From: Bacteroidota bacterium
GTDB lineage: Bacteria > Bacteroidota > Rhodothermia > JANXDC01
Length of the DNA stretch: 64,000 bases
Direction: 5' to 3'
Assembly (NCBI GenBank): GCA_025998875.1
Contig: AP024675.1
Span: 2,267,549-2,331,548, forward strand
Position numbers and translations under genes: made by a program. Position 1 is the stretch's first letter. Each line of letters begins with the position of its first letter. Below are positions 1-64,000 of this stretch, in pieces. A model generated the notes under the pieces. That model was not told the DNA's origin and made no database searches. It saw only the letters and a list, made by a program, of their open reading frames with translations.

Positions 1-196
1 GGAACTTGTACATCACGAAGGGCTTGCCGTGCAGTCCAGGCCGCACCTGGCGAAAGAGGACCGGGCTGCCCAACTCCCGCCAGACCCTGAATGCGACGTA
101 AAGCATAAGGGGACCGAAGACGAGAAGCGCAAAGCAGGCCCCCACGAGGTCCATAACCCTTTTCAGGAAGGCCGATCTACCCAACCTTCGCCACAT
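1..196 (-). CDS. Undecaprenyl-phosphate sugar phosphotransferase, N-terminal fragment
   Basis: Only the first 65 residues lie in the window; the gene continues past base 1. The product starts with a basic stretch, then one hydrophobic segment (about residues 16-36), then LFRQVRPGLHGKPFVMYKF, the hallmark entry to the catalytic domain of bacterial sugar transferases (WbaP/PglC class). These transfer a sugar-1-phosphate to undecaprenyl phosphate and prime polysaccharide repeat-unit assembly at the inner membrane. I use the ATG at 196, which overlaps the end of the preceding glycosyltransferase gene by 20 bases; a later in-frame ATG (MDLVGA) is possible. It is the last visible cistron of the exopolysaccharide operon. 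Confidence 0.8.
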   Translation of the reverse strand, partial: MWRRLGRSAFLKRVMDLVGACFALLVFGPLMLYVAFRVWRELGSPVLFRQVRPGLHGKPFVMYKF

Positions 197-1400
197 GCTT
201 CAACACCTCTTCCAGTTTATCCGCTAGGCGGTTTAACGAGTGGTACTTTTCCACGTACGCCCTTCCCCGCATCCCCATGGACCAGCGTTCTTCAGGGGAC
301 AAAAGCGTTAAGCGTTTGATAGCATCGGCAAGGCCTTCCGGGCTTGCAGGAGAAACAGTTACGCCCGCCTTTGCTTCTTCCACTGGATTGAACGGCGTGT
401 TCACGCAGAAAATAACAGGTCGTGCCTGCGATAAGAAGTCAAAAAGCTTGTTCGGGCTGATCCCCCAGCGAAAAAGCGGAGAATCCCGTAGAATAAACAG
501 AAATGCATCTGCTTGTTGGAGTAATCCGTAAACGGCTCTTTTGGGCACGGGGTCTTCAAATGAAACGCTACGAAGTCCCAGCGCTTGAGCCTTTTGCATA
601 AGATTGGGTTTTTCCGGGCCGTCCCCCACGAACCGGAAACGTACTCGTTTACCCCATCCTTCCCTTTCCAAGAGGTGGGCAGCCTCTAAAGCTAGATCAA
701 GGCCGTTGGCTAAGCCATGGGCTCCTGCGTACATTACCGTGAATGGGCCGTCCGACTTAGGAGGCTGGGGAGGAGGAACAAGCTCCAAGTCTATTCCGGT
801 GGGAAGCCACACGATGCGGGATGGGTCTGCTCCCTTTTCGGCCATATGTTCCTTGGCTCCAGGCAACAAGCTGAGGATAGCCGCGGCTTTACGGTAGAGA
901 TAGCGTTCTATCGTCAACAAAGATGCGATAAAGGGATGTCTTGGGGAGAAGTTGCCGAGGTCAATAAGCGTCTGCGGCCAGAGGTCGCGTACCTCCAAGA
1001 CAAAGGGAACCTGAAAGCGATCGGCAAGCCGTTCCGCCGCCAGGGCCGCAAAAAGATGCGGGCTGGATCCGATGATTACGTCGGGTTTTCCCAATCCAGC
1101 CTTTTTGCCCAAGCGCCACATCCGGTAGGCGAATGCGGTCATATTCCACACCCGAGCAAGGGAGTTGCTTTTATACCCTGGCGTGCGAACCCAAACAAAG
1201 GGGACGCCATCCACGACTTCCCATTTCCACAGCTCTCCGGTTGTCAGGTGTTTCTCTTCTCTGCTCAGATAGTCAAAGCTTGAGGCCCAAATCGTGACGC
1301 CATGACCATGGCGGCTAAGCTCTTTAGCGAAGGTATAGTGGCGAGTTCCCCCCGCACGATCAGGAGGCAAGGCGTAGTGATTCACAATCCAGACGTTCAT
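177..1400 (-). CDS. GT4 glycosyltransferase, WbuB-like
   Basis: This 407-residue GT-B glycosyltransferase probably adds one sugar to the lipid-linked repeat unit on the cytoplasmic side. It opens with MNVWIVNHYALPPDRAGGTRH, typical of WbuB-like enzymes, and its C-terminal half carries the nucleotide-sugar binding segment ending in SPNKLFDFLSQARPVI. An open frame extends upstream to 1571, but that part lies inside the epimerase gene in another frame. The ATG at 1398-1400 overlaps the upstream stop as TAATG, which indicates translational coupling. Donor and acceptor sugars cannot be read from the sequence. Confidence 0.85.
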   Translation of the reverse strand: MNVWIVNHYALPPDRAGGTRHYTFAKELSRHGHGVTIWASSFDYLSREEKHLTTGELWKWEVVDGVPFVWVRTPGYKSNSLARVWNMTAFAYRMWRLGKKAGLGKPDVIIGSSPHLFAALAAERLADRFQVPFVLEVRDLWPQTLIDLGNFSPRHPFIASLLTIERYLYRKAAAILSLLPGAKEHMAEKGADPSRIVWLPTGIDLELVPPPQPPKSDGPFTVMYAGAHGLANGLDLALEAAHLLEREGWGKRVRFRFVGDGPEKPNLMQKAQALGLRSVSFEDPVPKRAVYGLLQQADAFLFILRDSPLFRWGISPNKLFDFLSQARPVIFCVNTPFNPVEEAKAGVTVSPASPEGLADAIKRLTLLSPEERWSMGMRGRAYVEKYHSLNRLADKLEEVLKHVAKVG

Positions 1401-2482
1401 TACCGGGATCCCCTGAGAACGTTTACAATACGTTGGACCGCTTGTCCACTGCCGTACAGATCGGTTTCCTCGCCGATCATGTGGGCGCAATGCAGTACGG
1501 TTTGGGCAATGGTGTGGGCATCCAAGGGTGAAATCAGCTGGTTCCATCCCAACTCTACTAGCTCCACCCATTCCGTCTCGGCGCGCAGGGTTACACAGGG
1601 TACCCTGTAGAAGTAAGCTTCTTTTTGCACTCCCCCGGAATCGGTGGCGATGATACGGGCGTTCTTCTCCAGCATGACCATGTCCAGGTAGCCCACGGGC
1701 TCCGTAGCCAGCACCTTCTCCAGGTAACCTTCAAACCCAAAGATCTCCGCCCGCTTGCGGGTTCTGGGGTGCACAGGGAAGACTACGGGGACCTCCCGGT
1801 GCACCTCGGCGAGGGCCTCGAGAATGACACGCAGGCGCTCTCGGTCATCTGTGTTCTCTGCCCGGTGGATGGTAGCCAGGACGTAGCCCTTAGCTTGGAG
1901 CCCCAGCCGTTCCAGAATCCGGCTTTTACGCTCGGCCTTGACCCCGTAGTGAAGGGCGGCATCGTACATCACGTCCCCCACCAGGTGGATTCTATTCTCC
2001 AGAATCCCTTCCCGCAGGAGGTTTTGCACGGCGGTTTCTGTGGGAGCGAAAAGGAGGTCTGAGGCATGGTCTGTGAGGATCCGGTTGATCTCCTCTGGCA
2101 TCCTGCGGTTGAAGGAGCGCAAACCCGCCTCCACGTGGGCCACCGGGATGTGGAGCTTCACCGCTGCCAAAGCCCCCGCCAGGGTGCTGTCCGTGTCCCC
2201 GTAGACCAGCACCCAGTCGGGTTTTTCCTTTAGGAGGACTCCTTCTATGGCCTCGAGCATTCGTCCGGTGTTTTGACCGTGGGTGCCACCGCCGATGCCC
2301 AGGTGGTAATCGGGCTCGGGTATCTCCAGCTCCTCAAAGAACACCTGGCTCATGTTGTCGTCGTAGTGTTGACCTGTGTGGACCAGTACCTCTCTTACCC
2401 CAGGTGAGGCCCGTAGCGCGCGGGACACCGCTGCAGCCTTAATGAATTGGGGCCGGGCGCCCACTACGCTGAGGATCTTCAT
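1400..2482 (-). CDS. wbpI: Non-hydrolysing UDP-HexNAc 2-epimerase, WbpI/WlbD-like
   Basis: This 360-residue enzyme inverts C2 of a UDP-N-acetylhexosamine. It has the family signatures MKILSVVGARPQFIKAAA, VHTGQHYDDNMS, VYGDTDST and HVEAGLRSFNRRMPEEINR. The segment LGIGGGTHGQNTGRML resembles WbpI/WlbD enzymes, which epimerise UDP-GlcNAc3NAcA to UDP-ManNAc3NAcA, more than housekeeping WecB. The other four enzymes of that pathway lie in the same operon, which supports the specific call. The open frame begins at a GTG six bases earlier, but the ATG at 2482 forms an ATGA overlap with the upstream gene and is preferred. A plain UDP-GlcNAc to UDP-ManNAc epimerase cannot be excluded. Confidence 0.8.
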   Translation of the reverse strand: MKILSVVGARPQFIKAAAVSRALRASPGVREVLVHTGQHYDDNMSQVFFEELEIPEPDYHLGIGGGTHGQNTGRMLEAIEGVLLKEKPDWVLVYGDTDSTLAGALAAVKLHIPVAHVEAGLRSFNRRMPEEINRILTDHASDLLFAPTETAVQNLLREGILENRIHLVGDVMYDAALHYGVKAERKSRILERLGLQAKGYVLATIHRAENTDDRERLRVILEALAEVHREVPVVFPVHPRTRKRAEIFGFEGYLEKVLATEPVGYLDMVMLEKNARIIATDSGGVQKEAYFYRVPCVTLRAETEWVELVELGWNQLISPLDAHTIAQTVLHCAHMIGEETDLYGSGQAVQRIVNVLRGSR

Positions 2483-3669
2483 GAACACCCCCGCCAGAGT
2501 TCCAGCAGTTGCTTCGCGATCCTTTCCACGTTAAATTCCTCTTCTACCCGTTTCTTCCCTGCTTCCCCAACAGCTTCAGCGTGAGCCGGGTCTTCATACA
2601 AGATCTGTATTGCTTCAGCTAGAGCTTTAGGGTCCTTGTCGGGCACCAAGAGCCCGGCCCCGTCACGGAGGAGTTCGGGGGTCCCCCCTGAATTCGTGGA
2701 GATCACAGGTATGCCATAGCTCATGGCCTCAATCAGGGAGACGGGTATGCCTTCATTGAGGCCATCCCCTAAGTCCACGCTGGGCAGGACTACGGCGTCC
2801 ACTTCCTTTTTCCGGTAGAGCTCCAGAAGCTGGTCATGGGATAAAAAGCCCAAAAAGCGCACACGATCGGCAAGTCCCAGTTCTCTTACTTGCCTTTCCA
2901 ATTCTGCGCGGAGTTCCCCCTCGCCCGCTAACCAAAGCTTTACCCGCGCGGGAAGAAGCTTCATCGCTTCAATTAGGTACCGGTGCCCCTTTCTGGGGAT
3001 AAACGAGGCTGGGCACAGCACCACATACCTTTCTCGCTGCCCGGGCGGGCTCTGGTTGGCTGAGCCGCTAGGGAGGCGCACACCTAGGTGGAGGACAAGA
3101 GTCTTCTCCCCAGGAACTCCCCTTTCCAGGGCCATTTCGCGGGTCTTCTCCGAGATGCAGCGGAAAAAACATGCCCTCTTCGCCTTTCGTCTTAAGAGGT
3201 TGTTTTCCACCACGTCCCAGCGGTGGGCGGTCAGGCTCCAAGGCACTCCAGAAACGGCACTCGCCACCATGGCCATGCTGGCCGTGGTGGCGGCCCAGTG
3301 GGCGTGGATGTGGTCTGCCTTCAGCTCCAGAGCCAAGCCCCCAAGCCAGAGCCCCTTGGGGTACACGGCGAGGTTTTTGAGTAGATGACGGGGATTAGGA
3401 GTAAGGAGAAGGCGAAGCGCCGAAAGAGCCTTTAGCGGCGTCCGCAGGAACATACCGAAGGCCCCCCTCAGCGTTCGCCAGGAGAGGAGGGGCTCGGCCA
3501 CCACCTGGTCCACGATTTCTCGGGCTTCCGGGTGGACGAGCGAACCCCTGGGGTGCATGGGTACCACCCGCACCTCCACCCCCCGGCGCAGGAGCTCCCG
3601 GACCTCCGGGTACAAGAAGGCTTCTCCGGGTCCGAAGGGGAGCGTGGAAGTGATGTAAAGCACCCTCAT
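2479..3669 (-). CDS. GT4 glycosyltransferase
   Basis: This is a 396-residue GT-B enzyme. The N-terminal half holds the DHIHAHWAATTA segment and an acceptor-side fold. The C-terminal half contains VVLCPASFIPRKGHRYLIEA, then LSHDQLLELYRKKEVDAVVLPS and the E-x7-E donor region EGIPVSLIEAMSYGIPVI. It should act on the growing repeat unit at the cytoplasmic membrane face. It overlaps both neighbours by four bases (ATGA). The protein looks Thermus-like in composition, with many Leu, Arg and Glu residues and few Asn or Ser. The sugar specificity is unknown. Confidence 0.85.
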   Translation of the reverse strand: MRVLYITSTLPFGPGEAFLYPEVRELLRRGVEVRVVPMHPRGSLVHPEAREIVDQVVAEPLLSWRTLRGAFGMFLRTPLKALSALRLLLTPNPRHLLKNLAVYPKGLWLGGLALELKADHIHAHWAATTASMAMVASAVSGVPWSLTAHRWDVVENNLLRRKAKRACFFRCISEKTREMALERGVPGEKTLVLHLGVRLPSGSANQSPPGQRERYVVLCPASFIPRKGHRYLIEAMKLLPARVKLWLAGEGELRAELERQVRELGLADRVRFLGFLSHDQLLELYRKKEVDAVVLPSVDLGDGLNEGIPVSLIEAMSYGIPVISTNSGGTPELLRDGAGLLVPDKDPKALAEAIQILYEDPAHAEAVGEAGKKRVEEEFNVERIAKQLLELWRGCS

Positions 3670-4622
3670 TCGAGCACCACCTCCGGAGGGCTTTTCAGCT
3701 TCTGATAGGCCTTGACCCCTACTGCCCGAATCCTGCAGATGGGGCTTTGTAACTGGCGTGTCCAGTCTTCGCGTACCCGGCGAAAGACTCCCGCATGCTC
3801 AGGAAAGGCAAGCTCGAGGGCGTGAAGCTGGGCGATGTGGAGCCGGTGGTAGAACGGGCTTGCTAAGGAGCCAGTAAGGTCATAAAAGGACCAGTATCCG
3901 GCGTTGTACCGGGGCAGGTAGACCACAAGGGTTTCCAGAGTTTCTCTCAAGAGGCTATGCGCTTGGGAATCCTCTTGCACTAACGAGTAGTCATAAAGCC
4001 CAAAAAGGGCGAACACCCACCCGTTAAGGATTCCGTTAATTGATGGAGAAGGCGCCTCTTCCAAAACGCATCCTTCCGGCACAGCCCGGCGCGTCCCACC
4101 CTCCTCAACTGTGCGGAGAAGCGGTTCCAGCGCCCGTCTTGCGGCCTCGAGATAGGTAGATTCCCGCGTTAAGCTCCAGGCACGCACCAAGACAGAGATG
4201 CCTTCACCCTGGGTCATGGCAGAGTAGGGGGAAGGAAGATTAAGCCCCAGCTGTGACCAAAGTGGCCACCCCCCTCGCTCGTCCTGGTTCTCTACGAGCC
4301 AATCACACAGTTTCAGGAAGAGCTCTCTTTCAACGGGGTTTTTTGTGATAACCCACATATCCCAATGACCGAGTGCTTTTTGGGCGATGGTGGTGGCGAA
4401 ATAAACCTTCCTTCCGTCTTCTGTGACATTGACCGGGATTCCCTTGTCGTCCACCGGACCACACCACCGGGTCTTGGCAGTAAGGTCGTTGAAGTAGCCC
4501 TCGAGGCGCCCAGGGGCGAAGGCCTTCCCCAGGTTTTGGGGCGCATGGTAATAGCTTCGCCCCACGAGCATTCGGGCCCAGCGAGCCGCAAGCCGGGTCC
4601 ACTTCACCGCTTGATGCCTCAT
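3666..4622 (-). CDS. D-glucuronyl C5-epimerase-like protein
   Basis: This 318-residue protein matches what is known of the C-terminal catalytic domain of heparosan/heparan glucuronyl C5-epimerases. It has GYFNDLTAKTRW, VYFATTIAQKALGHWDMW, WLVENQDERGGWPLW and YSAMTQGEGISVLVRAW, in the expected order for an alpha/alpha-barrel uronyl epimerase. There is no signal peptide and only this domain is present. The family converts glucuronyl to iduronyl residues within a polymer or repeat unit. Here it sits between two glycosyltransferases with ATGA coupling on both sides, so it probably edits a uronic acid in the repeat. Homologues in other clusters are often called only C5-epim_C proteins, and the substrate is inferred. 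Confidence 0.75.
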   Translation of the reverse strand: MRHQAVKWTRLAARWARMLVGRSYYHAPQNLGKAFAPGRLEGYFNDLTAKTRWCGPVDDKGIPVNVTEDGRKVYFATTIAQKALGHWDMWVITKNPVERELFLKLCDWLVENQDERGGWPLWSQLGLNLPSPYSAMTQGEGISVLVRAWSLTRESTYLEAARRALEPLLRTVEEGGTRRAVPEGCVLEEAPSPSINGILNGWVFALFGLYDYSLVQEDSQAHSLLRETLETLVVYLPRYNAGYWSFYDLTGSLASPFYHRLHIAQLHALELAFPEHAGVFRRVREDWTRQLQSPICRIRAVGVKAYQKLKSPPEVVLE

Positions 4623-5731
4623 TTCCACCCCGTTTTTCTCAAAAGCTTCAAGTAAAGCTCCCCGTAGGCCCGAGCAGTTTTCTGGATGTCAAAGCGTTCC
4701 AGGGCCCGTCTCCGGCCTGCCTCACCCATTTCTCTCCTCAACTCGGCATCCTGGGCCAGGCGGAGAATGGCCGCTGCCAGCGCCTCTGGGTCCTGCGGCG
4801 GCACCAGAAGGCCTGTCCGCCCATCCTCCACCAGTTCGGGCACCCCCCCCACCCGGGTGGCCACCACCGGTTTTCCTGCGGCCATGGCCTCTAAGACCAC
4901 CAGCGGCACCCCCTCCCAATCGGAAGGAAGCAGCAGCATGTCCGCCTGCGCCAAAAGCTCCGGAACATCGTTCCGCAAGCCCAATAGACACACGCGGTCC
5001 AGGAGGCCCCGTTCCCGAACCCACCGTTCCACCTCTGGCCGGAGGGGCCCATCCCCCACGAGCCAGAGTTCCAGATCGGGGTAGCGCGCCTGGGCCCGGG
5101 CGAATCCTTCCAGCAGGAGGAGATGGTTTTTTTGTGGCGCGAAGCGACCTATATGTAACAGCACCCGCTTTTCATCCTGGCGCTTTATCGGCTTATTAAG
5201 GCTTAGGAAACGCTCCGTGGGAATTCCGTTGTAGATCACGGGGGTGTTGAGCCGTTGCCCGTAAAGTGCTTTGACCGTAGCGGCCACGCCCTGGGAAATG
5301 CTCACAGGCACCACACCGAAGAGCCCAAAGGCCAGCCTGTGCACCCACTTGCCCACCGTATCGACCTCATTCTGTGCCACGTTGTGTACCGTGTGAACCC
5401 GTACAGGGACGCGGTTACGCATCACCGGAGCAAGGGCATACCGCAGCACATAGCGGTGGGTGTGGACCACCTGGGGCCTGAAATCACGGATCAGCCGGTA
5501 TAAAGGCACCATGACCCCAGGGTCTGGCCCCAGACGTTTGTTGAGAAAGAACACCTTCAGCCCCTTCTCCCGGATTTCTTCTTCCAGGATAGACCCACCT
5601 TCGGGAAAAAGGCTGACGGCCGCAACCTCAAAGCGCTCCCGGTCCATAGCCTCCATGAGATCCACCACCAGCCGCTCTGCGCCACCCGGGCCGAAGCTGG
5701 GAAGAATATGTAAGACTTTTACTTTTTCCAT
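4619..5731 (-). CDS. GT4 glycosyltransferase
   Basis: This is a 370-residue GT-B enzyme starting MEKVKVLHILPSFGPGGAER, the classic glycine-rich acceptor loop of GT4 enzymes. Further on are VHTHRYVLRYALAP, LLHIGRFAPQKNHLLLLEGF and the donor motif EGVPLVVLEAMAAGKPVV followed by GGVPELV. It is a cytoplasmic enzyme of repeat-unit assembly. Its start lies 13 bases inside the end of the polymerase gene and its end shares ATGA with the epimerase gene. The 3' half is much more GC-rich than the polymerase next to it, marking the edge of the AT-rich block. Confidence 0.85.
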   Translation of the reverse strand: MEKVKVLHILPSFGPGGAERLVVDLMEAMDRERFEVAAVSLFPEGGSILEEEIREKGLKVFFLNKRLGPDPGVMVPLYRLIRDFRPQVVHTHRYVLRYALAPVMRNRVPVRVHTVHNVAQNEVDTVGKWVHRLAFGLFGVVPVSISQGVAATVKALYGQRLNTPVIYNGIPTERFLSLNKPIKRQDEKRVLLHIGRFAPQKNHLLLLEGFARAQARYPDLELWLVGDGPLRPEVERWVRERGLLDRVCLLGLRNDVPELLAQADMLLLPSDWEGVPLVVLEAMAAGKPVVATRVGGVPELVEDGRTGLLVPPQDPEALAAAILRLAQDAELRREMGEAGRRRALERFDIQKTARAYGELYLKLLRKTGWK

Positions 5732-7149
5732 GTGCTTTCGCTCTTTGGCAAAGTACGGCTTCGCTCAGAAATTAATTTTTTCAGAACAACAAATATAATC
5801 CATGGCATAAGATAGATGCGTATCCACTTCCAGGCAAAAGAAGCACTGGTTAGGCGCATCCCGTCCAGCATAAATACTGGAAGGCTACCAGCGAAAAGAA
5901 GCAGGGATGACCAAGTTGGCTTCTTACGAAGCCGATTATACATTCTTCCAATTGTATACCCAAATAAAAACATATGAAAAAAAACACCTATCACTCCAAA
6001 GTTCAGATATGCCTCGGCAACAGGTGAAAACCCTAGCCCCCCACCAGCTTCATAGATACTTGGATAAAATGTAGTTAATCGCCACACATTTACATCAAAG
6101 CTAACCTGCCCAATAAGTCGCGCAACCAAGGGGAATGGTCCCCCCAGGGCAGCAATGTAAGAACGTCCTAACAATAGCCCTGGTCCCCCGTACTCAAGGA
6201 GCTCCAGCAAAGAAGCGGCCGGCATACGAAATTCATTGGATGCCCATGGAGCGAGCAGGTACGGATTTGCTTTTACCGAAGGCCAGACTTGAGACAAAGC
6301 ATAGATCAGTCCTTCTGAAAGGAAGAACCGCGCCAATGCGAAATACTGAGCTGCGATTATTCCCAATAAAATCCCAGCAATAACTAATGACGTGGGGAGC
6401 CTTCTATAGCCGTAGTGAAAAAGAACAAATCCAAATAGGATAGAGAATAGGAGCTGACTTCGCCTTCCGGTCATCAGTACAATTCCGGCCATGAGTCCGA
6501 AAAGAACAACGCCCAAGAGAAGCAAAAGTCTGCGACGCTGCTTAATGCCGTAGAACAATACCATAGCCGCGCCCAGAAGCCACCACTCAATGCCTGCACC
6601 AAAAACCTTTGCCTCACGAAGAATGAGAAAAAAATCCCCCCCGTACCCAGTCTCAATGTATCCTATCAGCCCGCCAAATGCATTAAAAATAGTTACTAAG
6701 GATACTGATGACAAAAACAGCAGGATCATAAAAGTCAATACAAATAGCGTTCCTGAGCTGCCTCTTAGTGATTCTATAGCCGCATAAACACTCCGATCAC
6801 TTTTTTGCTTGATAGCAGTATGCAACCCACATCGCATAGCAAGCAGCCCTAATAACTGCAAAAGTAAGTAATATATAATTACATTGTCTTCATATTCCAT
6901 GGACGCCATAAGCGGACCCAGCGCATAGAGGGTGTAGGTCAGTGGTAATAGATACGTTGGAGAGAATGCGTCACTACCCTGTATTAACACTGTACGAACC
7001 AAGGGTCTCCCTCCCACAACTATAATTGCGAGAATAAGAAGTGTCTTTACATGCATTACTGAAAGAATATAAAGCACAGCTCCTGTACAAATCACAGAAG
7101 CATACCATAGTAAAGATTGTGCTAGTGTTCTTTTATATACTGCACACAT
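5719..7149 (-). CDS. wzy: Wzy-like repeat-unit polymerase, membrane protein
   Basis: This 476-residue polytopic protein has roughly ten to twelve hydrophobic segments separated by short basic loops. One larger periplasmic loop lies about residues 280-360, with YALSQVWPSVKANPYLLAPW and GPFPLVARLIGQVSFDVNVW. That layout fits Wzy/oligosaccharide repeat-unit polymerases, which are defined by topology and context rather than motifs. It lies next to a flippase in a polysaccharide operon. Base composition is far more AT-rich than the flanking genes and rare codons such as ATA and AGA are frequent, so this gene and the flippase look separately acquired. It could instead be another O-antigen ligase-like protein. 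Confidence 0.72.
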   Translation of the reverse strand: MCAVYKRTLAQSLLWYASVICTGAVLYILSVMHVKTLLILAIIVVGGRPLVRTVLIQGSDAFSPTYLLPLTYTLYALGPLMASMEYEDNVIIYYLLLQLLGLLAMRCGLHTAIKQKSDRSVYAAIESLRGSSGTLFVLTFMILLFLSSVSLVTIFNAFGGLIGYIETGYGGDFFLILREAKVFGAGIEWWLLGAAMVLFYGIKQRRRLLLLLGVVLFGLMAGIVLMTGRRSQLLFSILFGFVLFHYGYRRLPTSLVIAGILLGIIAAQYFALARFFLSEGLIYALSQVWPSVKANPYLLAPWASNEFRMPAASLLELLEYGGPGLLLGRSYIAALGGPFPLVARLIGQVSFDVNVWRLTTFYPSIYEAGGGLGFSPVAEAYLNFGVIGVFFHMFLFGYTIGRMYNRLRKKPTWSSLLLFAGSLPVFMLDGMRLTSASFAWKWIRIYLMPWIIFVVLKKLISERSRTLPKSESTWKK

Positions 7150-7158
7150 TTCTTAAAA

Positions 7159-8448
7159 CTAACTACTAACTAATACTCTTTTTTTCACATACCTAAACAT
7201 CCAAACCTCACCCCCCAACACCGACACCGCATAAGCAACCGCTGCACCAGATGCTTGAAATGATGACGCTAGAACAAAGGCCAAAACTATCATTACCCCC
7301 AACCTCAAAACATTTACCCATGCATCTACCTGAGGCCGCATCATGGTATGCAGCAGCATCGTACCCAGACCTAAGAACACAACAGTACCCAATGCGCTGG
7401 CGGTCACAAAAAATACCGGTAATGCCCGACGGTACTCCTCGCCCAACACAATCCATTGTAGGCCCCCCAGACTGATTATTCCCAGCGCTGCAACCCCGGC
7501 GTAGTACGGCGCTATTCGCACAAGCCAGCCCAAGTACCTTTCTATCGATTCGCGTCCTTCAAGAGCAGTCACTTGCGGAAAAAGTACTGCTCGAACTGCA
7601 GTATTTAGCGTAGAGAATGCTACTGTAAAGGTCATACCTGCAGAGAAGATTCCGACTTCTTCCACAGAAGCACGAGTGGCTAGGATGAACCTTACCACGT
7701 AGGGCATGGATGTGTATGCAATACCCGATAATGCCACCCACTTGCTATACTTTATTAATTCTTCAAGGATATCCAGTTTAATACCGGACTGTATAACTTT
7801 ATACCCTCTGGGAACCACTCCAATCAACGTCAACACTAAGACCGGTGCCGTATAAGTGATCACAAGCCATGCCACTGGATTTTGAGGGAAGAATATATAT
7901 GCAACCGGCAAACCCGCAAGTCGAAGCCCGGCATATACAAAAATGTATATAGTTAGTTGTCTGAATGAGCGATAAGCCTGAAAATAAGAGTGTAAATAGG
8001 TCCAGAAGAACAAAAACCCTCCCGTAATAAGGGCTATTGCTATAAGCCGAGTGTCTGCAGAGTCAGTACCTAAGCGTGAAGATAACAAACTGCTTAGAGG
8101 CAGACATAACACGGCAAGTAGGAGAAACAGCAGACCCTTCACACCTAAAGTAGTCCCGAGGAGTATGGATTGTTTTTCCGGCTCCGCCTGATACTTGTTA
8201 AAAAGGCGAATCATGCTAAGGTTAAAGCCCAGATCACCAAAAAGGCCAACCAGAGTCGCCGTCGAAAAAGCCAGGGAAAACACACCATATCCTTCTGCGC
8301 CGAGCATTCGGGCAGCTACCACATTTACTACGAAAGCCAGCAAGTTGTTAACCGCCGTAGCAGTGCTAACCCAGAGCACAGGAGTTGCGCTCTTCTTAAG
8401 AAAGCCAAAATCCTTTCGTAAGAATACAAGTTTCTCATAAAAACTCAT
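7159..8448 (-). CDS. wzx: Wzx-like oligosaccharide flippase
   Basis: This 429-residue protein begins MSFYEKLVFLRKDFGFLKKS and continues with about twelve to fourteen transmembrane segments. Early motifs AARMLGAEGYGVFSLAFS and LGFNLSMIRLF match the polysaccharide-synthesis (Wzx/MATE-like) exporter family, which flips undecaprenyl-linked repeats across the inner membrane. An open frame fused to the aminotransferase runs upstream, but that fusion results from frameshifts there. The ATG at 8446-8448 overlaps the true aminotransferase stop as ATGA, as in the neighbours. Like the polymerase it is AT-rich. Confidence 0.82.
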   Translation of the reverse strand: MSFYEKLVFLRKDFGFLKKSATPVLWVSTATAVNNLLAFVVNVVAARMLGAEGYGVFSLAFSTATLVGLFGDLGFNLSMIRLFNKYQAEPEKQSILLGTTLGVKGLLFLLLAVLCLPLSSLLSSRLGTDSADTRLIAIALITGGFLFFWTYLHSYFQAYRSFRQLTIYIFVYAGLRLAGLPVAYIFFPQNPVAWLVITYTAPVLVLTLIGVVPRGYKVIQSGIKLDILEELIKYSKWVALSGIAYTSMPYVVRFILATRASVEEVGIFSAGMTFTVAFSTLNTAVRAVLFPQVTALEGRESIERYLGWLVRIAPYYAGVAALGIISLGGLQWIVLGEEYRRALPVFFVTASALGTVVFLGLGTMLLHTMMRPQVDAWVNVLRLGVMIVLAFVLASSFQASGAAVAYAVSVLGGEVWMFRYVKKRVLVSS

Positions 8449-9549
8449 GGACACATCAAGAACTCCATTACTTTTCTTACCACATGCCTGATCTGTCCTT
8501 CGTCGATGTATGGAATCATCGGCAGAGAAAGCACCTCCCGGGCCGCCCGCTCGGCTTCCGGGAAGGTACCTTCGGGATAGCCGTAGACCGGAAGCCGGTG
8601 GAGGGGCACCGGGTAGTACACCATGGTGCCAATTCCCTGGCTCGCCAGCTCCTCCGCCACCTCGGTCCCGCCCTTCGGGAATGCGCACCGTGTACTGGTG
8701 GAAGACATGCCCCTCTGTCAAGGGGGGCAGGACCAGGCGCGGGCACTCCCTGAAGGAGTTTGTGGTAGCGGGCGGGCCACCTCCCGGCGGTGCGGCGTTC
8801 CAAGCATCCACGTGCTTGAGCTTCACCCGGAGGAAGGCCGCCTGCAGGGCGTCCAAGCGGGAGTTGTAGCCCACCATCTCGTTGTGGTACTTCCTGCGGG
8901 AGCCGTGGGCCCGGAGCATGCGGGCCATCTCGGCCACCTCATCGCTGTTTGTGGCGATGAGCCCGCCGTCCCCGTATCCCCCCAGGTTCTTGGTGGGGAA
9001 AAAGGAGAAGGCCCCAGCGTCCCCCAGGGTACCCACCTTCCTGCCCTTGTAGGTGGCCCCGAAGGCCTGGGCGCAGTCCTCCAGAACCTTGAGGCCGTGG
9101 GAGCGGGCGATTTCCAGGATGGGGTCCATATCTGCGGGGAGGCCGTAGAGGTGCACGGGGAGGATGGCCTTGGTGCGGGGGGTGATGGCGGGGGCTATCA
9201 GGTCGGGGTTGATGTTGAAGGTCTTCGGATCTATGTCCACGAAGACCGGGGTCGCGCCCACGGCGCTGATGGCCTCGGCGGTGGCGAAGAAGGTGAAGGG
9301 GGTGGTGATCACCTCGTCCCCCGGGCCCACGCCCAAAGCCCGGAGGGCGATGACCAGAGCGTCCGTGCCCGAGTTCACCCCAATGGCGTACTTCACCCCG
9401 AGGTAAGCCGCCACCTCTTGCTCAAAGGCTTCCACCTCAGGGCCTAGGATGTACTGCCCCGAATGCATGACCCGGCGGAAGGCCTCTTCTAGCTCGGGCC
9501 AGAGGGCTTCTACCTCGGGAAGGGGGTCGTAAACGGGTATCCTCTTCAT
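8445..9549 (-). CDS. wbpE: DegT/DnrJ/EryC1 aminotransferase, WbpE/WlbC-like, frameshifted
   Basis: This is a PLP enzyme expected to aminate C3 of UDP-2-acetamido-3-keto-glucuronate. The first 250 residues are in one frame and complete: YILGPEVEAFEQEVAAYLGV, GVNSGTDALVIALRALG, VHLYGLPADMD, EDCAQAFGA and SFFPTKNLGGYGDGG, with the PLP lysine in PTKN. Between about 8640 and 8830 the reading jumps through all three frames: RYHKLLQGVP, then RLVLPPLTEGHVFHQYTVRI, then EVAEELASQGIGTMVYYPVP to the end. Recognisable family sequence on both sides of each jump, and an ATGA junction with the flippase, suggest at least three small indels in the assembly rather than decay. If real, the gene would be non-functional. 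Confidence 0.8.
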
Positions 9550-9557
9550 ACTCTCGC

Positions 9558-10137
9558 CTACGCTACCCGCTCTACTTGCTCAGGCGCTACCTGACGGTAA
9601 CGCCTGCCGCAGGTTCCACAGGTGGCCTCTTTGCCCTCAAAAGCCAACCTTTCCCCACACTCGCACACCCACCCGATCCGCCGGGCGGGGACTCCGGCCA
9701 CCAGGGCGTAAGGGGGCACGTCCTTGGTGACCACGGCCCCGGTGGCTACGAAGCACCACTCCCCCAAGGTGACCCCGCAGACGATGGTGGCGTTGGCGCC
9801 GATGGTCGCCCCCCCCTTCACCAGGGTGGGGAGGTAGTCCTCCGGGCGGTTCCGGGGAAAGGGAGAACGGGGGTTCCGCACGTTGGTGAAGACGGCCGAG
9901 GGTCCCACGAAGACGTCGTCCTCCAGAACCACGCCCTCGTAGACCGAAACGTTGTTTTGAATCTTGAACCCCGTTCCCGATGCGCACCCCCTTGGCCACG
10001 AAGACGTTCTGCCCTAAGGTGCAGTTTTCCCCGATCTCCGCCCCGCCATGACGTGGCAGAAGTGCCAGATGCGGGTACCCTCTGCCGACCTTGGCCCCTT
10101 CGTCCACGTAGGCGCTTTCGTGCTTGAAGTAGTCCAT
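9558..10137 (-). CDS. wbpD: Left-handed beta-helix N-acetyltransferase, WbpD/WlbB-like, frameshifted
   Basis: This is a hexapeptide-repeat acetyltransferase that should N-acetylate the 3-amino group made by the aminotransferase. It begins [20 protein letters not shown], shifts frame to read [10 protein letters not shown], returns for [20 protein letters not shown], then shifts to [20 protein letters not shown] and runs in frame to the end. The last part has [20 protein letters not shown] and AIVCG-type coils, plus a C-terminal pair of Cys-x-Cys and Cys-x2-Cys ([17 protein letters not shown]) resembling a small zinc knuckle. Three indels in about 200 bases are needed to restore the family fold. 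Each frame carries correct hexapeptide sequence, so assembly error is likelier than pseudogenisation. Confidence 0.75.
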
Positions 10138-10140
10138 GCC

Positions 10141-11073
10141 TCACCCCAGGAAAGGATGCCGATTTTCCGAAGAAGGCTGGCTTAAAGGCAGGGTGCGCAA
10201 AAGGGCCGCCACGCGGATGGCCTCCGCCGCCTCGTCCAGGCCAAACCCTTCCCCGGCCAGGGTCTTGCGGTAGACCTCGGTGTGGAGGTCGGTGAACCCC
10301 TCGGAGAACTCCACCTCCTCCCCGTCCACGGCGATGGAGCGGTAGGTGCGCTTCCCCTGGCGGCGCAGGGGCTCGGGCACGAAGGAGGGGTCTATGGAGA
10401 GGAACCAGCGCACCCGGGCACCCTCCAGCTCCAAATAGCCTGCGTTCACCGTGGAGGTCCGCACGTGAACCTCCACATGGAGGGCCCTGCCGAAGAGCCA
10501 GGCGAGGAGGTCAAAGAAGTGAATGCCGATGTTGGTGGCAAGCCCCCCGCTCTTGGCCTCGTCCACCTTCCAGGTCTTCCCGTACCACTTTCCCCGCCCG
10601 GTCACGTAGGTGAGGACCACGTCCTTCGCCCCCTTCTCCTGACCCAGGCGCTCCTTTAGGGCCAGGAGGCTGGGATGGACCCGGAGCTGGAGCACGGTGT
10701 AAACCCGCCTTCCCGTGCGGGCCTCGAGCTCCTGGAGGCGCGCGATCTCCTCCAGCCAGAGGACCAGGGGCTTCTCCGAGAGGGCGTTCGCCCCCAGGCG
10801 GAGGGCCATGCGGATCTGGGGGTAGTGGAGGTGGTTGGGGCTGGCGATGGAGAGGTAGTCCACCCCCTCCCCCCGGTCGCGAAGGTCTTCCAGGTAGGCC
10901 TCGAAGGCCTCGGGCTCGGTGAAGAACTCGGCCTCGGGGAAGAAGCTGTCCACGATCCCCACGTTGGTGGCCGGGTCCAGGCCCGCCACCAGCACCCCGC
11001 CCACCTCCTTGATGGCCTTGAGGTGGCGGGGGGCGATGTAGCCCGCAAGCCCGGTGAGGGCGAAGCGGGTCAT
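10141..11073 (-). CDS. wbpB: Gfo/Idh/MocA dehydrogenase, WbpB/WlbA-like
   Basis: This 310-residue NAD-dependent oxidoreductase probably oxidises C3 of UDP-GlcNAcA. The Rossmann start is slightly altered (FALTGLAGYIAPRHLKAIKE). DYLSIASPNHLHYPQIRMAL and ALSEKPLVL carry the EKP motif with the catalytic lysine, and KWYGKTWKVDEAKSGGLATN with NIGIHFFDLLAWLFG matches WlbA-type enzymes closely. The open frame extends 192 codons upstream through the dehydrogenase gene in a shadow frame. The true ATG at 11071-11073 makes an ATGA overlap. Strong context: wbpA upstream, wbpD and wbpE downstream. Confidence 0.87.
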   Translation of the reverse strand: MTRFALTGLAGYIAPRHLKAIKEVGGVLVAGLDPATNVGIVDSFFPEAEFFTEPEAFEAYLEDLRDRGEGVDYLSIASPNHLHYPQIRMALRLGANALSEKPLVLWLEEIARLQELEARTGRRVYTVLQLRVHPSLLALKERLGQEKGAKDVVLTYVTGRGKWYGKTWKVDEAKSGGLATNIGIHFFDLLAWLFGRALHVEVHVRTSTVNAGYLELEGARVRWFLSIDPSFVPEPLRRQGKRTYRSIAVDGEEVEFSEGFTDLHTEVYRKTLAGEGFGLDEAAEAIRVAALLRTLPLSQPSSENRHPFLG

Positions 11074-12436
11074 AGGAGGACCACCTTCCCTTCCGTGAGC
11101 TCCCGGGGCAGGTGTCGGGTGGCCCCCCGGGCGTCCAGCACCCGCCGGGCCTGGGCCACGATGGCCTTGTAGTCCAAGGCCGAGTGGTCCGTGGCGATGA
11201 GGACGAGGTCCTTCTCCCGCATCCTTTCCTCGCTCAGGGGCACGCTCTCCATGGCGAGGCCCCCTTCGGCGAAGCGGGGCACGTGGGGGTCGTGGTACTC
11301 CACCTCCGCCCCGAGCCGCTTGAGCCCGCGGATGACCTCTATGGCCGGGCTTTCCCGGTAGTCGGGGATGTCCCTCTTGTAGGCCACCCCCAGGACCAGG
11401 ACCTTGGCCCCTTTCACCGGAACTGCCGCTTCCGCCAGAACCCGCAAGGCCTTTTCCACGGTGAACTCGGGCATCTTGCGGTTGATCTCCCCGGCCAGGG
11501 CGATGAAGTGGGTGTTGAAGTTGTACTCCTTGGCCTTCCACTCCAGGTAGTGGGGGTCGAGGGGGATGCAGTGCCCCCCCACCCCGGGGCCCGGGTAGAA
11601 GGGCATGATGCCGAAGGGCTTGGTGAAGGCGGCGTCCAGCACCTCCCACACGTTGAGCCCCATGCGGTCGCAGAGCATGGCGAGCTCGTTGACCAGGGCA
11701 ATGTTGACCGCTCGGAAGGTGTTCTCAAAGACCTTCACCAGCTCGGCGGCCTTGGCGCTGGAGACGGGCACCACCTTTTCAATGGTCTGGCTGTAGAAGA
11801 AGACCCCGGCCTCCAAGGAGCGGGGGCCCACCCCGCCCACCACCTTGGTGGTGTTCTTTGTGGTGTAGCGCTTGTTGCCCGGGTCCACCCGCTCGGGGGA
11901 GTGGACCAGGAAGAAGTCTTCCTCCACCTTCAGGCCGCTTTGCTCCAGGATGGGGAGCATGACCTCCTCGGTGGTTCCGGGGTAGGTGGTGGACTCGAGG
12001 CTGATGAGCTGCCCCGGGCGGAGCCTAGGGGCGATCTCCCGCGTCACCCGCTCCACGTACTGGAGGTCCGGGGTCAGGTTCCGGGTGAGGGGGGTGGGCA
12101 CGGCGATCACGATCACGTCCATCTCCGCCACCCGGTCAAAGCCCGTTTCCGCCCGGAGGAGGCCTTTGTCCACCACCTCTTTGAGGACCTCGGTGGGCAC
12201 GTCGGCGATGTAGCTTTCCCCCCGGTTCACCCGCTCGGCCCGGCGGGGTTCTGCTCCACGCCAAGCACCCAGAACCCGACTCTAGCCTTCTCCACCGCGA
12301 AGGGGAGGCCCACGTAGCCTAGGCCCACCACGCCCACCACCGCCTCCTTCGCCCGAATCCGCTCCAGCAGCTCTTTCTTAATTGCGATTGCGTGATCGGT
12401 TTGAACCTGAGCAGTGGCCTTTACTTCCATGTGCAT
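11070..12436 (-). CDS. wbpA: UDP-GlcNAc 6-dehydrogenase (WbpA/WecC family), frameshifted near the N-terminus
   Basis: This UDP-sugar dehydrogenase oxidises C6 of a UDP-HexNAc to the uronic acid. The first 60 residues contain VVGVVGLGYVGLPFAVEKA, the NAD-binding fold. At about 12230-12250 the frame changes by one base, and the protein resumes with RVNRGESYIADVP. The rest is intact: VIVIAVPTPLTRN, SLESTTYPGTTEEV, HSPERVDPGN, the catalytic-cysteine region PGPGVGGHCIPLDPHYLEWK, and the C-terminal domain VLGVAYKRDIPDYRESPA. A single indel explains the break. It is the first gene of the Thermus-like block, and the stretch upstream of it holds only remnants. Confidence 0.85.
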
Positions 12437-12829
12437 CTGGTTAATCAGGTGATAGATCCTTTTCCGGTTACCCCAATCTCAATGCCTGCAAACTGTTCTT
12501 CTCCAATTGCCTCTGACCACACTGTCTCGAATGTCTCCACCGACTCGCCGCGGTGCAGTTGCATCATTCCACCCACTCCCCGGAGGCTTCCTTTTCCTCC
12601 GCGCAGGTACGTCCATTCACCAGCGCCTTCACTTCGCCCCACCAGGTGGCGGGTCGGAAAAGTGCGCGGACTTCTTCGACCTTCCGGCGCTCCTCTTCGT
12701 CCAAGAACGTTATGCGTTACAGCAGGTCTGATAGGGAGAAATCGGCGACCTGTCGGTACTGCATGCAAAGGGAGCATCTGAAGGGGTATTGTACGCTCGG
12801 TTGCATGTTCTGACGGAAAGAAGAACCCA
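12437..12829 (-). other. Border segment with short coding remnants between wbpA and the kinase gene
   Basis: No intact gene lies here. On the minus strand the ATG at 12806 opens a 29-residue frame with a Cys-x2-Cys (RCSLCMQYRQVADFSLSDLL) that stops at 12717. The same frame resumes as DEEERRKVEEVRALFRP through GRTCAEEKEASGEWVE and stops at 12564. A 40-codon frame (MMQLHRGESVETFETVW) follows with an ATGA overlap and ends at 12445. The amino-acid composition is protein-like, so this may be a decayed gene or two very small genes left at the edge of the acquired block. I do not recognise a family. Confidence 0.4.
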
Positions 12830-15199
12830 TCAGGCTTTCTTCCTCGCCTTCGGGGCTCCGTTGTCCCCGTAGGTTTCGTAATAGCCGTAGTAGTAGCCGT
12901 AATAGCCCGAATAGCGATAATACCCGTACCGGCCGTAATACCCATAGGCCCGCCGGGGATCAAAGGCATTGAGCACCACCCCCAGCGGCTTTAGATGCAT
13001 CTCCTGAAGCACATCCCGACCGCGCTCGAGCATCTCGCGCGGGGTGTAGGCAAAACGCGCCACCAGCACAATCCCATCGACCATCGCCCCCAGGATGGCC
13101 GCATCCGCCACACTGCCCAGCGGAGGCGAGTCCAGAAGCACCACATCGTACTGCTCCCGCACCCGGGCAAGCAGCTCCCGCATCCGGCGCGAACCCAGCA
13201 TCTCGGCCGGGTTCGGCGGCGGACTCCCGCTCGGAATCAGGTGCAGCCCCTCCACGGGTCCGGCCACAAGCACCTCCTCCAGCGTAGCCTGACCGGAAAG
13301 GAGCTCAGCCAGCCCCGGCGTGCGGCGAATACCGAACTCCTCATGCAGCTGCGGACGCCTCAGGTCCGTATCCACCACGAGCACGCGCTGCTCGTTCTGC
13401 GCAAAGGCCACAGCCAGGTTCGCTGAGGTCGTCGTCTTGCCCTCCCGGGGCATGGAACTGGTAATCAGGAGCACCTTCAGGGGTTGATCCACCTGCGCAT
13501 ACAGGAGCGCCGTGCGCAGTCGGCGATAGGATTCGGCAGCGGGACTTAAGGGTTCCAGCAAAGCCAGCAGGTTTCCAGAAACCTCATACTCCCCCACCCG
13601 GACCGGCTGCCGGCGCACGCGCAGCGAAGGGATCGCCCCCAGCACCACATGCCCCCGATCGCGCAGCTCCTCAGGCGTCTTGATGCGCCGATCCAGGCTC
13701 TCTACGCCAAAGGCCACCATCACCCCGAGCATGAGGCCCAGCACAAAAGCCAGGCCCAGCACAAGCGGCCTGCGGGGCTTTACCGGGGTCAAGGGCACCT
13801 CCGCCCGATCCACCACGGTCACAAACCCGAGCTCGGAGCGCTCCGCGATCTGCGCTTCCTGGTATTTTTCGACCAGAAACAGGTAAATCTTCTCGTTGGC
13901 CAGCCGGTTGCGCTGCAGCCGGGCCAGAATCATACTCCGTTCCGGCATGGCGCGCAGCTGCCGCTCATAGGCCTCCAACACGCGGGCCAGTTCGCGGCGC
14001 TTGGCCTCCAGGGCCTGAATCTGAATGTCTGTCTCCAGAATCGAGCGCCGCAGCGAGGCGATGATTCCGGCCACTCCGCTGGATCCGGCTTCCGAGGTGC
14101 CCGGCAGGATGCTGGAGATGTAGTTTGCCGTGCGTTCCTGCAGGCGCCGGCGCAGGCTCTGGATTTCGGCCTCCTTCTGGGCAAGCTCCCGGTTGTAGAG
14201 CCCCTGCTGGCGGGCATCGGGGTTGCGGGCCAGAATCTGGTCGCGCTCCACCTCCAGCCGGGCCAGCTGTTCGCTCAGGGTCCGGATGTACGGATCGTTG
14301 GCCTCCGTAAGCAGCCGGGCCGCCTCGGGCTCATATTGCTCAAGCTGCCGCTGGTAGTTGCGCAGCTGCGTGCGCAGGCCGTTGAGCTCCACCTCCAGCT
14401 TGCTCATGTCCGCCTGGGCCTGCGCGCTGAGCTCGATCAGCCGCTTGGCCTCTTCATCGAGCAGGACGGTCCCCTGCTGCTGCATGTAGGCCTCCAGCTC
14501 CGTCTCCGATCCGGCAAGGGCCAGCTCACTCTGCCGAAGCTGGCCCTCCAGAAACTCCCGCGCCGCCTGATAACGGGCCCGGCTCGCGGAGAGGTTGTAG
14601 TCCTGATAGGCCTGTATGTAGGTATTCACCACCAGGGCCGCCTCCACCGGGTCGGGCCACTGGGCGGCAATCTTGACCACATCGGCCTGTCGGCCGGCCT
14701 CAAAACGCACCACTCCCTGCAACCGAGCGACCAACTCCCGCTCACTGAGCAGGGGCGATTGCCCTCCTTCTGAGGAAGGCGCCCATCCCAAGATGGTGCT
14801 CAGCCAGGTAGCGCGCTCTCTACGGAGCAGGCGCAGGGTGTCCCCGTTCGGGTGCACGAAAACCTGCCGCAGGCGCCGGGCCACATCCAGGGCGAGCTGC
14901 TGGGAGCGCAGGATCTCCAGCTGGTTATTGATCAGGCGCTCGTTCGGGGAGGCAAGGGGCATGAGCTCTTCTAGACCGGCAAACGGGGTGCTCTGCTGTT
15001 TAAGATCGATCAGCACAAGCCCCTCTGCCTCATAGATGGGCTCAGCCCACCACAGGTACAGGCCCGCCCCCAGGAGCACGCCGACTAGCACGCCCAAAAT
15101 CCAGTACTTGCGCCTGCGGAGCACCTCGAGCAAACGAGCCAGGGAAATCTCCTCTTCCTGCGGCCACACCGCATTGTTGCTAGCCTGCGCATCCGTCAT
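12830..15199 (-). CDS. wzc: Wzc-type chain-length regulator and tyrosine autokinase
   Basis: This 789-residue inner-membrane polysaccharide co-polymerase is fused to a BY-kinase. An N-terminal Wzz-type region follows EEISLARLLEVLRRRKYWIL (first transmembrane segment). A long coiled-coil periplasmic part spans about residues 170-400, and a second transmembrane segment follows RPLVLGLAFVLGLMLGV. The kinase domain has Walker A SSMPREGKTTTSANLA (about 580), Walker A' VLVVDTDLRRPQ and Walker B VVLLDSPP. The extreme C-terminus carries about 15 tyrosines within 30 residues, interspersed with Gly and Arg, the autophosphorylation cluster. The frame starts at a GTG in 15226, but the ATG at 15199 has GAGGG eight bases upstream and is preferred. 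Intact, unlike the split genes just downstream. Confidence 0.93.
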   Translation of the reverse strand: MTDAQASNNAVWPQEEEISLARLLEVLRRRKYWILGVLVGVLLGAGLYLWWAEPIYEAEGLVLIDLKQQSTPFAGLEELMPLASPNERLINNQLEILRSQQLALDVARRLRQVFVHPNGDTLRLLRRERATWLSTILGWAPSSEGGQSPLLSERELVARLQGVVRFEAGRQADVVKIAAQWPDPVEAALVVNTYIQAYQDYNLSASRARYQAAREFLEGQLRQSELALAGSETELEAYMQQQGTVLLDEEAKRLIELSAQAQADMSKLEVELNGLRTQLRNYQRQLEQYEPEAARLLTEANDPYIRTLSEQLARLEVERDQILARNPDARQQGLYNRELAQKEAEIQSLRRRLQERTANYISSILPGTSEAGSSGVAGIIASLRRSILETDIQIQALEAKRRELARVLEAYERQLRAMPERSMILARLQRNRLANEKIYLFLVEKYQEAQIAERSELGFVTVVDRAEVPLTPVKPRRPLVLGLAFVLGLMLGVMVAFGVESLDRRIKTPEELRDRGHVVLGAIPSLRVRRQPVRVGEYEVSGNLLALLEPLSPAAESYRRLRTALLYAQVDQPLKVLLITSSMPREGKTTTSANLAVAFAQNEQRVLVVDTDLRRPQLHEEFGIRRTPGLAELLSGQATLEEVLVAGPVEGLHLIPSGSPPPNPAEMLGSRRMRELLARVREQYDVVLLDSPPLGSVADAAILGAMVDGIVLVARFAYTPREMLERGRDVLQEMHLKPLGVVLNAFDPRRAYGYYGRYGYYRYSGYYGYYYGYYETYGDNGAPKARKKA

Positions 15200-15215
15200 A
15201 GCGACACCCTCGATC

Positions 15216-15722
15216 TTAGAGAACACCTACCGCACGCAGGGATACGAGCATATAGCTCAGGAAAAAAGCCACATCCCGCAGAATGGGCAGCACCTCCTGG
15301 GTAAAGCGCACCCCGGCGCGGCGCTCGATCACGATCACATCCCCGGGCTCAAGGCGCGGGGTCCGGGTCGGATCCGAGACCAGCGCGAGCACATTAACCA
15401 CGAGCACGGATCCCGGAGCCTGATCTCCGTCCCGGCGCCGAATGAGGCGGACCTTGCCGAGATCAGCCGTCTCTAGCGGCCCCCCCGCATAGGAGAGCAG
15501 CTGGACGAGATCCGTTCCGGCCGGGATCTCATACTGACCCGGATTGCGCACATCCCCCCATACGCTCACCAGCACCGTAAGATCTCCGGGCCGAGCCATG
15601 TAGTAGTAGGCGCCCACGTTCGAGCGCAGGGGATCGACGCCAAGCCCCGCGCCGGTGGGCACCTGCGCCCCGAGCGGAAGCACAAAAACCCCGATCAGGA
15701 CACAGGAAAAGAGAAACCGCAT
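15216..15722 (-). CDS. Short SLBB-domain polysaccharide export protein
   Basis: This 168-residue secreted protein begins with a signal peptide (MRFLFSCVLIGVFVLPLGAQ). An SLBB/ubiquitin-like fold follows (VSVWGDVRNPGQYEIPAGTD, LLSYAGGPLETADLGKVRLI, PRLEPGDVIVIE), then one C-terminal hydrophobic helix. Usual Wza-type outer membrane export proteins are about 350 residues or more and carry an N-terminal PES domain, which is absent here. It may work with another export pore encoded elsewhere, or be a periplasmic spacer of the export machine. It has a strong ribosome-binding site (AGGAGGT, seven bases before ATG) and is the first gene after the operon promoter. Confidence 0.8.
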   Translation of the reverse strand: MRFLFSCVLIGVFVLPLGAQVPTGAGLGVDPLRSNVGAYYYMARPGDLTVLVSVWGDVRNPGQYEIPAGTDLVQLLSYAGGPLETADLGKVRLIRRRDGDQAPGSVLVVNVLALVSDPTRTPRLEPGDVIVIERRAGVRFTQEVLPILRDVAFFLSYMLVSLRAVGVL

Positions 15723-15834
15723 CGCCTAACCTCCTGTTGATGCACACAACCGACCCCGCTCCGGGAAGCAGCGGCAATATTCACATCCGGATCCCAGATA
15801 GGCAAGGCCCGAAGAGAGGACAGAGCTCCGCCAC

Positions 15835-15857
15835 GCCGGTTACAATCTCAAACCGGC
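15835..15857 (-). promoter_or_regulatory. Perfect hairpin in the long 5' leader of the exopolysaccharide operon
   Basis: GCCGGTT (15851-15857 on the transcript side) and AACCGGC form a seven-base-pair stem around a nine-base loop. It lies about 110 bases upstream of the first start codon and about 75 downstream of the predicted transcription start, inside a leader of about 210 nucleotides. No uridine run follows, so it is not an intrinsic terminator by itself. An attenuation or protein-binding role is an inference. I see no ops/JUMPstart sequence. Confidence 0.45.
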
Positions 15858-15937
15858 ACAAATCGGCTCTCGGCTTTTTACGCCTTCTTTGCTCCCTGGA
15901 AACCGCTGTGCTGTACCTCGCTCCACAGGAGCACGGA

Positions 15938-15968
15938 CAAGTATAAGCAGGGATTTCCTCTCTGTCAA
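15938..15968 (-). promoter_or_regulatory. Promoter of the exopolysaccharide operon
   Basis: TTGACA (15963-15968), a 17-base spacer, then TATACTTG (15938-15945). The second box fits both TATAAT and the Bacteroidota TAnnTTTG pattern. It starts just past the end of the phosphoesterase gene and points into the export and kinase genes. It is the best promoter match in the window. Confidence 0.7.
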
Positions 15969-15976
15969 GAGGGGCG

Positions 15977-16678
15977 TCAATATCCTTTTTCGAGCCGTTC
16001 GGCATATTCCCGGGGCAGGCCGGCCTTGAGGATCCGGGCTGCCGCGCTCCGGATGTCGTATTCTACGCGCAGAAACTCCAGCGCCCAGTTCCGGGAATCG
16101 AAAATGAGCGCCGAGGCGCGCGGATCTCCGTCCCGGGGCTGCCCCACACTGCCCGGGTTGATTACGTATCGGAGTCCGGGCCGAAAACGAAACACCCCGA
16201 TCTGTTCGCACACAAAGCCCGCAATATGCGTATGGCCCACAAAGCAGAGCGGGGTCTCCAGGTGCGCAAAGAGCCGCTGGGCCTCTTCCAGCGAGGTCAC
16301 ATACGGCCAGCGCCCCGGCTCATGCAGGCTGGCGTGCACGTAGGTGGCCACCTGACCCCGGACCACCAGCGGGAGTTTTCGCAGGTAATCGACCTCTTCC
16401 GGGCCGAGAATCCGGCGCGTATAGCGCAGCACGGCCTGCTGGTTCGGGGAGAACAGGGGCCAGATCTGCTCATCGAAGATCGCCGCATCGTGATTGCCCA
16501 GCACGCAGGCGTCGGCCTCCTGGCGCAGGCGGGCGATCACCTCTCGGGGCGAGGCGCCATAGCCCACCAGATCTCCCAGGCAGATGAGGCGCTCGATGTT
16601 TCGGCGCCGAAGCTCTCGGAGCACGGCCTCCAGCGCCTCCAGGTTGGCGTGTATATCGGAAATGATGCCGATGCGCAT
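15977..16678 (-). CDS. Metallophosphoesterase, YfcE/DUF2437-like calcineurin fold
   Basis: This 233-residue cytoplasmic phosphoesterase has the complete dinuclear-metal motif set: SDIHANLEAL (D-x-H), CLGDLVGYG (GD), LGNHDAAIF (GNHD), then YVHASL and GHTHIAGF (GHTH). Small enzymes of this type hydrolyse phosphodiesters or dinucleoside polyphosphates; the substrate cannot be assigned. It has its own promoter 40-70 bases upstream and is followed by the exopolysaccharide promoter, so it appears to be a separate unit. Confidence 0.85.
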   Translation of the reverse strand: MRIGIISDIHANLEALEAVLRELRRRNIERLICLGDLVGYGASPREVIARLRQEADACVLGNHDAAIFDEQIWPLFSPNQQAVLRYTRRILGPEEVDYLRKLPLVVRGQVATYVHASLHEPGRWPYVTSLEEAQRLFAHLETPLCFVGHTHIAGFVCEQIGVFRFRPGLRYVINPGSVGQPRDGDPRASALIFDSRNWALEFLRVEYDIRSAAARILKAGLPREYAERLEKGY

Positions 16679-16715
16679 CAGGTGCAGAGCCCCCCGCCGC
16701 TCGAAACAGAATGGG

Positions 16716-16747
16716 CAAAGCTATCCCGCTTCGGCAGAGCCGGACAA
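16716..16747 (-). promoter_or_regulatory. Promoter of the metallophosphoesterase gene
   Basis: TTGTCC (16742-16747), an 18-base spacer, TAGCTTTG (16716-16723). The second box is an exact TAnnTTTG match. The predicted transcript would have a leader of about 30 bases before the ATG at 16678. Confidence 0.6.
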
Positions 16748-16764
16748 GTCGCGGGGTTCGGGGC

Positions 16765-18348
16765 TCAGCGTTCTTCCTCCGGAAGGAAGGGGGCCCATTC
16801 CACGTTGCGCTTCCAGTCCACCCCCTGACGGGAGCGGGCCACCATACGGGCTACGGCCTCCAGGAGGCGCGCGTTTTCGATCACGATCCCGTCTTTGATC
16901 GTGTGCACGATGCCCCGGGTCCGATACATGCGTCCGCTGGCGTCAAGGGTAAGCGCCCCGAAGCCGTAGAGAAAGCGCAGGTTATAGAGCGGGGAGCCGT
17001 CGACCAGGATGAGATCGGCCAGGTATCCGGGCCGGATCAGCCCCAGGCGCGGTTGCCGGAGGGTCTGGGCGCTGTTGAAGGTCGCCGCGCGCAGCACTTC
17101 CAGCGTATGCATGCCCGTCTCCCGCAGGAGCATGAGCTCGCGCACGTTTGAGAACCCCGGCGTGGCCCAGATGTAGTTGTCATCCGTGCCGTAGGCCACC
17201 CGCCCCCCGCGTCGGTTGAACTCGTAGATGAGCTTGCCCCACAGCTCGAAGGCCACCGACCAGTAGTACTCATCATCCGAGGTCCAGTCCCAGTGATAGG
17301 CCCCATGGTAGGCCGGATTGGGCAGGTTCCACTCCAGCAGGGCCTGGTGGGTGTATTTCTCATGCCAGGGCAGGCTGATGGCCCGCAGGATATCCCGGTT
17401 GGCCTCATAGACCACGCGCGTCGGGAGCATGGTCACCCCGTAGCGCACCAGGGAATCGGCGATCTGGCCCAGCAGCCGTTCCCGATTCGTCTCCGTCCAG
17501 ACCTTGCCCGCATAGCGGAATCGATGGTTTTCGTTGTCGTAGTTGTACTCCCGACCGAAGTTCTGCACCCGGCCGTCCAAGGCCGATTCCGCGTATCCGT
17601 AATGGTGCTCGATCATGGTCACACCCAGGCGGGCCGCCTCCAGGGCGCGCACCATGGACATAGTCGACGGCGGCAGATGGACGGTCGTGATCCCGCCCAC
17701 CTCATAGACGGCCCGGCAGACGGCCCCGAACAGCTCCGGATTCCAGGCCAGATCCCCCACGCTGACGACGTGCGCCCCCCGGGCCCGCATCTGGCGGGCG
17801 ATTTCCAGGGCCAGGGCCGGGTTCTCCAGCTCCTGACGCGAGCGGCCCGTACCCGCCCCCCAGGACCAGATCGGGAACATGCGCGGGGCCAGGATGCGGT
17901 TTTCCGCGCTGAGTCGGGCCTGCTCCATGGCCTCCTCCAGCCCCCGATCCGGCGCGGGCACGATGGTCGTCACCCCATGGGCGAGCTTGAGGTAGTAGAC
18001 GTACTCCAGCTCCATGGGCTCTTCCCGCAGATGGCAGTGCAGATCGATCATGCCCGGCATGGCGTACAGACCGGTTGCGTCGATGATGCGATCCGCCTCC
18101 GGATGCCGGTGCTCCCGGGAGCGGGCCCGCACGGGATCGAGCGGGATAAGATCCCGGATCTCGTTGCCCTCGATGACGATGTCGTATGGCCCCACGGGGG
18201 GTCCCCCGTGACCGGGGATCACCATGACGTTGTGGATAACGAGCCTGCGGTACGGACCCTCGGCCAGATCCCCGAACCGGCGGGTCTGCTGGGCGGAAAG
18301 CGGGCCCGAAAGACCGAGGAGCAACAGCAGAGCGCTGAGCGCGCGCAT
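16765..18348 (-). CDS. Secreted metal-dependent amidohydrolase
   Basis: This 527-residue protein has a signal peptide (MRALSALLLLLGLSGPLSAQ), so it is periplasmic or outside the cell. The amidohydrolase barrel is marked by MPGMIDLHCHLREEP (metal ligands His104 and His106), VVSVGDLAWNPE, TTVHLPP, MIEHHYGYAES and, near the end, VAYGTDDNYIWATPG with the catalytic Asp. The C-terminal GLIRPGYLADLILVDGSPL completes the composite beta-sandwich. This subgroup includes imidazolonepropionase-like dipeptidases and lactamases. The exact substrate is unknown. It follows a secreted penicillin acylase by 21 bases, with AAAGGAGG before the ATG, so the two are probably co-transcribed and degrade peptides or amides together. 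Confidence 0.85.
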   Translation of the reverse strand: MRALSALLLLLGLSGPLSAQQTRRFGDLAEGPYRRLVIHNVMVIPGHGGPPVGPYDIVIEGNEIRDLIPLDPVRARSREHRHPEADRIIDATGLYAMPGMIDLHCHLREEPMELEYVYYLKLAHGVTTIVPAPDRGLEEAMEQARLSAENRILAPRMFPIWSWGAGTGRSRQELENPALALEIARQMRARGAHVVSVGDLAWNPELFGAVCRAVYEVGGITTVHLPPSTMSMVRALEAARLGVTMIEHHYGYAESALDGRVQNFGREYNYDNENHRFRYAGKVWTETNRERLLGQIADSLVRYGVTMLPTRVVYEANRDILRAISLPWHEKYTHQALLEWNLPNPAYHGAYHWDWTSDDEYYWSVAFELWGKLIYEFNRRGGRVAYGTDDNYIWATPGFSNVRELMLLRETGMHTLEVLRAATFNSAQTLRQPRLGLIRPGYLADLILVDGSPLYNLRFLYGFGALTLDASGRMYRTRGIVHTIKDGIVIENARLLEAVARMVARSRQGVDWKRNVEWAPFLPEEER

Positions 18349-18369
18349 GAGCCAGCCCTCCTTTTCACG

Positions 18370-20715
18370 TTAATGGGGCAACAACAGGAGCCGCGTCCGC
18401 GTGACGGATTCAACCCGGGAACGGCTGAAGAAAACCGGAAAATAGCGGCCCTCGGCCCAGAGCGGGAACAGGTCCCGGTAATGCGGGCTCCTCGGATCCC
18501 CGGATTGTCCGGGCGTGGAGGTGCCGAGCGTGCGATCCCAGTCGGCCGTATCGACCAGGATCCGGAACGAAGCCCCGTGCGTCTGCCTGTCGCCGGCGCC
18601 CGTGGCCAGGACCGTATGCGCGTATCCCCCCCGGGGCGCCGGCGGACCTATGTCGAAAAGGCTCCGGTACTCGGGCCGGAGCGCCCGGCTCAGGGGATGT
18701 TCCAGATAGGCCTGCTTGATGGCCCCGTAACGCCAGGTGCTCGAGTCCGGTCCGAGCCGATCTCGCAGCCTGTCGATGGCCTCCCGGAGCGCATCCTCAA
18801 GCCAGAGGGCGCGTCCCCGCAGGGGATCAGGGCCAAAGGTGCTGTCCGGGGACCAGAGCCTCTCGATGAGCCGGCTGAGAGGCAACCGAACCTCGTTTGC
18901 CTGCGGGGGAAGAACCCGCTCGGAGAAGCGGCGCATCAGGGCCCGTTCCCAGAACACGTACAGCGCCGCAGCCCGGGAATCCGGATCCAGCCTGCCATCC
19001 CAGGCTGAGAGCTCCTTCAGCGCCCATTGGATCCGAGGATCGGGCCGGATGCCCTTCAGGAGGGGAAGCAGCATGCGGGCCGGAAGGGCCACGGCGTCAT
19101 GCTGCAGATCCGCCATATCGGCCAGCGTGAACCGTCGGCCCTGGGAGAGCACTTCCTGAATGCGCGCCATGCGGAAGGGCTCGGCCCACTCGTAGCTCGT
19201 CACCGGCTCGTATCCCGGGGGCAGGTTCTCCTCGTTGGCTGTGGCGATCCAGCCGCGGGGCGGATCGACCTCCGCAGGCAGGCGGTCCGGCTCCAGAAAC
19301 CCGGCCCACTCGTAGCGGCCATCCCCGGGCACGGGCAGTAGCCCGGACCATCCGCGCCGGATGGGGACGATACCCACGGCCTGCCAGCCGATACGGCCCG
19401 TCGAATCGGCCCAAAGCAGGTTCTCCGGGGGCGTGCGGAAGAAGAAGGCCGCCGTTCGAAACGCCTCCCAGGATCGGGCACCGGCAAGGCGCAGGCTGGC
19501 CAGATAAGGCGCCGCGCCGGCCTCCAGCCAGGCCGCGCGCAGCGCGTAGGCCCGATGCCGCAGCGAGTCCACATACAGCACAGGTCCGTGCCGCGTATAG
19601 AAAAGCTCCACGATCACCGCCCCGGCGCCCCGCACCCGGATCGTATCCCGAATCCGGCGCATGGACTCCCATCCGGACCCGTAGCGGTAACGGCTCAGAT
19701 CCCGGGGGTCGAGCTCGTAGACGTAGAGATCCTCCATATCCACCCCGAAGACGGTCAGGCCCCAGGCGCCCGAACCGTTGTGCCCGATCGCCACCCCGGG
19801 CAGGGCGGGCTCGCCGGCGCCCACCAGACGCCACCCCGGACCCTCCAGGTGCACCCAGTAGCGCAGGGAGGGCACTTCGATCCCCCGATGGGGATCATTG
19901 GCCAAGAGGGGTCGACGGGAAAAGGAAAGCGCCCCGCTGATTGCCCAGTTGTTGCTCCCCTCCGAAAGCACGTACTCCGGCTCGGCTTCCCGGGCATCCG
20001 AGCCGGAACCGGAATCCGATCCGGCCCGGTACGGGGCGAGCACATCCTCCGGAAGGAAAACCACCGCAGACCGATACAGCCGGTAGAGGCGCAGCACGTC
20101 CGGTGGTATGGAGCCCAGATCCAGTCCGGGCGCCGGGTTCAGGTCCGGGCGGCGGGGCTCGAATCCGTAGAGCTCCCGGACCCGCTCCGGCCCCAGCAGG
20201 GCGACCAGCCGGGCCAGCTGCACCTCGCGCTCCAGGTTGCCGTAGAGCCCGTTGTGTCGGGAGACGACGACCTCCGGGGTCCAGTAGCCGGGCAGAAAGC
20301 CCAGCATGCGGAATTCCGGCGGAAGCAGGCTTGTATCCGCCCTCACCTCCCGGACGCGCGCGTTGATCCCCTCGACAAAGGCCCGTATGATCTCCGGTCC
20401 ACGCTCGTGATAGTGCCGGAGCTCTCTGTCCAGCGAGCCCCGATACGCCAGCAGGCGAGCGGCCCGATCGCGCTCCAGGAATCGGGGTCCGAACACCTCG
20501 GCCAGGGTGCCCGTGGCCCGGCGCCGCCAGATCTCCAGCTGAAAGAGCCGGTCCCGGGCGGCCTGATATCCCTGGGCGAAAAACAGATCGTGCTCCGTCT
20601 GCGCGTAGATGTGCGGGATCCCCCAGACGTCGATGCGGATCTCAACGGGCTGCTCCAGACCCGGAAGGCGAAGCGTATCGAGCAGAAGCAACAGGACAAC
20701 GCCTGAGGCCAGCAC
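18370..20715 (-). CDS. Penicillin acylase family N-terminal nucleophile hydrolase
   Basis: This is a secreted or periplasmic amide hydrolase of 781 residues, the usual length. I choose the GTG at 20713-20715, which has GGAGGAGG six bases upstream and gives the signal peptide LASGVVLLLLLDTLRL; the longer frame to 20814 adds a basic non-signal stretch. VEIRIDVWGIPHIYAQTEHD and the spacer lead to the processing site EGSNNWAIS, where the Ser (about residue 254) would become the N-terminal nucleophile of the beta subunit. LANDPHRGIEVPSLRYWVHL and IGHNGSGAWGLTVFGVDMED are typical of the family. These enzymes deacylate beta-lactams, acyl-homoserine lactones or other N-acyl compounds; the substrate is unknown. 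Confidence 0.9.
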   Translation of the reverse strand: MLASGVVLLLLLDTLRLPGLEQPVEIRIDVWGIPHIYAQTEHDLFFAQGYQAARDRLFQLEIWRRRATGTLAEVFGPRFLERDRAARLLAYRGSLDRELRHYHERGPEIIRAFVEGINARVREVRADTSLLPPEFRMLGFLPGYWTPEVVVSRHNGLYGNLEREVQLARLVALLGPERVRELYGFEPRRPDLNPAPGLDLGSIPPDVLRLYRLYRSAVVFLPEDVLAPYRAGSDSGSGSDAREAEPEYVLSEGSNNWAISGALSFSRRPLLANDPHRGIEVPSLRYWVHLEGPGWRLVGAGEPALPGVAIGHNGSGAWGLTVFGVDMEDLYVYELDPRDLSRYRYGSGWESMRRIRDTIRVRGAGAVIVELFYTRHGPVLYVDSLRHRAYALRAAWLEAGAAPYLASLRLAGARSWEAFRTAAFFFRTPPENLLWADSTGRIGWQAVGIVPIRRGWSGLLPVPGDGRYEWAGFLEPDRLPAEVDPPRGWIATANEENLPPGYEPVTSYEWAEPFRMARIQEVLSQGRRFTLADMADLQHDAVALPARMLLPLLKGIRPDPRIQWALKELSAWDGRLDPDSRAAALYVFWERALMRRFSERVLPPQANEVRLPLSRLIERLWSPDSTFGPDPLRGRALWLEDALREAIDRLRDRLGPDSSTWRYGAIKQAYLEHPLSRALRPEYRSLFDIGPPAPRGGYAHTVLATGAGDRQTHGASFRILVDTADWDRTLGTSTPGQSGDPRSPHYRDLFPLWAEGRYFPVFFSRSRVESVTRTRLLLLPH

Positions 20716-20744
20716 AGGATTCCTCCTCCGCTGCGGGCATACGG

Positions 20745-20773
20745 AAGCTAACGGGCTCTTCGGCCAGGGGCAA
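20745..20773 (-). promoter_or_regulatory. Promoter of the penicillin acylase-amidohydrolase unit
   Basis: TTGCCC (20768-20773), a 17-base spacer, TAGCTT (20745-20750). The predicted start is about 25 bases before the GTG chosen for the acylase, which supports that start over the longer frame. Confidence 0.45.
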
Positions 20774-20895
20774 GCCCGGCGGTGTAACAAAGCCGTCACC
20801 GTTGGGGAGGGCAAGCGGACGGGACGACCCGAAAATTCCCCAGAGCGCGCAAGGCGCCCCGCAAGGGGGATTGGTGTGCGCCTTTGCGGGCGGGT

Positions 20896-21798
20896 TCAGT
20901 CCGGGTTCCGGCGGCTGCGGCTGGCCTCAAAGAGGATGCGTTTTTCCTCTTCGGTCAGCGCCTCGTAGCCGTGCTCGCTGATCTTATCCAGGATGCGATC
21001 GATCGTGGCCTGATCGACCTCCTCCCTGCCCCCGGATCGGGATCGGACAAGGCGGGCGTCTTCGATGCGGGTCCGGAAATGGCGCGCCTGTTCCCGCTGC
21101 CTTCTGCGGCGCTCCCGCCGGTAGCTCCAGGTACGCCACCAGGCATCCAGCGCCCCGAACCGGCCTTCGACGCGCAACAGCGCCCAGCCCGTCAGCGCCC
21201 CGCCCACATGCGCGGCGCGCGCAACTCCGTCGGTGGATCCGGCGCTGAGCAGGAGCACGTCAAGCAGGATGAGCCCGAAGACGAAGAAACGTGCCGGTAT
21301 GGGGGGAAGAAACAGCAGCATAATGGGCGCATCGGGAAAGTAGCGGGCAAAGGCCACCATGACCCCGTATACGGCCCCCGAGGCGCCGATCATAAGCCCG
21401 TAGGAGGGGCCCAGGCCCAGAAGCGGCCCGAGCTGACCGAAAAGCAGGTACAACAGGGCTCCCCCTACTCCGCAGAGCAGATAGTAGAGGGCAAACCAGC
21501 TCGTGCCCCGCAGCTGCTCCAGCTCCCGGCCAAACCACCAGAGCCAGAGCAGGTTGAAGAGCACATGCCAGAATCCCCCGTGCACGAAGAGATACGTCAC
21601 CCAGCGCCAGGGCTGGGTAAGCGCCATCAGGGGATCGGCGCTGAAGCCCAGCGCGCGCACAAGCAGCGCGTGCGCCCCCAGCACCTGGGCCAGGAACAGC
21701 AGGCCCGTGAGGAGCAGGATCGTACGTAGCGCGCGGGGCATCATGTGAAACGAACGCCGAACCGCCTCACCGAAACGCTCTCCTCCGTAGTACGGCAT
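20896..21798 (-). CDS. Rhomboid-family intramembrane serine protease
   Basis: This 300-residue membrane protease has the conserved WRWVTYLFVHGGFWHVLFNL (HGGxxHxxxN), the nucleophile region IGASGAVYG (Ser140) and the partner histidine in ARAAHVGG (His197). Six hydrophobic segments lie in the first 210 residues. The last 90 residues form a basic, soluble tail ending in a helix (DQATIDRILDKISEHGYEAL) like the small C-terminal domain often attached to Bacteroidota rhomboids. It cleaves single-pass membrane proteins within the bilayer; targets are unknown. It begins one base after the end of a second rhomboid gene. Confidence 0.9.
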   Translation of the reverse strand: MPYYGGERFGEAVRRSFHMMPRALRTILLLTGLLFLAQVLGAHALLVRALGFSADPLMALTQPWRWVTYLFVHGGFWHVLFNLLWLWWFGRELEQLRGTSWFALYYLLCGVGGALLYLLFGQLGPLLGLGPSYGLMIGASGAVYGVMVAFARYFPDAPIMLLFLPPIPARFFVFGLILLDVLLLSAGSTDGVARAAHVGGALTGWALLRVEGRFGALDAWWRTWSYRRERRRRQREQARHFRTRIEDARLVRSRSGGREEVDQATIDRILDKISEHGYEALTEEEKRILFEASRSRRNPD

Positions 21799-21799
21799 A

Positions 21800-22465
21800 T
21801 CAGGAGACCAGCTCGTCTTCCATTTGCTGTCGCCAGGCCTTGTAGCGACGTCGGTCCCGGTGGCTCCAGAGCCGGATCAACCCATATCCCCAGAGCATGC
21901 CCCCCAGATGGGCAAAGCGGGCCACATGGTCCCCGGGCCCGGCCATCACCCCGGCCCAGAGCTCCAGCAGACCGTAGAGCAGAACGAAATATTTGGCCTT
22001 GATCGGAAAAAGCAGGTAGAGGTAAATGTACTGGTTCGGAAACTGCATCCCGAAGGCGAGCAGGAGCCCGAAGACGGCCCCCGAGGCGCCGATCACGGGC
22101 GCCATCGCATCCCCCCAGAAGGTGCTCACCAGCAGGTGCGTGAGCATGGCCCCGACGCCGCAGAGGAAGTAATAGAACACAAAGCGCCGGCTTCCCCACA
22201 GGTTCTCCAGCGGGGCGCCGAACATCCAGAGGGCGAACATGTTGAAAAACAGGTGCGTGAAGTTTCCGTGCAAAAACAGGCTCGTCAGCGGCTGCCAGGG
22301 CAGAAAAAGGCCCGTTACGGGATGCCAGAGCGCCCCGTAGCGCAAAAAGGGCTCCTCGAAGACGGGCAGGCTCTGCGCCATGAAGAAAAGCCCGTTGAGG
22401 ATGAGCAGATGCTTGATGGCCTCCGGAAGCAGTCGCAGTCCCGGGGGTTGATACGCTTCGACCAT
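21800..22465 (-). CDS. Rhomboid-family intramembrane serine protease, second copy
   Basis: This 221-residue protease has FLHGNFTHLFFNMFALWMFG, the nucleophile motif VIGASGAVFGLLLAFGMQF (Ser128) and His186 in ARFAHLGGMLWGYGL. It has six transmembrane segments with a short basic C-terminal tail. It lies directly upstream of the other rhomboid gene in a two-gene operon. The two share the fold but differ clearly in sequence, so this is an old duplication or a deliberate pair with distinct substrates. It is transcribed divergently from grpE-dnaJ. Confidence 0.9.
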   Translation of the reverse strand: MVEAYQPPGLRLLPEAIKHLLILNGLFFMAQSLPVFEEPFLRYGALWHPVTGLFLPWQPLTSLFLHGNFTHLFFNMFALWMFGAPLENLWGSRRFVFYYFLCGVGAMLTHLLVSTFWGDAMAPVIGASGAVFGLLLAFGMQFPNQYIYLYLLFPIKAKYFVLLYGLLELWAGVMAGPGDHVARFAHLGGMLWGYGLIRLWSHRDRRRYKAWRQQMEDELVS

Positions 22466-22482
22466 AACCCCACCTCATCGGA

Positions 22483-22513
22483 CAAGATACGATCTCCCGG
22501 GGCAAATGCCCAA
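22483..22513 (-). promoter_or_regulatory. Promoter of the rhomboid pair
   Basis: TTGGGC (22508-22513), an 18-base spacer, TATCTTG (22483-22489). The spacing matches the other promoters in the window. The leader to the ATG at 22465 would be about 12 bases. Confidence 0.45.
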
Positions 22514-22528
22514 ATCCCCGGCTGAACT

Positions 22529-22539
22529 GTCAGCCTGAC
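22529..22539. promoter_or_regulatory. Palindrome upstream of grpE, possible stress operator
   Basis: GTCAG-C-CTGAC is a perfect 11-base inverted repeat between the divergent rhomboid and grpE promoters. Its place ahead of a heat-shock operon suggests a regulator site, but it is not the CIRCE element and no regulator is identified. Confidence 0.3.
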
Positions 22540-22577
22540 CGAGGTATCCCGGAATGCTGACGGATCGACAGGCGCTC

Positions 22578-22609
22578 TTGCGGCTTCGGGCTCCTGGGAT
22601 CGATTTTTG
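22578..22609 (+). promoter_or_regulatory. Promoter of grpE-dnaJ
   Basis: TTGCGG (22578-22583), an 18-base spacer, GATTTTTG (22602-22609), one mismatch from TAnnTTTG. The leader would be about 35 bases. Confidence 0.4.
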
Positions 22610-22650
22610 CTTCCATCGCGCCGACGAACAGCAAAACCCGAAAGACCGCC

Positions 22651-24382
<1,732 letters not shown>

Positions 24383-24472
24383 TCGGGCAGGGGCGGTCAG
24401 GACTTTTTCACAATTCTCTCCGCGATCCAAGCCGTATCTTCCCCTGTTCCCTCGAGCAAGGAGGCCTCGTCC

Positions 24473-26134
24473 ATGCGGAGACGACTTTTCCTTTTCATCG
24501 CCCTGTTGCTCGGTCCGGTTTTTCTGCTTCGGGCCCAGCCCACCCCGGCCTCGGCGGCGGAGGCCGTGGATACGGCCGTGATCGAGAAGATCAAGCAAGA
24601 GGGGCTTGAGCGCTCTCAGGTCATGCAGATCGCCAGTTACCTGACCGATGTCATCGGCCCCCGGCTTACGGGTTCCCCCCAGATGCGCCTGGCCCTGGAA
24701 TGGACGCGCGACAAGCTGGCCAGCTGGGGGCTGGAGGCGCGCCTGGAACCCTGGGGCGAGTTCGGCCGGGGCTGGTCGCTGGAACGCTTTTCCGCCCATG
24801 TGGTCAGCCCCCAGTACTTCCCGCTGATCGCCTATCCCAGGGCTTGGACGCCCGGATTTCGGAAAAACCCCGTCTCCGGAGAAGTCATATACCTGGATGC
24901 GGACACGGAAGAGGAACTGGCCCGCTATCAGGGCAAGCTCAAAGGCAAGTTCGTCCTGATCCGGCCCCCGTTTGAGGTGCGGGCCTGGTTTGACCCCCCG
25001 GGTCGGCGGCTGACGGATTCCGAGCTGCTGGAGCTGGCCAATGGCGTGCGTCGGCAGACGGGCGTACCGGCAAACCTCACCCCTGAACAGCGCCAGGCCC
25101 TGCAGGCGGCCATGGAGGGCCGGGAGCTCACCCCCGAACAGCGGAGGATCCTGGAGCGCCTGCGCGGCGGCGGGAACGCCTTCCTGCGTCGGAAGATCGA
25201 CTTTGCGCGCGCCGAGGGCGCGCTGGCCGTGCTCGATCACGGAAACAAGGGCGACGGCGGCACCGTCTTCGTCCAGGGTGGGGGATCGCGCAACCCCTCG
25301 GATCCGGAAACGATCCCGCAGATCGTGCTCGCCATCGAGCACTACGGCCGCATCTACCGGATGCTCCAGCAGGGGGTGCCGGTGCGCATCGAGATGGAAT
25401 ACCGGGCCCGCTTCCATGACGAGGACCGGATGGGCTATAACACGATCGCCGAAATCCCGGGCACGGATCCGGAGCTCAAAGACGAGCTCGTCATGCTCGG
25501 GGCGCACCTGGACTCCTGGCATGCGGGCAGCGGGGCCACGGATAACGCGGCCGGCTCGGCCGTGATGATGGAGGCCGTGCGCATCCTGAAGGCCATCGGC
25601 GTCCAGCCCCGGCGCACGATCCGGATTGCGCTCTGGACCGGCGAGGAGCAAGGCCTGCTGGGCTCGCGGGCCTATGTGTCCCGGCATTTTGCCCGCCGCA
25701 CCGAAGACGGCCGGCTGGAGGTGACGCCGGAATACGAAAAATTCTCCGTCTACTTCAACCTGGACAACGGCACCGGACGCATCCGCGGTGTCTACCTGCA
25801 GGGCAACGAGGCCGTGGCCCCGATCTTTCGCGAATGGCTCCGCCCGTTCCATGACATGGGGGCCGCGACACTTACGCTCAACTCCACCGGGGGCACAGAT
25901 CATCTGGCCTTCGACGCCGTGGGCCTGCCGGGCTTTCAATTCATTCAGGATCCGATCGAGTACAGTCCGCGCACCCACCACTCGAACATGGACACCTTCG
26001 AACGCCTGCAGGAGGAAGACCTCAAGCAGGCGGCCGTGATCGTGGCCAGCTTCGTCTATCAGGCCGCCATGCGGGACGCCAAGATCCCCCGCAAGCCGAT
26101 CTCCCTGCCCCTGGTGCGCACCGCGGCGAACTGA
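24473..26134 (+). CDS. Secreted M28-family zinc peptidase with PA-like insert
   Basis: This 553-residue protein has a signal peptide (RRRLFLFIALLLGPVFLLRAQ). The zinc peptidase fold begins with LTDVIGPRLTGSPQMRLALEW. A long insert, about residues 110-320, resembles a protease-associated domain with an Arg/Glu-rich helical arm. The metal site is intact: GAHLDSWH (His345), GATDNAAGSAVM (Asp357), WTGEEQGLLGSRAY (Glu391-Glu392), an Asp in FNLDNGTG and a late His in PRTHHSNMDTFERL. It should act as an aminopeptidase or carboxypeptidase outside the cytoplasm. It follows dnaJ by 90 bases; no clear promoter or terminator was found between them. Confidence 0.9.
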   Translation: MRRRLFLFIALLLGPVFLLRAQPTPASAAEAVDTAVIEKIKQEGLERSQVMQIASYLTDVIGPRLTGSPQMRLALEWTRDKLASWGLEARLEPWGEFGRGWSLERFSAHVVSPQYFPLIAYPRAWTPGFRKNPVSGEVIYLDADTEEELARYQGKLKGKFVLIRPPFEVRAWFDPPGRRLTDSELLELANGVRRQTGVPANLTPEQRQALQAAMEGRELTPEQRRILERLRGGGNAFLRRKIDFARAEGALAVLDHGNKGDGGTVFVQGGGSRNPSDPETIPQIVLAIEHYGRIYRMLQQGVPVRIEMEYRARFHDEDRMGYNTIAEIPGTDPELKDELVMLGAHLDSWHAGSGATDNAAGSAVMMEAVRILKAIGVQPRRTIRIALWTGEEQGLLGSRAYVSRHFARRTEDGRLEVTPEYEKFSVYFNLDNGTGRIRGVYLQGNEAVAPIFREWLRPFHDMGAATLTLNSTGGTDHLAFDAVGLPGFQFIQDPIEYSPRTHHSNMDTFERLQEEDLKQAAVIVASFVYQAAMRDAKIPRKPISLPLVRTAAN

Positions 26135-26164
26135 GCGCGCGGCAGGCAACAGGGCCGGGCTGTC

Positions 26165-26192
26165 TTTGCCGGGCGGGGCGGCCGTATCTTTG
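26165..26192 (+). promoter_or_regulatory. Promoter of the MFS transporter gene, probably giving a leaderless mRNA
   Basis: TTTG (26165-26168), 16 bases, then TATCTTTG (26185-26192), an exact TAnnTTTG. The ATG follows only four bases later, so the usual 5-7 base distance to the start point falls on the initiator codon. Confidence 0.5.
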
Positions 26193-26196
26193 CCGC

Positions 26197-27363
26197 ATGC
26201 GGCAGACGCCTTCTCCGACGGACACCGCGGCCAGGCCGCGTACAGGGCCGGCCTACCTGGTCCTGGCGCTGGCCTTCTTCGATAACCTCTCCATACTGCC
26301 CGTGCTTCCCGATTACGCCGCCCGGCTCGGGACGAGTCCCGCCCTGATCGGCCTGATCGTGGCCGCCTACTCAATGACGAACCTGCCGGGGAACGTACTC
26401 TTTGGGCATCTGGCGGACCGATACGGCCGAAAACCCCCGCTTTTGATCGGCCTTCTGGGCACGGCCCTGGTGCTAGTCGGATATACCCACGTGCGCAGCC
26501 CCCTGGAACTGCTCCTGCTCCGGGCGCTGCACGGCTTTACCGCCTCCCCGCTGACGCCGGCCGCGGTGGCCGCCATCGCAGACCAGAGCCCCGGGGGGGA
26601 AACCCGGGCTCGAGCTGCCGGCCGCATCGGCGCCGTCATCGGCCTTGTGGCCACCCTGGCCCCTCCGAGTGGGGGCATTATCGCAGAACGCCTCGGCCCA
26701 GAAGGCCTTTTCTGGATCCTTTTCGGACTCCTGATCGCCTGCATCCTGGTAGTGGGGATCCGGTTTGCGGAGACGCTTGAGCCCATCACGCCGGGTGGCC
26801 CTGTCCCGGCGCCCTGGACCCTGCTCCGGGATCCCAGACTGCTCAGCGTCTACACGGGCGCACTCGGGCTGACCTTCGCCATGGGGGTCGTTACGGTCTA
26901 CATGCCCCTGCTGGTGCTCCGGGCCGGATACGGGGTACAGACAAGCGGGATGGCCTTCGGCTTTTTTTCCCTCCTGGCCGTGCTCTTCATGCTCCTGTTG
27001 CGCGACCGAGGTGGACAAACCACGGTGCAGTGGCGGCGCCTGCACCTGGGCTTTTTGGGGCTGGCCCTGGGCCTCCTGCTGCTTGAAGAGGAGCGGGCGG
27101 TGTTGTTCGGCGCCATGGGGCTCTTCGGATCCGGCTTCGGGCTTCTTTTTCCCGCCCTCACCGTGCTCCTGCAGGCCTACTGCCCGCCCGGGAGTCGGGC
27201 AGCGGCCCTGGGGCTGTTCTTCGCCCTCTATTCTCTGGGGATCATCCTGGGGCAGACGAGCGCGGGGCTGTTGCTGGAAGCCAACCTCCCGCCCCATCGG
27301 GCGGCCTCGGTGCTGGCCCTGCTAGTGAGTCTGCTTGTCGGGCTCCTGCGCCGGAGGGGCTAG
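26197..27363 (+). CDS. Major facilitator superfamily transporter
   Basis: This 388-residue inner-membrane protein has twelve predicted transmembrane segments. The family signature between helices 2 and 3 reads GHLADRYGRKPPLLIGLLGT, and helix 5 has TLAPPSGGIIAERLG, typical of drug:proton antiporters. The N-terminal 20 residues are soluble and rich in Thr, Pro and Arg. No substrate can be assigned; multidrug or sugar efflux is plausible. Its end overlaps the convergent sbtB gene by four bases, leaving no room for a terminator. Confidence 0.85.
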   Translation: MRQTPSPTDTAARPRTGPAYLVLALAFFDNLSILPVLPDYAARLGTSPALIGLIVAAYSMTNLPGNVLFGHLADRYGRKPPLLIGLLGTALVLVGYTHVRSPLELLLLRALHGFTASPLTPAAVAAIADQSPGGETRARAAGRIGAVIGLVATLAPPSGGIIAERLGPEGLFWILFGLLIACILVVGIRFAETLEPITPGGPVPAPWTLLRDPRLLSVYTGALGLTFAMGVVTVYMPLLVLRAGYGVQTSGMAFGFFSLLAVLFMLLLRDRGGQTTVQWRRLHLGFLGLALGLLLLEEERAVLFGAMGLFGSGFGLLFPALTVLLQAYCPPGSRAAALGLFFALYSLGIILGQTSAGLLLEANLPPHRAASVLALLVSLLVGLLRRRG

Positions 27364-27665
27364 ATGTACTTGTCCCCGCGCACCACGTGCACCGGGATCA
27401 CATAAGCGATCACAGCAAAGTGCGGGAAATAGGCCTCGGCCAGACGCTCAAACATCCGATCGGCCACCTCCGGGGAGACGATGGCCTCGATTTTGACGTT
27501 TTTCCCCTCCCACTCGCTGGCCCGCACACCCCGCGAGCCCTCTCCGGTCACCTCGGTCTTCGTGTAGCCCCGCGCTCCCAGAGACCGCAGATCCCGGATG
27601 AGGCGCTCTTCGAGCACGCGCTCGGCAACGATGGTCAATAGCTTGAGTTCAACGGCAGAAACCAT
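27360..27665 (-). CDS. sbtB: SbtB-like PII-family regulator
   Basis: This 101-residue PII-fold protein has LKLLTIVAERVLEERLIRDL, a T-loop region GARGYTKTEVTGEGSRGVR and a C-terminal strand IAYVIPVHVV. In cyanobacteria SbtB binds cAMP or adenine nucleotides and controls the bicarbonate transporter SbtA. This copy lacks the cysteine-bearing C-terminal R-loop of many cyanobacterial SbtBs, so any redox or ATP/ADP apyrase control would differ. It starts three bases after sbtA ends, with GGAGGATAGG before the ATG, which is the classic pairing. Confidence 0.85.
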   Translation of the reverse strand: MVSAVELKLLTIVAERVLEERLIRDLRSLGARGYTKTEVTGEGSRGVRASEWEGKNVKIEAIVSPEVADRMFERLAEAYFPHFAVIAYVIPVHVVRGDKYI

Positions 27666-27668
27666 CTC

Positions 27669-28634
27669 CTATCCTCCGATCAGATGCGCCAGCCAGAAGT
27701 AGAGCGGAATGCCCAGGGTGAGGTTGAAGGGGAAGGTAATGCCGAGCGAGGCCGTCAGGTAATAGGTCGGGTTGGCTTCCGGAAGGGCGATGCGCACGGC
27801 GGCCGGGGCGGCGATGTAGGATGCACTGGCCACCATGGCGCCCAGCACAGCGCTGCCCCCCACGGACAGGCCCGCCCAAGAGCCCAGCAGTACGCCAAGG
27901 GCTCCGTGCAGCATGGGCACCAAAACGCCAAATCCGATCAGAAACGGCCCCACCCGTCGGAGATCACGCAACCGGCGTGCGGCCACCATCCCGAGCTCAA
28001 GCAAAAAGAGCACCAGCGCGCCCTGAAAGCCGGAGACGAAAAACGGCGCCACGGCCGCAAAACGCTCCGGACCAGCCAGGTAGCCCACCCCCACTCCGCC
28101 CAGGAGCAGGAACACACTGGGGCCCGTCAGGACCTCGTGCAGGGCCTCTGACCAGGAAGCCGCCCCCGGGGTGCGCATGCGCACCAGGAGCAGGGCCACG
28201 ACGATCGCGGGAACCTCCAGAAGGGCCACCAGCGTGGGCATGAACCCCTCCTCCGGTACGCCCAGGGAGCGGCCGAAGCTCTGCGCGGCGATAAAGGTTA
28301 CGGCCGAAACCGATCCGTAGTGGGCCGCGATGGCCGCCGCGTTGATGCGGTCAAAGCGCCCCAGTCGACGCAGAATCCCGTAAGCGCTCACCGGCGTGAT
28401 CAGGCCCAACAGCACAGTGGCCAGCGCCGGAGCCCAGAGCTGAGCCAGGGAAGCATGCCGCAGCTCTACCCCACCCTTCAGGCCGATGGCCAGAAGGAGG
28501 TAGATCGACAGGGCCCGGTAGAGCTCCTCAGGAAACCCAATCGGGCTTCTGAGGAGCGTGGCCAGCATACCCAGAGCGAAGGCGAGCACGATGGGCGAAA
28601 GCAGGTTGCCCGTTAGCGCACCGAGAGCGTCCAT
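27669..28634 (-). CDS. sbtA: SbtA-like sodium-dependent bicarbonate transporter
   Basis: This 321-residue membrane protein of the SbtA (DUF897) family has about ten transmembrane segments in two inverted halves. Diagnostic stretches are LLSPIVLAFALGMLATLLRS, LYLLLAIGLKGGVEL, IAAHYGSVSAVTFIAA, and VASASYIAAPAAVRIALPEA with SLGITFPFNLTLGIPLY. The family imports bicarbonate with sodium. The frame extends to 28664 inside asd, but the ATG at 28634 has GCAGGAG nine bases upstream and is preferred. It lies between asd and sbtB in one operon. In a heterotroph it may feed carboxylases rather than CO2 fixation; no carboxysome or RuBisCO gene is in the window. Confidence 0.88.
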   Translation of the reverse strand: MDALGALTGNLLSPIVLAFALGMLATLLRSPIGFPEELYRALSIYLLLAIGLKGGVELRHASLAQLWAPALATVLLGLITPVSAYGILRRLGRFDRINAAAIAAHYGSVSAVTFIAAQSFGRSLGVPEEGFMPTLVALLEVPAIVVALLLVRMRTPGAASWSEALHEVLTGPSVFLLLGGVGVGYLAGPERFAAVAPFFVSGFQGALVLFLLELGMVAARRLRDLRRVGPFLIGFGVLVPMLHGALGVLLGSWAGLSVGGSAVLGAMVASASYIAAPAAVRIALPEANPTYYLTASLGITFPFNLTLGIPLYFWLAHLIGG

Positions 28635-28638
28635 ATGC

Positions 28639-29715
28639 TTATGCTCCTGCCTTGGGATGCTCAAGCGACAACCATCCCCGCCGGAGCATGAGCTCCGCGT
28701 TCAGGATCGCCGCTCCGGCCGCGCCGCGAATCGTGTTGTGCACCAGGGCCACAAAGCGCACATGCCCCACCGCACAGGGCCGAATGCGACCGATACTGAC
28801 CTCCATGCCCGCTCCGAGATGGGCGTGGAGCCGCGGCCGGGGCGCGTCCTGCTCGGAGAGGACCCGGATCGGCCGCCCTGGGGCTGAGGGAAGCCCCAGA
28901 TCCGCAATCGGACTCCGGTAGGCAAGCCAGCAGGCACGAACCGCCTCCGCATCGGCCTCACGTCTCAGGCGCACCGATACGCAGAGCAGATGCCCATCCA
29001 GTACAGGCACCCGATTGGCCTGTGCGCTGATGCGCAGATCGGCGGGTTCGATGCGCTGCCCCCGGAGATCGCCCAGGATCTTGAGCGGTTCGGTCTGCAG
29101 TTTCTCCTCTTCGGCCGGGATATAGGGGATCACATCGCCCAGTATGTCGAGCGCGGAAACACCCGGATACCCGGCCCCGCTTACGGCCTGCAGCGTGGTC
29201 ACCTCGACGGCCTCCAGGCCAAAGCGCTCCTGCAGAGGCCGAAGGGCGAGCACAAGTCCGATCGTCGAGCAGTTCGGGTTGGTCACGATGCAGCCCGGGG
29301 CAAAGTCCTCCTGAAAGGCAAGCAACTCCAGATGGTCGGCGTTAACCTCGGGCACGAGCAGGGGCACCCCGGGGTGCATGCGGAATCGGCTCGCGTTGGA
29401 GACGACCACATATCCCGCCCGGGCCAGACGGGGCTCAAGCTCCTCAGCCGAGGCGGCATCCAGCGCGGAAAAGACGACCCGCACCCCCTCGGGGATCTCC
29501 TCTGCCGTTAGAACCGACATTTCGGCCACGGACTGCGGGATCGGGTCCGGGAGCAACCACCGAACCGCTTCTCGGTAAGGCCGGCCTGCGGAGCGGGCGC
29601 TGGCTATCACGGCCTGCAGGGCAAACCAGGGATGATGGGCGAGCAGACGCACCAGATGCTGCCCCACAACACCGGTTGCCCCGAGGACGGCAACCGGCAG
29701 GCGTGACTCACGCAT
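28639..29715 (-). CDS. asd: Aspartate-semialdehyde dehydrogenase, archaeal/fungal type
   Basis: This 358-residue NADP-dependent enzyme converts aspartyl phosphate to aspartate semialdehyde for Lys, Met and Thr synthesis. The Rossmann motif is VAVLGATGVVGQHLVRLL. The active-site Cys149 lies in IVTNPNCSTIGLVLAL. LQAVSGAGYPGVSALDILGD and EEEKLQTEPLKILGD mark the archaeal/fungal class. An in-frame extension to 29808 adds a basic tail; the ATG at 29715 has AAGGGAAG just upstream and its own promoter. The end lies four bases before the sbtA start, so the three genes form an operon. Asd needs oxaloacetate-derived aspartate, made by bicarbonate-using carboxylation, a possible metabolic link. Confidence 0.93.
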   Translation of the reverse strand: MRESRLPVAVLGATGVVGQHLVRLLAHHPWFALQAVIASARSAGRPYREAVRWLLPDPIPQSVAEMSVLTAEEIPEGVRVVFSALDAASAEELEPRLARAGYVVVSNASRFRMHPGVPLLVPEVNADHLELLAFQEDFAPGCIVTNPNCSTIGLVLALRPLQERFGLEAVEVTTLQAVSGAGYPGVSALDILGDVIPYIPAEEEKLQTEPLKILGDLRGQRIEPADLRISAQANRVPVLDGHLLCVSVRLRREADAEAVRACWLAYRSPIADLGLPSAPGRPIRVLSEQDAPRPRLHAHLGAGMEVSIGRIRPCAVGHVRFVALVHNTIRGAAGAAILNAELMLRRGWLSLEHPKAGA

Positions 29716-29741
29716 GGGCTTCCCTTTGTCCTTAACCGGGG

Positions 29742-29773
29742 CAAATTTCCAAACGCGGATCCGCAACCGACAA
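29742..29773 (-). promoter_or_regulatory. Promoter of asd-sbtA-sbtB
   Basis: TTGTCG (29768-29773), an 18-base spacer, GAAATTTG (29742-29749), one base off TAnnTTTG. It supports the shorter asd start, because the longer frame would begin upstream of the promoter. Confidence 0.45.
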
Positions 29774-29804
29774 CGCCGCCCATCGGCAGGAAGGGTGCGA
29801 GAGG

Positions 29805-30122
29805 TCATCCTGACAGGTAGCGGGCCAGAAAAGCGCCCCTGCCGAGCACCTCATCGGCGCCGGCCTGCCGGGCCTGCCGGGCCTGATCACGATCCAGGTG
29901 GGGTCCAAAGGCGACGATGCGGCATCGGGGGAAACGGGATCGGGCCTCCGCTATGGCGGCGATGGCCTCCGGGGCGGTCAGATCCACCCAGAACTGCTCG
30001 GGCTCGGCCGCACCCCCCAGCTCGGCGGCCCGTTCCATCCAGCGGACCTGAACCCCGGCGCCGGCCAGAGCAGACTCGATGCGGGAGCGCCACAGCAGAT
30101 CTGCCGTAAGCACCAGAAGCAT
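29805..30122 (-). CDS. Small receiver-like protein of unknown function
   Basis: This is a 105-residue protein. Its pattern of alternating strands and helices (LLVLTADLLWRSRIESAL, RCRIVAFGPHLDRDQARQAR, GADEVLGRGAF) resembles a response-regulator receiver fold. The first acidic pocket is reduced to one Asp (TAD), and the usual phospho-acceptor position appears as WVDLTAPEA, so a phosphorylation role is doubtful. No output domain is attached. It starts in a TGATG overlap with the CopD-like gene, hence is translated from the same mRNA. The longer frame to 30218 is a shadow of that gene. Confidence 0.6.
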   Translation of the reverse strand: MLLVLTADLLWRSRIESALAGAGVQVRWMERAAELGGAAEPEQFWVDLTAPEAIAAIAEARSRFPRCRIVAFGPHLDRDQARQARQAGADEVLGRGAFLARYLSG

Positions 30123-30589
30123 CAGGAGGTCGTGATCACTCCGGCCAGCAGGTTGTAGAGCAGCATGAGCAGCACGATCCCGGCCAGCAGGCGCCAGCGC
30201 CGAAAGGCGCCCATCCACTCCGATTCCGATCCGCGGGAGAGCGCCTCCAGGGCGCGCCGGAAGGAGGCGTTGGCCACCCCCTGCAGGACCACCGCCACCA
30301 GGCCCAGCAGGATCTTGAGGTGAAAGAGCCCGCCTCGGGTGCCGAAAACCGTACCGAACCCGATCGTAAAGAGCATGCCCACCCCGGCCAGCAGAACGAG
30401 CGCCAGGCCGGCGTGGATGACGATCCGGTCAATATGGCGGTGTATGCCCGCATACGCGAGCCGCACAGGCACTTCGGCCTCTCCATAGGCGCGGGCAAGC
30501 AGGTATTCGGCTACGAGGGCCCCGAACCAGAGGCTGAAGCCCACCACATGCAGCACCCGGAAGACCGTGCTCAACGTGTAGGCGTCCAT
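30122..30589 (-). CDS. CopD-like four-helix membrane protein
   Basis: This 155-residue protein has four hydrophobic helices and conserved-looking histidines in helix 1 (FRVLHVVGFSLWFGALVAEY), in the loop AGIHRHIDRIVIHAG and in GGLFHLKILLGL. The layout matches small CopD/HemJ-like membrane proteins, which bind heme or copper. The role is not certain. Its start overlaps the end of the E2 gene by one base (TAATG) and its end shares TGATG with the receiver-like gene, so it is coupled on both sides. Confidence 0.6.
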   Translation of the reverse strand: MDAYTLSTVFRVLHVVGFSLWFGALVAEYLLARAYGEAEVPVRLAYAGIHRHIDRIVIHAGLALVLLAGVGMLFTIGFGTVFGTRGGLFHLKILLGLVAVVLQGVANASFRRALEALSRGSESEWMGAFRRWRLLAGIVLLMLLYNLLAGVITTS

Positions 30590-31953
30590 TACAGGCTCCG
30601 ATGCACGTCAAAAGATTCCAGGATCTCTACGAGTCGGGACAGAAAAGCGGCCCCCATGGCTCCGTCGATGAGCCGATGGTCGTAAGAGAGCGAGAGATAC
30701 ATCATATGGCGGATGGCGATCACGTCCCCATAGTCGGTTTCCACGACCACGGGGCGTTTTTTGATCTGGCCTGTGGCCAGGATGGCCACCTGAGGTTGGT
30801 GAATAATGGGCGTGCCCATGAGGCTGCCCAGGCTGCCCACGTTGGTCAGCGTAAAGGTGCCCCCTTCGAGTTCCTCGGGCTTCAGTTGTTTGTTGCGCGC
30901 CCTTGTGGCCAGATCATGGATGGCCCGGGCCAGCCCGAGCAGGTTGAGCGCATCGGCGTGTCGGATGACGGGCACGATCAGTCCGGTCTGCCCGATGGCC
31001 ACGGCCACCCCGATATGGATGTCTCGCTTGAGCAGGATGCGGGTTCCGTCTATGGAGGCGTTCAGGTAAGGAAACTCCTTGAGCGCCCGCACGAGGGCCT
31101 CGACGAAAATGGGCGTATAGGTGAGCCGGAAGCCCTCTCGACGCTCGAACTCCTCCTTATGGCGCTCGCGCCACTGCACGATACGCGTCACATCGGCTTC
31201 CGCAAAGGAGGTCACATGGGGAGCCGTCTGCTTGCTTCGGACCATATGCTCGGCGATGAGCCGACGCATGCGGTCCATTTCGATGATCTCGACCCGATCT
31301 CCATAAGTGGGCGCGACCGGAGCGGGCTCCGCGGGGGCGGGCTCCATAGAGGGCGCCGGTTCCGGTTCCCGAACGGGTCGCTCCACAGGGGCAGGAGCCA
31401 GACCGGCACGGCGGCGTTCCAGGTAGGCCAGCACATCCCGCTTGGTCACCCGTCCGCCGGCTCCAGACCCCGGAATGGCCTCCAGCTCCTCCAGGGAGAT
31501 GCCCTCGGCCCGGGCGATCGAGCGCACCAGGGGAGAGTAAAAGCGGCCTGAAGGCCCCATCCGCCGGGGAGGGGTCTGCCCCGCGGGGGCGCGATGGCCG
31601 TCGGTTTCAGCGGGCGCGGAAGCCACAGGGGCCGGCTCGATCGGCTTCAGGGCCGGTTCGGCCTCGGGCTGCGATGGGGCCGGCGCCGATTTTGGCATAG
31701 CGGCCTCGGAAACCTCGGTCTCGATGCGGGCGATCACCGTGCCCACGGGAACGGTCTGTCCCTCGGGCACCAGGATCTCCCGAAGCACTCCGGATGCCGG
31801 AGAGGGCACCTCGGAGTCCACCTTGTCCGTGCCGATCTCCAGCAGGGTCTCGTCGCGCTCGACGCGATCGCCGGGACGCTTCCGCCACACCAGCACGGTG
31901 CCTTCTGTGATGCTTTCGCCCATTTTGGGCATTACCACATCCACGATCGCCAT
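30589..31953 (-). CDS. Dihydrolipoyl acyltransferase (E2) of a 2-oxoacid dehydrogenase complex
   Basis: This is a 454-residue core subunit. The N-terminal lipoyl domain carries GTDKVDSEVPSPASG with the lipoylated lysine. A Pro/Ala/Glu-rich linker leads to the E3/E1-binding domain (FYSPLVRSIARAEGISLEEL, GGRVTKRDVLAYLE). A second linker precedes the catalytic domain ending in LSLSYDHRLIDGAMGAAFL, which holds the His and Asp of the active site. It transfers acyl groups to CoA. The E1 partner lies two genes upstream, so this is probably the branched-chain or a mixed 2-oxoacid complex. E3 is not in the window. Confidence 0.92.
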   Translation of the reverse strand: MAIVDVVMPKMGESITEGTVLVWRKRPGDRVERDETLLEIGTDKVDSEVPSPASGVLREILVPEGQTVPVGTVIARIETEVSEAAMPKSAPAPSQPEAEPALKPIEPAPVASAPAETDGHRAPAGQTPPRRMGPSGRFYSPLVRSIARAEGISLEELEAIPGSGAGGRVTKRDVLAYLERRRAGLAPAPVERPVREPEPAPSMEPAPAEPAPVAPTYGDRVEIIEMDRMRRLIAEHMVRSKQTAPHVTSFAEADVTRIVQWRERHKEEFERREGFRLTYTPIFVEALVRALKEFPYLNASIDGTRILLKRDIHIGVAVAIGQTGLIVPVIRHADALNLLGLARAIHDLATRARNKQLKPEELEGGTFTLTNVGSLGSLMGTPIIHQPQVAILATGQIKKRPVVVETDYGDVIAIRHMMYLSLSYDHRLIDGAMGAAFLSRLVEILESFDVHRSL

Positions 31954-31969
31954 AGCTGCTCTTGTCCCC

Positions 31970-33508
31970 TTATCGCATCACCTGGGCCGAAGGGCCCCGC
32001 TCCAGGGAGCGCAGATAGGCCACCAGCGAGCGGATCTGCAGTTCCGTAAGCGGTCCCCCCCGGGAGCGGGCAAAACCGGGCATCATGCGCTGTTTGCGCT
32101 CATCCGGCGTACCCAGGGCAATCATAGCTTCCAGCTGTCGGTCCGTGCGCTGTTGGAGCAACGCGCGCGTCAGCTTCGGACCCGGATGGGCCTTGCCGTC
32201 ATCGTATCCGGCCGGACCGTGACACATCTGACAGACGGCCTCGTAGAGCTCCGCACCCAGCAACCCCTGCGCCGGATCGGCATGACAGCTGCGGCAGGAG
32301 CCCTCGAAAAGGGACCCGTGTCCCATCGCGCCCCTCTCCGCCATGGCGCCGGGGGCGGGAAGCCGGGGATGCTCGATGATCTCCGCCTCGACGACGAGCG
32401 TCTTCAGGTACTGCTCCGGATCGTTGGAGTACACGGTGATGGTTTTCTGCACAAAGCCCAGCTTACCCTCCGTGTCCAGGCGCACCTGCAGATGGCCCGT
32501 CTCCCCGGGGGCGAATTCCGTCTTGTCGAGCACCACCGCCGTACAACCACAGGAGGCGCGCAGGTCCCGGATGCGCAGCGGGCCCCGGCCCGCGTTGCGG
32601 AAGCGGAAGACATAAACCGGGGCCTGGCCGGTGATGACCTGCCCGAAGTGATGTCGCTCGTGTTCGAAGACGATCCGGGCCCCGTTGCGCACGTCTTCTT
32701 CCGTGGGCCGGTAGAGCGCCCCCTCCGGCTCCCCTCCGGTCAGGAAAGTCGAGCCCCGGAGCCGGAGCTCCAGTTCCGGCACGTCGGGGTGGTCTGTCTG
32801 CAACCGGATCCGGAACGCAAAGGGGCCTTCTTCGGAGAGCGCGGCCGTATCGAACCACACCTGCACGGGGGCCACTTCGTCGCGGAACAGGGGCACGGCG
32901 GGCAGGGCCAGCCGCACCGCGTGCGTATCCGGCAGGCCCTCCAGGCGCCATCCGGTAAAGAGCACGGGGCGAGAGCCCGTGTTCTGCACCCGGAACGTAT
33001 GCGCGAGCACCGATCCGCGCCATACCCTGCCCCAGTCGTGCTCCGTGCCGTCCCAGAGCAAGGGGCCGGTGCGCACGGCCTGCGCCGGATCCAGGGGACG
33101 GAAGCGAACCTCCCCTTCGATGAAGAGCACGATCTGGGCCGGCTCGCCGTCGGTGACCACGACGGCGGACTTGCGAAACGGTCCGGGACGGCCGCGGGAG
33201 TCGAAGGCCAGCGTCACCGCCCCCACCCCGCCGGGCGGGATGGGCTCGCGCGTCCATTCCGGAGCCGTGCACCCGCAGGAGGGCTGCACGGCCAGAATGC
33301 GCAGGGGTCCGGTGCCCACGTTCTCGATCTGAAACGTATAGCGGGGTTCTTCGCCCTCGTAGACCACCCCGAAGTTGTGCGTCGTCTTCTCAACCCTGGC
33401 CTTGCCCTCTCCGAGCGGTCGCTCCTCACCTTCGGCGCGCAGGCCGAGCGTAAAGAGCGCCCCCAGCAACAGGGCGGAGAAAACCAGACTGATGACCCGG
33501 GCTTTCAT
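31970..33508 (-). CDS. Secreted fusion of two DUF1573 domains with a C-terminal cytochrome c
   Basis: This 512-residue exported protein has a signal peptide (MKARVISLVFSALLLGALFT). Two beta-sandwich DUF1573 repeats each carry the cysteine motif of the family (VQPSCGCTAPEW near 75 and RASCGCTAVVL near 320), with a related domain between them. Near 400-430 are two heme c motifs, CRSCH and CQMCH, then a C-terminal c-type domain with RMMPGFA as likely axial Met. The first CxxCH lies in a short segment and may be a second heme site. The start at 33508 has GGGGAGGAA upstream; the frame's first ATG is 18 bases earlier. It lies between E1 and E2 genes, which is unusual. Electron transfer is inferred. 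Confidence 0.82.
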   Translation of the reverse strand: MKARVISLVFSALLLGALFTLGLRAEGEERPLGEGKARVEKTTHNFGVVYEGEEPRYTFQIENVGTGPLRILAVQPSCGCTAPEWTREPIPPGGVGAVTLAFDSRGRPGPFRKSAVVVTDGEPAQIVLFIEGEVRFRPLDPAQAVRTGPLLWDGTEHDWGRVWRGSVLAHTFRVQNTGSRPVLFTGWRLEGLPDTHAVRLALPAVPLFRDEVAPVQVWFDTAALSEEGPFAFRIRLQTDHPDVPELELRLRGSTFLTGGEPEGALYRPTEEDVRNGARIVFEHERHHFGQVITGQAPVYVFRFRNAGRGPLRIRDLRASCGCTAVVLDKTEFAPGETGHLQVRLDTEGKLGFVQKTITVYSNDPEQYLKTLVVEAEIIEHPRLPAPGAMAERGAMGHGSLFEGSCRSCHADPAQGLLGAELYEAVCQMCHGPAGYDDGKAHPGPKLTRALLQQRTDRQLEAMIALGTPDERKQRMMPGFARSRGGPLTELQIRSLVAYLRSLERGPSAQVMR

Positions 33509-33526
33509 GGGCCGCTTCCTCCCCAT

Positions 33527-35617
33527 TTAGTATCGGGCCAGATCGCGCATGGCCCGGTATACGGTCTCTTCCTGCGGCAGGACGGCCCGCTCCAGTACAT
33601 CCGCATAGGGAATGGGCGTAAACTGCCCGGCGTGTCGGCGCACGGGCGCGTCCAAGTACTCGAAGGCCTGATCGGCGATCTGCGCGGCGATCTCGGCGCC
33701 AAACCCCACAAATTCCACGTCCTCATGCAGCACGAGCACCCGTCCGGTTTTGCGCACCGAGGCGAAGACGGTCTCCATATCCAGGGGCACGATCGTGCGC
33801 AGATCGATAACCTCGGCCTCGATGCCCTCTTCCTGGGCGAGCCGTTTGGCCGCATTCAGCGCCATGTAGAGCACAAGCCCATAGGTGACCACGGTCAGAT
33901 CCCGGCCCGGACGCACCACGGCTGCCTTGCCGAAGGGCACCAGATAATCCGCATCCGGTTCAGGCCGACGCGCGGCCGCATGCCGATAGAGGCCCTTGTG
34001 TTCCAGAAACAGCACGGGATCGCGCAGCCGGATCGCCGTCTTGAGCAGCCCTTTGGCATCGGCGGCGTTGGAGGGAAAGGCGATATACCAGCCCGGAAAG
34101 TGGGCAAAGGTGGCCTCGATGTTCTGGCTGTGGCAGAGTCCCCCGTGGATGTACCCCCCCACGGGCACGCGCACCACCACGGGCGCCTCCCAGCCGCCGT
34201 TGGACCGGTATCGGATCACGGAAAGCCCGTTGCGCAGCTCCGACATGGCCGGCCAGATGTAGTCGCCGAACTGGATCTCAACGACAGGCTTAAAGCCCCG
34301 CAGGGCCAGGCCAATGGCCGTGCCGATAATGGAGGCCTCAGCCAGCGGGGAATTGAAGCACCGATCCGGTCCGAAACGCTCCGTAAGCCCGCGCGTGGCG
34401 GTAAAGACCCCGCCTTTGGGTCCGGCCACGTCCTCCCCGTAGACGAGGATGCGCGTATCACGGGCCATCTCCTCATGCAGGGCGTGGTTGATGGCATCCA
34501 CCATGACGATGGGCTCCCCTGAGGGCTCGGAGGCTTCGTAGGTGAGCTCCAGGGTGCCTTCGAAGAAGACATGCCGCTTTACCGTGGCCGGGTCCGGATC
34601 GGGGCGAGATTCGGCCCAGTCGGCCGCCTCATCGACCAGACGACGCACCTCGGCGCGCAGGGCCTCCAATTCCGCCTCCTCAATTAGCCCGACCCGGAGC
34701 ATAGCCTCCTCCAGACGCCGGATGGGGTCGCGCCGCCGATCCGCCTCCAGTTCCTCTTCGGAGCGGTACTTGCGGTGGTCGTCGCTGGAGGAATGCGGCA
34801 ACAGGCGCACCACATGGGCGTGGAGCACAACGGGCCCCTTCCCGGACCGGGCCAGGGCAACGGCCTCCCGGGCCACGGCCCAGGAGGTGAAGAAGTCCGT
34901 GCCGTCAAACTCCATCACGCTCACCCCTTCGTAGCCGCGCGCGATGCGGGAAATGCCGCTCCACTCCCCGCTTCCGGCCGTCTGCTGCCAGACGGGCACG
35001 CTGATGGCGTACTTGTTGTCCTGCACCACAAAAAGCACAGGCAACCGTTCGCGCGCCGCCCAGTTGAGCGCCTCATGCCATACGCCCTGGCTTGTTCCCC
35101 CCTCCCCGATGCCCGTGTAGACGACCTCATCGAGCCCGAGCCGCCGGATGCCCATGGCGCAACCCACGGCGGGCAATAGCTGGTTGCCCACAGAACTCGA
35201 CGGGGAGACGATGCGCAGCTCCGGATAGCTGAAGTGCTCCGGCATCTGCCGGCCGCCGGAGCTGGGATCTTCGGCCTTGGCCAGGTGCGCCAGCAGGGCG
35301 TGCTCCGGGCGCATGCCCAGCTGAAGCACCAGCGTCAGGTCCCGGTAGTAGGGAAAGACCCAGTCCTTGCCCGCAATCAGATTGGCCCCCAGGGCGACCT
35401 GCACGGCCTCGTGTCCAGAAGTGCCGATGTGAAAAGCGCCTTTGCCCTGCTTGAGCAGCATGAGCATCTTTTCATCCAGGCGCCGGGCCGTGAGCATGGT
35501 CCGGTAGAACCGGAGCAACTGCTCGCGGTCAAACTCTTCTATGCGCGCGGCTGCGGGCAGGGTGGTCACCTCCCCGTTCCCATTGGCGCCGAGCGCGTTC
35601 TGCCTTCTGCGTGCCAT
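33527..35617 (-). CDS. Fused E1 alpha-beta subunit of 2-oxoisovalerate-type dehydrogenase
   Basis: This 696-residue thiamine-diphosphate enzyme decarboxylates a 2-oxoacid and transfers the acyl group to E2. The alpha part (to about residue 340) has the TPP motif GIGEGGTSQGVWHEALNWAA with QDNKYAISVP, and the phosphorylation-loop-like LLPHSSSDDHRKYRS. The beta part begins at IVMVDAINHALHEEMARD and has GEDVAGPKGGVF, FNSPLAEASIIGTAIGLAL and VGGYIHGGLCHSQNIEA. Single-chain alpha-beta E1 is common in Bacteroidota. The ATG at 35617 is chosen because the longer frame begins upstream of the promoter. Confidence 0.92.
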   Translation of the reverse strand: MARRRQNALGANGNGEVTTLPAAARIEEFDREQLLRFYRTMLTARRLDEKMLMLLKQGKGAFHIGTSGHEAVQVALGANLIAGKDWVFPYYRDLTLVLQLGMRPEHALLAHLAKAEDPSSGGRQMPEHFSYPELRIVSPSSSVGNQLLPAVGCAMGIRRLGLDEVVYTGIGEGGTSQGVWHEALNWAARERLPVLFVVQDNKYAISVPVWQQTAGSGEWSGISRIARGYEGVSVMEFDGTDFFTSWAVAREAVALARSGKGPVVLHAHVVRLLPHSSSDDHRKYRSEEELEADRRRDPIRRLEEAMLRVGLIEEAELEALRAEVRRLVDEAADWAESRPDPDPATVKRHVFFEGTLELTYEASEPSGEPIVMVDAINHALHEEMARDTRILVYGEDVAGPKGGVFTATRGLTERFGPDRCFNSPLAEASIIGTAIGLALRGFKPVVEIQFGDYIWPAMSELRNGLSVIRYRSNGGWEAPVVVRVPVGGYIHGGLCHSQNIEATFAHFPGWYIAFPSNAADAKGLLKTAIRLRDPVLFLEHKGLYRHAAARRPEPDADYLVPFGKAAVVRPGRDLTVVTYGLVLYMALNAAKRLAQEEGIEAEVIDLRTIVPLDMETVFASVRKTGRVLVLHEDVEFVGFGAEIAAQIADQAFEYLDAPVRRHAGQFTPIPYADVLERAVLPQEETVYRAMRDLARY

Positions 35618-35648
35618 GGCGATGTGTTCCGGGGTTTGCAAGCGAGGG

Positions 35649-35679
35649 CAAAATAGAAACCCCTCTTCCTGCCGTGCAA
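35649..35679 (-). promoter_or_regulatory. Promoter of the E1-cytochrome-E2 operon
   Basis: TTGCAC (35674-35679), an 18-base spacer, TATTTTG (35649-35655). It is divergent from the folB promoter and sets the leader at about 25 bases. Confidence 0.55.
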
Positions 35680-35701
35680 GGATAGCCCCCGGCCCCGGGG
35701 C

Positions 35702-35731
35702 TTGGCTCTCCGCCGGGGATGGGCGTAAATT
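35702..35731 (+). promoter_or_regulatory. Promoter of folB-folK-kinase operon
   Basis: TTGGCT (35702-35707), an 18-base spacer, TAAATT (35726-35731). If correct, the ATG at 35719 lies inside the promoter and folB must start at the later GTG. Confidence 0.4.
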
Positions 35732-35760
35732 CACAGGACCAGAAGACGGCTTCCCCAACC

Positions 35761-36138
35761 GTGCATCGGGCCACCGTTCGCCTCATCAACGCGGTCTTTT
35801 ACGCTCACCATGGCGCCTTTGCCGAAGAGCACGCCCTGGGCGGTCGCTACGAGGTGGATCTGGAGCTGGAGCTCGACATCGAAGAGGCGGCCCGGAGCGA
35901 TGATCTGGCCCGAACGGTCGATTATGAGCGCCTCTACCGGTTCGTAGGCCAGGTGGTGCTGGAAAACCGGTTCCGGCTTCTGGAGCGCCTGGCCTGGCGC
36001 ATCGCCCACGCCGTGCTGGAGGCCTTTCCCCGGACGTTTTCGGTCGAGGTCCGGGTCCGCAAACCCAATCCGCCCGTGGGGGGTGTGTGCGATTACGCCG
36101 AGGTTGTGTACCGATGCCGGCGGCCTACATCGGGGTAG
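35761..36138 (+). CDS. folB: Dihydroneopterin aldolase
   Basis: This 125-residue enzyme of folate synthesis cleaves dihydroneopterin to 6-hydroxymethyl-dihydropterin. VRLINAVFYAHHGAFAEEHA is the FolB N-terminal signature, followed by the substrate region TVDYERLYRFVGQVVLEN and VEVRVRKPNPPVGGVCDYAE at the C-terminus. The frame can begin at the ATG in 35719, adding 14 unusual residues, but the promoter position and normal family length favour the GTG at 35761. It overlaps folK by 25 bases, and FolB and FolK catalyse successive steps. Confidence 0.9.
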   Translation: MHRATVRLINAVFYAHHGAFAEEHALGGRYEVDLELELDIEEAARSDDLARTVDYERLYRFVGQVVLENRFRLLERLAWRIAHAVLEAFPRTFSVEVRVRKPNPPVGGVCDYAEVVYRCRRPTSG

Positions 36139-36629
36139 GGTCGAACCTGGGAGATCGGGAGGGCAATCTGGAAAGAGCCGCCCGGATGCTTGCGCGCACC
36201 CGCGGCGTCTGGTTGCTCCGACGCAGCCGAACGTACGAATCCCCTCCCCACGGCCCCTCCCAGACGTATTTCTACAACCAGGTCTGGGAAATCTGGACCG
36301 ACCTGGAGCCCGAACCCCTGCTGGATGCGCTGCTTGCCATAGAGGCCCGCATGGGTCGTCGCGCCGATCGACCCCGCTGGGCCCCCCGGGTGATCGATCT
36401 GGACCTGTTGCTGTACGCGGATCGGGTTTCCGTTTCGGATCGCCTGCAGCTGCCCCATCCCCGGATGCGGGAGCGCGCCTTCGTGCTCGAGCCCCTGCTC
36501 GAGCTGCTGCCCGAGGGGCGGGATCCCGTCACCGGACTTTCGTTCCGGGAGCTGCGCGCCCGAGTGGGCCATATGCCGTTGGCCGTGGTCGATGGAGCCC
36601 ACCTGCTATGCCACCCTCTTTACCGGTAG
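36114..36629 (+). CDS. folK: 6-hydroxymethyl-7,8-dihydropterin pyrophosphokinase
   Basis: This 171-residue enzyme transfers pyrophosphate from ATP to the pterin made by FolB. It starts MPAAYIGVGSNLGDREGNLE, the HPPK N-terminus. PHGPSQTYFYNQVWEIWTDL is the pterin-binding strand. The signature RWAPRVIDLDLLLYADR holds the magnesium-binding Asp pair, followed by LQLPHPRMRERAFVLEPLLE. The ATG at 36114 is inside folB, and the end overlaps the kinase gene by 22 bases. Confidence 0.95.
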   Translation: MPAAYIGVGSNLGDREGNLERAARMLARTRGVWLLRRSRTYESPPHGPSQTYFYNQVWEIWTDLEPEPLLDALLAIEARMGRRADRPRWAPRVIDLDLLLYADRVSVSDRLQLPHPRMRERAFVLEPLLELLPEGRDPVTGLSFRELRARVGHMPLAVVDGAHLLCHPLYR

Positions 36630-37261
36630 AACTGCGCTACATAGCCGTCGAAGGCGTCATCGGGGCGGGGAAAACGAGTCTGGCCCGCCTGCTGGCCGAT
36701 CGGCTCGAGGCCCGGCTCATTCTGGAGGCCTTCGAAGAAAACCCCTTTCTGCCCCGGTTCTACGAAGACCCCGCCCGGTATGCCTTTCATACCCAGCTGG
36801 CCTTCCTGGCCAGCCGCTACCGACAGCAGCTGGAGCTGCGCAAGCTCGATCTGTTCGCCCACCAGGTGGTCAGCGATTACCTCTTTGACAAAGACCGCAT
36901 CTTCGCCCACCTGAACCTGCAGGGCGAGGAGCTGGCCCTCTACGAGGCGCTTTTTGCGCTCATGGTCACCCAGGTTCCCATCCCGGACCTGGTCGTCTAC
37001 CTGCGGGCAAGCGTGGATCGGCTTCTGGAGAACATCCGGCGGCGGGGACGGCCCTATGAGCAGCACATCTCCCGAGAATACCTGGAGGCGCTCGCCCAGG
37101 CCTACGACTTCCACTTCCTCCGCTATCGACGCTCGCCCCTGCTCATCGTGGACGTCACGGAGCTGGATTTTGTCCACCACCCCCGGGACCGCGACCTGCT
37201 TCTGGAGCAGATCCTCTACCGTCCGCACCGGGGCACGGAGTATCTTACCCTGTCCGGATAA
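36608..37261 (+). CDS. Deoxynucleoside kinase (dGK/dAK family)
   Basis: This 217-residue kinase phosphorylates deoxynucleosides for salvage. The P-loop is IAVEGVIGAGKTSLARLLAD. AFEENPFLPRFYEDPARYAF carries the substrate-side Glu, VSDYLFDKDRIFA the DR-type motif, and DLVVYLRASVDRLLENIRRR the LID arginines. RPYEQHISREYLEALAQAYD completes the fold. A longer frame to 36083 is a shadow over folK. The ATG at 36608 overlaps the folK end, so the three genes are one operon. Base specificity (A or G) is not readable. Confidence 0.9.
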   Translation: MPPSLPVELRYIAVEGVIGAGKTSLARLLADRLEARLILEAFEENPFLPRFYEDPARYAFHTQLAFLASRYRQQLELRKLDLFAHQVVSDYLFDKDRIFAHLNLQGEELALYEALFALMVTQVPIPDLVVYLRASVDRLLENIRRRGRPYEQHISREYLEALAQAYDFHFLRYRRSPLLIVDVTELDFVHHPRDRDLLLEQILYRPHRGTEYLTLSG

Positions 37262-37271
37262 GAGGGGCCCC

Positions 37272-37397
37272 ATGGCTCGATTGTTCTTCTGGATCGCGCT
37301 GTTGTATTTCGCCTACCGGTTCGTGCGTTACCTGCTCTCCAGACCCCAGCCGAATCGGAAGCCGATAGAGGATGCCGAATACGAGGAGCTGCCATGA
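37272..37397 (+). CDS. 41-residue single-helix membrane peptide, DUF4834-like
   Basis: The start ATG follows the kinase stop by ten bases, and its TGA overlaps the next start as ATGA, which argues that it is a real gene. The peptide begins MARLFFWIALLYFAYRFVRY, a single transmembrane segment with Arg at the exit, then a short polar part and an acidic tail ending AEYEELP. The helix-Arg-acidic-tail layout resembles the small DUF4834 proteins of Bacteroidota, whose function is unknown. It is too short to test further by eye. Confidence 0.6.
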   Translation: MARLFFWIALLYFAYRFVRYLLSRPQPNRKPIEDAEYEELP

Positions 37398-38857
37398 AAC
37401 GCCTCTTGCTCTGCGCTCTGCTGCTGGGCCTGGGGGCCCATGAGGCCTGGCCCCAGAGCGAACGGGAGCGCGAATACATTCGTCGGGTCGACGAGGCCCA
37501 TCTGGCCCGCGTGGTACGCGACCTGGTGGGCTTCGGCCATCGGCTGGGCGGAAGCCCATCCAATGAACGGAGCGCCTCCTATCTGCTGGGCGCCTTTCGG
37601 GCCATGGGGTTGGAGGCGGAAATCCGGATCGATCCTCCCCGGCTGAGCTGGTGGTTCGATACGTTTGCCGTGCGCGTGCTCTCCCCGGAGGCGCGCACGC
37701 TGAGCCATCCCTGGCCGGCTCCGTATTCGCCGAGCGGAGAGGGGGACTCGGTCGCCGTGGTGCTCCTGCCCCCGGAGGGGCCGATCCCGGAGGTGCGCGG
37801 CAAGGCCGTGCTCATCGAGGGCCTGGGCCGGAACCCGACGGCCCTCTACGACACGCTCGTGGCCCGGGGGGCTGTGGCCCTGCTCACGGATGCGCCCCGC
37901 TGGGAGGGGGCGTACACGGAATGGGCCTTCATCAGCCGCCTGCCGGCCCGAGAAAGCAACGCCATCCCCATGTTCTGCCTGGCCCGCCGTGACGGGGACT
38001 GGATCCGGGAGCGGCTGGCTCGGAACGAGCCCGTCTGGATCGCCTTTTTCCTGCGTGCGCACCGGAGCCACAGAAGCCCCTGGACGGTGGTGGCCACGCT
38101 GGCCGGCCAGGAGCCGGACTACTATCTGGTCTGCGCGCACGGGGACGGGGATTCCGGCGGGCCGGGGGCGGATGACAACGCCTCCGGGGTGGCCGCTACG
38201 CTGGAGATCGCGCGCGTACTCGCCGAACAGGTGCGCTCGGGCCAGCTACCCAGACCCCGATACACGATCCGGTTTGCCATCTGGGGAAGCGAATACGCCT
38301 CCACGGAGGCGTTCGTGCGCACCGAATTCGAGGCGGGCCGACTCGGGCTCCTGCGCGGGGTGTTCAACTTCGATCAGGTGGGCACGGGGGCTCAGCGGCG
38401 CGCCCTGTATTTTGAATCCAACGACATCCCGCACAACGAGCCCATCCTGCGGCTGCTGGAGCAGATCGGCCGCACCTATGCCGGAAAGCCCGGCTTCTGG
38501 GAGGAAGCCTACACCAATCCGAGCCAGGGGGGAACGGACTCCTACGTCTTCCTGCCCGATTACCTGCGCGATCGGCTCTCGCTTCCGGGCGCGGAGGCGA
38601 TCCGCATTCCCTCGACGACGATCTACACGGCGGCCTGGAACCGTCCGGCCCGATTACCCCAGACGCCGGGCTGGGGACCTCCGGATACGGTCTGGATCGA
38701 CTATTCGCGCTACTATCACTCCTCGCTCGATGTGCCGGAACTGACCACGGACCGGGAGCCGTTCCGCATGGCCTGGGCCGCGCGCGCCGTGGGTATCGCC
38801 CTGCTGCGGCTGGCCTGGCCGGAAGCGCCTCTGCGGATCAGATCCCCGCGGCGATGA
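37394..38857 (+). CDS. Secreted M28-like peptidase with altered catalytic residue
   Basis: This 487-residue protein has signal peptide MKRLLLCALLLGLGAHEAWP. VRDLVGFGHRLGGSPSNERS opens an M28 zinc-peptidase fold. Metal ligands appear as VCAHGDGDSGG (His249), GADDNASGVAATLE (Asp260/261) and Asp327 in FNFDQVGTG. The usual Glu-Glu pair (general base plus ligand) is IWGSEYASTEA here, so the base Glu is replaced by Ser at residue 299. It may be a weakened enzyme or act differently. It is co-transcribed after folB-folK-kinase and the small membrane peptide, and converges on ald with a 20-base overlap of the two coding ends. Confidence 0.8.
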   Translation: MKRLLLCALLLGLGAHEAWPQSEREREYIRRVDEAHLARVVRDLVGFGHRLGGSPSNERSASYLLGAFRAMGLEAEIRIDPPRLSWWFDTFAVRVLSPEARTLSHPWPAPYSPSGEGDSVAVVLLPPEGPIPEVRGKAVLIEGLGRNPTALYDTLVARGAVALLTDAPRWEGAYTEWAFISRLPARESNAIPMFCLARRDGDWIRERLARNEPVWIAFFLRAHRSHRSPWTVVATLAGQEPDYYLVCAHGDGDSGGPGADDNASGVAATLEIARVLAEQVRSGQLPRPRYTIRFAIWGSEYASTEAFVRTEFEAGRLGLLRGVFNFDQVGTGAQRRALYFESNDIPHNEPILRLLEQIGRTYAGKPGFWEEAYTNPSQGGTDSYVFLPDYLRDRLSLPGAEAIRIPSTTIYTAAWNRPARLPQTPGWGPPDTVWIDYSRYYHSSLDVPELTTDREPFRMAWAARAVGIALLRLAWPEAPLRIRSPRR

Positions 38858-40058
38858 GCAGTTCGATATCCCGATGGGGCAGTTCGAGCTGAGAGGCCAG
38901 GTGCTTTTTCGTAATGTAGCGGCGGTAGGCGTAGGTGCCCGAACGCAGGCTCACGCTGCGCCAGAGCGCATCGTTGAGGCTGCCCGCCTCCCCGATCTCC
39001 AGCAGGAGAGGTAGCAGTACGTTCGTAAGCGCCAGCGAAGCCGTTCGGGCCACGGCGGCGGGCATATTCGGCACGCAGTAGTGGATCACCCCGTGCTCGA
39101 CGTAGACGGGGCGCGATAGCGTGGTGGGTCGGCTCGTCTCGATGCAACCGCCCTGGTCGATGACCACGTCCACGATCACAGATCCGGGCTTCATAGAGGC
39201 CACCATGGCCTCGGTAACCCAGATCGGGGCCCGATATCCGGAGCGCATCACGGCTCCGATGAGCACATCGGCCGAACGAACCGCGCGCGCGATGTATTCC
39301 GTGTTCGCCATGGCCGTGATCACCCGCCTGTCCAGCGCGTTCTCGATGCGGCGGAGTGCCGACAGGTTATCGTCCAGAATCACGACCTGCGCGCCGAACC
39401 CCAGCGCTGTGCGCGCGGCATATTCGGCGATCGTGCCGGCGCCCAGAATGACCACCGTGGCCGGCGGCACCCCGGATATGCCCCCGAGGACGATGCCCTG
39501 CCCGCCCTGGGGGCTCTCCAGGTAGTGGGCGGCGATCTGGACGGAAAGGCTGCCGGCGATTTCGTGCATCATGCGCACCAGGGGGAAGGAGTGCTCGGCG
39601 TCCTGGATGAACTCATAGCCGATCCCGGTCACGTTGCGATCCACCAGGAGGCGGAAGAAATCCGGCGGCGTTACCCCCAGGTGCACGGCCGACAGCAGGA
39701 CCTGTCCATCTCGGAAAAGGACGTATTCCTCGGGGGTGGGCGGGGCGATTTTGACGATGATCTCGCTTTTCTCGTAGAGCTCTTCGGCCGAGAGGGCGAT
39801 CTCTGCGCCGAGCTCGACGTACTCGCGATCCTCGTAGCGGCTCAGCAGCCCGGCGCCTTTCTGCACAAAGACCTGATGTCCGTTAGCCACCAGCACCCCC
39901 ACGGCGTAAGGCACCAGAGAGACGCGCCGTTCCTCGTTGGCCACCTCCCGGGGCACCCCGATGCGATAGGAGGCGCGCTGTCGGTGCAGTCGGGCGGGCC
40001 GTTCCAGCGCGACCGCCTCCCATGCCGGGGTTATGCTCTGGCCCGAATGCGCTTCCAT
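38838..40058 (-). CDS. ald: Alanine dehydrogenase
   Basis: This 406-residue NAD-dependent enzyme interconverts alanine with pyruvate and ammonia. The N-terminal AlaDH/PNT signature YRIGVPREVANEERRVSLVP carries the substrate Arg, and QKGAGLLSRYEDREYVELGA follows. KIAPPTPEEYVLFRDGQVLL has the catalytic Lys region, and VILGAGTIAEYAARTALGFG is the NAD motif. VIVDVVIDQGGCIETSRPTT and HYCVPNMPAAVARTASLALT close the fold. The C-terminus (about 40 residues after LNDALWRSV) is longer than in Bacillus Ald and resembles the Bacteroidota form. The upstream nitrilase gene ends 31 bases before its start, so they are probably one operon. Confidence 0.93.
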   Translation of the reverse strand: MEAHSGQSITPAWEAVALERPARLHRQRASYRIGVPREVANEERRVSLVPYAVGVLVANGHQVFVQKGAGLLSRYEDREYVELGAEIALSAEELYEKSEIIVKIAPPTPEEYVLFRDGQVLLSAVHLGVTPPDFFRLLVDRNVTGIGYEFIQDAEHSFPLVRMMHEIAGSLSVQIAAHYLESPQGGQGIVLGGISGVPPATVVILGAGTIAEYAARTALGFGAQVVILDDNLSALRRIENALDRRVITAMANTEYIARAVRSADVLIGAVMRSGYRAPIWVTEAMVASMKPGSVIVDVVIDQGGCIETSRPTTLSRPVYVEHGVIHYCVPNMPAAVARTASLALTNVLLPLLLEIGEAGSLNDALWRSVSLRSGTYAYRRYITKKHLASQLELPHRDIELLIAAGI

Positions 40059-40089
40059 GCCCGTATTCCGAAAATCCCGAGCTGAGAAG

Positions 40090-40929
40090 TTAGGGGATTT
40101 CCCCCACCCCCCGCAAAGCCCCTCCGCCGTCGGGCAGCGCGAGCCCTCTTGCCCGCCGGTAGGCGCGAAACGCTTCGAGGCGTTTTCGGTCGAGTTCTTT
40201 GTAGAGCCATCCGGGCCGACCCCGGGGCAGGGTTTTCATCAGCTCCCCCCAGCGCACCCGCCCGGGTGCGGCCTCCGCAGGGTCGACGATCGCGCTCGCC
40301 CCGCCGGCCCCGCGCCGGCCGTCCCAGTAGCGGGCACGGTCGCTGACGGCCACCACGCAGAGCCGTTCCTGAGCCCGCACCAGCGCCAGGGCATGCCAGA
40401 GTCGACGCGCGTAGGCCCGGCGTCCGGCGTGCAGCACGACCGTATCGGCCGGCACGACCAGCAGGTCCACACCCTCCGGGATGAGCGTCCCATCCCACAG
40501 GTCGGCGCAGATGAGCACCCCCACACGCCAGGCTCCTATGGAAAAGCAACTCGCCCCCTGGCCGGGCTCTACCCCCCGCTGACGCTCATGCTCCATAGGC
40601 CGGCGCTTGTCGTAGTAGCCGAGCATCTGGCCGTCCGGGCCGAAACAGAGCGCCCGATTGCGGATCCGTCCCTCCTCCTCGCGCACGGGCACCGATCCGC
40701 CCACGAGATAAATCCCCAGCTCGCGGGCCCGATCCCTGAGCCATCGGTACGGGAACGACCGCCACCAGGGTTCCGGCTCCTGCGGCACATACCAGTACTC
40801 CGGCAACACCACAAGCAGAGGATCGGCCCTGCAGGCCTGACGCACCGCATACAGGTGCCCGGCCAGGAGCTCTGCGGCGGCCTGCGCCTGCAGCGCGGAG
40901 AGGAGCGGTTGCAGTACAGCGACCGTCAT
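40090..40929 (-). CDS. Nitrilase-superfamily carbon-nitrogen hydrolase
   Basis: This 279-residue cytoplasmic hydrolase has the complete Glu-Lys-Cys triad: LLVVLPEYWYVP (Glu44), GYYDKRRPMEHE (Lys108) and VGVLICADLWD (Cys141). It should act on an amide or nitrile, for example a carbamoyl or omega-amide compound; the substrate is not readable. The frame extends 36 codons upstream, but the ATG at 40927-40929 overlaps the upstream stop as ATGA and gives the correct N-terminus ([13 protein letters not shown]). Its neighbours suggest amino-acid nitrogen metabolism with ald. Confidence 0.85.
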   Translation of the reverse strand: MTVAVLQPLLSALQAQAAAELLAGHLYAVRQACRADPLLVVLPEYWYVPQEPEPWWRSFPYRWLRDRARELGIYLVGGSVPVREEEGRIRNRALCFGPDGQMLGYYDKRRPMEHERQRGVEPGQGASCFSIGAWRVGVLICADLWDGTLIPEGVDLLVVPADTVVLHAGRRAYARRLWHALALVRAQERLCVVAVSDRARYWDGRRGAGGASAIVDPAEAAPGRVRWGELMKTLPRGRPGWLYKELDRKRLEAFRAYRRARGLALPDGGGALRGVGEIP

Positions 40930-41468
40930 GTGCGCGCCAGACTGGCCGAACCGACCAGGAAAGCCACCAGACCCAGCCAGAACCCCCAGGAGGTAAGGGA
41001 AAAGAACAAAAACGGCCCGCCGTACCAGATCCAGCACAACAGGAACAGCAAGGCCCCATAGAGCAGGGGAACAAGCGCCACCAGATCACCCAGAAACGGG
41101 GGCATAGGCCTGCGCAGAAGCACGAAAAGCAGGAGCAGGAGCGTAGAGATCGTCCACCACAACGGCCCGACGGCAAAGGTCCACTCCTTGAGCCCCATAC
41201 TCGGGGCCAGCTCCTGCAAGGCGGGCAACCAGCGCACCACGTCCAGCGCGCTGTATCCGCTGCGCCAATCCAGCACGTCGACCGGTATCCAGCGCCCCGG
41301 AATGGCCAGCGGATCCGGAAGGCGTCCCACAAAGGCCTCATTGAGGCTCCGGTAGGAGAGACGAACAAAGGGTACCAGGAGGGAAAAAAGGCCCACCAGG
41401 GTGGCCAGACGCGCCACGCCTGTGGCACCCCATCCGAGCACAGAGGGAGAAGGAGAGGTTTTTTCCAC
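40926..41468 (-). CDS. Integral membrane protein of unknown function
   Basis: This 180-residue protein has about four to five hydrophobic segments ([75 protein letters not shown]). A soluble loop after the first segment contains [21 protein letters not shown] do not recognise a family. The start is the GTG at 41468, with GGGAG seven bases before it; the longer frame's TTG at 41522 is the -35 box of the promoter. It is coupled to the nitrilase gene by ATGA, so a shared function is likely. Confidence 0.65.
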
Positions 41469-41491
41469 CGTCAGGCTCCCGCACTCCAGCA

Positions 41492-41522
41492 CAAAACTAC
41501 GTCGCGATCGAAGACCGAACAA
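41492..41522 (-). promoter_or_regulatory. Promoter of the membrane protein-nitrilase-ald operon
   Basis: TTGTTC (41517-41522), a 17-base spacer, TAGTTTTG (41492-41499), an exact TAnnTTTG. The leader would be about 18 bases and contain the ribosome-binding site. It is divergent from the B12-protein promoter 50 bases away. Confidence 0.6.
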
Positions 41523-41573
41523 GCCTCTCGCGGCCGCCCTTCCGGATAGGGGCCCTGCCGCACCGAGTCCGGC

Positions 41574-41604
41574 TTGCTCACCCTCCGGGCGCGATGATAT
41601 ATTG
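41574..41604 (+). promoter_or_regulatory. Promoter of the B12-binding protein gene, probably leaderless
   Basis: TTGCTC (41574-41579), an 18-base spacer, TATATTG (41598-41604). The initiator ATG at 41612 lies seven bases after the -10 box, at the expected transcription start, and no Shine-Dalgarno precedes it. Confidence 0.55.
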
Positions 41605-41611
41605 TTTTTTG

Positions 41612-42040
41612 ATGCGCGAACGCGAACGGCCCATCCGCGTACTGATCGCCAAGGTCGGCCTGGACGGACATGACCGGGGCGCGCGGGTCATCGCCGCCGC
41701 TCTGCGGGATGCGGGCATGGAGGTCATCTACACGGGCCTGCGGCAGACGCCCGAGGCCGTTGTGCGCACGGCCATCGAGGAAGACGTGGACGTGATCGGA
41801 ATCTCCAGCCTGAGCGGCGCACATATGACCATCTTTCCCCGCGTGCTGGAGCTCATGCGCGCGCACGGGCTCGATGACGTGCTTCTGACCGGAGGGGGCA
41901 CAATCCCCCCCGAAGACGCCGCCCGCCTGGAGGCCATGGGCGTGGGCCGGCTCTTTCCCCCCGGCACGCCCATGCGGGAGATCACGGACTACATTCGATC
42001 CTGGGTGCTTGAGCACCGCCGTTCCCCCGCCTCCAGCTGA
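41612..42040 (+). CDS. Stand-alone cobalamin-binding domain protein
   Basis: This 142-residue protein consists only of a B12-binding Rossmann domain, like the C-terminal domain of methylmalonyl-CoA mutase. [20 protein letters not shown] contains the D-x-H-x2-G base-off motif with the cobalt-ligating His. [20 protein letters not shown] and [20 protein letters not shown] bind the nucleotide tail. The catalytic barrel is not nearby, so it may be the small subunit of a split mutase or a B12 carrier. An in-frame ATG at 41594 falls inside the promoter, so the later ATG is chosen. It converges with mlaD. Confidence 0.88.
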
Positions 42041-42045
42041 GGGAG

Positions 42046-42984
42046 TTAAAACAGGCGCACTATCCCCCGCAGGTACCGTCCGGGGTTTTGCCGCACATCT
42101 TCGCTCAGACGTCTGAGGGCGAGCAGGGTGGAATCCAGGTTCCGGTAGAGGCGCTCATCATTTACCAGCAGGCCCAGGGTGCCCTGCCCTTCGTTGATCT
42201 TGCGCAGAATCGCGTTCAGGTGCTCCCCGCCCTGCTGCAGTTCCCGGGTGAGGCGCTGTAGGGCGTCGAGATTGGCCCGCAGAGCGGCCTCCAGGCTGTC
42301 GATCCGGTCCGGGTCGGTGACTACCGCGCTGTGTTCGGCCGTTCTGCGCAGCGCCTCGATCGTCTGTTCCAGATCTCCGGCGCGGCGCTGCAGGACCGCG
42401 CTCAGCGTGGCCGTGGCCAGCTGGAGGTGCTCCAGCGTACCCCCCAGGTTCTCCCGTCCTCCCTGCCGGAGGAGAAGCTCCAGCTCGCGGAGCGTGTTGC
42501 TCAGGTGATCCAGGGTTCTGGTTGTCCGCTCCACGATCGGCTGCGCCTCGCGCTGCAGCTGACCGGCCAGCCCCTCGTCGTATTCTCCTGCCAGCTGGCC
42601 TCCGTCAGCCAGCGGCTGAGGGTCGTCCCCGAGGAGGATGGAGACCGCTTTGGTGCCGATCAGGTCCGTGCTAATGATGAGCGCGCGGCTGTCGCGGGGG
42701 ATGCGCACCCCGCCGTCGATGCGCAGGTGCACGCGCACCCCTTCGGGACCGAGCTCCATGCGGGCCACAGAGCCCACCTTGACCCCGGCGATCTGTACAG
42801 GACTGCCGACGAGCAGACCGTCGACTTTTTCGTACAGAGCCGTGACCGTATAAGCCCCCCCGAAGAGGGGGATGTCCTGCAGAAACAAAACCCCCGCATA
42901 CAGGGCAAGGGCCGAGAGCACGACGGCCGCTCCCACCCGGATCTCGTTGCGATAGCGCCTGAGCATTTCCTCTCTCCGGCTCAT
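42046..42984 (-). CDS. mlaD: MlaD/MCE-domain periplasmic substrate-binding protein
   Basis: This 312-residue protein is anchored by one N-terminal helix (RVGAAVVLSALALYAGVLFL) with the rest in the periplasm. The MCE domain (about 40-120) has YTVTALYEKVDGLLVGSPVQ, VKVGSVARMEL and ALIISTDLIGTKAVSILLG. A long helical and coiled-coil region follows, with repeated Leu-Arg-Arg segments to the end. It probably shuttles phospholipids between membranes with MlaE and MlaF. It shares ATGA with mlaF. Confidence 0.9.
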   Translation of the reverse strand: MSRREEMLRRYRNEIRVGAAVVLSALALYAGVLFLQDIPLFGGAYTVTALYEKVDGLLVGSPVQIAGVKVGSVARMELGPEGVRVHLRIDGGVRIPRDSRALIISTDLIGTKAVSILLGDDPQPLADGGQLAGEYDEGLAGQLQREAQPIVERTTRTLDHLSNTLRELELLLRQGGRENLGGTLEHLQLATATLSAVLQRRAGDLEQTIEALRRTAEHSAVVTDPDRIDSLEAALRANLDALQRLTRELQQGGEHLNAILRKINEGQGTLGLLVNDERLYRNLDSTLLALRRLSEDVRQNPGRYLRGIVRLF

Positions 42985-43751
42985 AGCTGATATTCGCTGG
43001 CTTTGACAAAACGCAGCAGGATGGGGTCCTGACTGCGCCGCATCTCCTCGATAGTGCCCACCCAGTGCATACGGCCCTCATAAAGCAGCCCGGCCCGATC
43101 GGCGATCTCCAGCACGCTGTGCATATCGTGCGTGACCACAATGGATGTGACCCCCAGCTCCCGGGCGAGTTTGCGGATGAGCTCGTTGATCGTCTGCGCG
43201 GTCTCCGGATCCAGACCCGAGGTGGGCTCATCATACAGGATGAATTCCGGCTCGAGGGCGATGGCCCGGGCCAGGCCCACGCGCTTGCGCATGCCTCCGG
43301 AGAGTTCGGCCGGGTACTTGTGCCCCATATCCTCCAGCCCCACCTCGGCCAAGCAGCGGCGAACCCGCTTCTGAATCTCCGCCTCGCCGAGACGGCGATC
43401 CCCAAGCATGCGCAGAGGAAAGGCTACGTTTTCCTCGGCCGTGAGGGAGTCGAAAAGCGCCGCGCCCTGAAACAGCACCCCGAACTTGCGCCGGATCTGG
43501 CGCAACCGCCCATAGGGAACCCGGAAAATATCCTCCCCGTCCACCCAGACCGTTCCCCTGTCGGGTGTAAGCAAGCCGACCAGATGCTTGAGCAGAACGC
43601 TCTTGCCGGTCCCGCTCCTGCCGATGATGCAGAACGTCTCCCCCTGATAGATCTCCAGATCAACCCCGGCAAGCACAGGTTGTCCGTCGAAGCTCTTCAC
43701 CAGCTTTTCAACCCGGATGCGCGCCTGGGGGCTGTGATTTTCCCGGCCCAT
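42981..43751 (-). CDS. mlaF: MlaF-type ABC transporter ATPase
   Basis: This 256-residue cytoplasmic ATPase energises the MCE transporter. Walker A is CIIGRSGTGKSVLLKHLVG. The Q-loop follows at FGVLFQGAALFDSLTAEENV, which is diagnostic for MlaF. The signature is LSGGMRKRVGLARAIALEP, Walker B FILYDEPTSGLDPETA and the H-loop VVTHDMHSVLEIADR. It is complete and lies between mlaE (six bases) and mlaD (ATGA). Confidence 0.95.
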   Translation of the reverse strand: MGRENHSPQARIRVEKLVKSFDGQPVLAGVDLEIYQGETFCIIGRSGTGKSVLLKHLVGLLTPDRGTVWVDGEDIFRVPYGRLRQIRRKFGVLFQGAALFDSLTAEENVAFPLRMLGDRRLGEAEIQKRVRRCLAEVGLEDMGHKYPAELSGGMRKRVGLARAIALEPEFILYDEPTSGLDPETAQTINELIRKLARELGVTSIVVTHDMHSVLEIADRAGLLYEGRMHWVGTIEEMRRSQDPILLRFVKASEYQL

Positions 43752-43757
43752 ATCGAG

Positions 43758-44513
43758 CTACAGAAGCAGGTTAGCCAGCAGGTAGTCGGCCAGCAGCACG
43801 GTGATACAGGACACCACAGCCGCCTGCGTGGTGGCCCGTCCCACTCCCTCGGCCCCCCCGGAGGCGTAGTAGCCCTGATAGCAGCTGATGGAAGTCACCA
43901 GAAACCCGAACGTGAAGGCCTTGATGAGCATAAAGACCACGTCGAAAGGCTTGAAAAAGCTGCGCGCCCCGAGCAGAAACTCGGCCGGGGGCAGTTCTCC
44001 AGACACTATCCCGGCCAAAAGCCCTCCGGCGATGCCCACGACGGCGGCGGCCGTGATGAGCACGGGAAACATGAGCAGGCCAGCCAGCACGCGGGGCAAC
44101 ACGAGAAAGGAGACGGCATTGAGGCCCATCACTTCCAGGGCGTCGATCTGTTCGGTCACGCGCATCGTGCCCAGTTCGGCCGCAATACGCGCCCCCACGC
44201 GGCCGGCCAGCACAAGGGCCGAGATCACGGGGGCGAGCTCAAGAATAACGGACTCCGTGACGATACTGCCGATAACCGACCGGGGCACAAGCCCCGAGAC
44301 GAGCTGGTAGGCGGTCTGCACCGTGGTCACAGCCCCGGAGAAGGCGGCCGCCAGGATCACAATCGGCAGGGAATCGAGCCCGATGCGAACGGCCTGCAGG
44401 AAGAAAGCCGACCAGTACGTACGCCATTCCCCCACGGAGCGAAAAGCTCGCCCGATCAAGAGGCTGTATCGACCGATGTGGGCCAGAACTTCCAGCGCGG
44501 TGGGGGCCAGCAT
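43758..44513 (-). CDS. mlaE: MlaE-type ABC transporter permease
   Basis: This 251-residue inner-membrane permease of the MCE lipid transporter has five to six hydrophobic helices. The family segments GLDSLPIVILAAAFSGAVTT, ELAPVISALVLAGRVGARIA, ELGTMRVTEQIDALEVMGLN and LVLPRVLAGLLMFPVLITAA are in order. It follows gatA by 35 bases. There is no mlaB or mlaC gene here. Confidence 0.94.
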   Translation of the reverse strand: MLAPTALEVLAHIGRYSLLIGRAFRSVGEWRTYWSAFFLQAVRIGLDSLPIVILAAAFSGAVTTVQTAYQLVSGLVPRSVIGSIVTESVILELAPVISALVLAGRVGARIAAELGTMRVTEQIDALEVMGLNAVSFLVLPRVLAGLLMFPVLITAAAVVGIAGGLLAGIVSGELPPAEFLLGARSFFKPFDVVFMLIKAFTFGFLVTSISCYQGYYASGGAEGVGRATTQAAVVSCITVLLADYLLANLLL

Positions 44514-44548
44514 GCCCGATCCTCCGGAGTGCGCCTTTCGGGGCGGGC

Positions 44549-46102
44549 TTACGCCGCCGTGCCGCAGAGGGTTTCCACCACGCGCCCGATCTCAAGAAGG
44601 CGTTCTTCCTCAAAGGGCCGACCCATAAGCTGGGCCCCTATGGGCAGGCCCTCCGAATGCCATCCAATGGGCAGGACCAGCGCGGGGATGCCCGCCAGGT
44701 TGGCCGTGACCGTGTAGACATCGGCCAGATACATCTTGAGCGGATCCTCCAGACGCTCACCCAGGCGAAATCCCGGAGTGGGCGTCGGAGGGGTCAGCAG
44801 GACGTCGACCTCTTCGAAAACGCGCATAAAATCGCTCTGGATGAGCCGACGGACGCGCTGCGCCTTGGCGTAGTAGGCTTCGTAATAGCCCGCGCTGAGC
44901 ACGTAGGTGCCCAGCATGATGCGCCGTTTGACCTCGGTTCCGAACCCCTCGGTGCGAGAAAGCTTGTAGAGGCGCACAAGCGGGCTGTCCTGATTTTCCA
45001 GCCGCTCGGTCCATCGGAGGATGGCCTCTTCATCTCCCCGCGCCCGGGCGCGCTCCAGCTCCGCGCGCACCTGGCGTGCTTCTTCCTGCAGGGAAGCCAT
45101 GACGGCCTCCATGGAAGCCCGGTGGCCGTAGTGGATCCCATCGTAACGGGCCAGGTTCGAGGAGGCCTCCGCCGTGGCCAGGATGTAGTAGGTGGCGATT
45201 CCGTACTCCGTATGCGGCAGGCTGACCTCCTGGATTCGGGCCCCGGCTCGTTCCAGATCACCGGCAAGCGCTTCCAGGGCGCTGCGGATCTCGGGATCCA
45301 ACCCCTCGGCGTAGTACTCCCGAGGCAAACCGATGCGCCATCGGCGCACCTCCGGCTTTTGGAGGAAGTCCGTATACCGGGGAACGGGACGGGGCATGGA
45401 GGTGCTGTCCTGCGGATCGAATCCGGCGATCACCTCCAGCACCCGGGCCACATCCTCAATGGAAGAGGCCATGGGCCCGATACAGTCCAGAGAAGAGGCG
45501 AAGGCGACCAGCCCGAAGCGGGAGACGCGTCCGTAGGTGGGCTTAAGCCCCACCACCCCGCAGAGCGCGGCGGGCAGTCGGATCGATCCCCCCGTATCGG
45601 AACCCAGCGCGGCGTCACAGAAGCCGGCGGCCAGGGCGGCCGCACTGCCCCCCGAAGAGCCGCCCGGCACATACTCCGGCCTGTGCGGGTTGCGCACGGG
45701 CCCGAAGGCGGAGTTCTCGTTCGAGGAGCCCATCGCGAACTCATCCAGGTTCGCCTTGCCGATAAGCAGGGCGTCGGCCTCCCGAAGCCGGGCGATCACC
45801 GTGGCATCATAGAGGCTTTCAAAAGAGGCCAGCATACGGGAGGCACAGGTCAGCCGGTGATTCCGGACGGCAATGTTGTCCTTGATGACCAGCACCATGC
45901 CGGCCAGCGGCCCGGCCTCCCCGCGGCGGATGCGCTCCTGAATGCGATCCGCTTCGCGGAGGGCCTCATCGGGCCACACCTCCAGGAGGGCGTTCAATTC
46001 CGGATTGCGCGCGTTGATACGCTGCAGAAAAGCTTCCACCCGCTCGCGCAGATGAAGGTCTCCCCGCTCGAGCGCGGCGCGTACGGCACCGTAGGACGTC
46101 AT
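44549..46102 (-). CDS. gatA: Glutamyl-tRNA(Gln)/aspartyl-tRNA(Asn) amidotransferase subunit A
   Basis: This 517-residue amidase subunit of GatCAB releases ammonia from glutamine to convert Glu-tRNA(Gln) to Gln-tRNA(Gln). The catalytic Lys lies in LVIKDNIAVRNHRLTCAS, the bridging Ser in EYVPGGSSGGSAAALAAG and the nucleophile Ser in LGSDTGGSIRLPAALCGVVG. SEGLPIGAQLMGRPFEEERL is the usual C-terminal segment. A GTG nine bases earlier overlaps the tatA stop; the ATG at 46102 is preferred. gatB and gatC are not in the window. Confidence 0.95.
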   Translation of the reverse strand: MTSYGAVRAALERGDLHLRERVEAFLQRINARNPELNALLEVWPDEALREADRIQERIRRGEAGPLAGMVLVIKDNIAVRNHRLTCASRMLASFESLYDATVIARLREADALLIGKANLDEFAMGSSNENSAFGPVRNPHRPEYVPGGSSGGSAAALAAGFCDAALGSDTGGSIRLPAALCGVVGLKPTYGRVSRFGLVAFASSLDCIGPMASSIEDVARVLEVIAGFDPQDSTSMPRPVPRYTDFLQKPEVRRWRIGLPREYYAEGLDPEIRSALEALAGDLERAGARIQEVSLPHTEYGIATYYILATAEASSNLARYDGIHYGHRASMEAVMASLQEEARQVRAELERARARGDEEAILRWTERLENQDSPLVRLYKLSRTEGFGTEVKRRIMLGTYVLSAGYYEAYYAKAQRVRRLIQSDFMRVFEEVDVLLTPPTPTPGFRLGERLEDPLKMYLADVYTVTANLAGIPALVLPIGWHSEGLPIGAQLMGRPFEEERLLEIGRVVETLCGTAA

Positions 46103-46107
46103 AGGAG

Positions 46108-46356
46108 TCACAAACCCGATCCAGAAGAAGCCGGTCGCCTTTCGGCCGGATCATCCGGGCCTGCCCCCTGAGGACGCGGGGGCTCGATCCGGTCTACGGG
46201 CCTGTGGAGCTCATCCTGGATCTCCCGCGTGGCGCGCTTGAACTCCCGGATCCCGGTCCCCAGCCCCCGGGCGATCTCCGGGATGCGCTTGGCGCCGAAC
46301 AGAAGCAGGATGGCCAGGAAAATTAAAATCAGCTCCCCCGTGCCGAGACCGAACAT
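46108..46356 (-). CDS. tatA: Sec-independent translocase subunit TatA
   Basis: This 82-residue protein begins MFGLGTGELILIFLAILLLF, a short transmembrane helix. GAKRIPEIARGLGTGIREFK is the amphipathic helix signature, followed by a Pro- and Glu-rich tail. It forms the Tat pore for folded proteins. The frame begins with a TTG two codons earlier, but the ATG at 46356 has AAAGGAA upstream and its promoter fits. It is the first gene of a unit with gatA and the mla genes. Confidence 0.93.
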   Translation of the reverse strand: MFGLGTGELILIFLAILLLFGAKRIPEIARGLGTGIREFKRATREIQDELHRPVDRIEPPRPQGAGPDDPAERRPASSGSGL

Positions 46357-46385
46357 GGTCAATTCCTTTCGCGCAAAGTCCAGGG

Positions 46386-46416
46386 CAAGCTACAGCACGG
46401 GGGGCGAGAATGTCAA
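46386..46416 (-). promoter_or_regulatory. Promoter of tatA and following genes
   Basis: TTGACA (46411-46416), an 18-base spacer, TAGCTTG (46386-46392). The leader to the ATG would be about 24 bases. Confidence 0.55.
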
Positions 46417-46432
46417 TTTTCGCCGGCGCGAG

Positions 46433-48949
46433 CTATCGCCGCGGCCCCACCAGAAAGGCCCGCTCCAGACGCAGGGAGCCCGCCTCCAGGCGCACCCCGT
46501 AGAGGCCCGGTCCGACCGGAACACCCGAGCTGGAACGACCATCCCAGCGCACCAGATGGCGACCCGGATGCAGCATGCCCTCCAGAAGCAAGCGCACACG
46601 CCGGCCCAGAGAATCAAAGATCCAAACCCGCACCTGCGCGCTTTGGGGCACGTCCAGGGGGATCAGCAGCTCCGGGCCTGTGAAGGGATTCGGATAGGGG
46701 ACGCCGATCCGCCACCTCTGCGGGCGCTCCGAGGGGGATTCCGTCCCCACGGCACCCCCCACGGTCCAGGAAACGGGCACCGTCTGGCCGCTTGCATCCA
46801 CCGCTATGGCCGTGCGCACGGTCACCGCAGGAGTTCTCAGGCCGGGCCGGTCGATAAAACCCAGGCCGTACCCGCCCGGAGCGCGGGCCTGCCCGTCCAG
46901 GGCCGCCCACAGAAAAACGTACTCGCCGGCCTCGGGCCGGTACCCGATCCAGAGCCCGGGACCCAGGCTGGAATCCACCCGGACCGCCTCCAGGCCTGCG
47001 GCCCCCGACAGGCGGAAATGAAGCTCTATGCCCCGCAGGGGCGTGCTGGATTCGAGCTCCACGGAGAGCCCCTCTGTGGAGGTGCGCAACAGGAAACGAA
47101 CCGGCTCCGAAGAAAGCACCGCAGGGGGCGCACTCGGGCCGTAAACGGCTGGCAGGGGAAGCTCATCCGGCCACCTGCCGCGCAGGATGGCCTGCACAAG
47201 CACGACGAGATCCCGCACGTCCAACTTCCCATCCCCCTCCGGAAACGGATACAGATCCAGCGCCCTCCGGAGACGTGTTTCGATCCCGCTGCGGCCCAGA
47301 ACGGCATCGATGAGGCCCGTCACATCGACGACGTTCACCTGCCCGTCTCCGCTTCCATCTCCTCGGCCGTGCGTGCCCCTTGCGGAGACGGGTATCTCCA
47401 GCGTCCCTCCCAGCCCGTCATGCAGGAGGCGAAGCCGCGCCCGTTGTGGACCAAAGTCCCTCAGCGTGGGAACAAAGCGCACCGTAAACAGGGCCTCCTC
47501 CCCCGGGGCAACGAGGGCCCGAGTGGGCTCAACGGAGAAGAGCGCGTTCGTGCTTGAAACAGATTGGATCTCAAGGGTCCGGGAACCGCCCGGATTACGA
47601 ACAGCGAACGTGGCTCGGGCCGTATCCCCCACGGCGACAGAACCCAGATCGAGCGAATCCACCGTGGCCACGGCCTCCGCATACCGGGCGCGTATGCGCA
47701 CAAGATGCCGATCCATGCCGAGCGCAAGGGGAGCCGTGCGCCCATCGGGACGGGCCTGCGCCCCCAGCAGGCCCTCCAGGGAAATCGTGCTACGATGCTC
47801 CCCGACCCCCTGGGGAAGGGATCGCACACGCCAGCGCAACAGGATCCAGGGCCTGTACGTGCCTGGCGGAAGCCCAGATCCGGAGGGATCGAAGAGCAGC
47901 AGGCGTACGCGTCCGGTCGAATCCCGCGCCTGAAACTGCCAGCCCGCCCCCCAACCCGGGGCCGGCTCCAGGGCCTCCCAGGCGAGCCGATCCGGATCGT
48001 AGCGAATATCCACCTGCACGGCCCCGAGCGGTATGCTGTCGGCGTAGAGGAGCACGAGCCCCAGCTGCAACGGGCTTTCCTCGAAGACGGAACTCGTATC
48101 CTGTGCGAAGCCAAGCGTGTTTGTCGTATCCAGGCCCCCGCCCCGAAGCGCCACCACGATGGGCGAACGAGGCCCGTTGTGCGTCCAGCGCACCTGCCCG
48201 GATACGGAACCCGCCCCGGAGGGCCGAAAACGGAGCACGTACCGCTGGGCACCGCCGGGATCCAGGGATACGGCCCCCTCGGGCGTAATGGAAAACCCGG
48301 ATCCGGAGAGTTCGGGTGTTCCAAGCAGCAGCGGCTGGTTTCCCCTGTTGCGCACTTCAAGCTCCCGCTCGGCAAGCTGCCCCAGGGACAGGAAGCCGAA
48401 GTCCACCTCCTCTGCGCTCACCTCCGCAAGCGGAGCCGTAACGCGCAATTCGATATCGTCTACGCGCAAGGTACCGGAGCCAGCGGTCTCCAGCTGCAGG
48501 CGCACCTGCCCCTGACCGAGCAGATCGCTCGGCAGGGCGAAGACCCGCTCCTGGTAGGTGCCGACCTCGGAGGGTATCGTAGCCTCTCCGGAGGCGATAG
48601 ATACGGAAAAAGGCCCTCCATTTACGGAGGCCCGGATGGTGAGCGTTTTAGCAAGCTGGGAAGTTCGCACCCAGTAGCGCAACTCCGCGCTCACGGCGCC
48701 TCGGAGATCCAGAACAGGCGTTATGACCTGCCCCGCATTCTGCACGTTGTGCGTGAGATTGAGCCCTCCGGAACCCGGACTGGGCGCCTGATCGTCCGTC
48801 TTCCATCCGGAACCCGCCCCTGTCCATCCCGGCGGAAGCGCGGGTTTTGTGGCCTGGTCGAAGGTCTCCCGCCAGAGTACGACGGGCTGAGCCGAGGCAA
48901 CATCTACGACGAGAAGAGACAGAGCTCCCAGGAGCCATCCCGAGCGCAT
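46433..48949 (-). CDS. Large secreted protein with cohesin-like, dockerin and T9SS sorting domains
   Basis: This 838-residue protein has a signal peptide (RSGWLLGALSLLVVDVASAQ). An N-terminal jelly-roll-like domain reads LWRETFDQATKPALPPGWTG. Two beta-sandwich repeats each contain DFG- and VRNxG-type strands (about 145-240 and 425-515). Between them is a cohesin-like stretch (VQVDIRYDPDRLAWEALEP). Near 525-595 are two dockerin-type calcium loops, GDGSGDGQVNVVDVTGLIDA and EGDGKLDVRDLVVLVQAIL. The last 85 residues (VPYPNPFTG through GPGLYGVRL) are a type IX secretion sorting domain. It is probably cell-surface or extracellular. The ATG at 48949 has GGAGGG upstream. Partners are unknown. Confidence 0.82.
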   Translation of the reverse strand: MRSGWLLGALSLLVVDVASAQPVVLWRETFDQATKPALPPGWTGAGSGWKTDDQAPSPGSGGLNLTHNVQNAGQVITPVLDLRGAVSAELRYWVRTSQLAKTLTIRASVNGGPFSVSIASGEATIPSEVGTYQERVFALPSDLLGQGQVRLQLETAGSGTLRVDDIELRVTAPLAEVSAEEVDFGFLSLGQLAERELEVRNRGNQPLLLGTPELSGSGFSITPEGAVSLDPGGAQRYVLRFRPSGAGSVSGQVRWTHNGPRSPIVVALRGGGLDTTNTLGFAQDTSSVFEESPLQLGLVLLYADSIPLGAVQVDIRYDPDRLAWEALEPAPGWGAGWQFQARDSTGRVRLLLFDPSGSGLPPGTYRPWILLRWRVRSLPQGVGEHRSTISLEGLLGAQARPDGRTAPLALGMDRHLVRIRARYAEAVATVDSLDLGSVAVGDTARATFAVRNPGGSRTLEIQSVSSTNALFSVEPTRALVAPGEEALFTVRFVPTLRDFGPQRARLRLLHDGLGGTLEIPVSARGTHGRGDGSGDGQVNVVDVTGLIDAVLGRSGIETRLRRALDLYPFPEGDGKLDVRDLVVLVQAILRGRWPDELPLPAVYGPSAPPAVLSSEPVRFLLRTSTEGLSVELESSTPLRGIELHFRLSGAAGLEAVRVDSSLGPGLWIGYRPEAGEYVFLWAALDGQARAPGGYGLGFIDRPGLRTPAVTVRTAIAVDASGQTVPVSWTVGGAVGTESPSERPQRWRIGVPYPNPFTGPELLIPLDVPQSAQVRVWIFDSLGRRVRLLLEGMLHPGRHLVRWDGRSSSGVPVGPGLYGVRLEAGSLRLERAFLVGPRR

Positions 48950-49033
48950 GATGACTTTCCCTCCCCTGTACGGCACACAACTGTCCCTAGGATGCGCTCT
49001 CAAGGGGACGCGTTACAGAACGGAGGCGGACGC

Positions 49034-51454
49034 TCAGCGCAGATGGCGCAGGCGCAACCGGAGGGAATTGCCGATCACCATCACATCCGAAAGGGCCATC
49101 GCCGCGGCTCCGATCATGGGGCTCAACAGCACGCCCCAGAAGGGATACAGCAGGCCGGCTGCGATGGGGATGGCGGCCGTGTTGTAGAAGAAAGCCCAGA
49201 AAAGGTTCTGCTTGATCGTGCGCACCACCAGACGGGCCAGCTGTACCGCCCGGGATAGCTGGCGCAGATCATCGGACAAGAGCACCACGGAGGCGGATTC
49301 GGCGGCCACATCGGCGCCCTTTCCCATGGCGATGCCCACATCGGCCTGTGCGAGGGCGGGGGCGTCGTTGATCCCGTCGCCGAGCATGGCGACCCGATGA
49401 CCTTCTGCCTGCAGGCGCCGTACATAGGCCGCCTTCTCTTCCGGGGAGACCCGGGCGTAGAAACGCCCACATCCGACGGCCTCGGCCACTCGGGCCGCCG
49501 CCTGGGGCTGATCGCCCGTGAGCATGATGATTTCCAGCCCGAGCCGGCGCAGAGCCTCTACCGCCTCCCGCGCCTCCGCTCTGGGTTCATCGATCAGGCC
49601 CAGCAGGCCGAGCAGACGATCCCCCCTGAGCACGGCGAGCACGGTGTGGCCCGCCCGGGCAAGAGAGGCGGCCCTCTCCTGAAGGGTCGGATCCGATCCG
49701 TTCTGGCTCAGCACCCAGTCCGGCGCCCCCACCAGCACCCGCTGGCCCTGCAGGCGCGCCTCCACCCCTTGACCGAAATGCGCCCGGAAGGCCTCGGGCT
49801 CCGGCACCGAGGAGACGAAAGCCTGAGCCCAGCGCCAGACGGCTTGCCCCACAGGATGTTCACTCAACCGTTCGGCCGCCCCGGCCCAGAAAGCCAGCTC
49901 CTCAAGCTCCACCCCTGAGGTCGGGATGGCCTCCACGACCCGCAGTGCACCGGTGGTGAGCGTGCCCGTCTTATCCAACACCAGCGTATCGACGCGCGCC
50001 AGACGCTCGATGGCCTCCCCCCTTTTGAAGAGGATGCCCATCTCGGCCCCGCGCCCGATACCGACCATGATGGCCGTGGGCGTGGCCAGCCCCATGGCGC
50101 AGGGGCAGGCGATAATGAGCACGGCCACCGAGGTCATGATCGCATACCGCAGGGCGTGCTCCGGAGGCCCCAACAGAAGCCAGGCCACGAAGGTGAGCAG
50201 GCTGATGCCCAACACGACGGGCACAAAATAGGCGCTCACCCGGTCAGCGAGCCGCTGTACAGGGGCCTTTGAGCCCTGCGCCTCCCGCACCAGGCGGATG
50301 ATCTGCCGCAGTCGGGTATCGGCACCTACCCGAGTGGCCTCGAAGGCGAAAGCCCCGGCCTGATTGAGCGTTCCGGCCCAGACCACATCTCCCGGGCCTT
50401 TTTCCACGGGAACGGACTCCCCCGTGAGCAGAGACTCATCCACGCTGGAGTGCCCCTCCAGGACGCGGCCGTCTACGGGAATACGCTCACCGGGTCGAAC
50501 GATCACCACGTCCCCCTCGCGCAACAGGCCTACGGGCACCTCCTCTTCCCGGCCGTCCCGGCGAATGCGCGCCGTGCGCGGCTCCAGACGCATGAGCGCG
50601 TGCAGACTCGAGCTGGCCCGAGCCGCGGCGCGTCTTTCCAGCAGGTTTCCTATGAGCACGATGGTCACAATGGAGGCGGCCGTCTCGTAGTACAGATGGG
50701 GCTCCTGTCCGAAGGCCCGGAACCATCCCGGGGCCACCGTGGCCAGGAGACTGTAGCCATAGGCGGCGCTGGATCCGATGGAGATGAGCACGTCCATATT
50801 GGCCGATCCCCCTCGGAGCGCGCGCCAGGCGCTGGAGAAAAACCCCCTGCCGGCCCAAAAGAGCACCCCCGTGGTGAGCAGTGCCTGCAACCAAGCATGG
50901 CCGGGAAAGCTCAGATGCCACATGGAGATGACAAAAACCGGCGCGGTGAGCAGGACGGCCACGAATACCCGGTTGCGGTAGCTACGATAGAGGCGTTCCT
51001 CCCGGCTTTCGCCCTCCTGCTCGGCAGGGGGGCGGTGCACCGTATAGCCGAGCCGCTCGATGGTGCGCGCGATGGCTTCTGCACCGACCGGACCCGGCAC
51101 GTAACGCACCTGAACCCGATGCAGGGGAAGCACAGCCCGGGCCTCGAGCACGCCGGGTAGACGACTCAGCTGTCCTTCGATGCGGGCCACACAGGAGGCG
51201 CACGTCATATCCGGCACCTCCAGCTCAAGTTGCTCGGTGGGGACCCGATATCCGGCCCGCTCCACAGAGCGGAGTATATCCTGCAGGTTTGCGGTTTCCG
51301 GACGCCACTCCACGGTGGCCTCCCCGGTGGCGAAGTTTACATACGCCCGTTCCACCCCGGGACACCCCTGCAGGGCTCGCTCTACGCGCAGCGCGCAACT
51401 GGCGCAATCCATACCCTCGACGGGCATCTGCAGACGCACAGTGGAGGCGCTCAT
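49034..51454 (-). CDS. copA: Copper-exporting P1B-type ATPase
   Basis: This 806-residue ion pump has two N-terminal metal-binding domains, with [15 protein letters not shown] (Cys17, Cys20) and [15 protein letters not shown] (Cys85, Cys88). After helix pairs, the membrane CPC motif is [20 protein letters not shown]. The phosphorylation site is [16 protein letters not shown], and [20 protein letters not shown] is the hinge. The C-terminal helices carry [20 protein letters not shown], with the Asn and Tyr of copper ATPases. It exports Cu(I) to the periplasm. It is coupled to the ArsR-type regulator by ATGA. Confidence 0.95.
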
Positions 51455-51807
51455 ATCATCTCCTCCTCCGCATGCGCACGCAACAGGCGCAGGATGGAGC
51501 TCACGTGCGCATCATCGAGCCGATAGTACACCAACCGCCCCTGCCGGCGGGCGCGCACCAAGCGCAGATCCCGGAGCCGGCGCAGTTGATGAGAAACCGC
51601 CGACACGCTCAGGCCCACAATTGCCGCCAGCTCATGCACACAGCATTCCCGCTCCAGAAGGGCCAAAAGCACCTGCAGACGGGTCCGATCCCCCATGGCC
51701 TCCAACCACAGCGCCATGGTGTCGAGCACCTGAGCAGAGGGCATCGCGCCTCGAACAGCCTCCAGGGCCGCCTTGTCCACGCAGGCCGGATACGCAGGGG
51801 GTTTCAT
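51451..51807 (-). CDS. ArsR/SmtB-family metal-responsive repressor
   Basis: This 118-residue winged-helix repressor of the copA unit has [40 protein letters not shown] (recognition helix) and [20 protein letters not shown]. The Cys-Cys-Val-His pair resembles the alpha-3 metal site of ArsR/CadC sensors, and an early Cys ([10 protein letters not shown]) could contribute a ligand. The sensed metal is probably copper or another soft metal, inferred from copA. The frame begins with a GTG three codons earlier; the ATG at 51807 lies next to the operator. Confidence 0.88.
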
Positions 51808-51809
51808 TG

Positions 51810-51825
51810 TGTGCACTGTTGCTCA
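51810..51825 (-). promoter_or_regulatory. Candidate ArsR-family operator
   Basis: TGAGCA-ACAG-TGCACA is an imperfect 6-4-6 inverted repeat (five of six arms match) between the predicted start point and the repressor ATG. ArsR-family sites have this kind of TGA-CA/TG-TCA symmetry. Autoregulation is the expected role. Confidence 0.4.
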
Positions 51826-51837
51826 ACTATGCAAATG

Positions 51838-51868
51838 CAAAGGTAACCCCCCCTCCGTTCCCTGTCAA
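51838..51868 (-). promoter_or_regulatory. Promoter of the repressor-copA unit
   Basis: TTGACA (51863-51868), a 17-base spacer, TACCTTTG (51838-51845), an exact TAnnTTTG. A start point near 51832 places the operator in the short leader. Confidence 0.6.
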
Positions 51869-51943
51869 GCGCTCTTTGCCCCGCGGTTCCGCTTCGGGTC
51901 CTGTTTCGGAAGGGGCGCCATCCCGCGCCGGGGTCCGCCTCCG

Positions 51944-51963
51944 AAAAAAGCCCCCCTCTGGCT
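51944..51963 (-). terminator. Possible weak terminator after fsa
   Basis: AGCC and GGCT form a four-base-pair stem around a seven-base loop, directly followed by six T residues on the minus strand. The stem is short, so this is a weak candidate for ending the porD-lon-fsa transcript. Confidence 0.25.
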
Positions 51964-51989
51964 GGCCCCGCCTGCTGGGACCGTATCCG

Positions 51990-52649
51990 CTACGGAGCGG
52001 AAGAAACCTGGCGCTTCTGCCAGTCGGCCAGAAAGCGCTCCAGGCCCACATCCGTGAGCGGATGCTGGATGAGCTGTTCGAGGACCTTGAAGGGCATCGT
52101 GCACACATCGGCCCCCATGAGCGCGGCCTCCACCACGTGCATGGGATGCCGGACGCTGGCCACAAGCACGCGGGTCTCAAATCCGTAATGGCTGTAGATG
52201 GTCAGAATCTGGCGCACGAGCTCCAGACCGCTTGTGCCCACATCATCGAGGCGTCCGACAAAGGGGCTTACGTAACTTGCCCCTGCTTTGGCCGCCACCA
52301 GGGCCTGCGCCGGAGAGAAGACGAGCGTGCAGTTGGTGGATATGCCCTCCTGAGCCAGCGTGCGGATAGCCCGCACCCCGTCGCGGATCATGGGCACCTT
52401 GACGACGATGTGGGGATGCAGGCTGGCCAGGGCGCGGGCTTCTTCGAGCATCCCCTCGTAATCCGTGGCCACCACTTCGGCCGAGACCGGACCCTGCACG
52501 ATTTCACAGATCCGGTAGAGGTGCTCCTGCACGTCAAGCGGGTTTTCTCTGGCCAGCAGGGTGGGGTTGGTCGTCACCCCGTCGAGAATCCCCCAGCTGG
52601 CCGCCTGGCGGATTTCCTCCAGGTTGGCCGTATCGAGAAAGAACTTCAT
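51990..52649 (-). CDS. fsa: Fructose-6-phosphate aldolase / transaldolase-like protein
   Basis: This 219-residue TIM-barrel enzyme starts [20 protein letters not shown], with [13 protein letters not shown]. The Schiff-base Lys84 lies in [20 protein letters not shown], and [18 protein letters not shown] completes the small transaldolase class (subfamily 3B). Such proteins act either as transaldolase in the pentose phosphate pathway or as fructose-6-phosphate aldolase; the sequence alone does not decide. It is coupled to lon by ATGA. Confidence 0.92.
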
Positions 52650-55153
52650 CTTGAGTCCTCCTGTGCTGATCTGTTACCCTCAGATGGCGCTCTCTGTGCG
52701 GTTTTTGCCCTTTGAGCCAGCTCTCTACGCGCCCGGCGCAGGGCGGCCTGCACCTCCGCTTCGATCTGCAAAAGGCGCTCCATCAGGCGGCCGTGGAAGC
52801 TATCCGGAGGGAAACGCCCCGAGGCGTCCGGTTTTCCGGCCGGGATGCCGCTGAGTAGCTCCAGGCAGTCGTCTATGGTATGGGCCGCATAGAGGTGGAA
52901 GTGCCCCTCGCTCAGGGCCTGGCGCACCTCCGCATCGAGCATGAGATGTTGTACGTTCGAGGCGGGTATGATCACCCCCTGTTGCCCCGTAAGCCCCCTG
53001 AGGCGGCAGAGGCGGTAGAAGCCCTCGATTTTTTCGTTGATGCCGCCAACGGCCTGCAGTTCCCCTTTCTGGTTGATCGAGCCCGTCACGGCCAGATCCT
53101 GGCGAATGGGCACGTCGGCCAGGGCGGAAAGCAGGGCGAGCAGCTCGGCTGCCGAGGCGCTGTCCCCCTCAATACGGGCGTATTGCTGCTCGAAGACGAT
53201 GCGGGCCGAGAACGGCAAGGGCTGATAGAGCCCATACTGCTGTCCCAGATAGCCCTCCAGAATGAGCACGCCCTTGTCGTGAATGGGCCCGCTCAGGCGC
53301 ACCTCACGCAGGATGTTGAGCACCTCTCCGCGCCCGTAGCGCACAGTGGCCGTGATCCGGATCGGATAGCCCAGCTCCAGATCGGGCAGTTCGAGCACCG
53401 TAAGCCCGTTGATCTCTCCCACGCGCCGGCCATCGGTGTTGATCAGGAGCACATCCCGGCAGAAGGCCTCCTCCAGGTGCTCGGCCAGGAGGCCGGATCG
53501 ATATCGCCGTTGCCGGAGCGCCTCCTCCACGTCGGCTCTTTCCACAAGTACACGCCGGCGCAGGCCGGCTGCCCGGGATCGAGCCCGGAAGGCGGCTTCT
53601 CGGACCAGGCTGGCCAGTTCGGAAAAGCGCGTCGAGAGCCGCTCCTGATCCTCCACCATGCGGGCGGCATGTTCCACGAGCCGGCCCACGGCTCCCGGGG
53701 TCCAGTGGGGCAAGCCCTCGGCGCGGCAGAGTTCGCGCACAAAGGCCGCATAGCTCAGCTCCACCTCAGGGGTGCGCCGGACCGAGGTATCGAACTCCGC
53801 CTTGATCCGGAAAAGTTCTCCGAAATCGGGGTCGAAGGCGTAGAGCAGATCGTAATAGCTCTCATCGCCCATGAGCACGACTTTGCCCTCGAAGGGGATG
53901 GGTTCCGGGTCGACAAAAACGGTGTTGCCCATGCTCGGCTCCGGGCTGATGGGCTCAATCCGGATCTGACCGGTCTGGAGGGTGAGCTTGAGCGCCTCAT
54001 AGGCATAGGGATTGAGCAGCAGCTGATGGGCGTCTACGAGCAGGTATCCCCCGTTGGCCCAGTGCAGAGCGCCGGGTCGCACGTATGTATAATCGGTGAC
54101 CATGGCGCCAAACTGGAACTCGTATTCGATCCGTCCCACCAGGCCGTTGTAGGTGGGGTTGGCCACGTGCTCGACGGGTGCACCCTGCTGGCCGGTGCGA
54201 TCGATGAATACGTTGACCCGGTAGCGGCGCCATAAGTCAAAAAACCCCGGCCGCAGGGGCTCATGATTCTCCCCCTCGCTCGGGCTTTCCTCTTCGGGCT
54301 CCTCGCGATAGAGGCGATCGATCACGCTCAGGGTGAGATCCTCCTGAACCAGATCCAGATAGCGCAGCACATCGGGCACGCGGTGGTATTTTTCACGCAG
54401 TTTGCGGATAACGGAATCGGAGATCTTCTCCACCAGGGAAAGGTTGAGCTCATCGATGCGCTCTCGGAGCGCTTCCCAGCGGCGGAAAAGCTCCAGTTCC
54501 TGCTCCCGGTAGGCCTCCTGGAGCTCGGCCCAGACGCGCTGCAGACGCTGACGATCGGTCCGGGAGAGCCGTTTGAGCGCACTCGGACTCATGGGCCGGC
54601 CCCGTTTGTCCAGCGGCACGACCAGCCACGTGCCCGAATCCCCTTCCACGAAGGCAAATCCCCGGCGGCGCAGGAACTCCTCAAGCCTGTGCTGGCGCTC
54701 CTGCTCGGCGCGTTCGAGTTCGGCCTCCAGTCTGCGCTTTTTGGTCTGATAATCCCGCCCCAGCAGGGCGCCTGTGACGGCTTTGAGCATAGCCGTGACG
54801 GCCTCTTCCAGATCTCGGGCGAAGATCCGGGCCCATCCGGCCGGAAGCCGGAGGGCCAACGGACGGTTGGGCTGGCGGAAGTTGTTCACATACACCCAGT
54901 CGTCGGGGGTGGGCTCCTTGGGCGCCACGTTCTGCAGCACGCGCCGGATGGCCGTCTCTTTGCCCACCCCGGGCGGGCCGGCCAGGTAGAGGTGATAGCC
55001 CGGCATGCGCACGGCCAGCTGAATAGCCTCCAGGGCGCGCGGTTGGCCGATCAGACCGGGATCGAACTCCAGGGCCGCCGTGCTCCGGAAACGCCACGTT
55101 CGCGTGTCCGTGGCTCGATAGGTTTCTTCGGGACGAAGAGGGCGTGCAGGCAT
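52646..55153 (-). CDS. LonB/YcbZ-like ATP-dependent protease
   Basis: This 835-residue AAA+ protease has an early Walker A ([20 protein letters not shown]). A long coiled-coil and helical insert spans about residues 150-310. [20 protein letters not shown] is Walker B-like. The S16 protease domain has the nucleophile Ser in [20 protein letters not shown] and the Lys in [18 protein letters not shown]. The Ser-x-Ser context and the insert resemble LonB/YcbZ-class enzymes rather than LonA. No membrane helices are seen. It degrades unfolded or specific proteins; the role next to porD and fsa is unclear. Confidence 0.88.
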
Positions 55154-55156
55154 AAT

Positions 55157-56053
55157 TCAAGGACGAGCCAGGAGTTTGCGGTACTCGGAGCTGTGTCCGG
55201 GATCGATCGCGCTCAGGATCTCGTAGGCGCGCCGACGCTGTTCCAGAGGGGCCTCCTCAAGGGCGGCGGTGATCTCCCGGTACTTGGCCGTAAAGAACAG
55301 ATCCAGCACATACTGGCGGGATACATCCCGGAACACCTCGGCGATCCGCTCCAGCGCGGCCAGGATCTGTTCCCGGGCCTGCTCGGGGTTCTCCAGATAG
55401 GCGTCCAGCCCCTGGAAATGATACTGAAAGAGCGCCTCGCGAAACGGCACCAGGCGGGCATCGAGGAGCTGGCTTACCAGCCAGTAGCGGTTCTGCCGAT
55501 CGGCTGCGGGCTTCCACTGCGGACCCCCGCTGCTCTGGGCCAGATCCACGATGCGGCGGGCGATTTCGAAAAAGCGCGTTCCCCCCTGAGAGGAGAAGGT
55601 ATCATAATCATAGCCCAGAATCACGTAGGCGTAGAAGTCCAGCGTGGAGGTGAGCTCCTCGAATTCATCCAGATTATGCACCAGGGGCTGCCCCTGCACG
55701 TAGCGAAACGTCCACCGGGGCTCCAGGATCTGCAGCACTACGGTCTGCTGGTCGGATCCGTAGATGGGCCGGCGGCTGGATACGGCGAGCTGGGCGGTGT
55801 ACTGGTCCCCGTTGCGCTCCAGGAAAACGAGCTGAAGCGTGCACTCGATGCGCTCTCCGGGCTCGAAGGCGTCCTGCGTCCAGGCCCGCCCGTTGAGGTA
55901 CTCTTCGATCTGCGGCTTGAGTTGCCGCAGAAACTCCACCCCCGTACCCTCCAGCGCGCGCAGATCGATGGAGACCGTACAGACCAGCTCCTGCGCCCGA
56001 AGCGACCCGGCGCAGCACAGCAGCGCCACGACTCCGATGCGCATGTAACGCAT
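55157..56053 (-). CDS. porD: PorD-like (DUF4835) secreted protein
   Basis: This 298-residue exported protein has signal peptide MRYMRIGVVALLCCAGSLRA. Then come VSIDLRALEGTGVEFLRQLK, ERIECTLQLVFLER, SSRRPIYGSDQQTVVLQILE, TFRYVQGQPLVHNLDEFEEL, DFYAYVILGYDYDTFSSQGG and a helical C-terminal part. This order matches the DUF4835 family, annotated as the T9SS component PorD. The open frame extends to 56320 as a shadow; ATG at 56053 or 56044 both give a signal peptide. A T9SS cargo is encoded in the same window. It lies three bases before lon. Confidence 0.8.
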   Translation of the reverse strand: MRYMRIGVVALLCCAGSLRAQELVCTVSIDLRALEGTGVEFLRQLKPQIEEYLNGRAWTQDAFEPGERIECTLQLVFLERNGDQYTAQLAVSSRRPIYGSDQQTVVLQILEPRWTFRYVQGQPLVHNLDEFEELTSTLDFYAYVILGYDYDTFSSQGGTRFFEIARRIVDLAQSSGGPQWKPAADRQNRYWLVSQLLDARLVPFREALFQYHFQGLDAYLENPEQAREQILAALERIAEVFRDVSRQYVLDLFFTAKYREITAALEEAPLEQRRRAYEILSAIDPGHSSEYRKLLARP

Positions 56054-56099
56054 GCACAAAGAGCGGCATCTCTGCTCGAGCATACAGGAGAAATTTCCG

Positions 56100-56891
56100 G
56101 TGCCTAGAGCTCGGGTGCAAGTTTTCCCGCTGCTGTTCTGGATGCTGGTTTCCGGCCCGGCCGAGGGGCAGATAACCCGGGGCGAGCGGCTCTGGGGGGA
56201 GGCCGCCGCCTTGCTGGGCGGACCTCTGGATCGGATCTGGGCCTCTCCGGTCGGCCCTGCGGAAGCCGCCGCGCTCGGCATCGGATGGGAACGACGCTTC
56301 GGACTGCTGGAGGGACGCACCCTGGGCTTTGTGGGCCCGCTTGGGGGTCGGATTCTGGGAGCGGGGTTGAGCGATTTCGGGGCGGGGCCGTACCGGGAAC
56401 TCCGATTCCGCCTGCTTGGGGGCTATCCGGTAAGCCCGGGGCTCTGGACGGGGCTCTACGGGGAGATCCGGCAGCGATGGATTGACGGATACGGTCGGTT
56501 TTCCATGTTCGCCCTGGGCGGAGGGCTGTACTGGGTTCGGGGTCCATGGCGGGCGGTGATGCTGGCCTCCCCCCTGCTGGGTAGCGCCTGGTCAGATCGG
56601 GAACGAGAGCCCCGGCGCCTGCGCCTGGCCGTAGCCCGGAACCTGGGCCCTCTGGAGCTGGCCTCCGGCTGGGAGGCGGCCCCCGGAGAGCGCAACTGGC
56701 CCTCCTGGGGGTTGGCCCTGCAGGCCCGCCCGGACCTCCGACTCGGGCTGGGCACGCGCCTCTTCCCCGGGGAGTGGGGGCTTGGAGCGGAGCTCTCGCT
56801 TCGAGGGCTCACCCTGAGCTGGGCACTGGTCAGGCACCTGGAGCTGGGCTGGAGCCCCTCGGTGGAGGTGAGCTGGAGGCTGAAACCATGA
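56100..56891 (+). CDS. Putative outer-membrane beta-barrel protein
   Basis: This 263-residue exported protein begins at a GTG with AGGAGA eight bases upstream (VQVFPLLFWMLVSGPAEGQ is the signal peptide). The body alternates short amphipathic strands with Gly-Trp-Arg-rich turns (LGIGWERRFGLLEGRTLG, YRELRFRLLGGYPVSPGLW, LGLGTRLFPGEWGLGAELSL) and ends [12 protein letters not shown], an aromatic-containing last strand typical of outer-membrane barrels. I recognise no family. It is coupled to the next gene by ATGA, so they likely form a pair. Confidence 0.6.
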   Translation: MPRARVQVFPLLFWMLVSGPAEGQITRGERLWGEAAALLGGPLDRIWASPVGPAEAAALGIGWERRFGLLEGRTLGFVGPLGGRILGAGLSDFGAGPYRELRFRLLGGYPVSPGLWTGLYGEIRQRWIDGYGRFSMFALGGGLYWVRGPWRAVMLASPLLGSAWSDREREPRRLRLAVARNLGPLELASGWEAAPGERNWPSWGLALQARPDLRLGLGTRLFPGEWGLGAELSLRGLTLSWALVRHLELGWSPSVEVSWRLKP

Positions 56892-58618
56892 GACGCATTT
56901 CTGTTACTATAGCCGGGCCGTTGCTCCTGGCCCTTCGCCTCGAGGCCCAGCCCGATAGCCTGACAATCCCGGAAACGGGGCTCGAAGAGGCGGGCCCCGC
57001 CCAATGGGAAGCCCTCCAGGAGGAATGGGATGCCCTGCTGCTCGGGCCCGTGGCGCTCAACCGGGCCGACGAACAGGAGCTCATGCGGCTTCCCGGCATG
57101 CGACCCGAATGGGCACAGGCCATCCTGCGGGCGCGCGCCGAGCGGGGCGGATTCCGGTCCCTGGTCGAATTATTCCAGATCCCCTCCCTGGATTCGGTCT
57201 GGGTGGCGCGCTGGTGGCCCTTTCTTATCCTGCAGTACCGGCAGAGGGGGTTCAGAGGCAGGATGGAAACCTGGGGCCGGCTACAACCGGGCCCGCAGGC
57301 CAGCTCGCGTCTAGAGCTCGAATGGGAACGCATCGGCCTGCTGCTGCGCGGCAGATGGCATCCCTCCAGCGGATGGCACCTGCTTCCCTCCGCTTCCCTA
57401 CGACTTCGAGGAGAAACCGGCGGCCTGCGCCTTTTCCTCGGCGTCCTGGGGATCGATGCGGGATCCGGACTGCTCTTTGGTTCTCCGTATCGGGCTATCC
57501 GCCGAGCCGGCCTGCCCCCCCTGTTTCGCCTCCTGGCGGTGCGCCCTTCGGTATCCTCCCGCTCCCCGTGGGGGGCGTGGATGAGCGGACCCGCTCTCGG
57601 AGGAAGCTGGCATGTATTTGTGCTCGCCCCGGGAGGTTGGCCGCGCAGCGGGCACTTTATCCCGGGCCTGGGCTGGGAGGGCGCCATCGGTCCCCTACGG
57701 CTGGGCCTGGCGGTGATAGAAAACCCGTTTCTGGCCTCCGTATACGGTGTTCTCCCCGGACCACACGGAAGCCTCTGGGGGGAGGTGATCGGCTCCGAAA
57801 ACGGCCCGGCAGGTTACCTCCTCGGAGGCCGATGGGAGCTCGGGGGCATACGGCTTGACGGGTTCCTCCGGCACCACCCGGCCAGGGTCCGCTCCCCCTT
57901 CGGCGCCCCTTCCGGGGCCTGGAGCAGAGGACGAACGGAGTCTGGATACGGGCTGGTGGCCCTTTTTCCCCTGCGGGGATCCCTGCAGGGATGGACAGGC
58001 TGGGATGTGGCCACCTTCTGGCCGGAGCGGACCCAGCCCTGGGTGGCGCGCGGAGCGGAAGTGGTAGCGGGAATCCGGTATCGCACCCCTGTACCCGAAG
58101 GGGTGATGCTCCTGGAATGGCGATACGGGCACAATCCCGAGGGATATTCCCTCCGGGAGGATCCGCTGGGCCGGCTTTTGCGATCGGAGCGCACGGAGCG
58201 GCGCTGGCAACTTACCGGCAGCGGATCCTGGTCGCTGGGACCCCTGAAGGTGCGGATCTGGACCTCCTGGAAGGTGCTCTCCCTGCAGGGAAAGGCCATA
58301 AGCTGGTGGGCAGAGGTGCAGGGCCGCATCGGCCGAGGCGCTCGGGCGCGCCTCCGATGGGGCGGATCCACCGGCCCCGGATACGGGATCCGCTTCTTCC
58401 TTCCCGAACCCGGCCCCCCTGGGGAGGGAATCTGGTTCTATGGACCCTCCGATTACGCCTCTCTGGAGTTCGTCTGGGGGTTTGCCGGGAACTGGACCGG
58501 GACGCTGTCGATTTCCTCCTTGAGGCGCGGCACAGAGAGCCTCTGGCCCTCAGCCGGAATGCGAAGCCCGGCGTCCGGACGCATCGCGATCGGGCTCAGG
58601 CGCCGCTGGGGGAACTAG
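56888..58618 (+). CDS. Helix-hairpin-helix protein with outer-membrane-like beta domain
   Basis: This 576-residue exported protein has signal peptide [20 protein letters not shown]. Residues 50-110 hold a helix-hairpin-helix pair: [20 protein letters not shown] with [20 protein letters not shown] and the QIPSLDSV half. About 450 residues of amphipathic strands with Gly-, Trp- and Arg-rich turns follow, ending [14 protein letters not shown]. Bacteroidota have proteins with an N-terminal ComEA-like hairpin and a large barrel of unknown function, and this looks like one. It could bind DNA at the surface, but there is no direct support. Its 3' end overlaps the convergent trxB by 23 bases. Confidence 0.65.
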
Positions 58619-59570
58619 CCGCATCCGGAACCGGGTGCAGGGCAGCCCCTTCGGCTAGCCAACGCTCGCAATCCAGCGCGGCCATGCATCCGGATCCGGC
58701 CGCCGTGACCGCCTGCCGGTAAACTCGATCCTGCACGTCCCCGCAAGCGAAGACACCGGGCACGCTGGTGTGCGTGCTCCCCGGGCGGGTCCGGATATAG
58801 CCCAGTTCATCGAGCTCGAGCTGTCCCTGAAAAATCTCCGTGTTGGGCTTATGCCCGATGGCCAGAAACAACCCCCCAACGGCGAGCGAGGTGCGCTCTC
58901 CGGTCTGCACGTTGCGCACCAGCACCCCTTCGACCCGATCTTCTCCGAGCACGTCCTCCACAATCGTATTCCAGATAAAACGGATCTTGGGGTTCTGAAA
59001 GGCGCGCTGCTGCAGGATCTTGGAGGCGCGCAGCTGATCTCGGCGATGGATCACATAAACCGTGCGGGCAAAGCGGGTCAGAAACAGGGCCTCTTCCATG
59101 GCCGTATCCCCGCCCCCTACCACCGCCACATCCTGCCCCCGGAAAAAGGCCCCGTCGCAGGTGGCGCAGGCCGAAACCCCCCTGCCCCGGAGCCGGAGCT
59201 CGTTGGGTAGTCCGAGGTAGCGCGCCGAGGCGCCGGTAGCTATGATCACGGCATCGGCCGTGATCACCTGCCGGCCTCCGTCGAGCTCAAGCCGGAAAGG
59301 CCGGACGGAGAAATCCACCGCCGTCACCTCGGAAAAACGCGTCTCCGCCCCGAACCGCTGCGCCTGCCGGCGCATGAGATCCATGAGCTCCGGCCCCTGA
59401 ATCCCATCGGGGAACCCTGGAAAGTTCTCCACATCCGTTGTCGTAGTAAGCTGTCCCCCCGGCTCCCGGCCCTCCAGCACAAGGGGCCTAAGCTCGGCTC
59501 GCGCCGCGTAAATGGCCGCCGTCAGCCCGGCGGGACCGGATCCGATGATCACTACGCGATGATGTTCCAT
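58596..59570 (-). CDS. trxB: Thioredoxin-disulfide reductase
   Basis: This 324-residue FAD enzyme reduces thioredoxin with NADPH. The FAD site is [20 protein letters not shown]. The redox-active cysteines are Cys135 and Cys138 in [20 protein letters not shown]. The NADPH motif is [18 protein letters not shown] with [11 protein letters not shown]. The C-terminal FAD segment is [20 protein letters not shown]. Residues around [17 protein letters not shown] are typical. It lies tail to tail with the hairpin protein; the upstream gap is 73 bases without a clear promoter. Confidence 0.97.
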
Positions 59571-59643
59571 AGGCTGCCTTTGTTCTCCTGCGGTTTGGAT
59601 GCCCTGTCTCCGGGATCGGTGTCAGCAAGAGCCGGTGCGGCAA

Positions 59644-60876
59644 CTAATAAACCAGTTCATGCCCCAGAAACGGCTCCAGTTCAATCAGCTGGTGGTAATA
59701 GTCCCGAAGCGCCTCATAATAACGCTGCTCGCTTTCCAGGACAAGCCGCTGCGCGTCGAGCAACTCGATCAGGCTGACTTCACCCAGACGGTACCCGCGT
59801 TGCAGACGGTGCAGGAGCGTGCGCGAACGGTCGCGGATCTGACGGGCGTAGCGTTCAACGACGATGCGGGCCGTCTCGTAGCCATGCCAGGCCTGTTCGG
59901 CCTGTTTTTTGAGCTGGAGACGCAGGTCTTCCAGCTCCCATCGTCGCATTTCATAGAGGGCACGGGCTTCGCGTACACGTCCCCGATATCCCGGCAAAAA
60001 ACCCAGAGGGAGTGAGATTCCGATCTGAAAGCCTACGAATCGATACCCGCTTCCGTAATCCTGGGGATAGACGTCCAGTTGCAACTGGGGCAGTAGCGAA
60101 GCCCGTGCCTGTCGGATGTTCACTCGGGCCGCCTGGAGCTGCGCCTGCTGGCTGTGTAGTTCGGGCAACTGATCGAGGCGTGCCAGCACTGCCTCCTGGG
60201 GAATCTCGACGGTCACATAGGCGAGGGTGTCCGGAAAGACAATGTCGTAGCGCTGCGCTTCCGGATCGAGTCCGACGGCCCGAAACAGTTCGTAGCGAGC
60301 CTGCAGGAAGTCGCGGCGTGCGGTTTCCAGCCGCGACTGCGCGTCGGCCAGCTGGATTTCGGTGCGCGCCACCTCCAGATCGGTTGCCAGTCCGGCCGCC
60401 ACACGCGCCTGCACCGCCTCTCGGAGTTGCTCGAGCAGCGCGACCTCTTCCTGTCGGAGATGCACCAGTTCCTGCGCGTAGAGCACGTCGGTATAGGCGC
60501 GTTTCACGTCGGCGCGGATGCGCGCAGTCGTGGCTTCCAGTTCGGCCGTCAGCGCCCGGGATTCCAGGCCGTTGGCTTGCAGGCGATAGTAAGTAACCAG
60601 CGGAAAGTCGATGCGCTCGACCAGCGTCCAGCGCTGCTCGGCGAAGGCCTGACCGCTCCCGATGCCTTCGCGAAAAAAGTAGAGCTGTGGCGTTTCGATC
60701 CCATAGGCTTGAAGCCTTCGCCCCTGTAGCGCCTCCTGCCGGGCGTGCAGCGCCTGCAATTGGGGATGGTGGCGCAAGGCCAGGGCCAGGGCCTCCTGAA
60801 TGCCCAGCGTGTCCGGGGCGGGCGCGATGTCGGGATTGCCCAGCAGCAGACTCAGTCCCAGCAGCAAACCCAGCAT
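59644..60876 (-). CDS. TolC-family outer-membrane efflux protein
   Basis: This 410-residue outer-membrane factor has signal-like MLGLLLGLSLLLG, then LGIQEALALALRHHPQLQAL (OEP repeat 1). Long coiled-coil helices follow (LVHLRQEEVALLEQLREAV, LATDLEVARTEIQLADAQSR), with a second repeat (YRGRVREARALYEMRRWELE through YRLGEVSLIELLDAQRLVLE). It forms the exit duct for the RND pump encoded 12 bases upstream. Composition and codon use differ from the preceding region, with fewer Pro-Glu codons and more Gln and Arg, as in Rhodothermus-like genes. Confidence 0.92.
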   Translation of the reverse strand: MLGLLLGLSLLLGNPDIAPAPDTLGIQEALALALRHHPQLQALHARQEALQGRRLQAYGIETPQLYFFREGIGSGQAFAEQRWTLVERIDFPLVTYYRLQANGLESRALTAELEATTARIRADVKRAYTDVLYAQELVHLRQEEVALLEQLREAVQARVAAGLATDLEVARTEIQLADAQSRLETARRDFLQARYELFRAVGLDPEAQRYDIVFPDTLAYVTVEIPQEAVLARLDQLPELHSQQAQLQAARVNIRQARASLLPQLQLDVYPQDYGSGYRFVGFQIGISLPLGFLPGYRGRVREARALYEMRRWELEDLRLQLKKQAEQAWHGYETARIVVERYARQIRDRSRTLLHRLQRGYRLGEVSLIELLDAQRLVLESEQRYYEALRDYYHQLIELEPFLGHELVY

Positions 60877-60888
60877 GACTTGTTCCGG

Positions 60889-63800
60889 TTACGTCCGAGC
60901 AGTTGCAGCCGACACAGGGGCCGCCATCTGTCCATCTTCCTCCCACTCCGGTTCGGGACCACGAGGCGGCCGGTCGTCTCGCTCGAGCCAGTCGTAGATG
61001 GTGGGCAGCACGCGTAGCGTGAGCAGTGTGGCCGTAATGAGCCCACCGATCACCACGGTGGCCAGCGGCCGCTGCACTTCGGAGCCCGGCCCCGTATTGA
61101 AGGCCATGGGCACAAAGCCCAGGCTGGCCACCAGCGCGGTCATCAACACCGGCCGTAGCCGGTCGGTGGCTCCCTGCAACACCGCCTCACGCACCGACAG
61201 CCCCTGACGCCGCAGCGCGTTCAGGTGCGCGATCATCACCACACCGTTGAGCACCGCCACCCCGAAGAGGGCTATGAAGCCGACCGCCGCCGAGATCGAC
61301 AGGTACATGCCGCGCAACCACAGCGCAAACACCCCGCCGGCCAGCGCCAGCGGCAACACCGAGAGAATCATCAGCGGATAGCGCATCTCTCCGAACATCA
61401 GATAGAGCAACCCGATAATGATGAGCAAAGCCAGCGGAACCGCCACATACAGGTGGCGCATGGCGCGTTGCTGATTTTCGAACGTGCCGCCATACTCCAG
61501 AAAGACGCCGGGCGGCAGCTTGACCTGCGTCTGCAATGGCCCGCTGCAGGTTCGACACATAGGTCCCGATGTCTATGTCCTTGATGTTGATGCCCACCAC
61601 GAGCCGGCGCCAGCCGTTTTCGCGAGCAATCTCGCGGGGGCCCTCTTCGGCCCGGATGTGCGCCACCCGGCGTAGCGGAATGGTGCCGCCCCCCGGCAAC
61701 GCAACCGGGGCCTCCATGATGGCCTCGAAGTTATTTCGGTACGCTTCGGGAAAGCGCACGACGATATCGAACCGCCGCTGGCCTTCGAAGACCTGTCCGG
61801 CCGGTGCGCCGCCCAATCCGGCTTCGATCACCTGCTGCACGTCCTCGACGTTCAGGCCGAAGGCTGCAATGGCTTCGCGATCGATTTCGATGTTCAGATA
61901 CGGCTGACCGGCGAATTTTTCCACGTAGAAGTTATCGGTGCCGGGCAGATCGGGCAGAAACCGGGCGATGCGCGCCGCCACAGCCGCCAGCGTGTCGAGG
62001 TTTTCGCCGTAGAGTTTGACCGCAATATCGCTTTTGACCCCCGAGGTCAGCTCGTCGACGCGCATTGCAATGGGCTGCGTGAAGTTGTAAGCCAGGCCGG
62101 GCTCGGTTTCGAGAAAAGGCCGGATCTGCTCGATGATTTTCTCTTTGGTCATACCTGGCCGCCACTGATCGCGTGGCTTGAGGATGATCCAGACGTCCGT
62201 CTGATGCACGCCCATCCAGTCGGTGGCCAGATCGTTACGGCCTGTTTTGGGCACGACGGTCTGAATTTCCGGGATGTGGCGGATGAGCTGTCCGGCCAGC
62301 CAGTTGGCATTTTCCACCGACGTCTCCAGCGTGACGCTCGGCATCCGTACTTCTCCGATCAGGATGGATCCTTCGTCCAGTTCCGGCAGAAACTCCGTGC
62401 CCAGAAACGGCAAGAGCGCCAGCGCCGCGCCGAACACCAGGAGCGCAACGGCCAGGGCCGTCTTGCGCCGATTCAGGCTTTTCTCCAGAAAGCGCCGATA
62501 ACGCGGCCGCAGCCAGTCCATCAGATAGTTACGGCGCACCCGAACGCCCCGGCGAAAAACCAGGGTAGCGATGGCCGGCACATAGACCAGCGCCAGCAGC
62601 AATGAACCGAACACGGCCGACGCCACGGTAATCGCCATCGGGCGATAGAGAATGCCCTCCATACCCCGAAACGTGGCGATCGGCACATACACCATCAGGA
62701 TGATGAGCACGCCGAAAAACATGGGGCGGGCGACTTCGTGCGCGGCCTGACGCAACAGCGCCAGTCGGCTGCGTCCGCTTCGGTCTGTTTCAAGCCGATG
62801 CACCATATGCTCGACCATCACAACCGAACCGTCCACGATCATCCCGAAGTCGATGGCCCCCAGGCTCATCAAGTTGGCCGCCAGCCCGAAGGCGCGCATG
62901 CCGATAAAAGCAAACAGCATCGAAAGCGGAATGACCGAGGCGACGATCAGGGCCCCCTTGATCTCGCCCAGCAACAGCAGCAGCACGGCAATCACCAGAA
63001 AACCGCCTTCCAGCAGGTTTTCTTTGATTATGCCCGTGGTGCGCGCGATCAGGTCCGACTGGTCGTAGAATTTCTCGATGCGGACCCCGGGCGGCAGACG
63101 CGGATTGATTTCCTCAATTTTCTCTTCGACGCGACGGATGACTTCGCGGCCGTTCTCACCTCGAAGCATCATGACGATACCGGTGACGACCTCGCCCTTT
63201 CCGTCCTGCGTGACGGCCCCCTGTCGGATCTGCCGTCCCAGGCGTACGGTGGCCACGTCGCGCAGATAGATGGGACGCTCGCCCCGACGTGCCACGACGA
63301 TGCGCTCCAGGTCGTCCGTGGTGCGGATCTGTCCGAACCCGCGAATGATGTACTGTTCCTGGTTGTGCTCCAGGTAATTGCCGCCCGAGACGCTGTTGTT
63401 GCGTTCGATGGCGTCGATGATGTCGCGCAGGCTCAACCGCAGCGCCCGGAGCTGCTCCGGATCGACAATCACTTCGTACTGTTTGACGAACCCACCAAAG
63501 CTGTTGACCTCGGTCACGCCGGGTACCGCGCGGAGCTGCGGCGCGATGATCCAGTCCTGAATTTCGCGCAGTTCGGTGAGCGAATAGCCATCGCCCCGCA
63601 CCACATACTGGTAGATTTCGCCGAGTGCCGTCGAGATCGGCCCCAGTTGCGGGGATGAAACGTCAGGCGGGAGCTGTTCACGCACGTCCTGCAGACGCTG
63701 GGCCACGAGCTGCCGGGCAAAGTAGATGTCGGTGCCTTCTTCGAACTCGACCGTGACGACCGACAGACCGAACTGGCTGATCGAGCGCACTTCTCTGACC

Positions 63801-64000
63801 CGCGGCAGGCCGGTCATGGCCGTTTCGATCGGGAAACTGACCAGTTGTTCGACATCGTACGGCGAATAGCGACCGGCCTTGGTGATGATGAGCACCTGAA
63901 CGGGCGTAACATCGGGAAGCGAGTTGATCGGGATGCGCTCAAGGGCCACGATCCCGCCGAAGGCCATCAGGGCCACCAGGCTCAGCGCGACAAAGCGTTG
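60889..64000 (-). CDS. CzcA/CusA-family RND metal efflux pump, frameshifted and 5' truncated
   Basis: This is a heavy-metal RND transporter; at least 1,035 residues are visible and the start lies beyond the right edge. It has the N-terminal helix and porter domain (VALERIPINSLPDVTPVQVL, TAMTGLPRVREVRSISQFGL), and the membrane motif GAIDFGMIVDGSVVMVEH. The middle domain has LDEGSILIGEVRMPSVTLE. At about 61,521-61,535 the frame shifts by one base after LQRAIADA; family sequence resumes as QVKLPPGVFLEYGGTFENQQ and runs to the stop at 60889, including GVAVLNGVVMIAHLNAL. One indel explains it. Substrate ions (Co, Zn, Cd or Cu, Ag) cannot be decided. The membrane-fusion partner is not in the window. 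Confidence 0.88.

Follow-up and report, generated by a model that had tools for sequence, protein, structure and literature searches.

In canonical SbtA of Synechocystis, four residues were defined at which bicarbonate docks (S114, Y140, S324 and S327), and replacement of any one of them by alanine lowers transport to 10-40% (PMC8352866). A second type, SbtA2 of marine Synechococcus, is described in PMC13249358 (citing Rourke 2026) as taking up bicarbonate and having SbtB2 as its partner, and the same paper reports bicarbonate uptake by SbtA2 in E. coli. SbtA2 reportedly depends on chloride. Among the PII-like SbtB proteins, an RxxR motif at the base of the T-loop contacts the nucleotide phosphates (PMC10117731), and SbtB without an R-loop answers mainly to the energy state of the cell (PMC10991534). 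MpsAB is presented in PMC6689103 as an inorganic-carbon system that is interchangeable with carbonic anhydrase.

Gene order and the position of asd

The locus described here lies in a 64-kb window (the whole stretch of DNA analysed) and comprises asd, sbtA and sbtB, all intact, all on the minus strand and in that order; the three genes named in the original prediction are real and lie essentially where it had placed them. The asd gene (28639..29715, minus strand) encodes an aspartate-semialdehyde dehydrogenase of 358 aa (TIGR00978 at 423 bits, where the cut-off is 301) and has an alternative upstream ATG at 29808 that overlaps the stop of the preceding gene. It is followed by sbtA (27669..28634, minus strand), which encodes 321 aa from the ATG at 28634 or 331 aa if a possible upstream TTG start at 28664 is used, and by sbtB (27360..27665, minus strand), which encodes a PII-like protein of 101 aa and is preceded by GGAGGA. 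The gaps read off the sequence are 4 bp between the asd stop and the sbtA ATG and 3 bp between the sbtA stop and the sbtB ATG, a spacing which suggests that the three genes may be co-transcribed.

These genes close a tight minus-strand run. Its first gene encodes a 2-oxoacid dehydrogenase E1 in which alpha and beta are fused (33527..35758; NF006667, 291 bits; TIGR03181, 262 bits) and is followed by a DUF1573/cytochrome c protein (31970..33526; PF07610, 197 bits; PF00034, 40 bits), the 2-oxoacid dehydrogenase E2 with lipoyl, E3-binding and acyltransferase parts (30589..31953; PF00198, 278 bits; 80% in the sister species), a DUF2214-like membrane protein (30122..30589; PF09980 at 30.5 bits, below the curated cut-off of 34.1; 69% in the sister species) and a small receiver-like ORF without a family match (29805..30128; 61% identity to the sister-species copy), with asd as the sixth gene. 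The end of a convergent MFS transporter gene (26197..27363, plus strand; PF07690, 168 bits) abuts the sbtB stop and thus bounds the run. No consensus promoters were found in the run, a negative that carries little information, and no Rfam family matched anywhere in the window. The earlier label of an amino-acid operon is too narrow, as the run is headed by the E1 gene.

Across relatives, asd adjoins sbtA in two of the 70 class genomes that carry SbtA, both from one genus, and at none of 80 loci from other phyla, and the adjacency was therefore rejected as a conserved operon. The sister species keeps the whole E1-E2-DUF2214-RR-asd-sbtA-sbtB block, so the adjacency counts as one event. In two genomes of another genus (G007 and G011), 11-12 kb separate asd from a divergent SbtA, and these cases were treated as unrelated. 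The original prediction had proposed that SbtA supplies bicarbonate for anaplerotic formation of oxaloacetate and thence aspartate, with asd co-expressed for that reason. The tight spacing is in keeping with such a role, as is the order shared with the sister species at 71-82% identity, which has thus survived real divergence. However, the complete genome has no match to PEP carboxylase of either type (PF00311 or PF14010) or to pyruvate carboxylase (PF02436, the PYC/OADA domain) in single-family searches in which the control profiles did match, so the explanation fails for want of the carboxylating enzymes; further, asd is present in nearly all genomes of the class, most of which do not contain SbtA. 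The anaplerotic explanation is accordingly regarded as very unlikely. The position of asd is a quirk of one genus's gene order, and the link is of little value in a genome without the enzymes that join bicarbonate to aspartate.

Subfamily and probable substrate of SbtA

The window SbtA belongs to the Sbt_1 family (PF05982; 390 bits against a cut-off of 27, positions 1-307 of 308) and matches the solved SbtA structure 7cye with E 4e-29. These family matches, together with the residues of the substrate site and a tree, place it in a non-canonical subfamily of the Na+/bicarbonate symporters that carries SASYIAAP and is probably SbtA2. At the four docking positions the window protein reads S, V, S and A, keeping two of the four, and it is by these residues not a canonical SbtA (SbtA1), three representatives of which (L027, L116 and L117) hold S, Y, S and S. 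The changes are subfamily-wide, with Y140 replaced by V, L or M and S327 by A. In the tree, the window type and the cyanobacterial second copies split from canonical SbtA on a long branch with a support of 100; the cyanobacterial sequences of the window type (L094, L100, L103 and L106) group with the non-canonical sequences, although the window SbtA is only 43-47% identical to them. The window pair would appear to be of the SbtA2/SbtB2 type, an equation drawn from cyanobacterial genomes that hold both types rather than from alignment to the tested SbtA2 proteins. As an SbtA–SbtB module it is unexceptional and comes from a non-canonical subfamily spread over many bacterial phyla, and the family matches confirm the earlier recognition of such a pair outside cyanobacteria.

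The altered positions Y140 and S327 bear on an alternative in which the subfamily moves formate or another monocarboxylate or small anion, possibly outward, with SbtB gating the flux. Shewanella SO_3758 shares the SASYIA motif, and a point mutation in it leads to formate tolerance; the authors who recovered the gene in this way propose an exporter role (PMC12093963). This alternative is considered unlikely, given the bicarbonate uptake by SbtA2 reported in PMC13249358 and the recurrence of β-carbonic anhydrase, MpsC and PurE-family genes beside the subfamily. A β-carbonic anhydrase gene lies within ~450 bp of the window-type SbtA at 14 of the 80 cross-phylum loci (in Planctomycetota, Verrucomicrobiota, Gemmatimonadota, Alphaproteobacteria and Cyanobacteriota) and within 3.1 kb of SbtA in nine of the 33 class genomes with both genes, representing at least five families, where a rough estimate of chance gives well under one in each set. 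PurE-family genes occur within 4 kb of SbtA at six loci, and PurE/PurK stand beside some loci. As the subfamily adjoins carbonic anhydrase at a rate well above chance, bicarbonate is predicted to be the likeliest substrate, in agreement with the original prediction.

SbtB and the proposed role of the pair

The sbtB gene follows sbtA in most relatives within the class and at 54 of the 80 cross-phylum loci. Its product has the PII fold (PF00543 P-II, 72 bits) and is nearer to SbtB than to canonical PII: the closest solved relative is Thermus TTHA0516 (2cz4, E 5e-35), followed by cyanobacterial SbtB structures, whose E values are ~1e-9 to 1e-10; canonical PII does no better than E 0.02. The T-loop is short (GEGSRGVRASEWEGKNVKIE), and the RxxR motif at its base is kept, GEGSRGVR aligning with GEGSRNVR of SbtB7001. 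In the alignment the C-terminus ends in VVRGDKYI with no CGPxGC R-loop, as had been noted from the outset. The CGPxGC motif occurs in the sample only in the canonical cyanobacterial SbtB proteins of L116 and L117, and its absence is general to the non-canonical subfamily and not peculiar to the window gene.

Single-family searches of the host genome found neither β- nor α-carbonic anhydrase; a gamma-carbonic anhydrase homologue is present, so the cell may still possess carbonic anhydrase activity. Replacement of carbonic anhydrase by SbtA, looked for as mutual exclusion among 245 class genomes, was rejected for lack of significance (odds ratio 0.75, p 0.33, uncorrected for kinship), and SbtA presence showed no significant relation to absence of the α or β type in the 245 genomes (odds ratio 0.61, p 0.09, likewise uncorrected). 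A part in a CO2-concentrating system for Rubisco was also rejected and is highly improbable: the genome has one PF00016 match, but this is a Rubisco-like protein only, which scores 82 bits in Pfam, falls under every NCBIfam Rubisco and MtnW cut-off and reads LKPMGLG and LIKDDH in its active-site stretch, and a β-carbonic anhydrase is missing as well.

The reading we favour, and consider probable, is that sbtAB encodes a nucleotide-gated bicarbonate symporter and its PII-like sensor serving general bicarbonate-using enzymes, in a heterotroph that has neither α- nor β-carbonic anhydrase. SbtA would carry bicarbonate into the cell, where it would feed ordinary users such as acetyl-CoA carboxylase, carbamoyl-phosphate synthase and PurK, and not PEP or pyruvate carboxylase. 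The T-loop of SbtB would dock on trimeric SbtA and damp transport according to the adenylate state, presumably without the redox-controlled ATPase of R-loop SbtB proteins. The genus-specific gene order would simply have put asd upstream, with sbtAB ending a run headed by the 2-oxoacid dehydrogenase. If the transporter works in this way, PII-gated bicarbonate uptake, familiar from CO2 concentration in photosynthesis, also serves the general metabolism of heterotrophs, even where the genome has neither α- nor β-carbonic anhydrase. More tentatively, SbtA2-SbtB2, often with β-carbonic anhydrase, MpsC or PurE/PurK, might be a widespread module that supplies bicarbonate to heterotrophs under adenylate gating and is able to replace carbonic anhydrase in lineages like the present one, which, if true, would stretch PII-controlled carbon uptake far outside photosynthesis.

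Comparison with described systems

The MpsABC/DAB systems of heterotrophs resemble the proposal made here in supplying inorganic carbon to non-autotrophs, and MpsC-family genes stand beside SbtA and carbonic anhydrase in mpsC-CA-sbtA-sbtB runs at two loci (L133 and L134), but the MpsABC/DAB transporter is unrelated to SbtA and, to our knowledge, has no PII-like partner. Thermus thermophilus TTHA0516 shares with the window SbtB both a short T-loop and the RGxKY ending; it is labelled a hypothetical protein, and a literature search found no functional study of it. Canonical Synechocystis SbtA-SbtB (7cye/7cyf) belongs to the same 10-helix symporter family, and the window locus likewise has sbtB adjoining sbtA, keeps S114, G111, S322 and S324 in SbtA and retains RxxR in SbtB. 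The window pair differs in having V for Y140, A for S327 and Y for D325, a T-loop that is 5-6 residues shorter and no CGPxGC R-loop. The cyanobacterial SbtA2/SbtB2 pair (SbtB-like; PMC13249358, PMC9477826) is a probable parallel, in which a second SbtA subfamily is likewise accompanied by a PII-like partner of its own; it differs in its host, the organism described here being heterotrophic and having no match to a true Rubisco.

Gene order and its conservation

The three genes are those that the original prediction had described and lie on the minus strand, with family matches for asd at 28639-29715 (423 bits for TIGR00978, whose cut-off is 301), sbtA at 27669-28634 (PF05982, 390 bits) and sbtB at 27360-27665 (PF00543, 72 bits). 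Given the gaps of 4 bp between the asd stop and sbtA ATG and 3 bp between the sbtA stop and sbtB ATG in the window sequence, and the GGAGGA preceding sbtB, the three are likely expressed as a single unit. The label of an amino-acid operon is too narrow, as asd is the sixth gene in a tight same-strand run that begins with a fused 2-oxoacid dehydrogenase E1 (33527-35758, minus strand), continues through a DUF1573/cytochrome c protein, E2, a DUF2214-like protein and a small receiver-like ORF, and closes against a convergent MFS gene whose end coincides with that of sbtB. Elsewhere in the window (7159-11649), sugar-biosynthesis genes appear frame-broken: the coding sequence of a hexapeptide acetyltransferase is divided between 9558-9932 and 9637-10137, and that of a DegT-like aminotransferase continues in a different frame. 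These are either sequencing errors or pseudogenes.

Across the 245 Rhodothermia genomes surveyed, Sbt_1 was matched in 70 and TIGR00978 in 233, and comparison of positions placed asd beside SbtA, among the matches listed, only in the window genome and one congener. The SbtA loci read directly contained no asd other than in these two genomes, nor did it occur in any of 80 loci from other phyla (about 876 kb). As the congener keeps the whole block (E1, E2, DUF2214, the receiver-like ORF, asd, sbtA, sbtB), the adjacency is one event in one genus. This comes close to the outcome, adjacency confined to a single genome, that the original prediction named as refuting it.

Proposed bicarbonate use and inorganic-carbon neighbours

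The proposal that bicarbonate feeds anaplerotic oxaloacetate, and so aspartate, was not supported. In the window genome (one contig, 2.35 Mb, completeness 100) there were no matches to PF00311 or PF14010 (PEP carboxylase) or to PF02436 (pyruvate carboxylase), all of which were detected in control genomes, so that neither route to oxaloacetate using HCO3- is detectably encoded. A CO2-concentrating role for sbtAB also appears unlikely, since the sole Rubisco-domain match in the genome (L151 1096-2289; genome C1:478390-479073) is only a Rubisco-like protein of 397 aa, which scores under every curated NCBIfam cut-off, falls far below that of its nearest model, the MtnW-type enolase, and has LKPMGLG and LIKDDH replacing the usual active-site stretches. 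Its gene lies upstream of a dapD-like gene.

Neighbour clustering ranked β-carbonic anhydrase (CA) first beside window-kind SbtA, and profile search found it about 450 bp or less away in 14 of the 80 cross-phylum loci. It directly adjoins SbtA of the SASYIAAP type, the non-canonical subfamily including the window copy, in several phyla (L034, L035, L039, L046, L047, L049, L054, L060, L076, L092, L096, L100, L102, L103 and L131-L138), with a four-gene run of an mpsC-like gene, β-CA, sbtA and sbtB in L133 (2118-4921) and L134 (3602-6694). Among 33 class genomes with both genes, these lie within 3.1 kb in nine and within 700 bp in six, the genomes with such proximity coming from at least five families; the rough chance expectation, assuming one or two CA genes per about 4 Mb, is well under one case per set. 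Genes of the purE family occur within 4 kb of SbtA in six loci (L030, L053, L059, L075, L084, L097), accompanied in four by purK-like genes, and PurK uses bicarbonate. Because the neighbours are CA, mpsC-like and purE-family genes, gene context points toward a role in inorganic carbon. Profile searches of the window genome matched neither β-CA nor α-CA, but it does carry a γ-CA homologue (L123), which scores under the curated cut-off. Replacement of CA by SbtA is a suggestion only, as SbtA presence and CA absence were not significantly associated across the class.

The putative sensor and transporter compared with known families

The closest solved structure to the window SbtB was Thermus TTHA0516 (2cz4; E 5e-35), followed by cyanobacterial SbtBs (E ~1e-9 to 1e-10), with canonical PII proteins at E 0.02 or worse. 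Compared with SbtB structures and the L027 paralogue, the window SbtB has a T-loop reduced by 5-6 residues. The predicted lack of a cysteine R-loop was confirmed, the C-terminus aligning as RGDKYI with no CGPxGC. This absence is a group property, since CGPxGC was confined to the canonical cyanobacterial copies (L116 and L117) among SbtBs from the class and the 80 loci from other phyla. The RxxR motif, which holds nucleotide phosphates (PMC10117731), is retained. SbtBs that lack the R-loop are reported to react chiefly to the energy state of the cell (PMC10991534), and the window SbtB is a putative nucleotide binder.

In alignment with Synechocystis SbtA, the window SbtA retains S114, G111, S322 and S324 and changes Y140 to V, D325 to Y and S327 to A. 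More than 100 sequences of the window kind share the changed pattern, with Y at 325, A at 327 and, at position 140, V, L, M or some residue other than tyrosine; the canonical pattern is seen in L027, L116 and L117. A tree built by a quick method, in which placement of one long row (L118) is unsure, separated the two kinds on a long branch with support of 100, and both can co-occur within one cyanobacterial genome. In some class genomes there is an additional Sbt_1 copy, such as L027 or L148, that is an SbtA of the canonical type and is accompanied by an SbtB with a long T-loop.

Reviews present SbtA2 as a second SbtA family that has its own partner, SbtB2 (PMC13249358; distribution in PMC9477826), and marine Synechococcus members of it are reported to take up HCO3- in E. 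coli in a chloride-dependent manner (PMC13249358). The window SbtA is inferred to belong to this family. Shewanella SO_3758, found via formate tolerance, has described residues S268 A269 S270 Y271 I272 A273, the same SASYIA motif as the window kind (PMC12093963), and this combination calls for caution. The likeliest reading is of putative Na+-driven HCO3- import by SbtA, which would be gated by SbtB as a PII-like adenine-nucleotide sensor and would serve the general HCO3--using enzymes of a heterotroph. The window sbtAB is of a kind already known.
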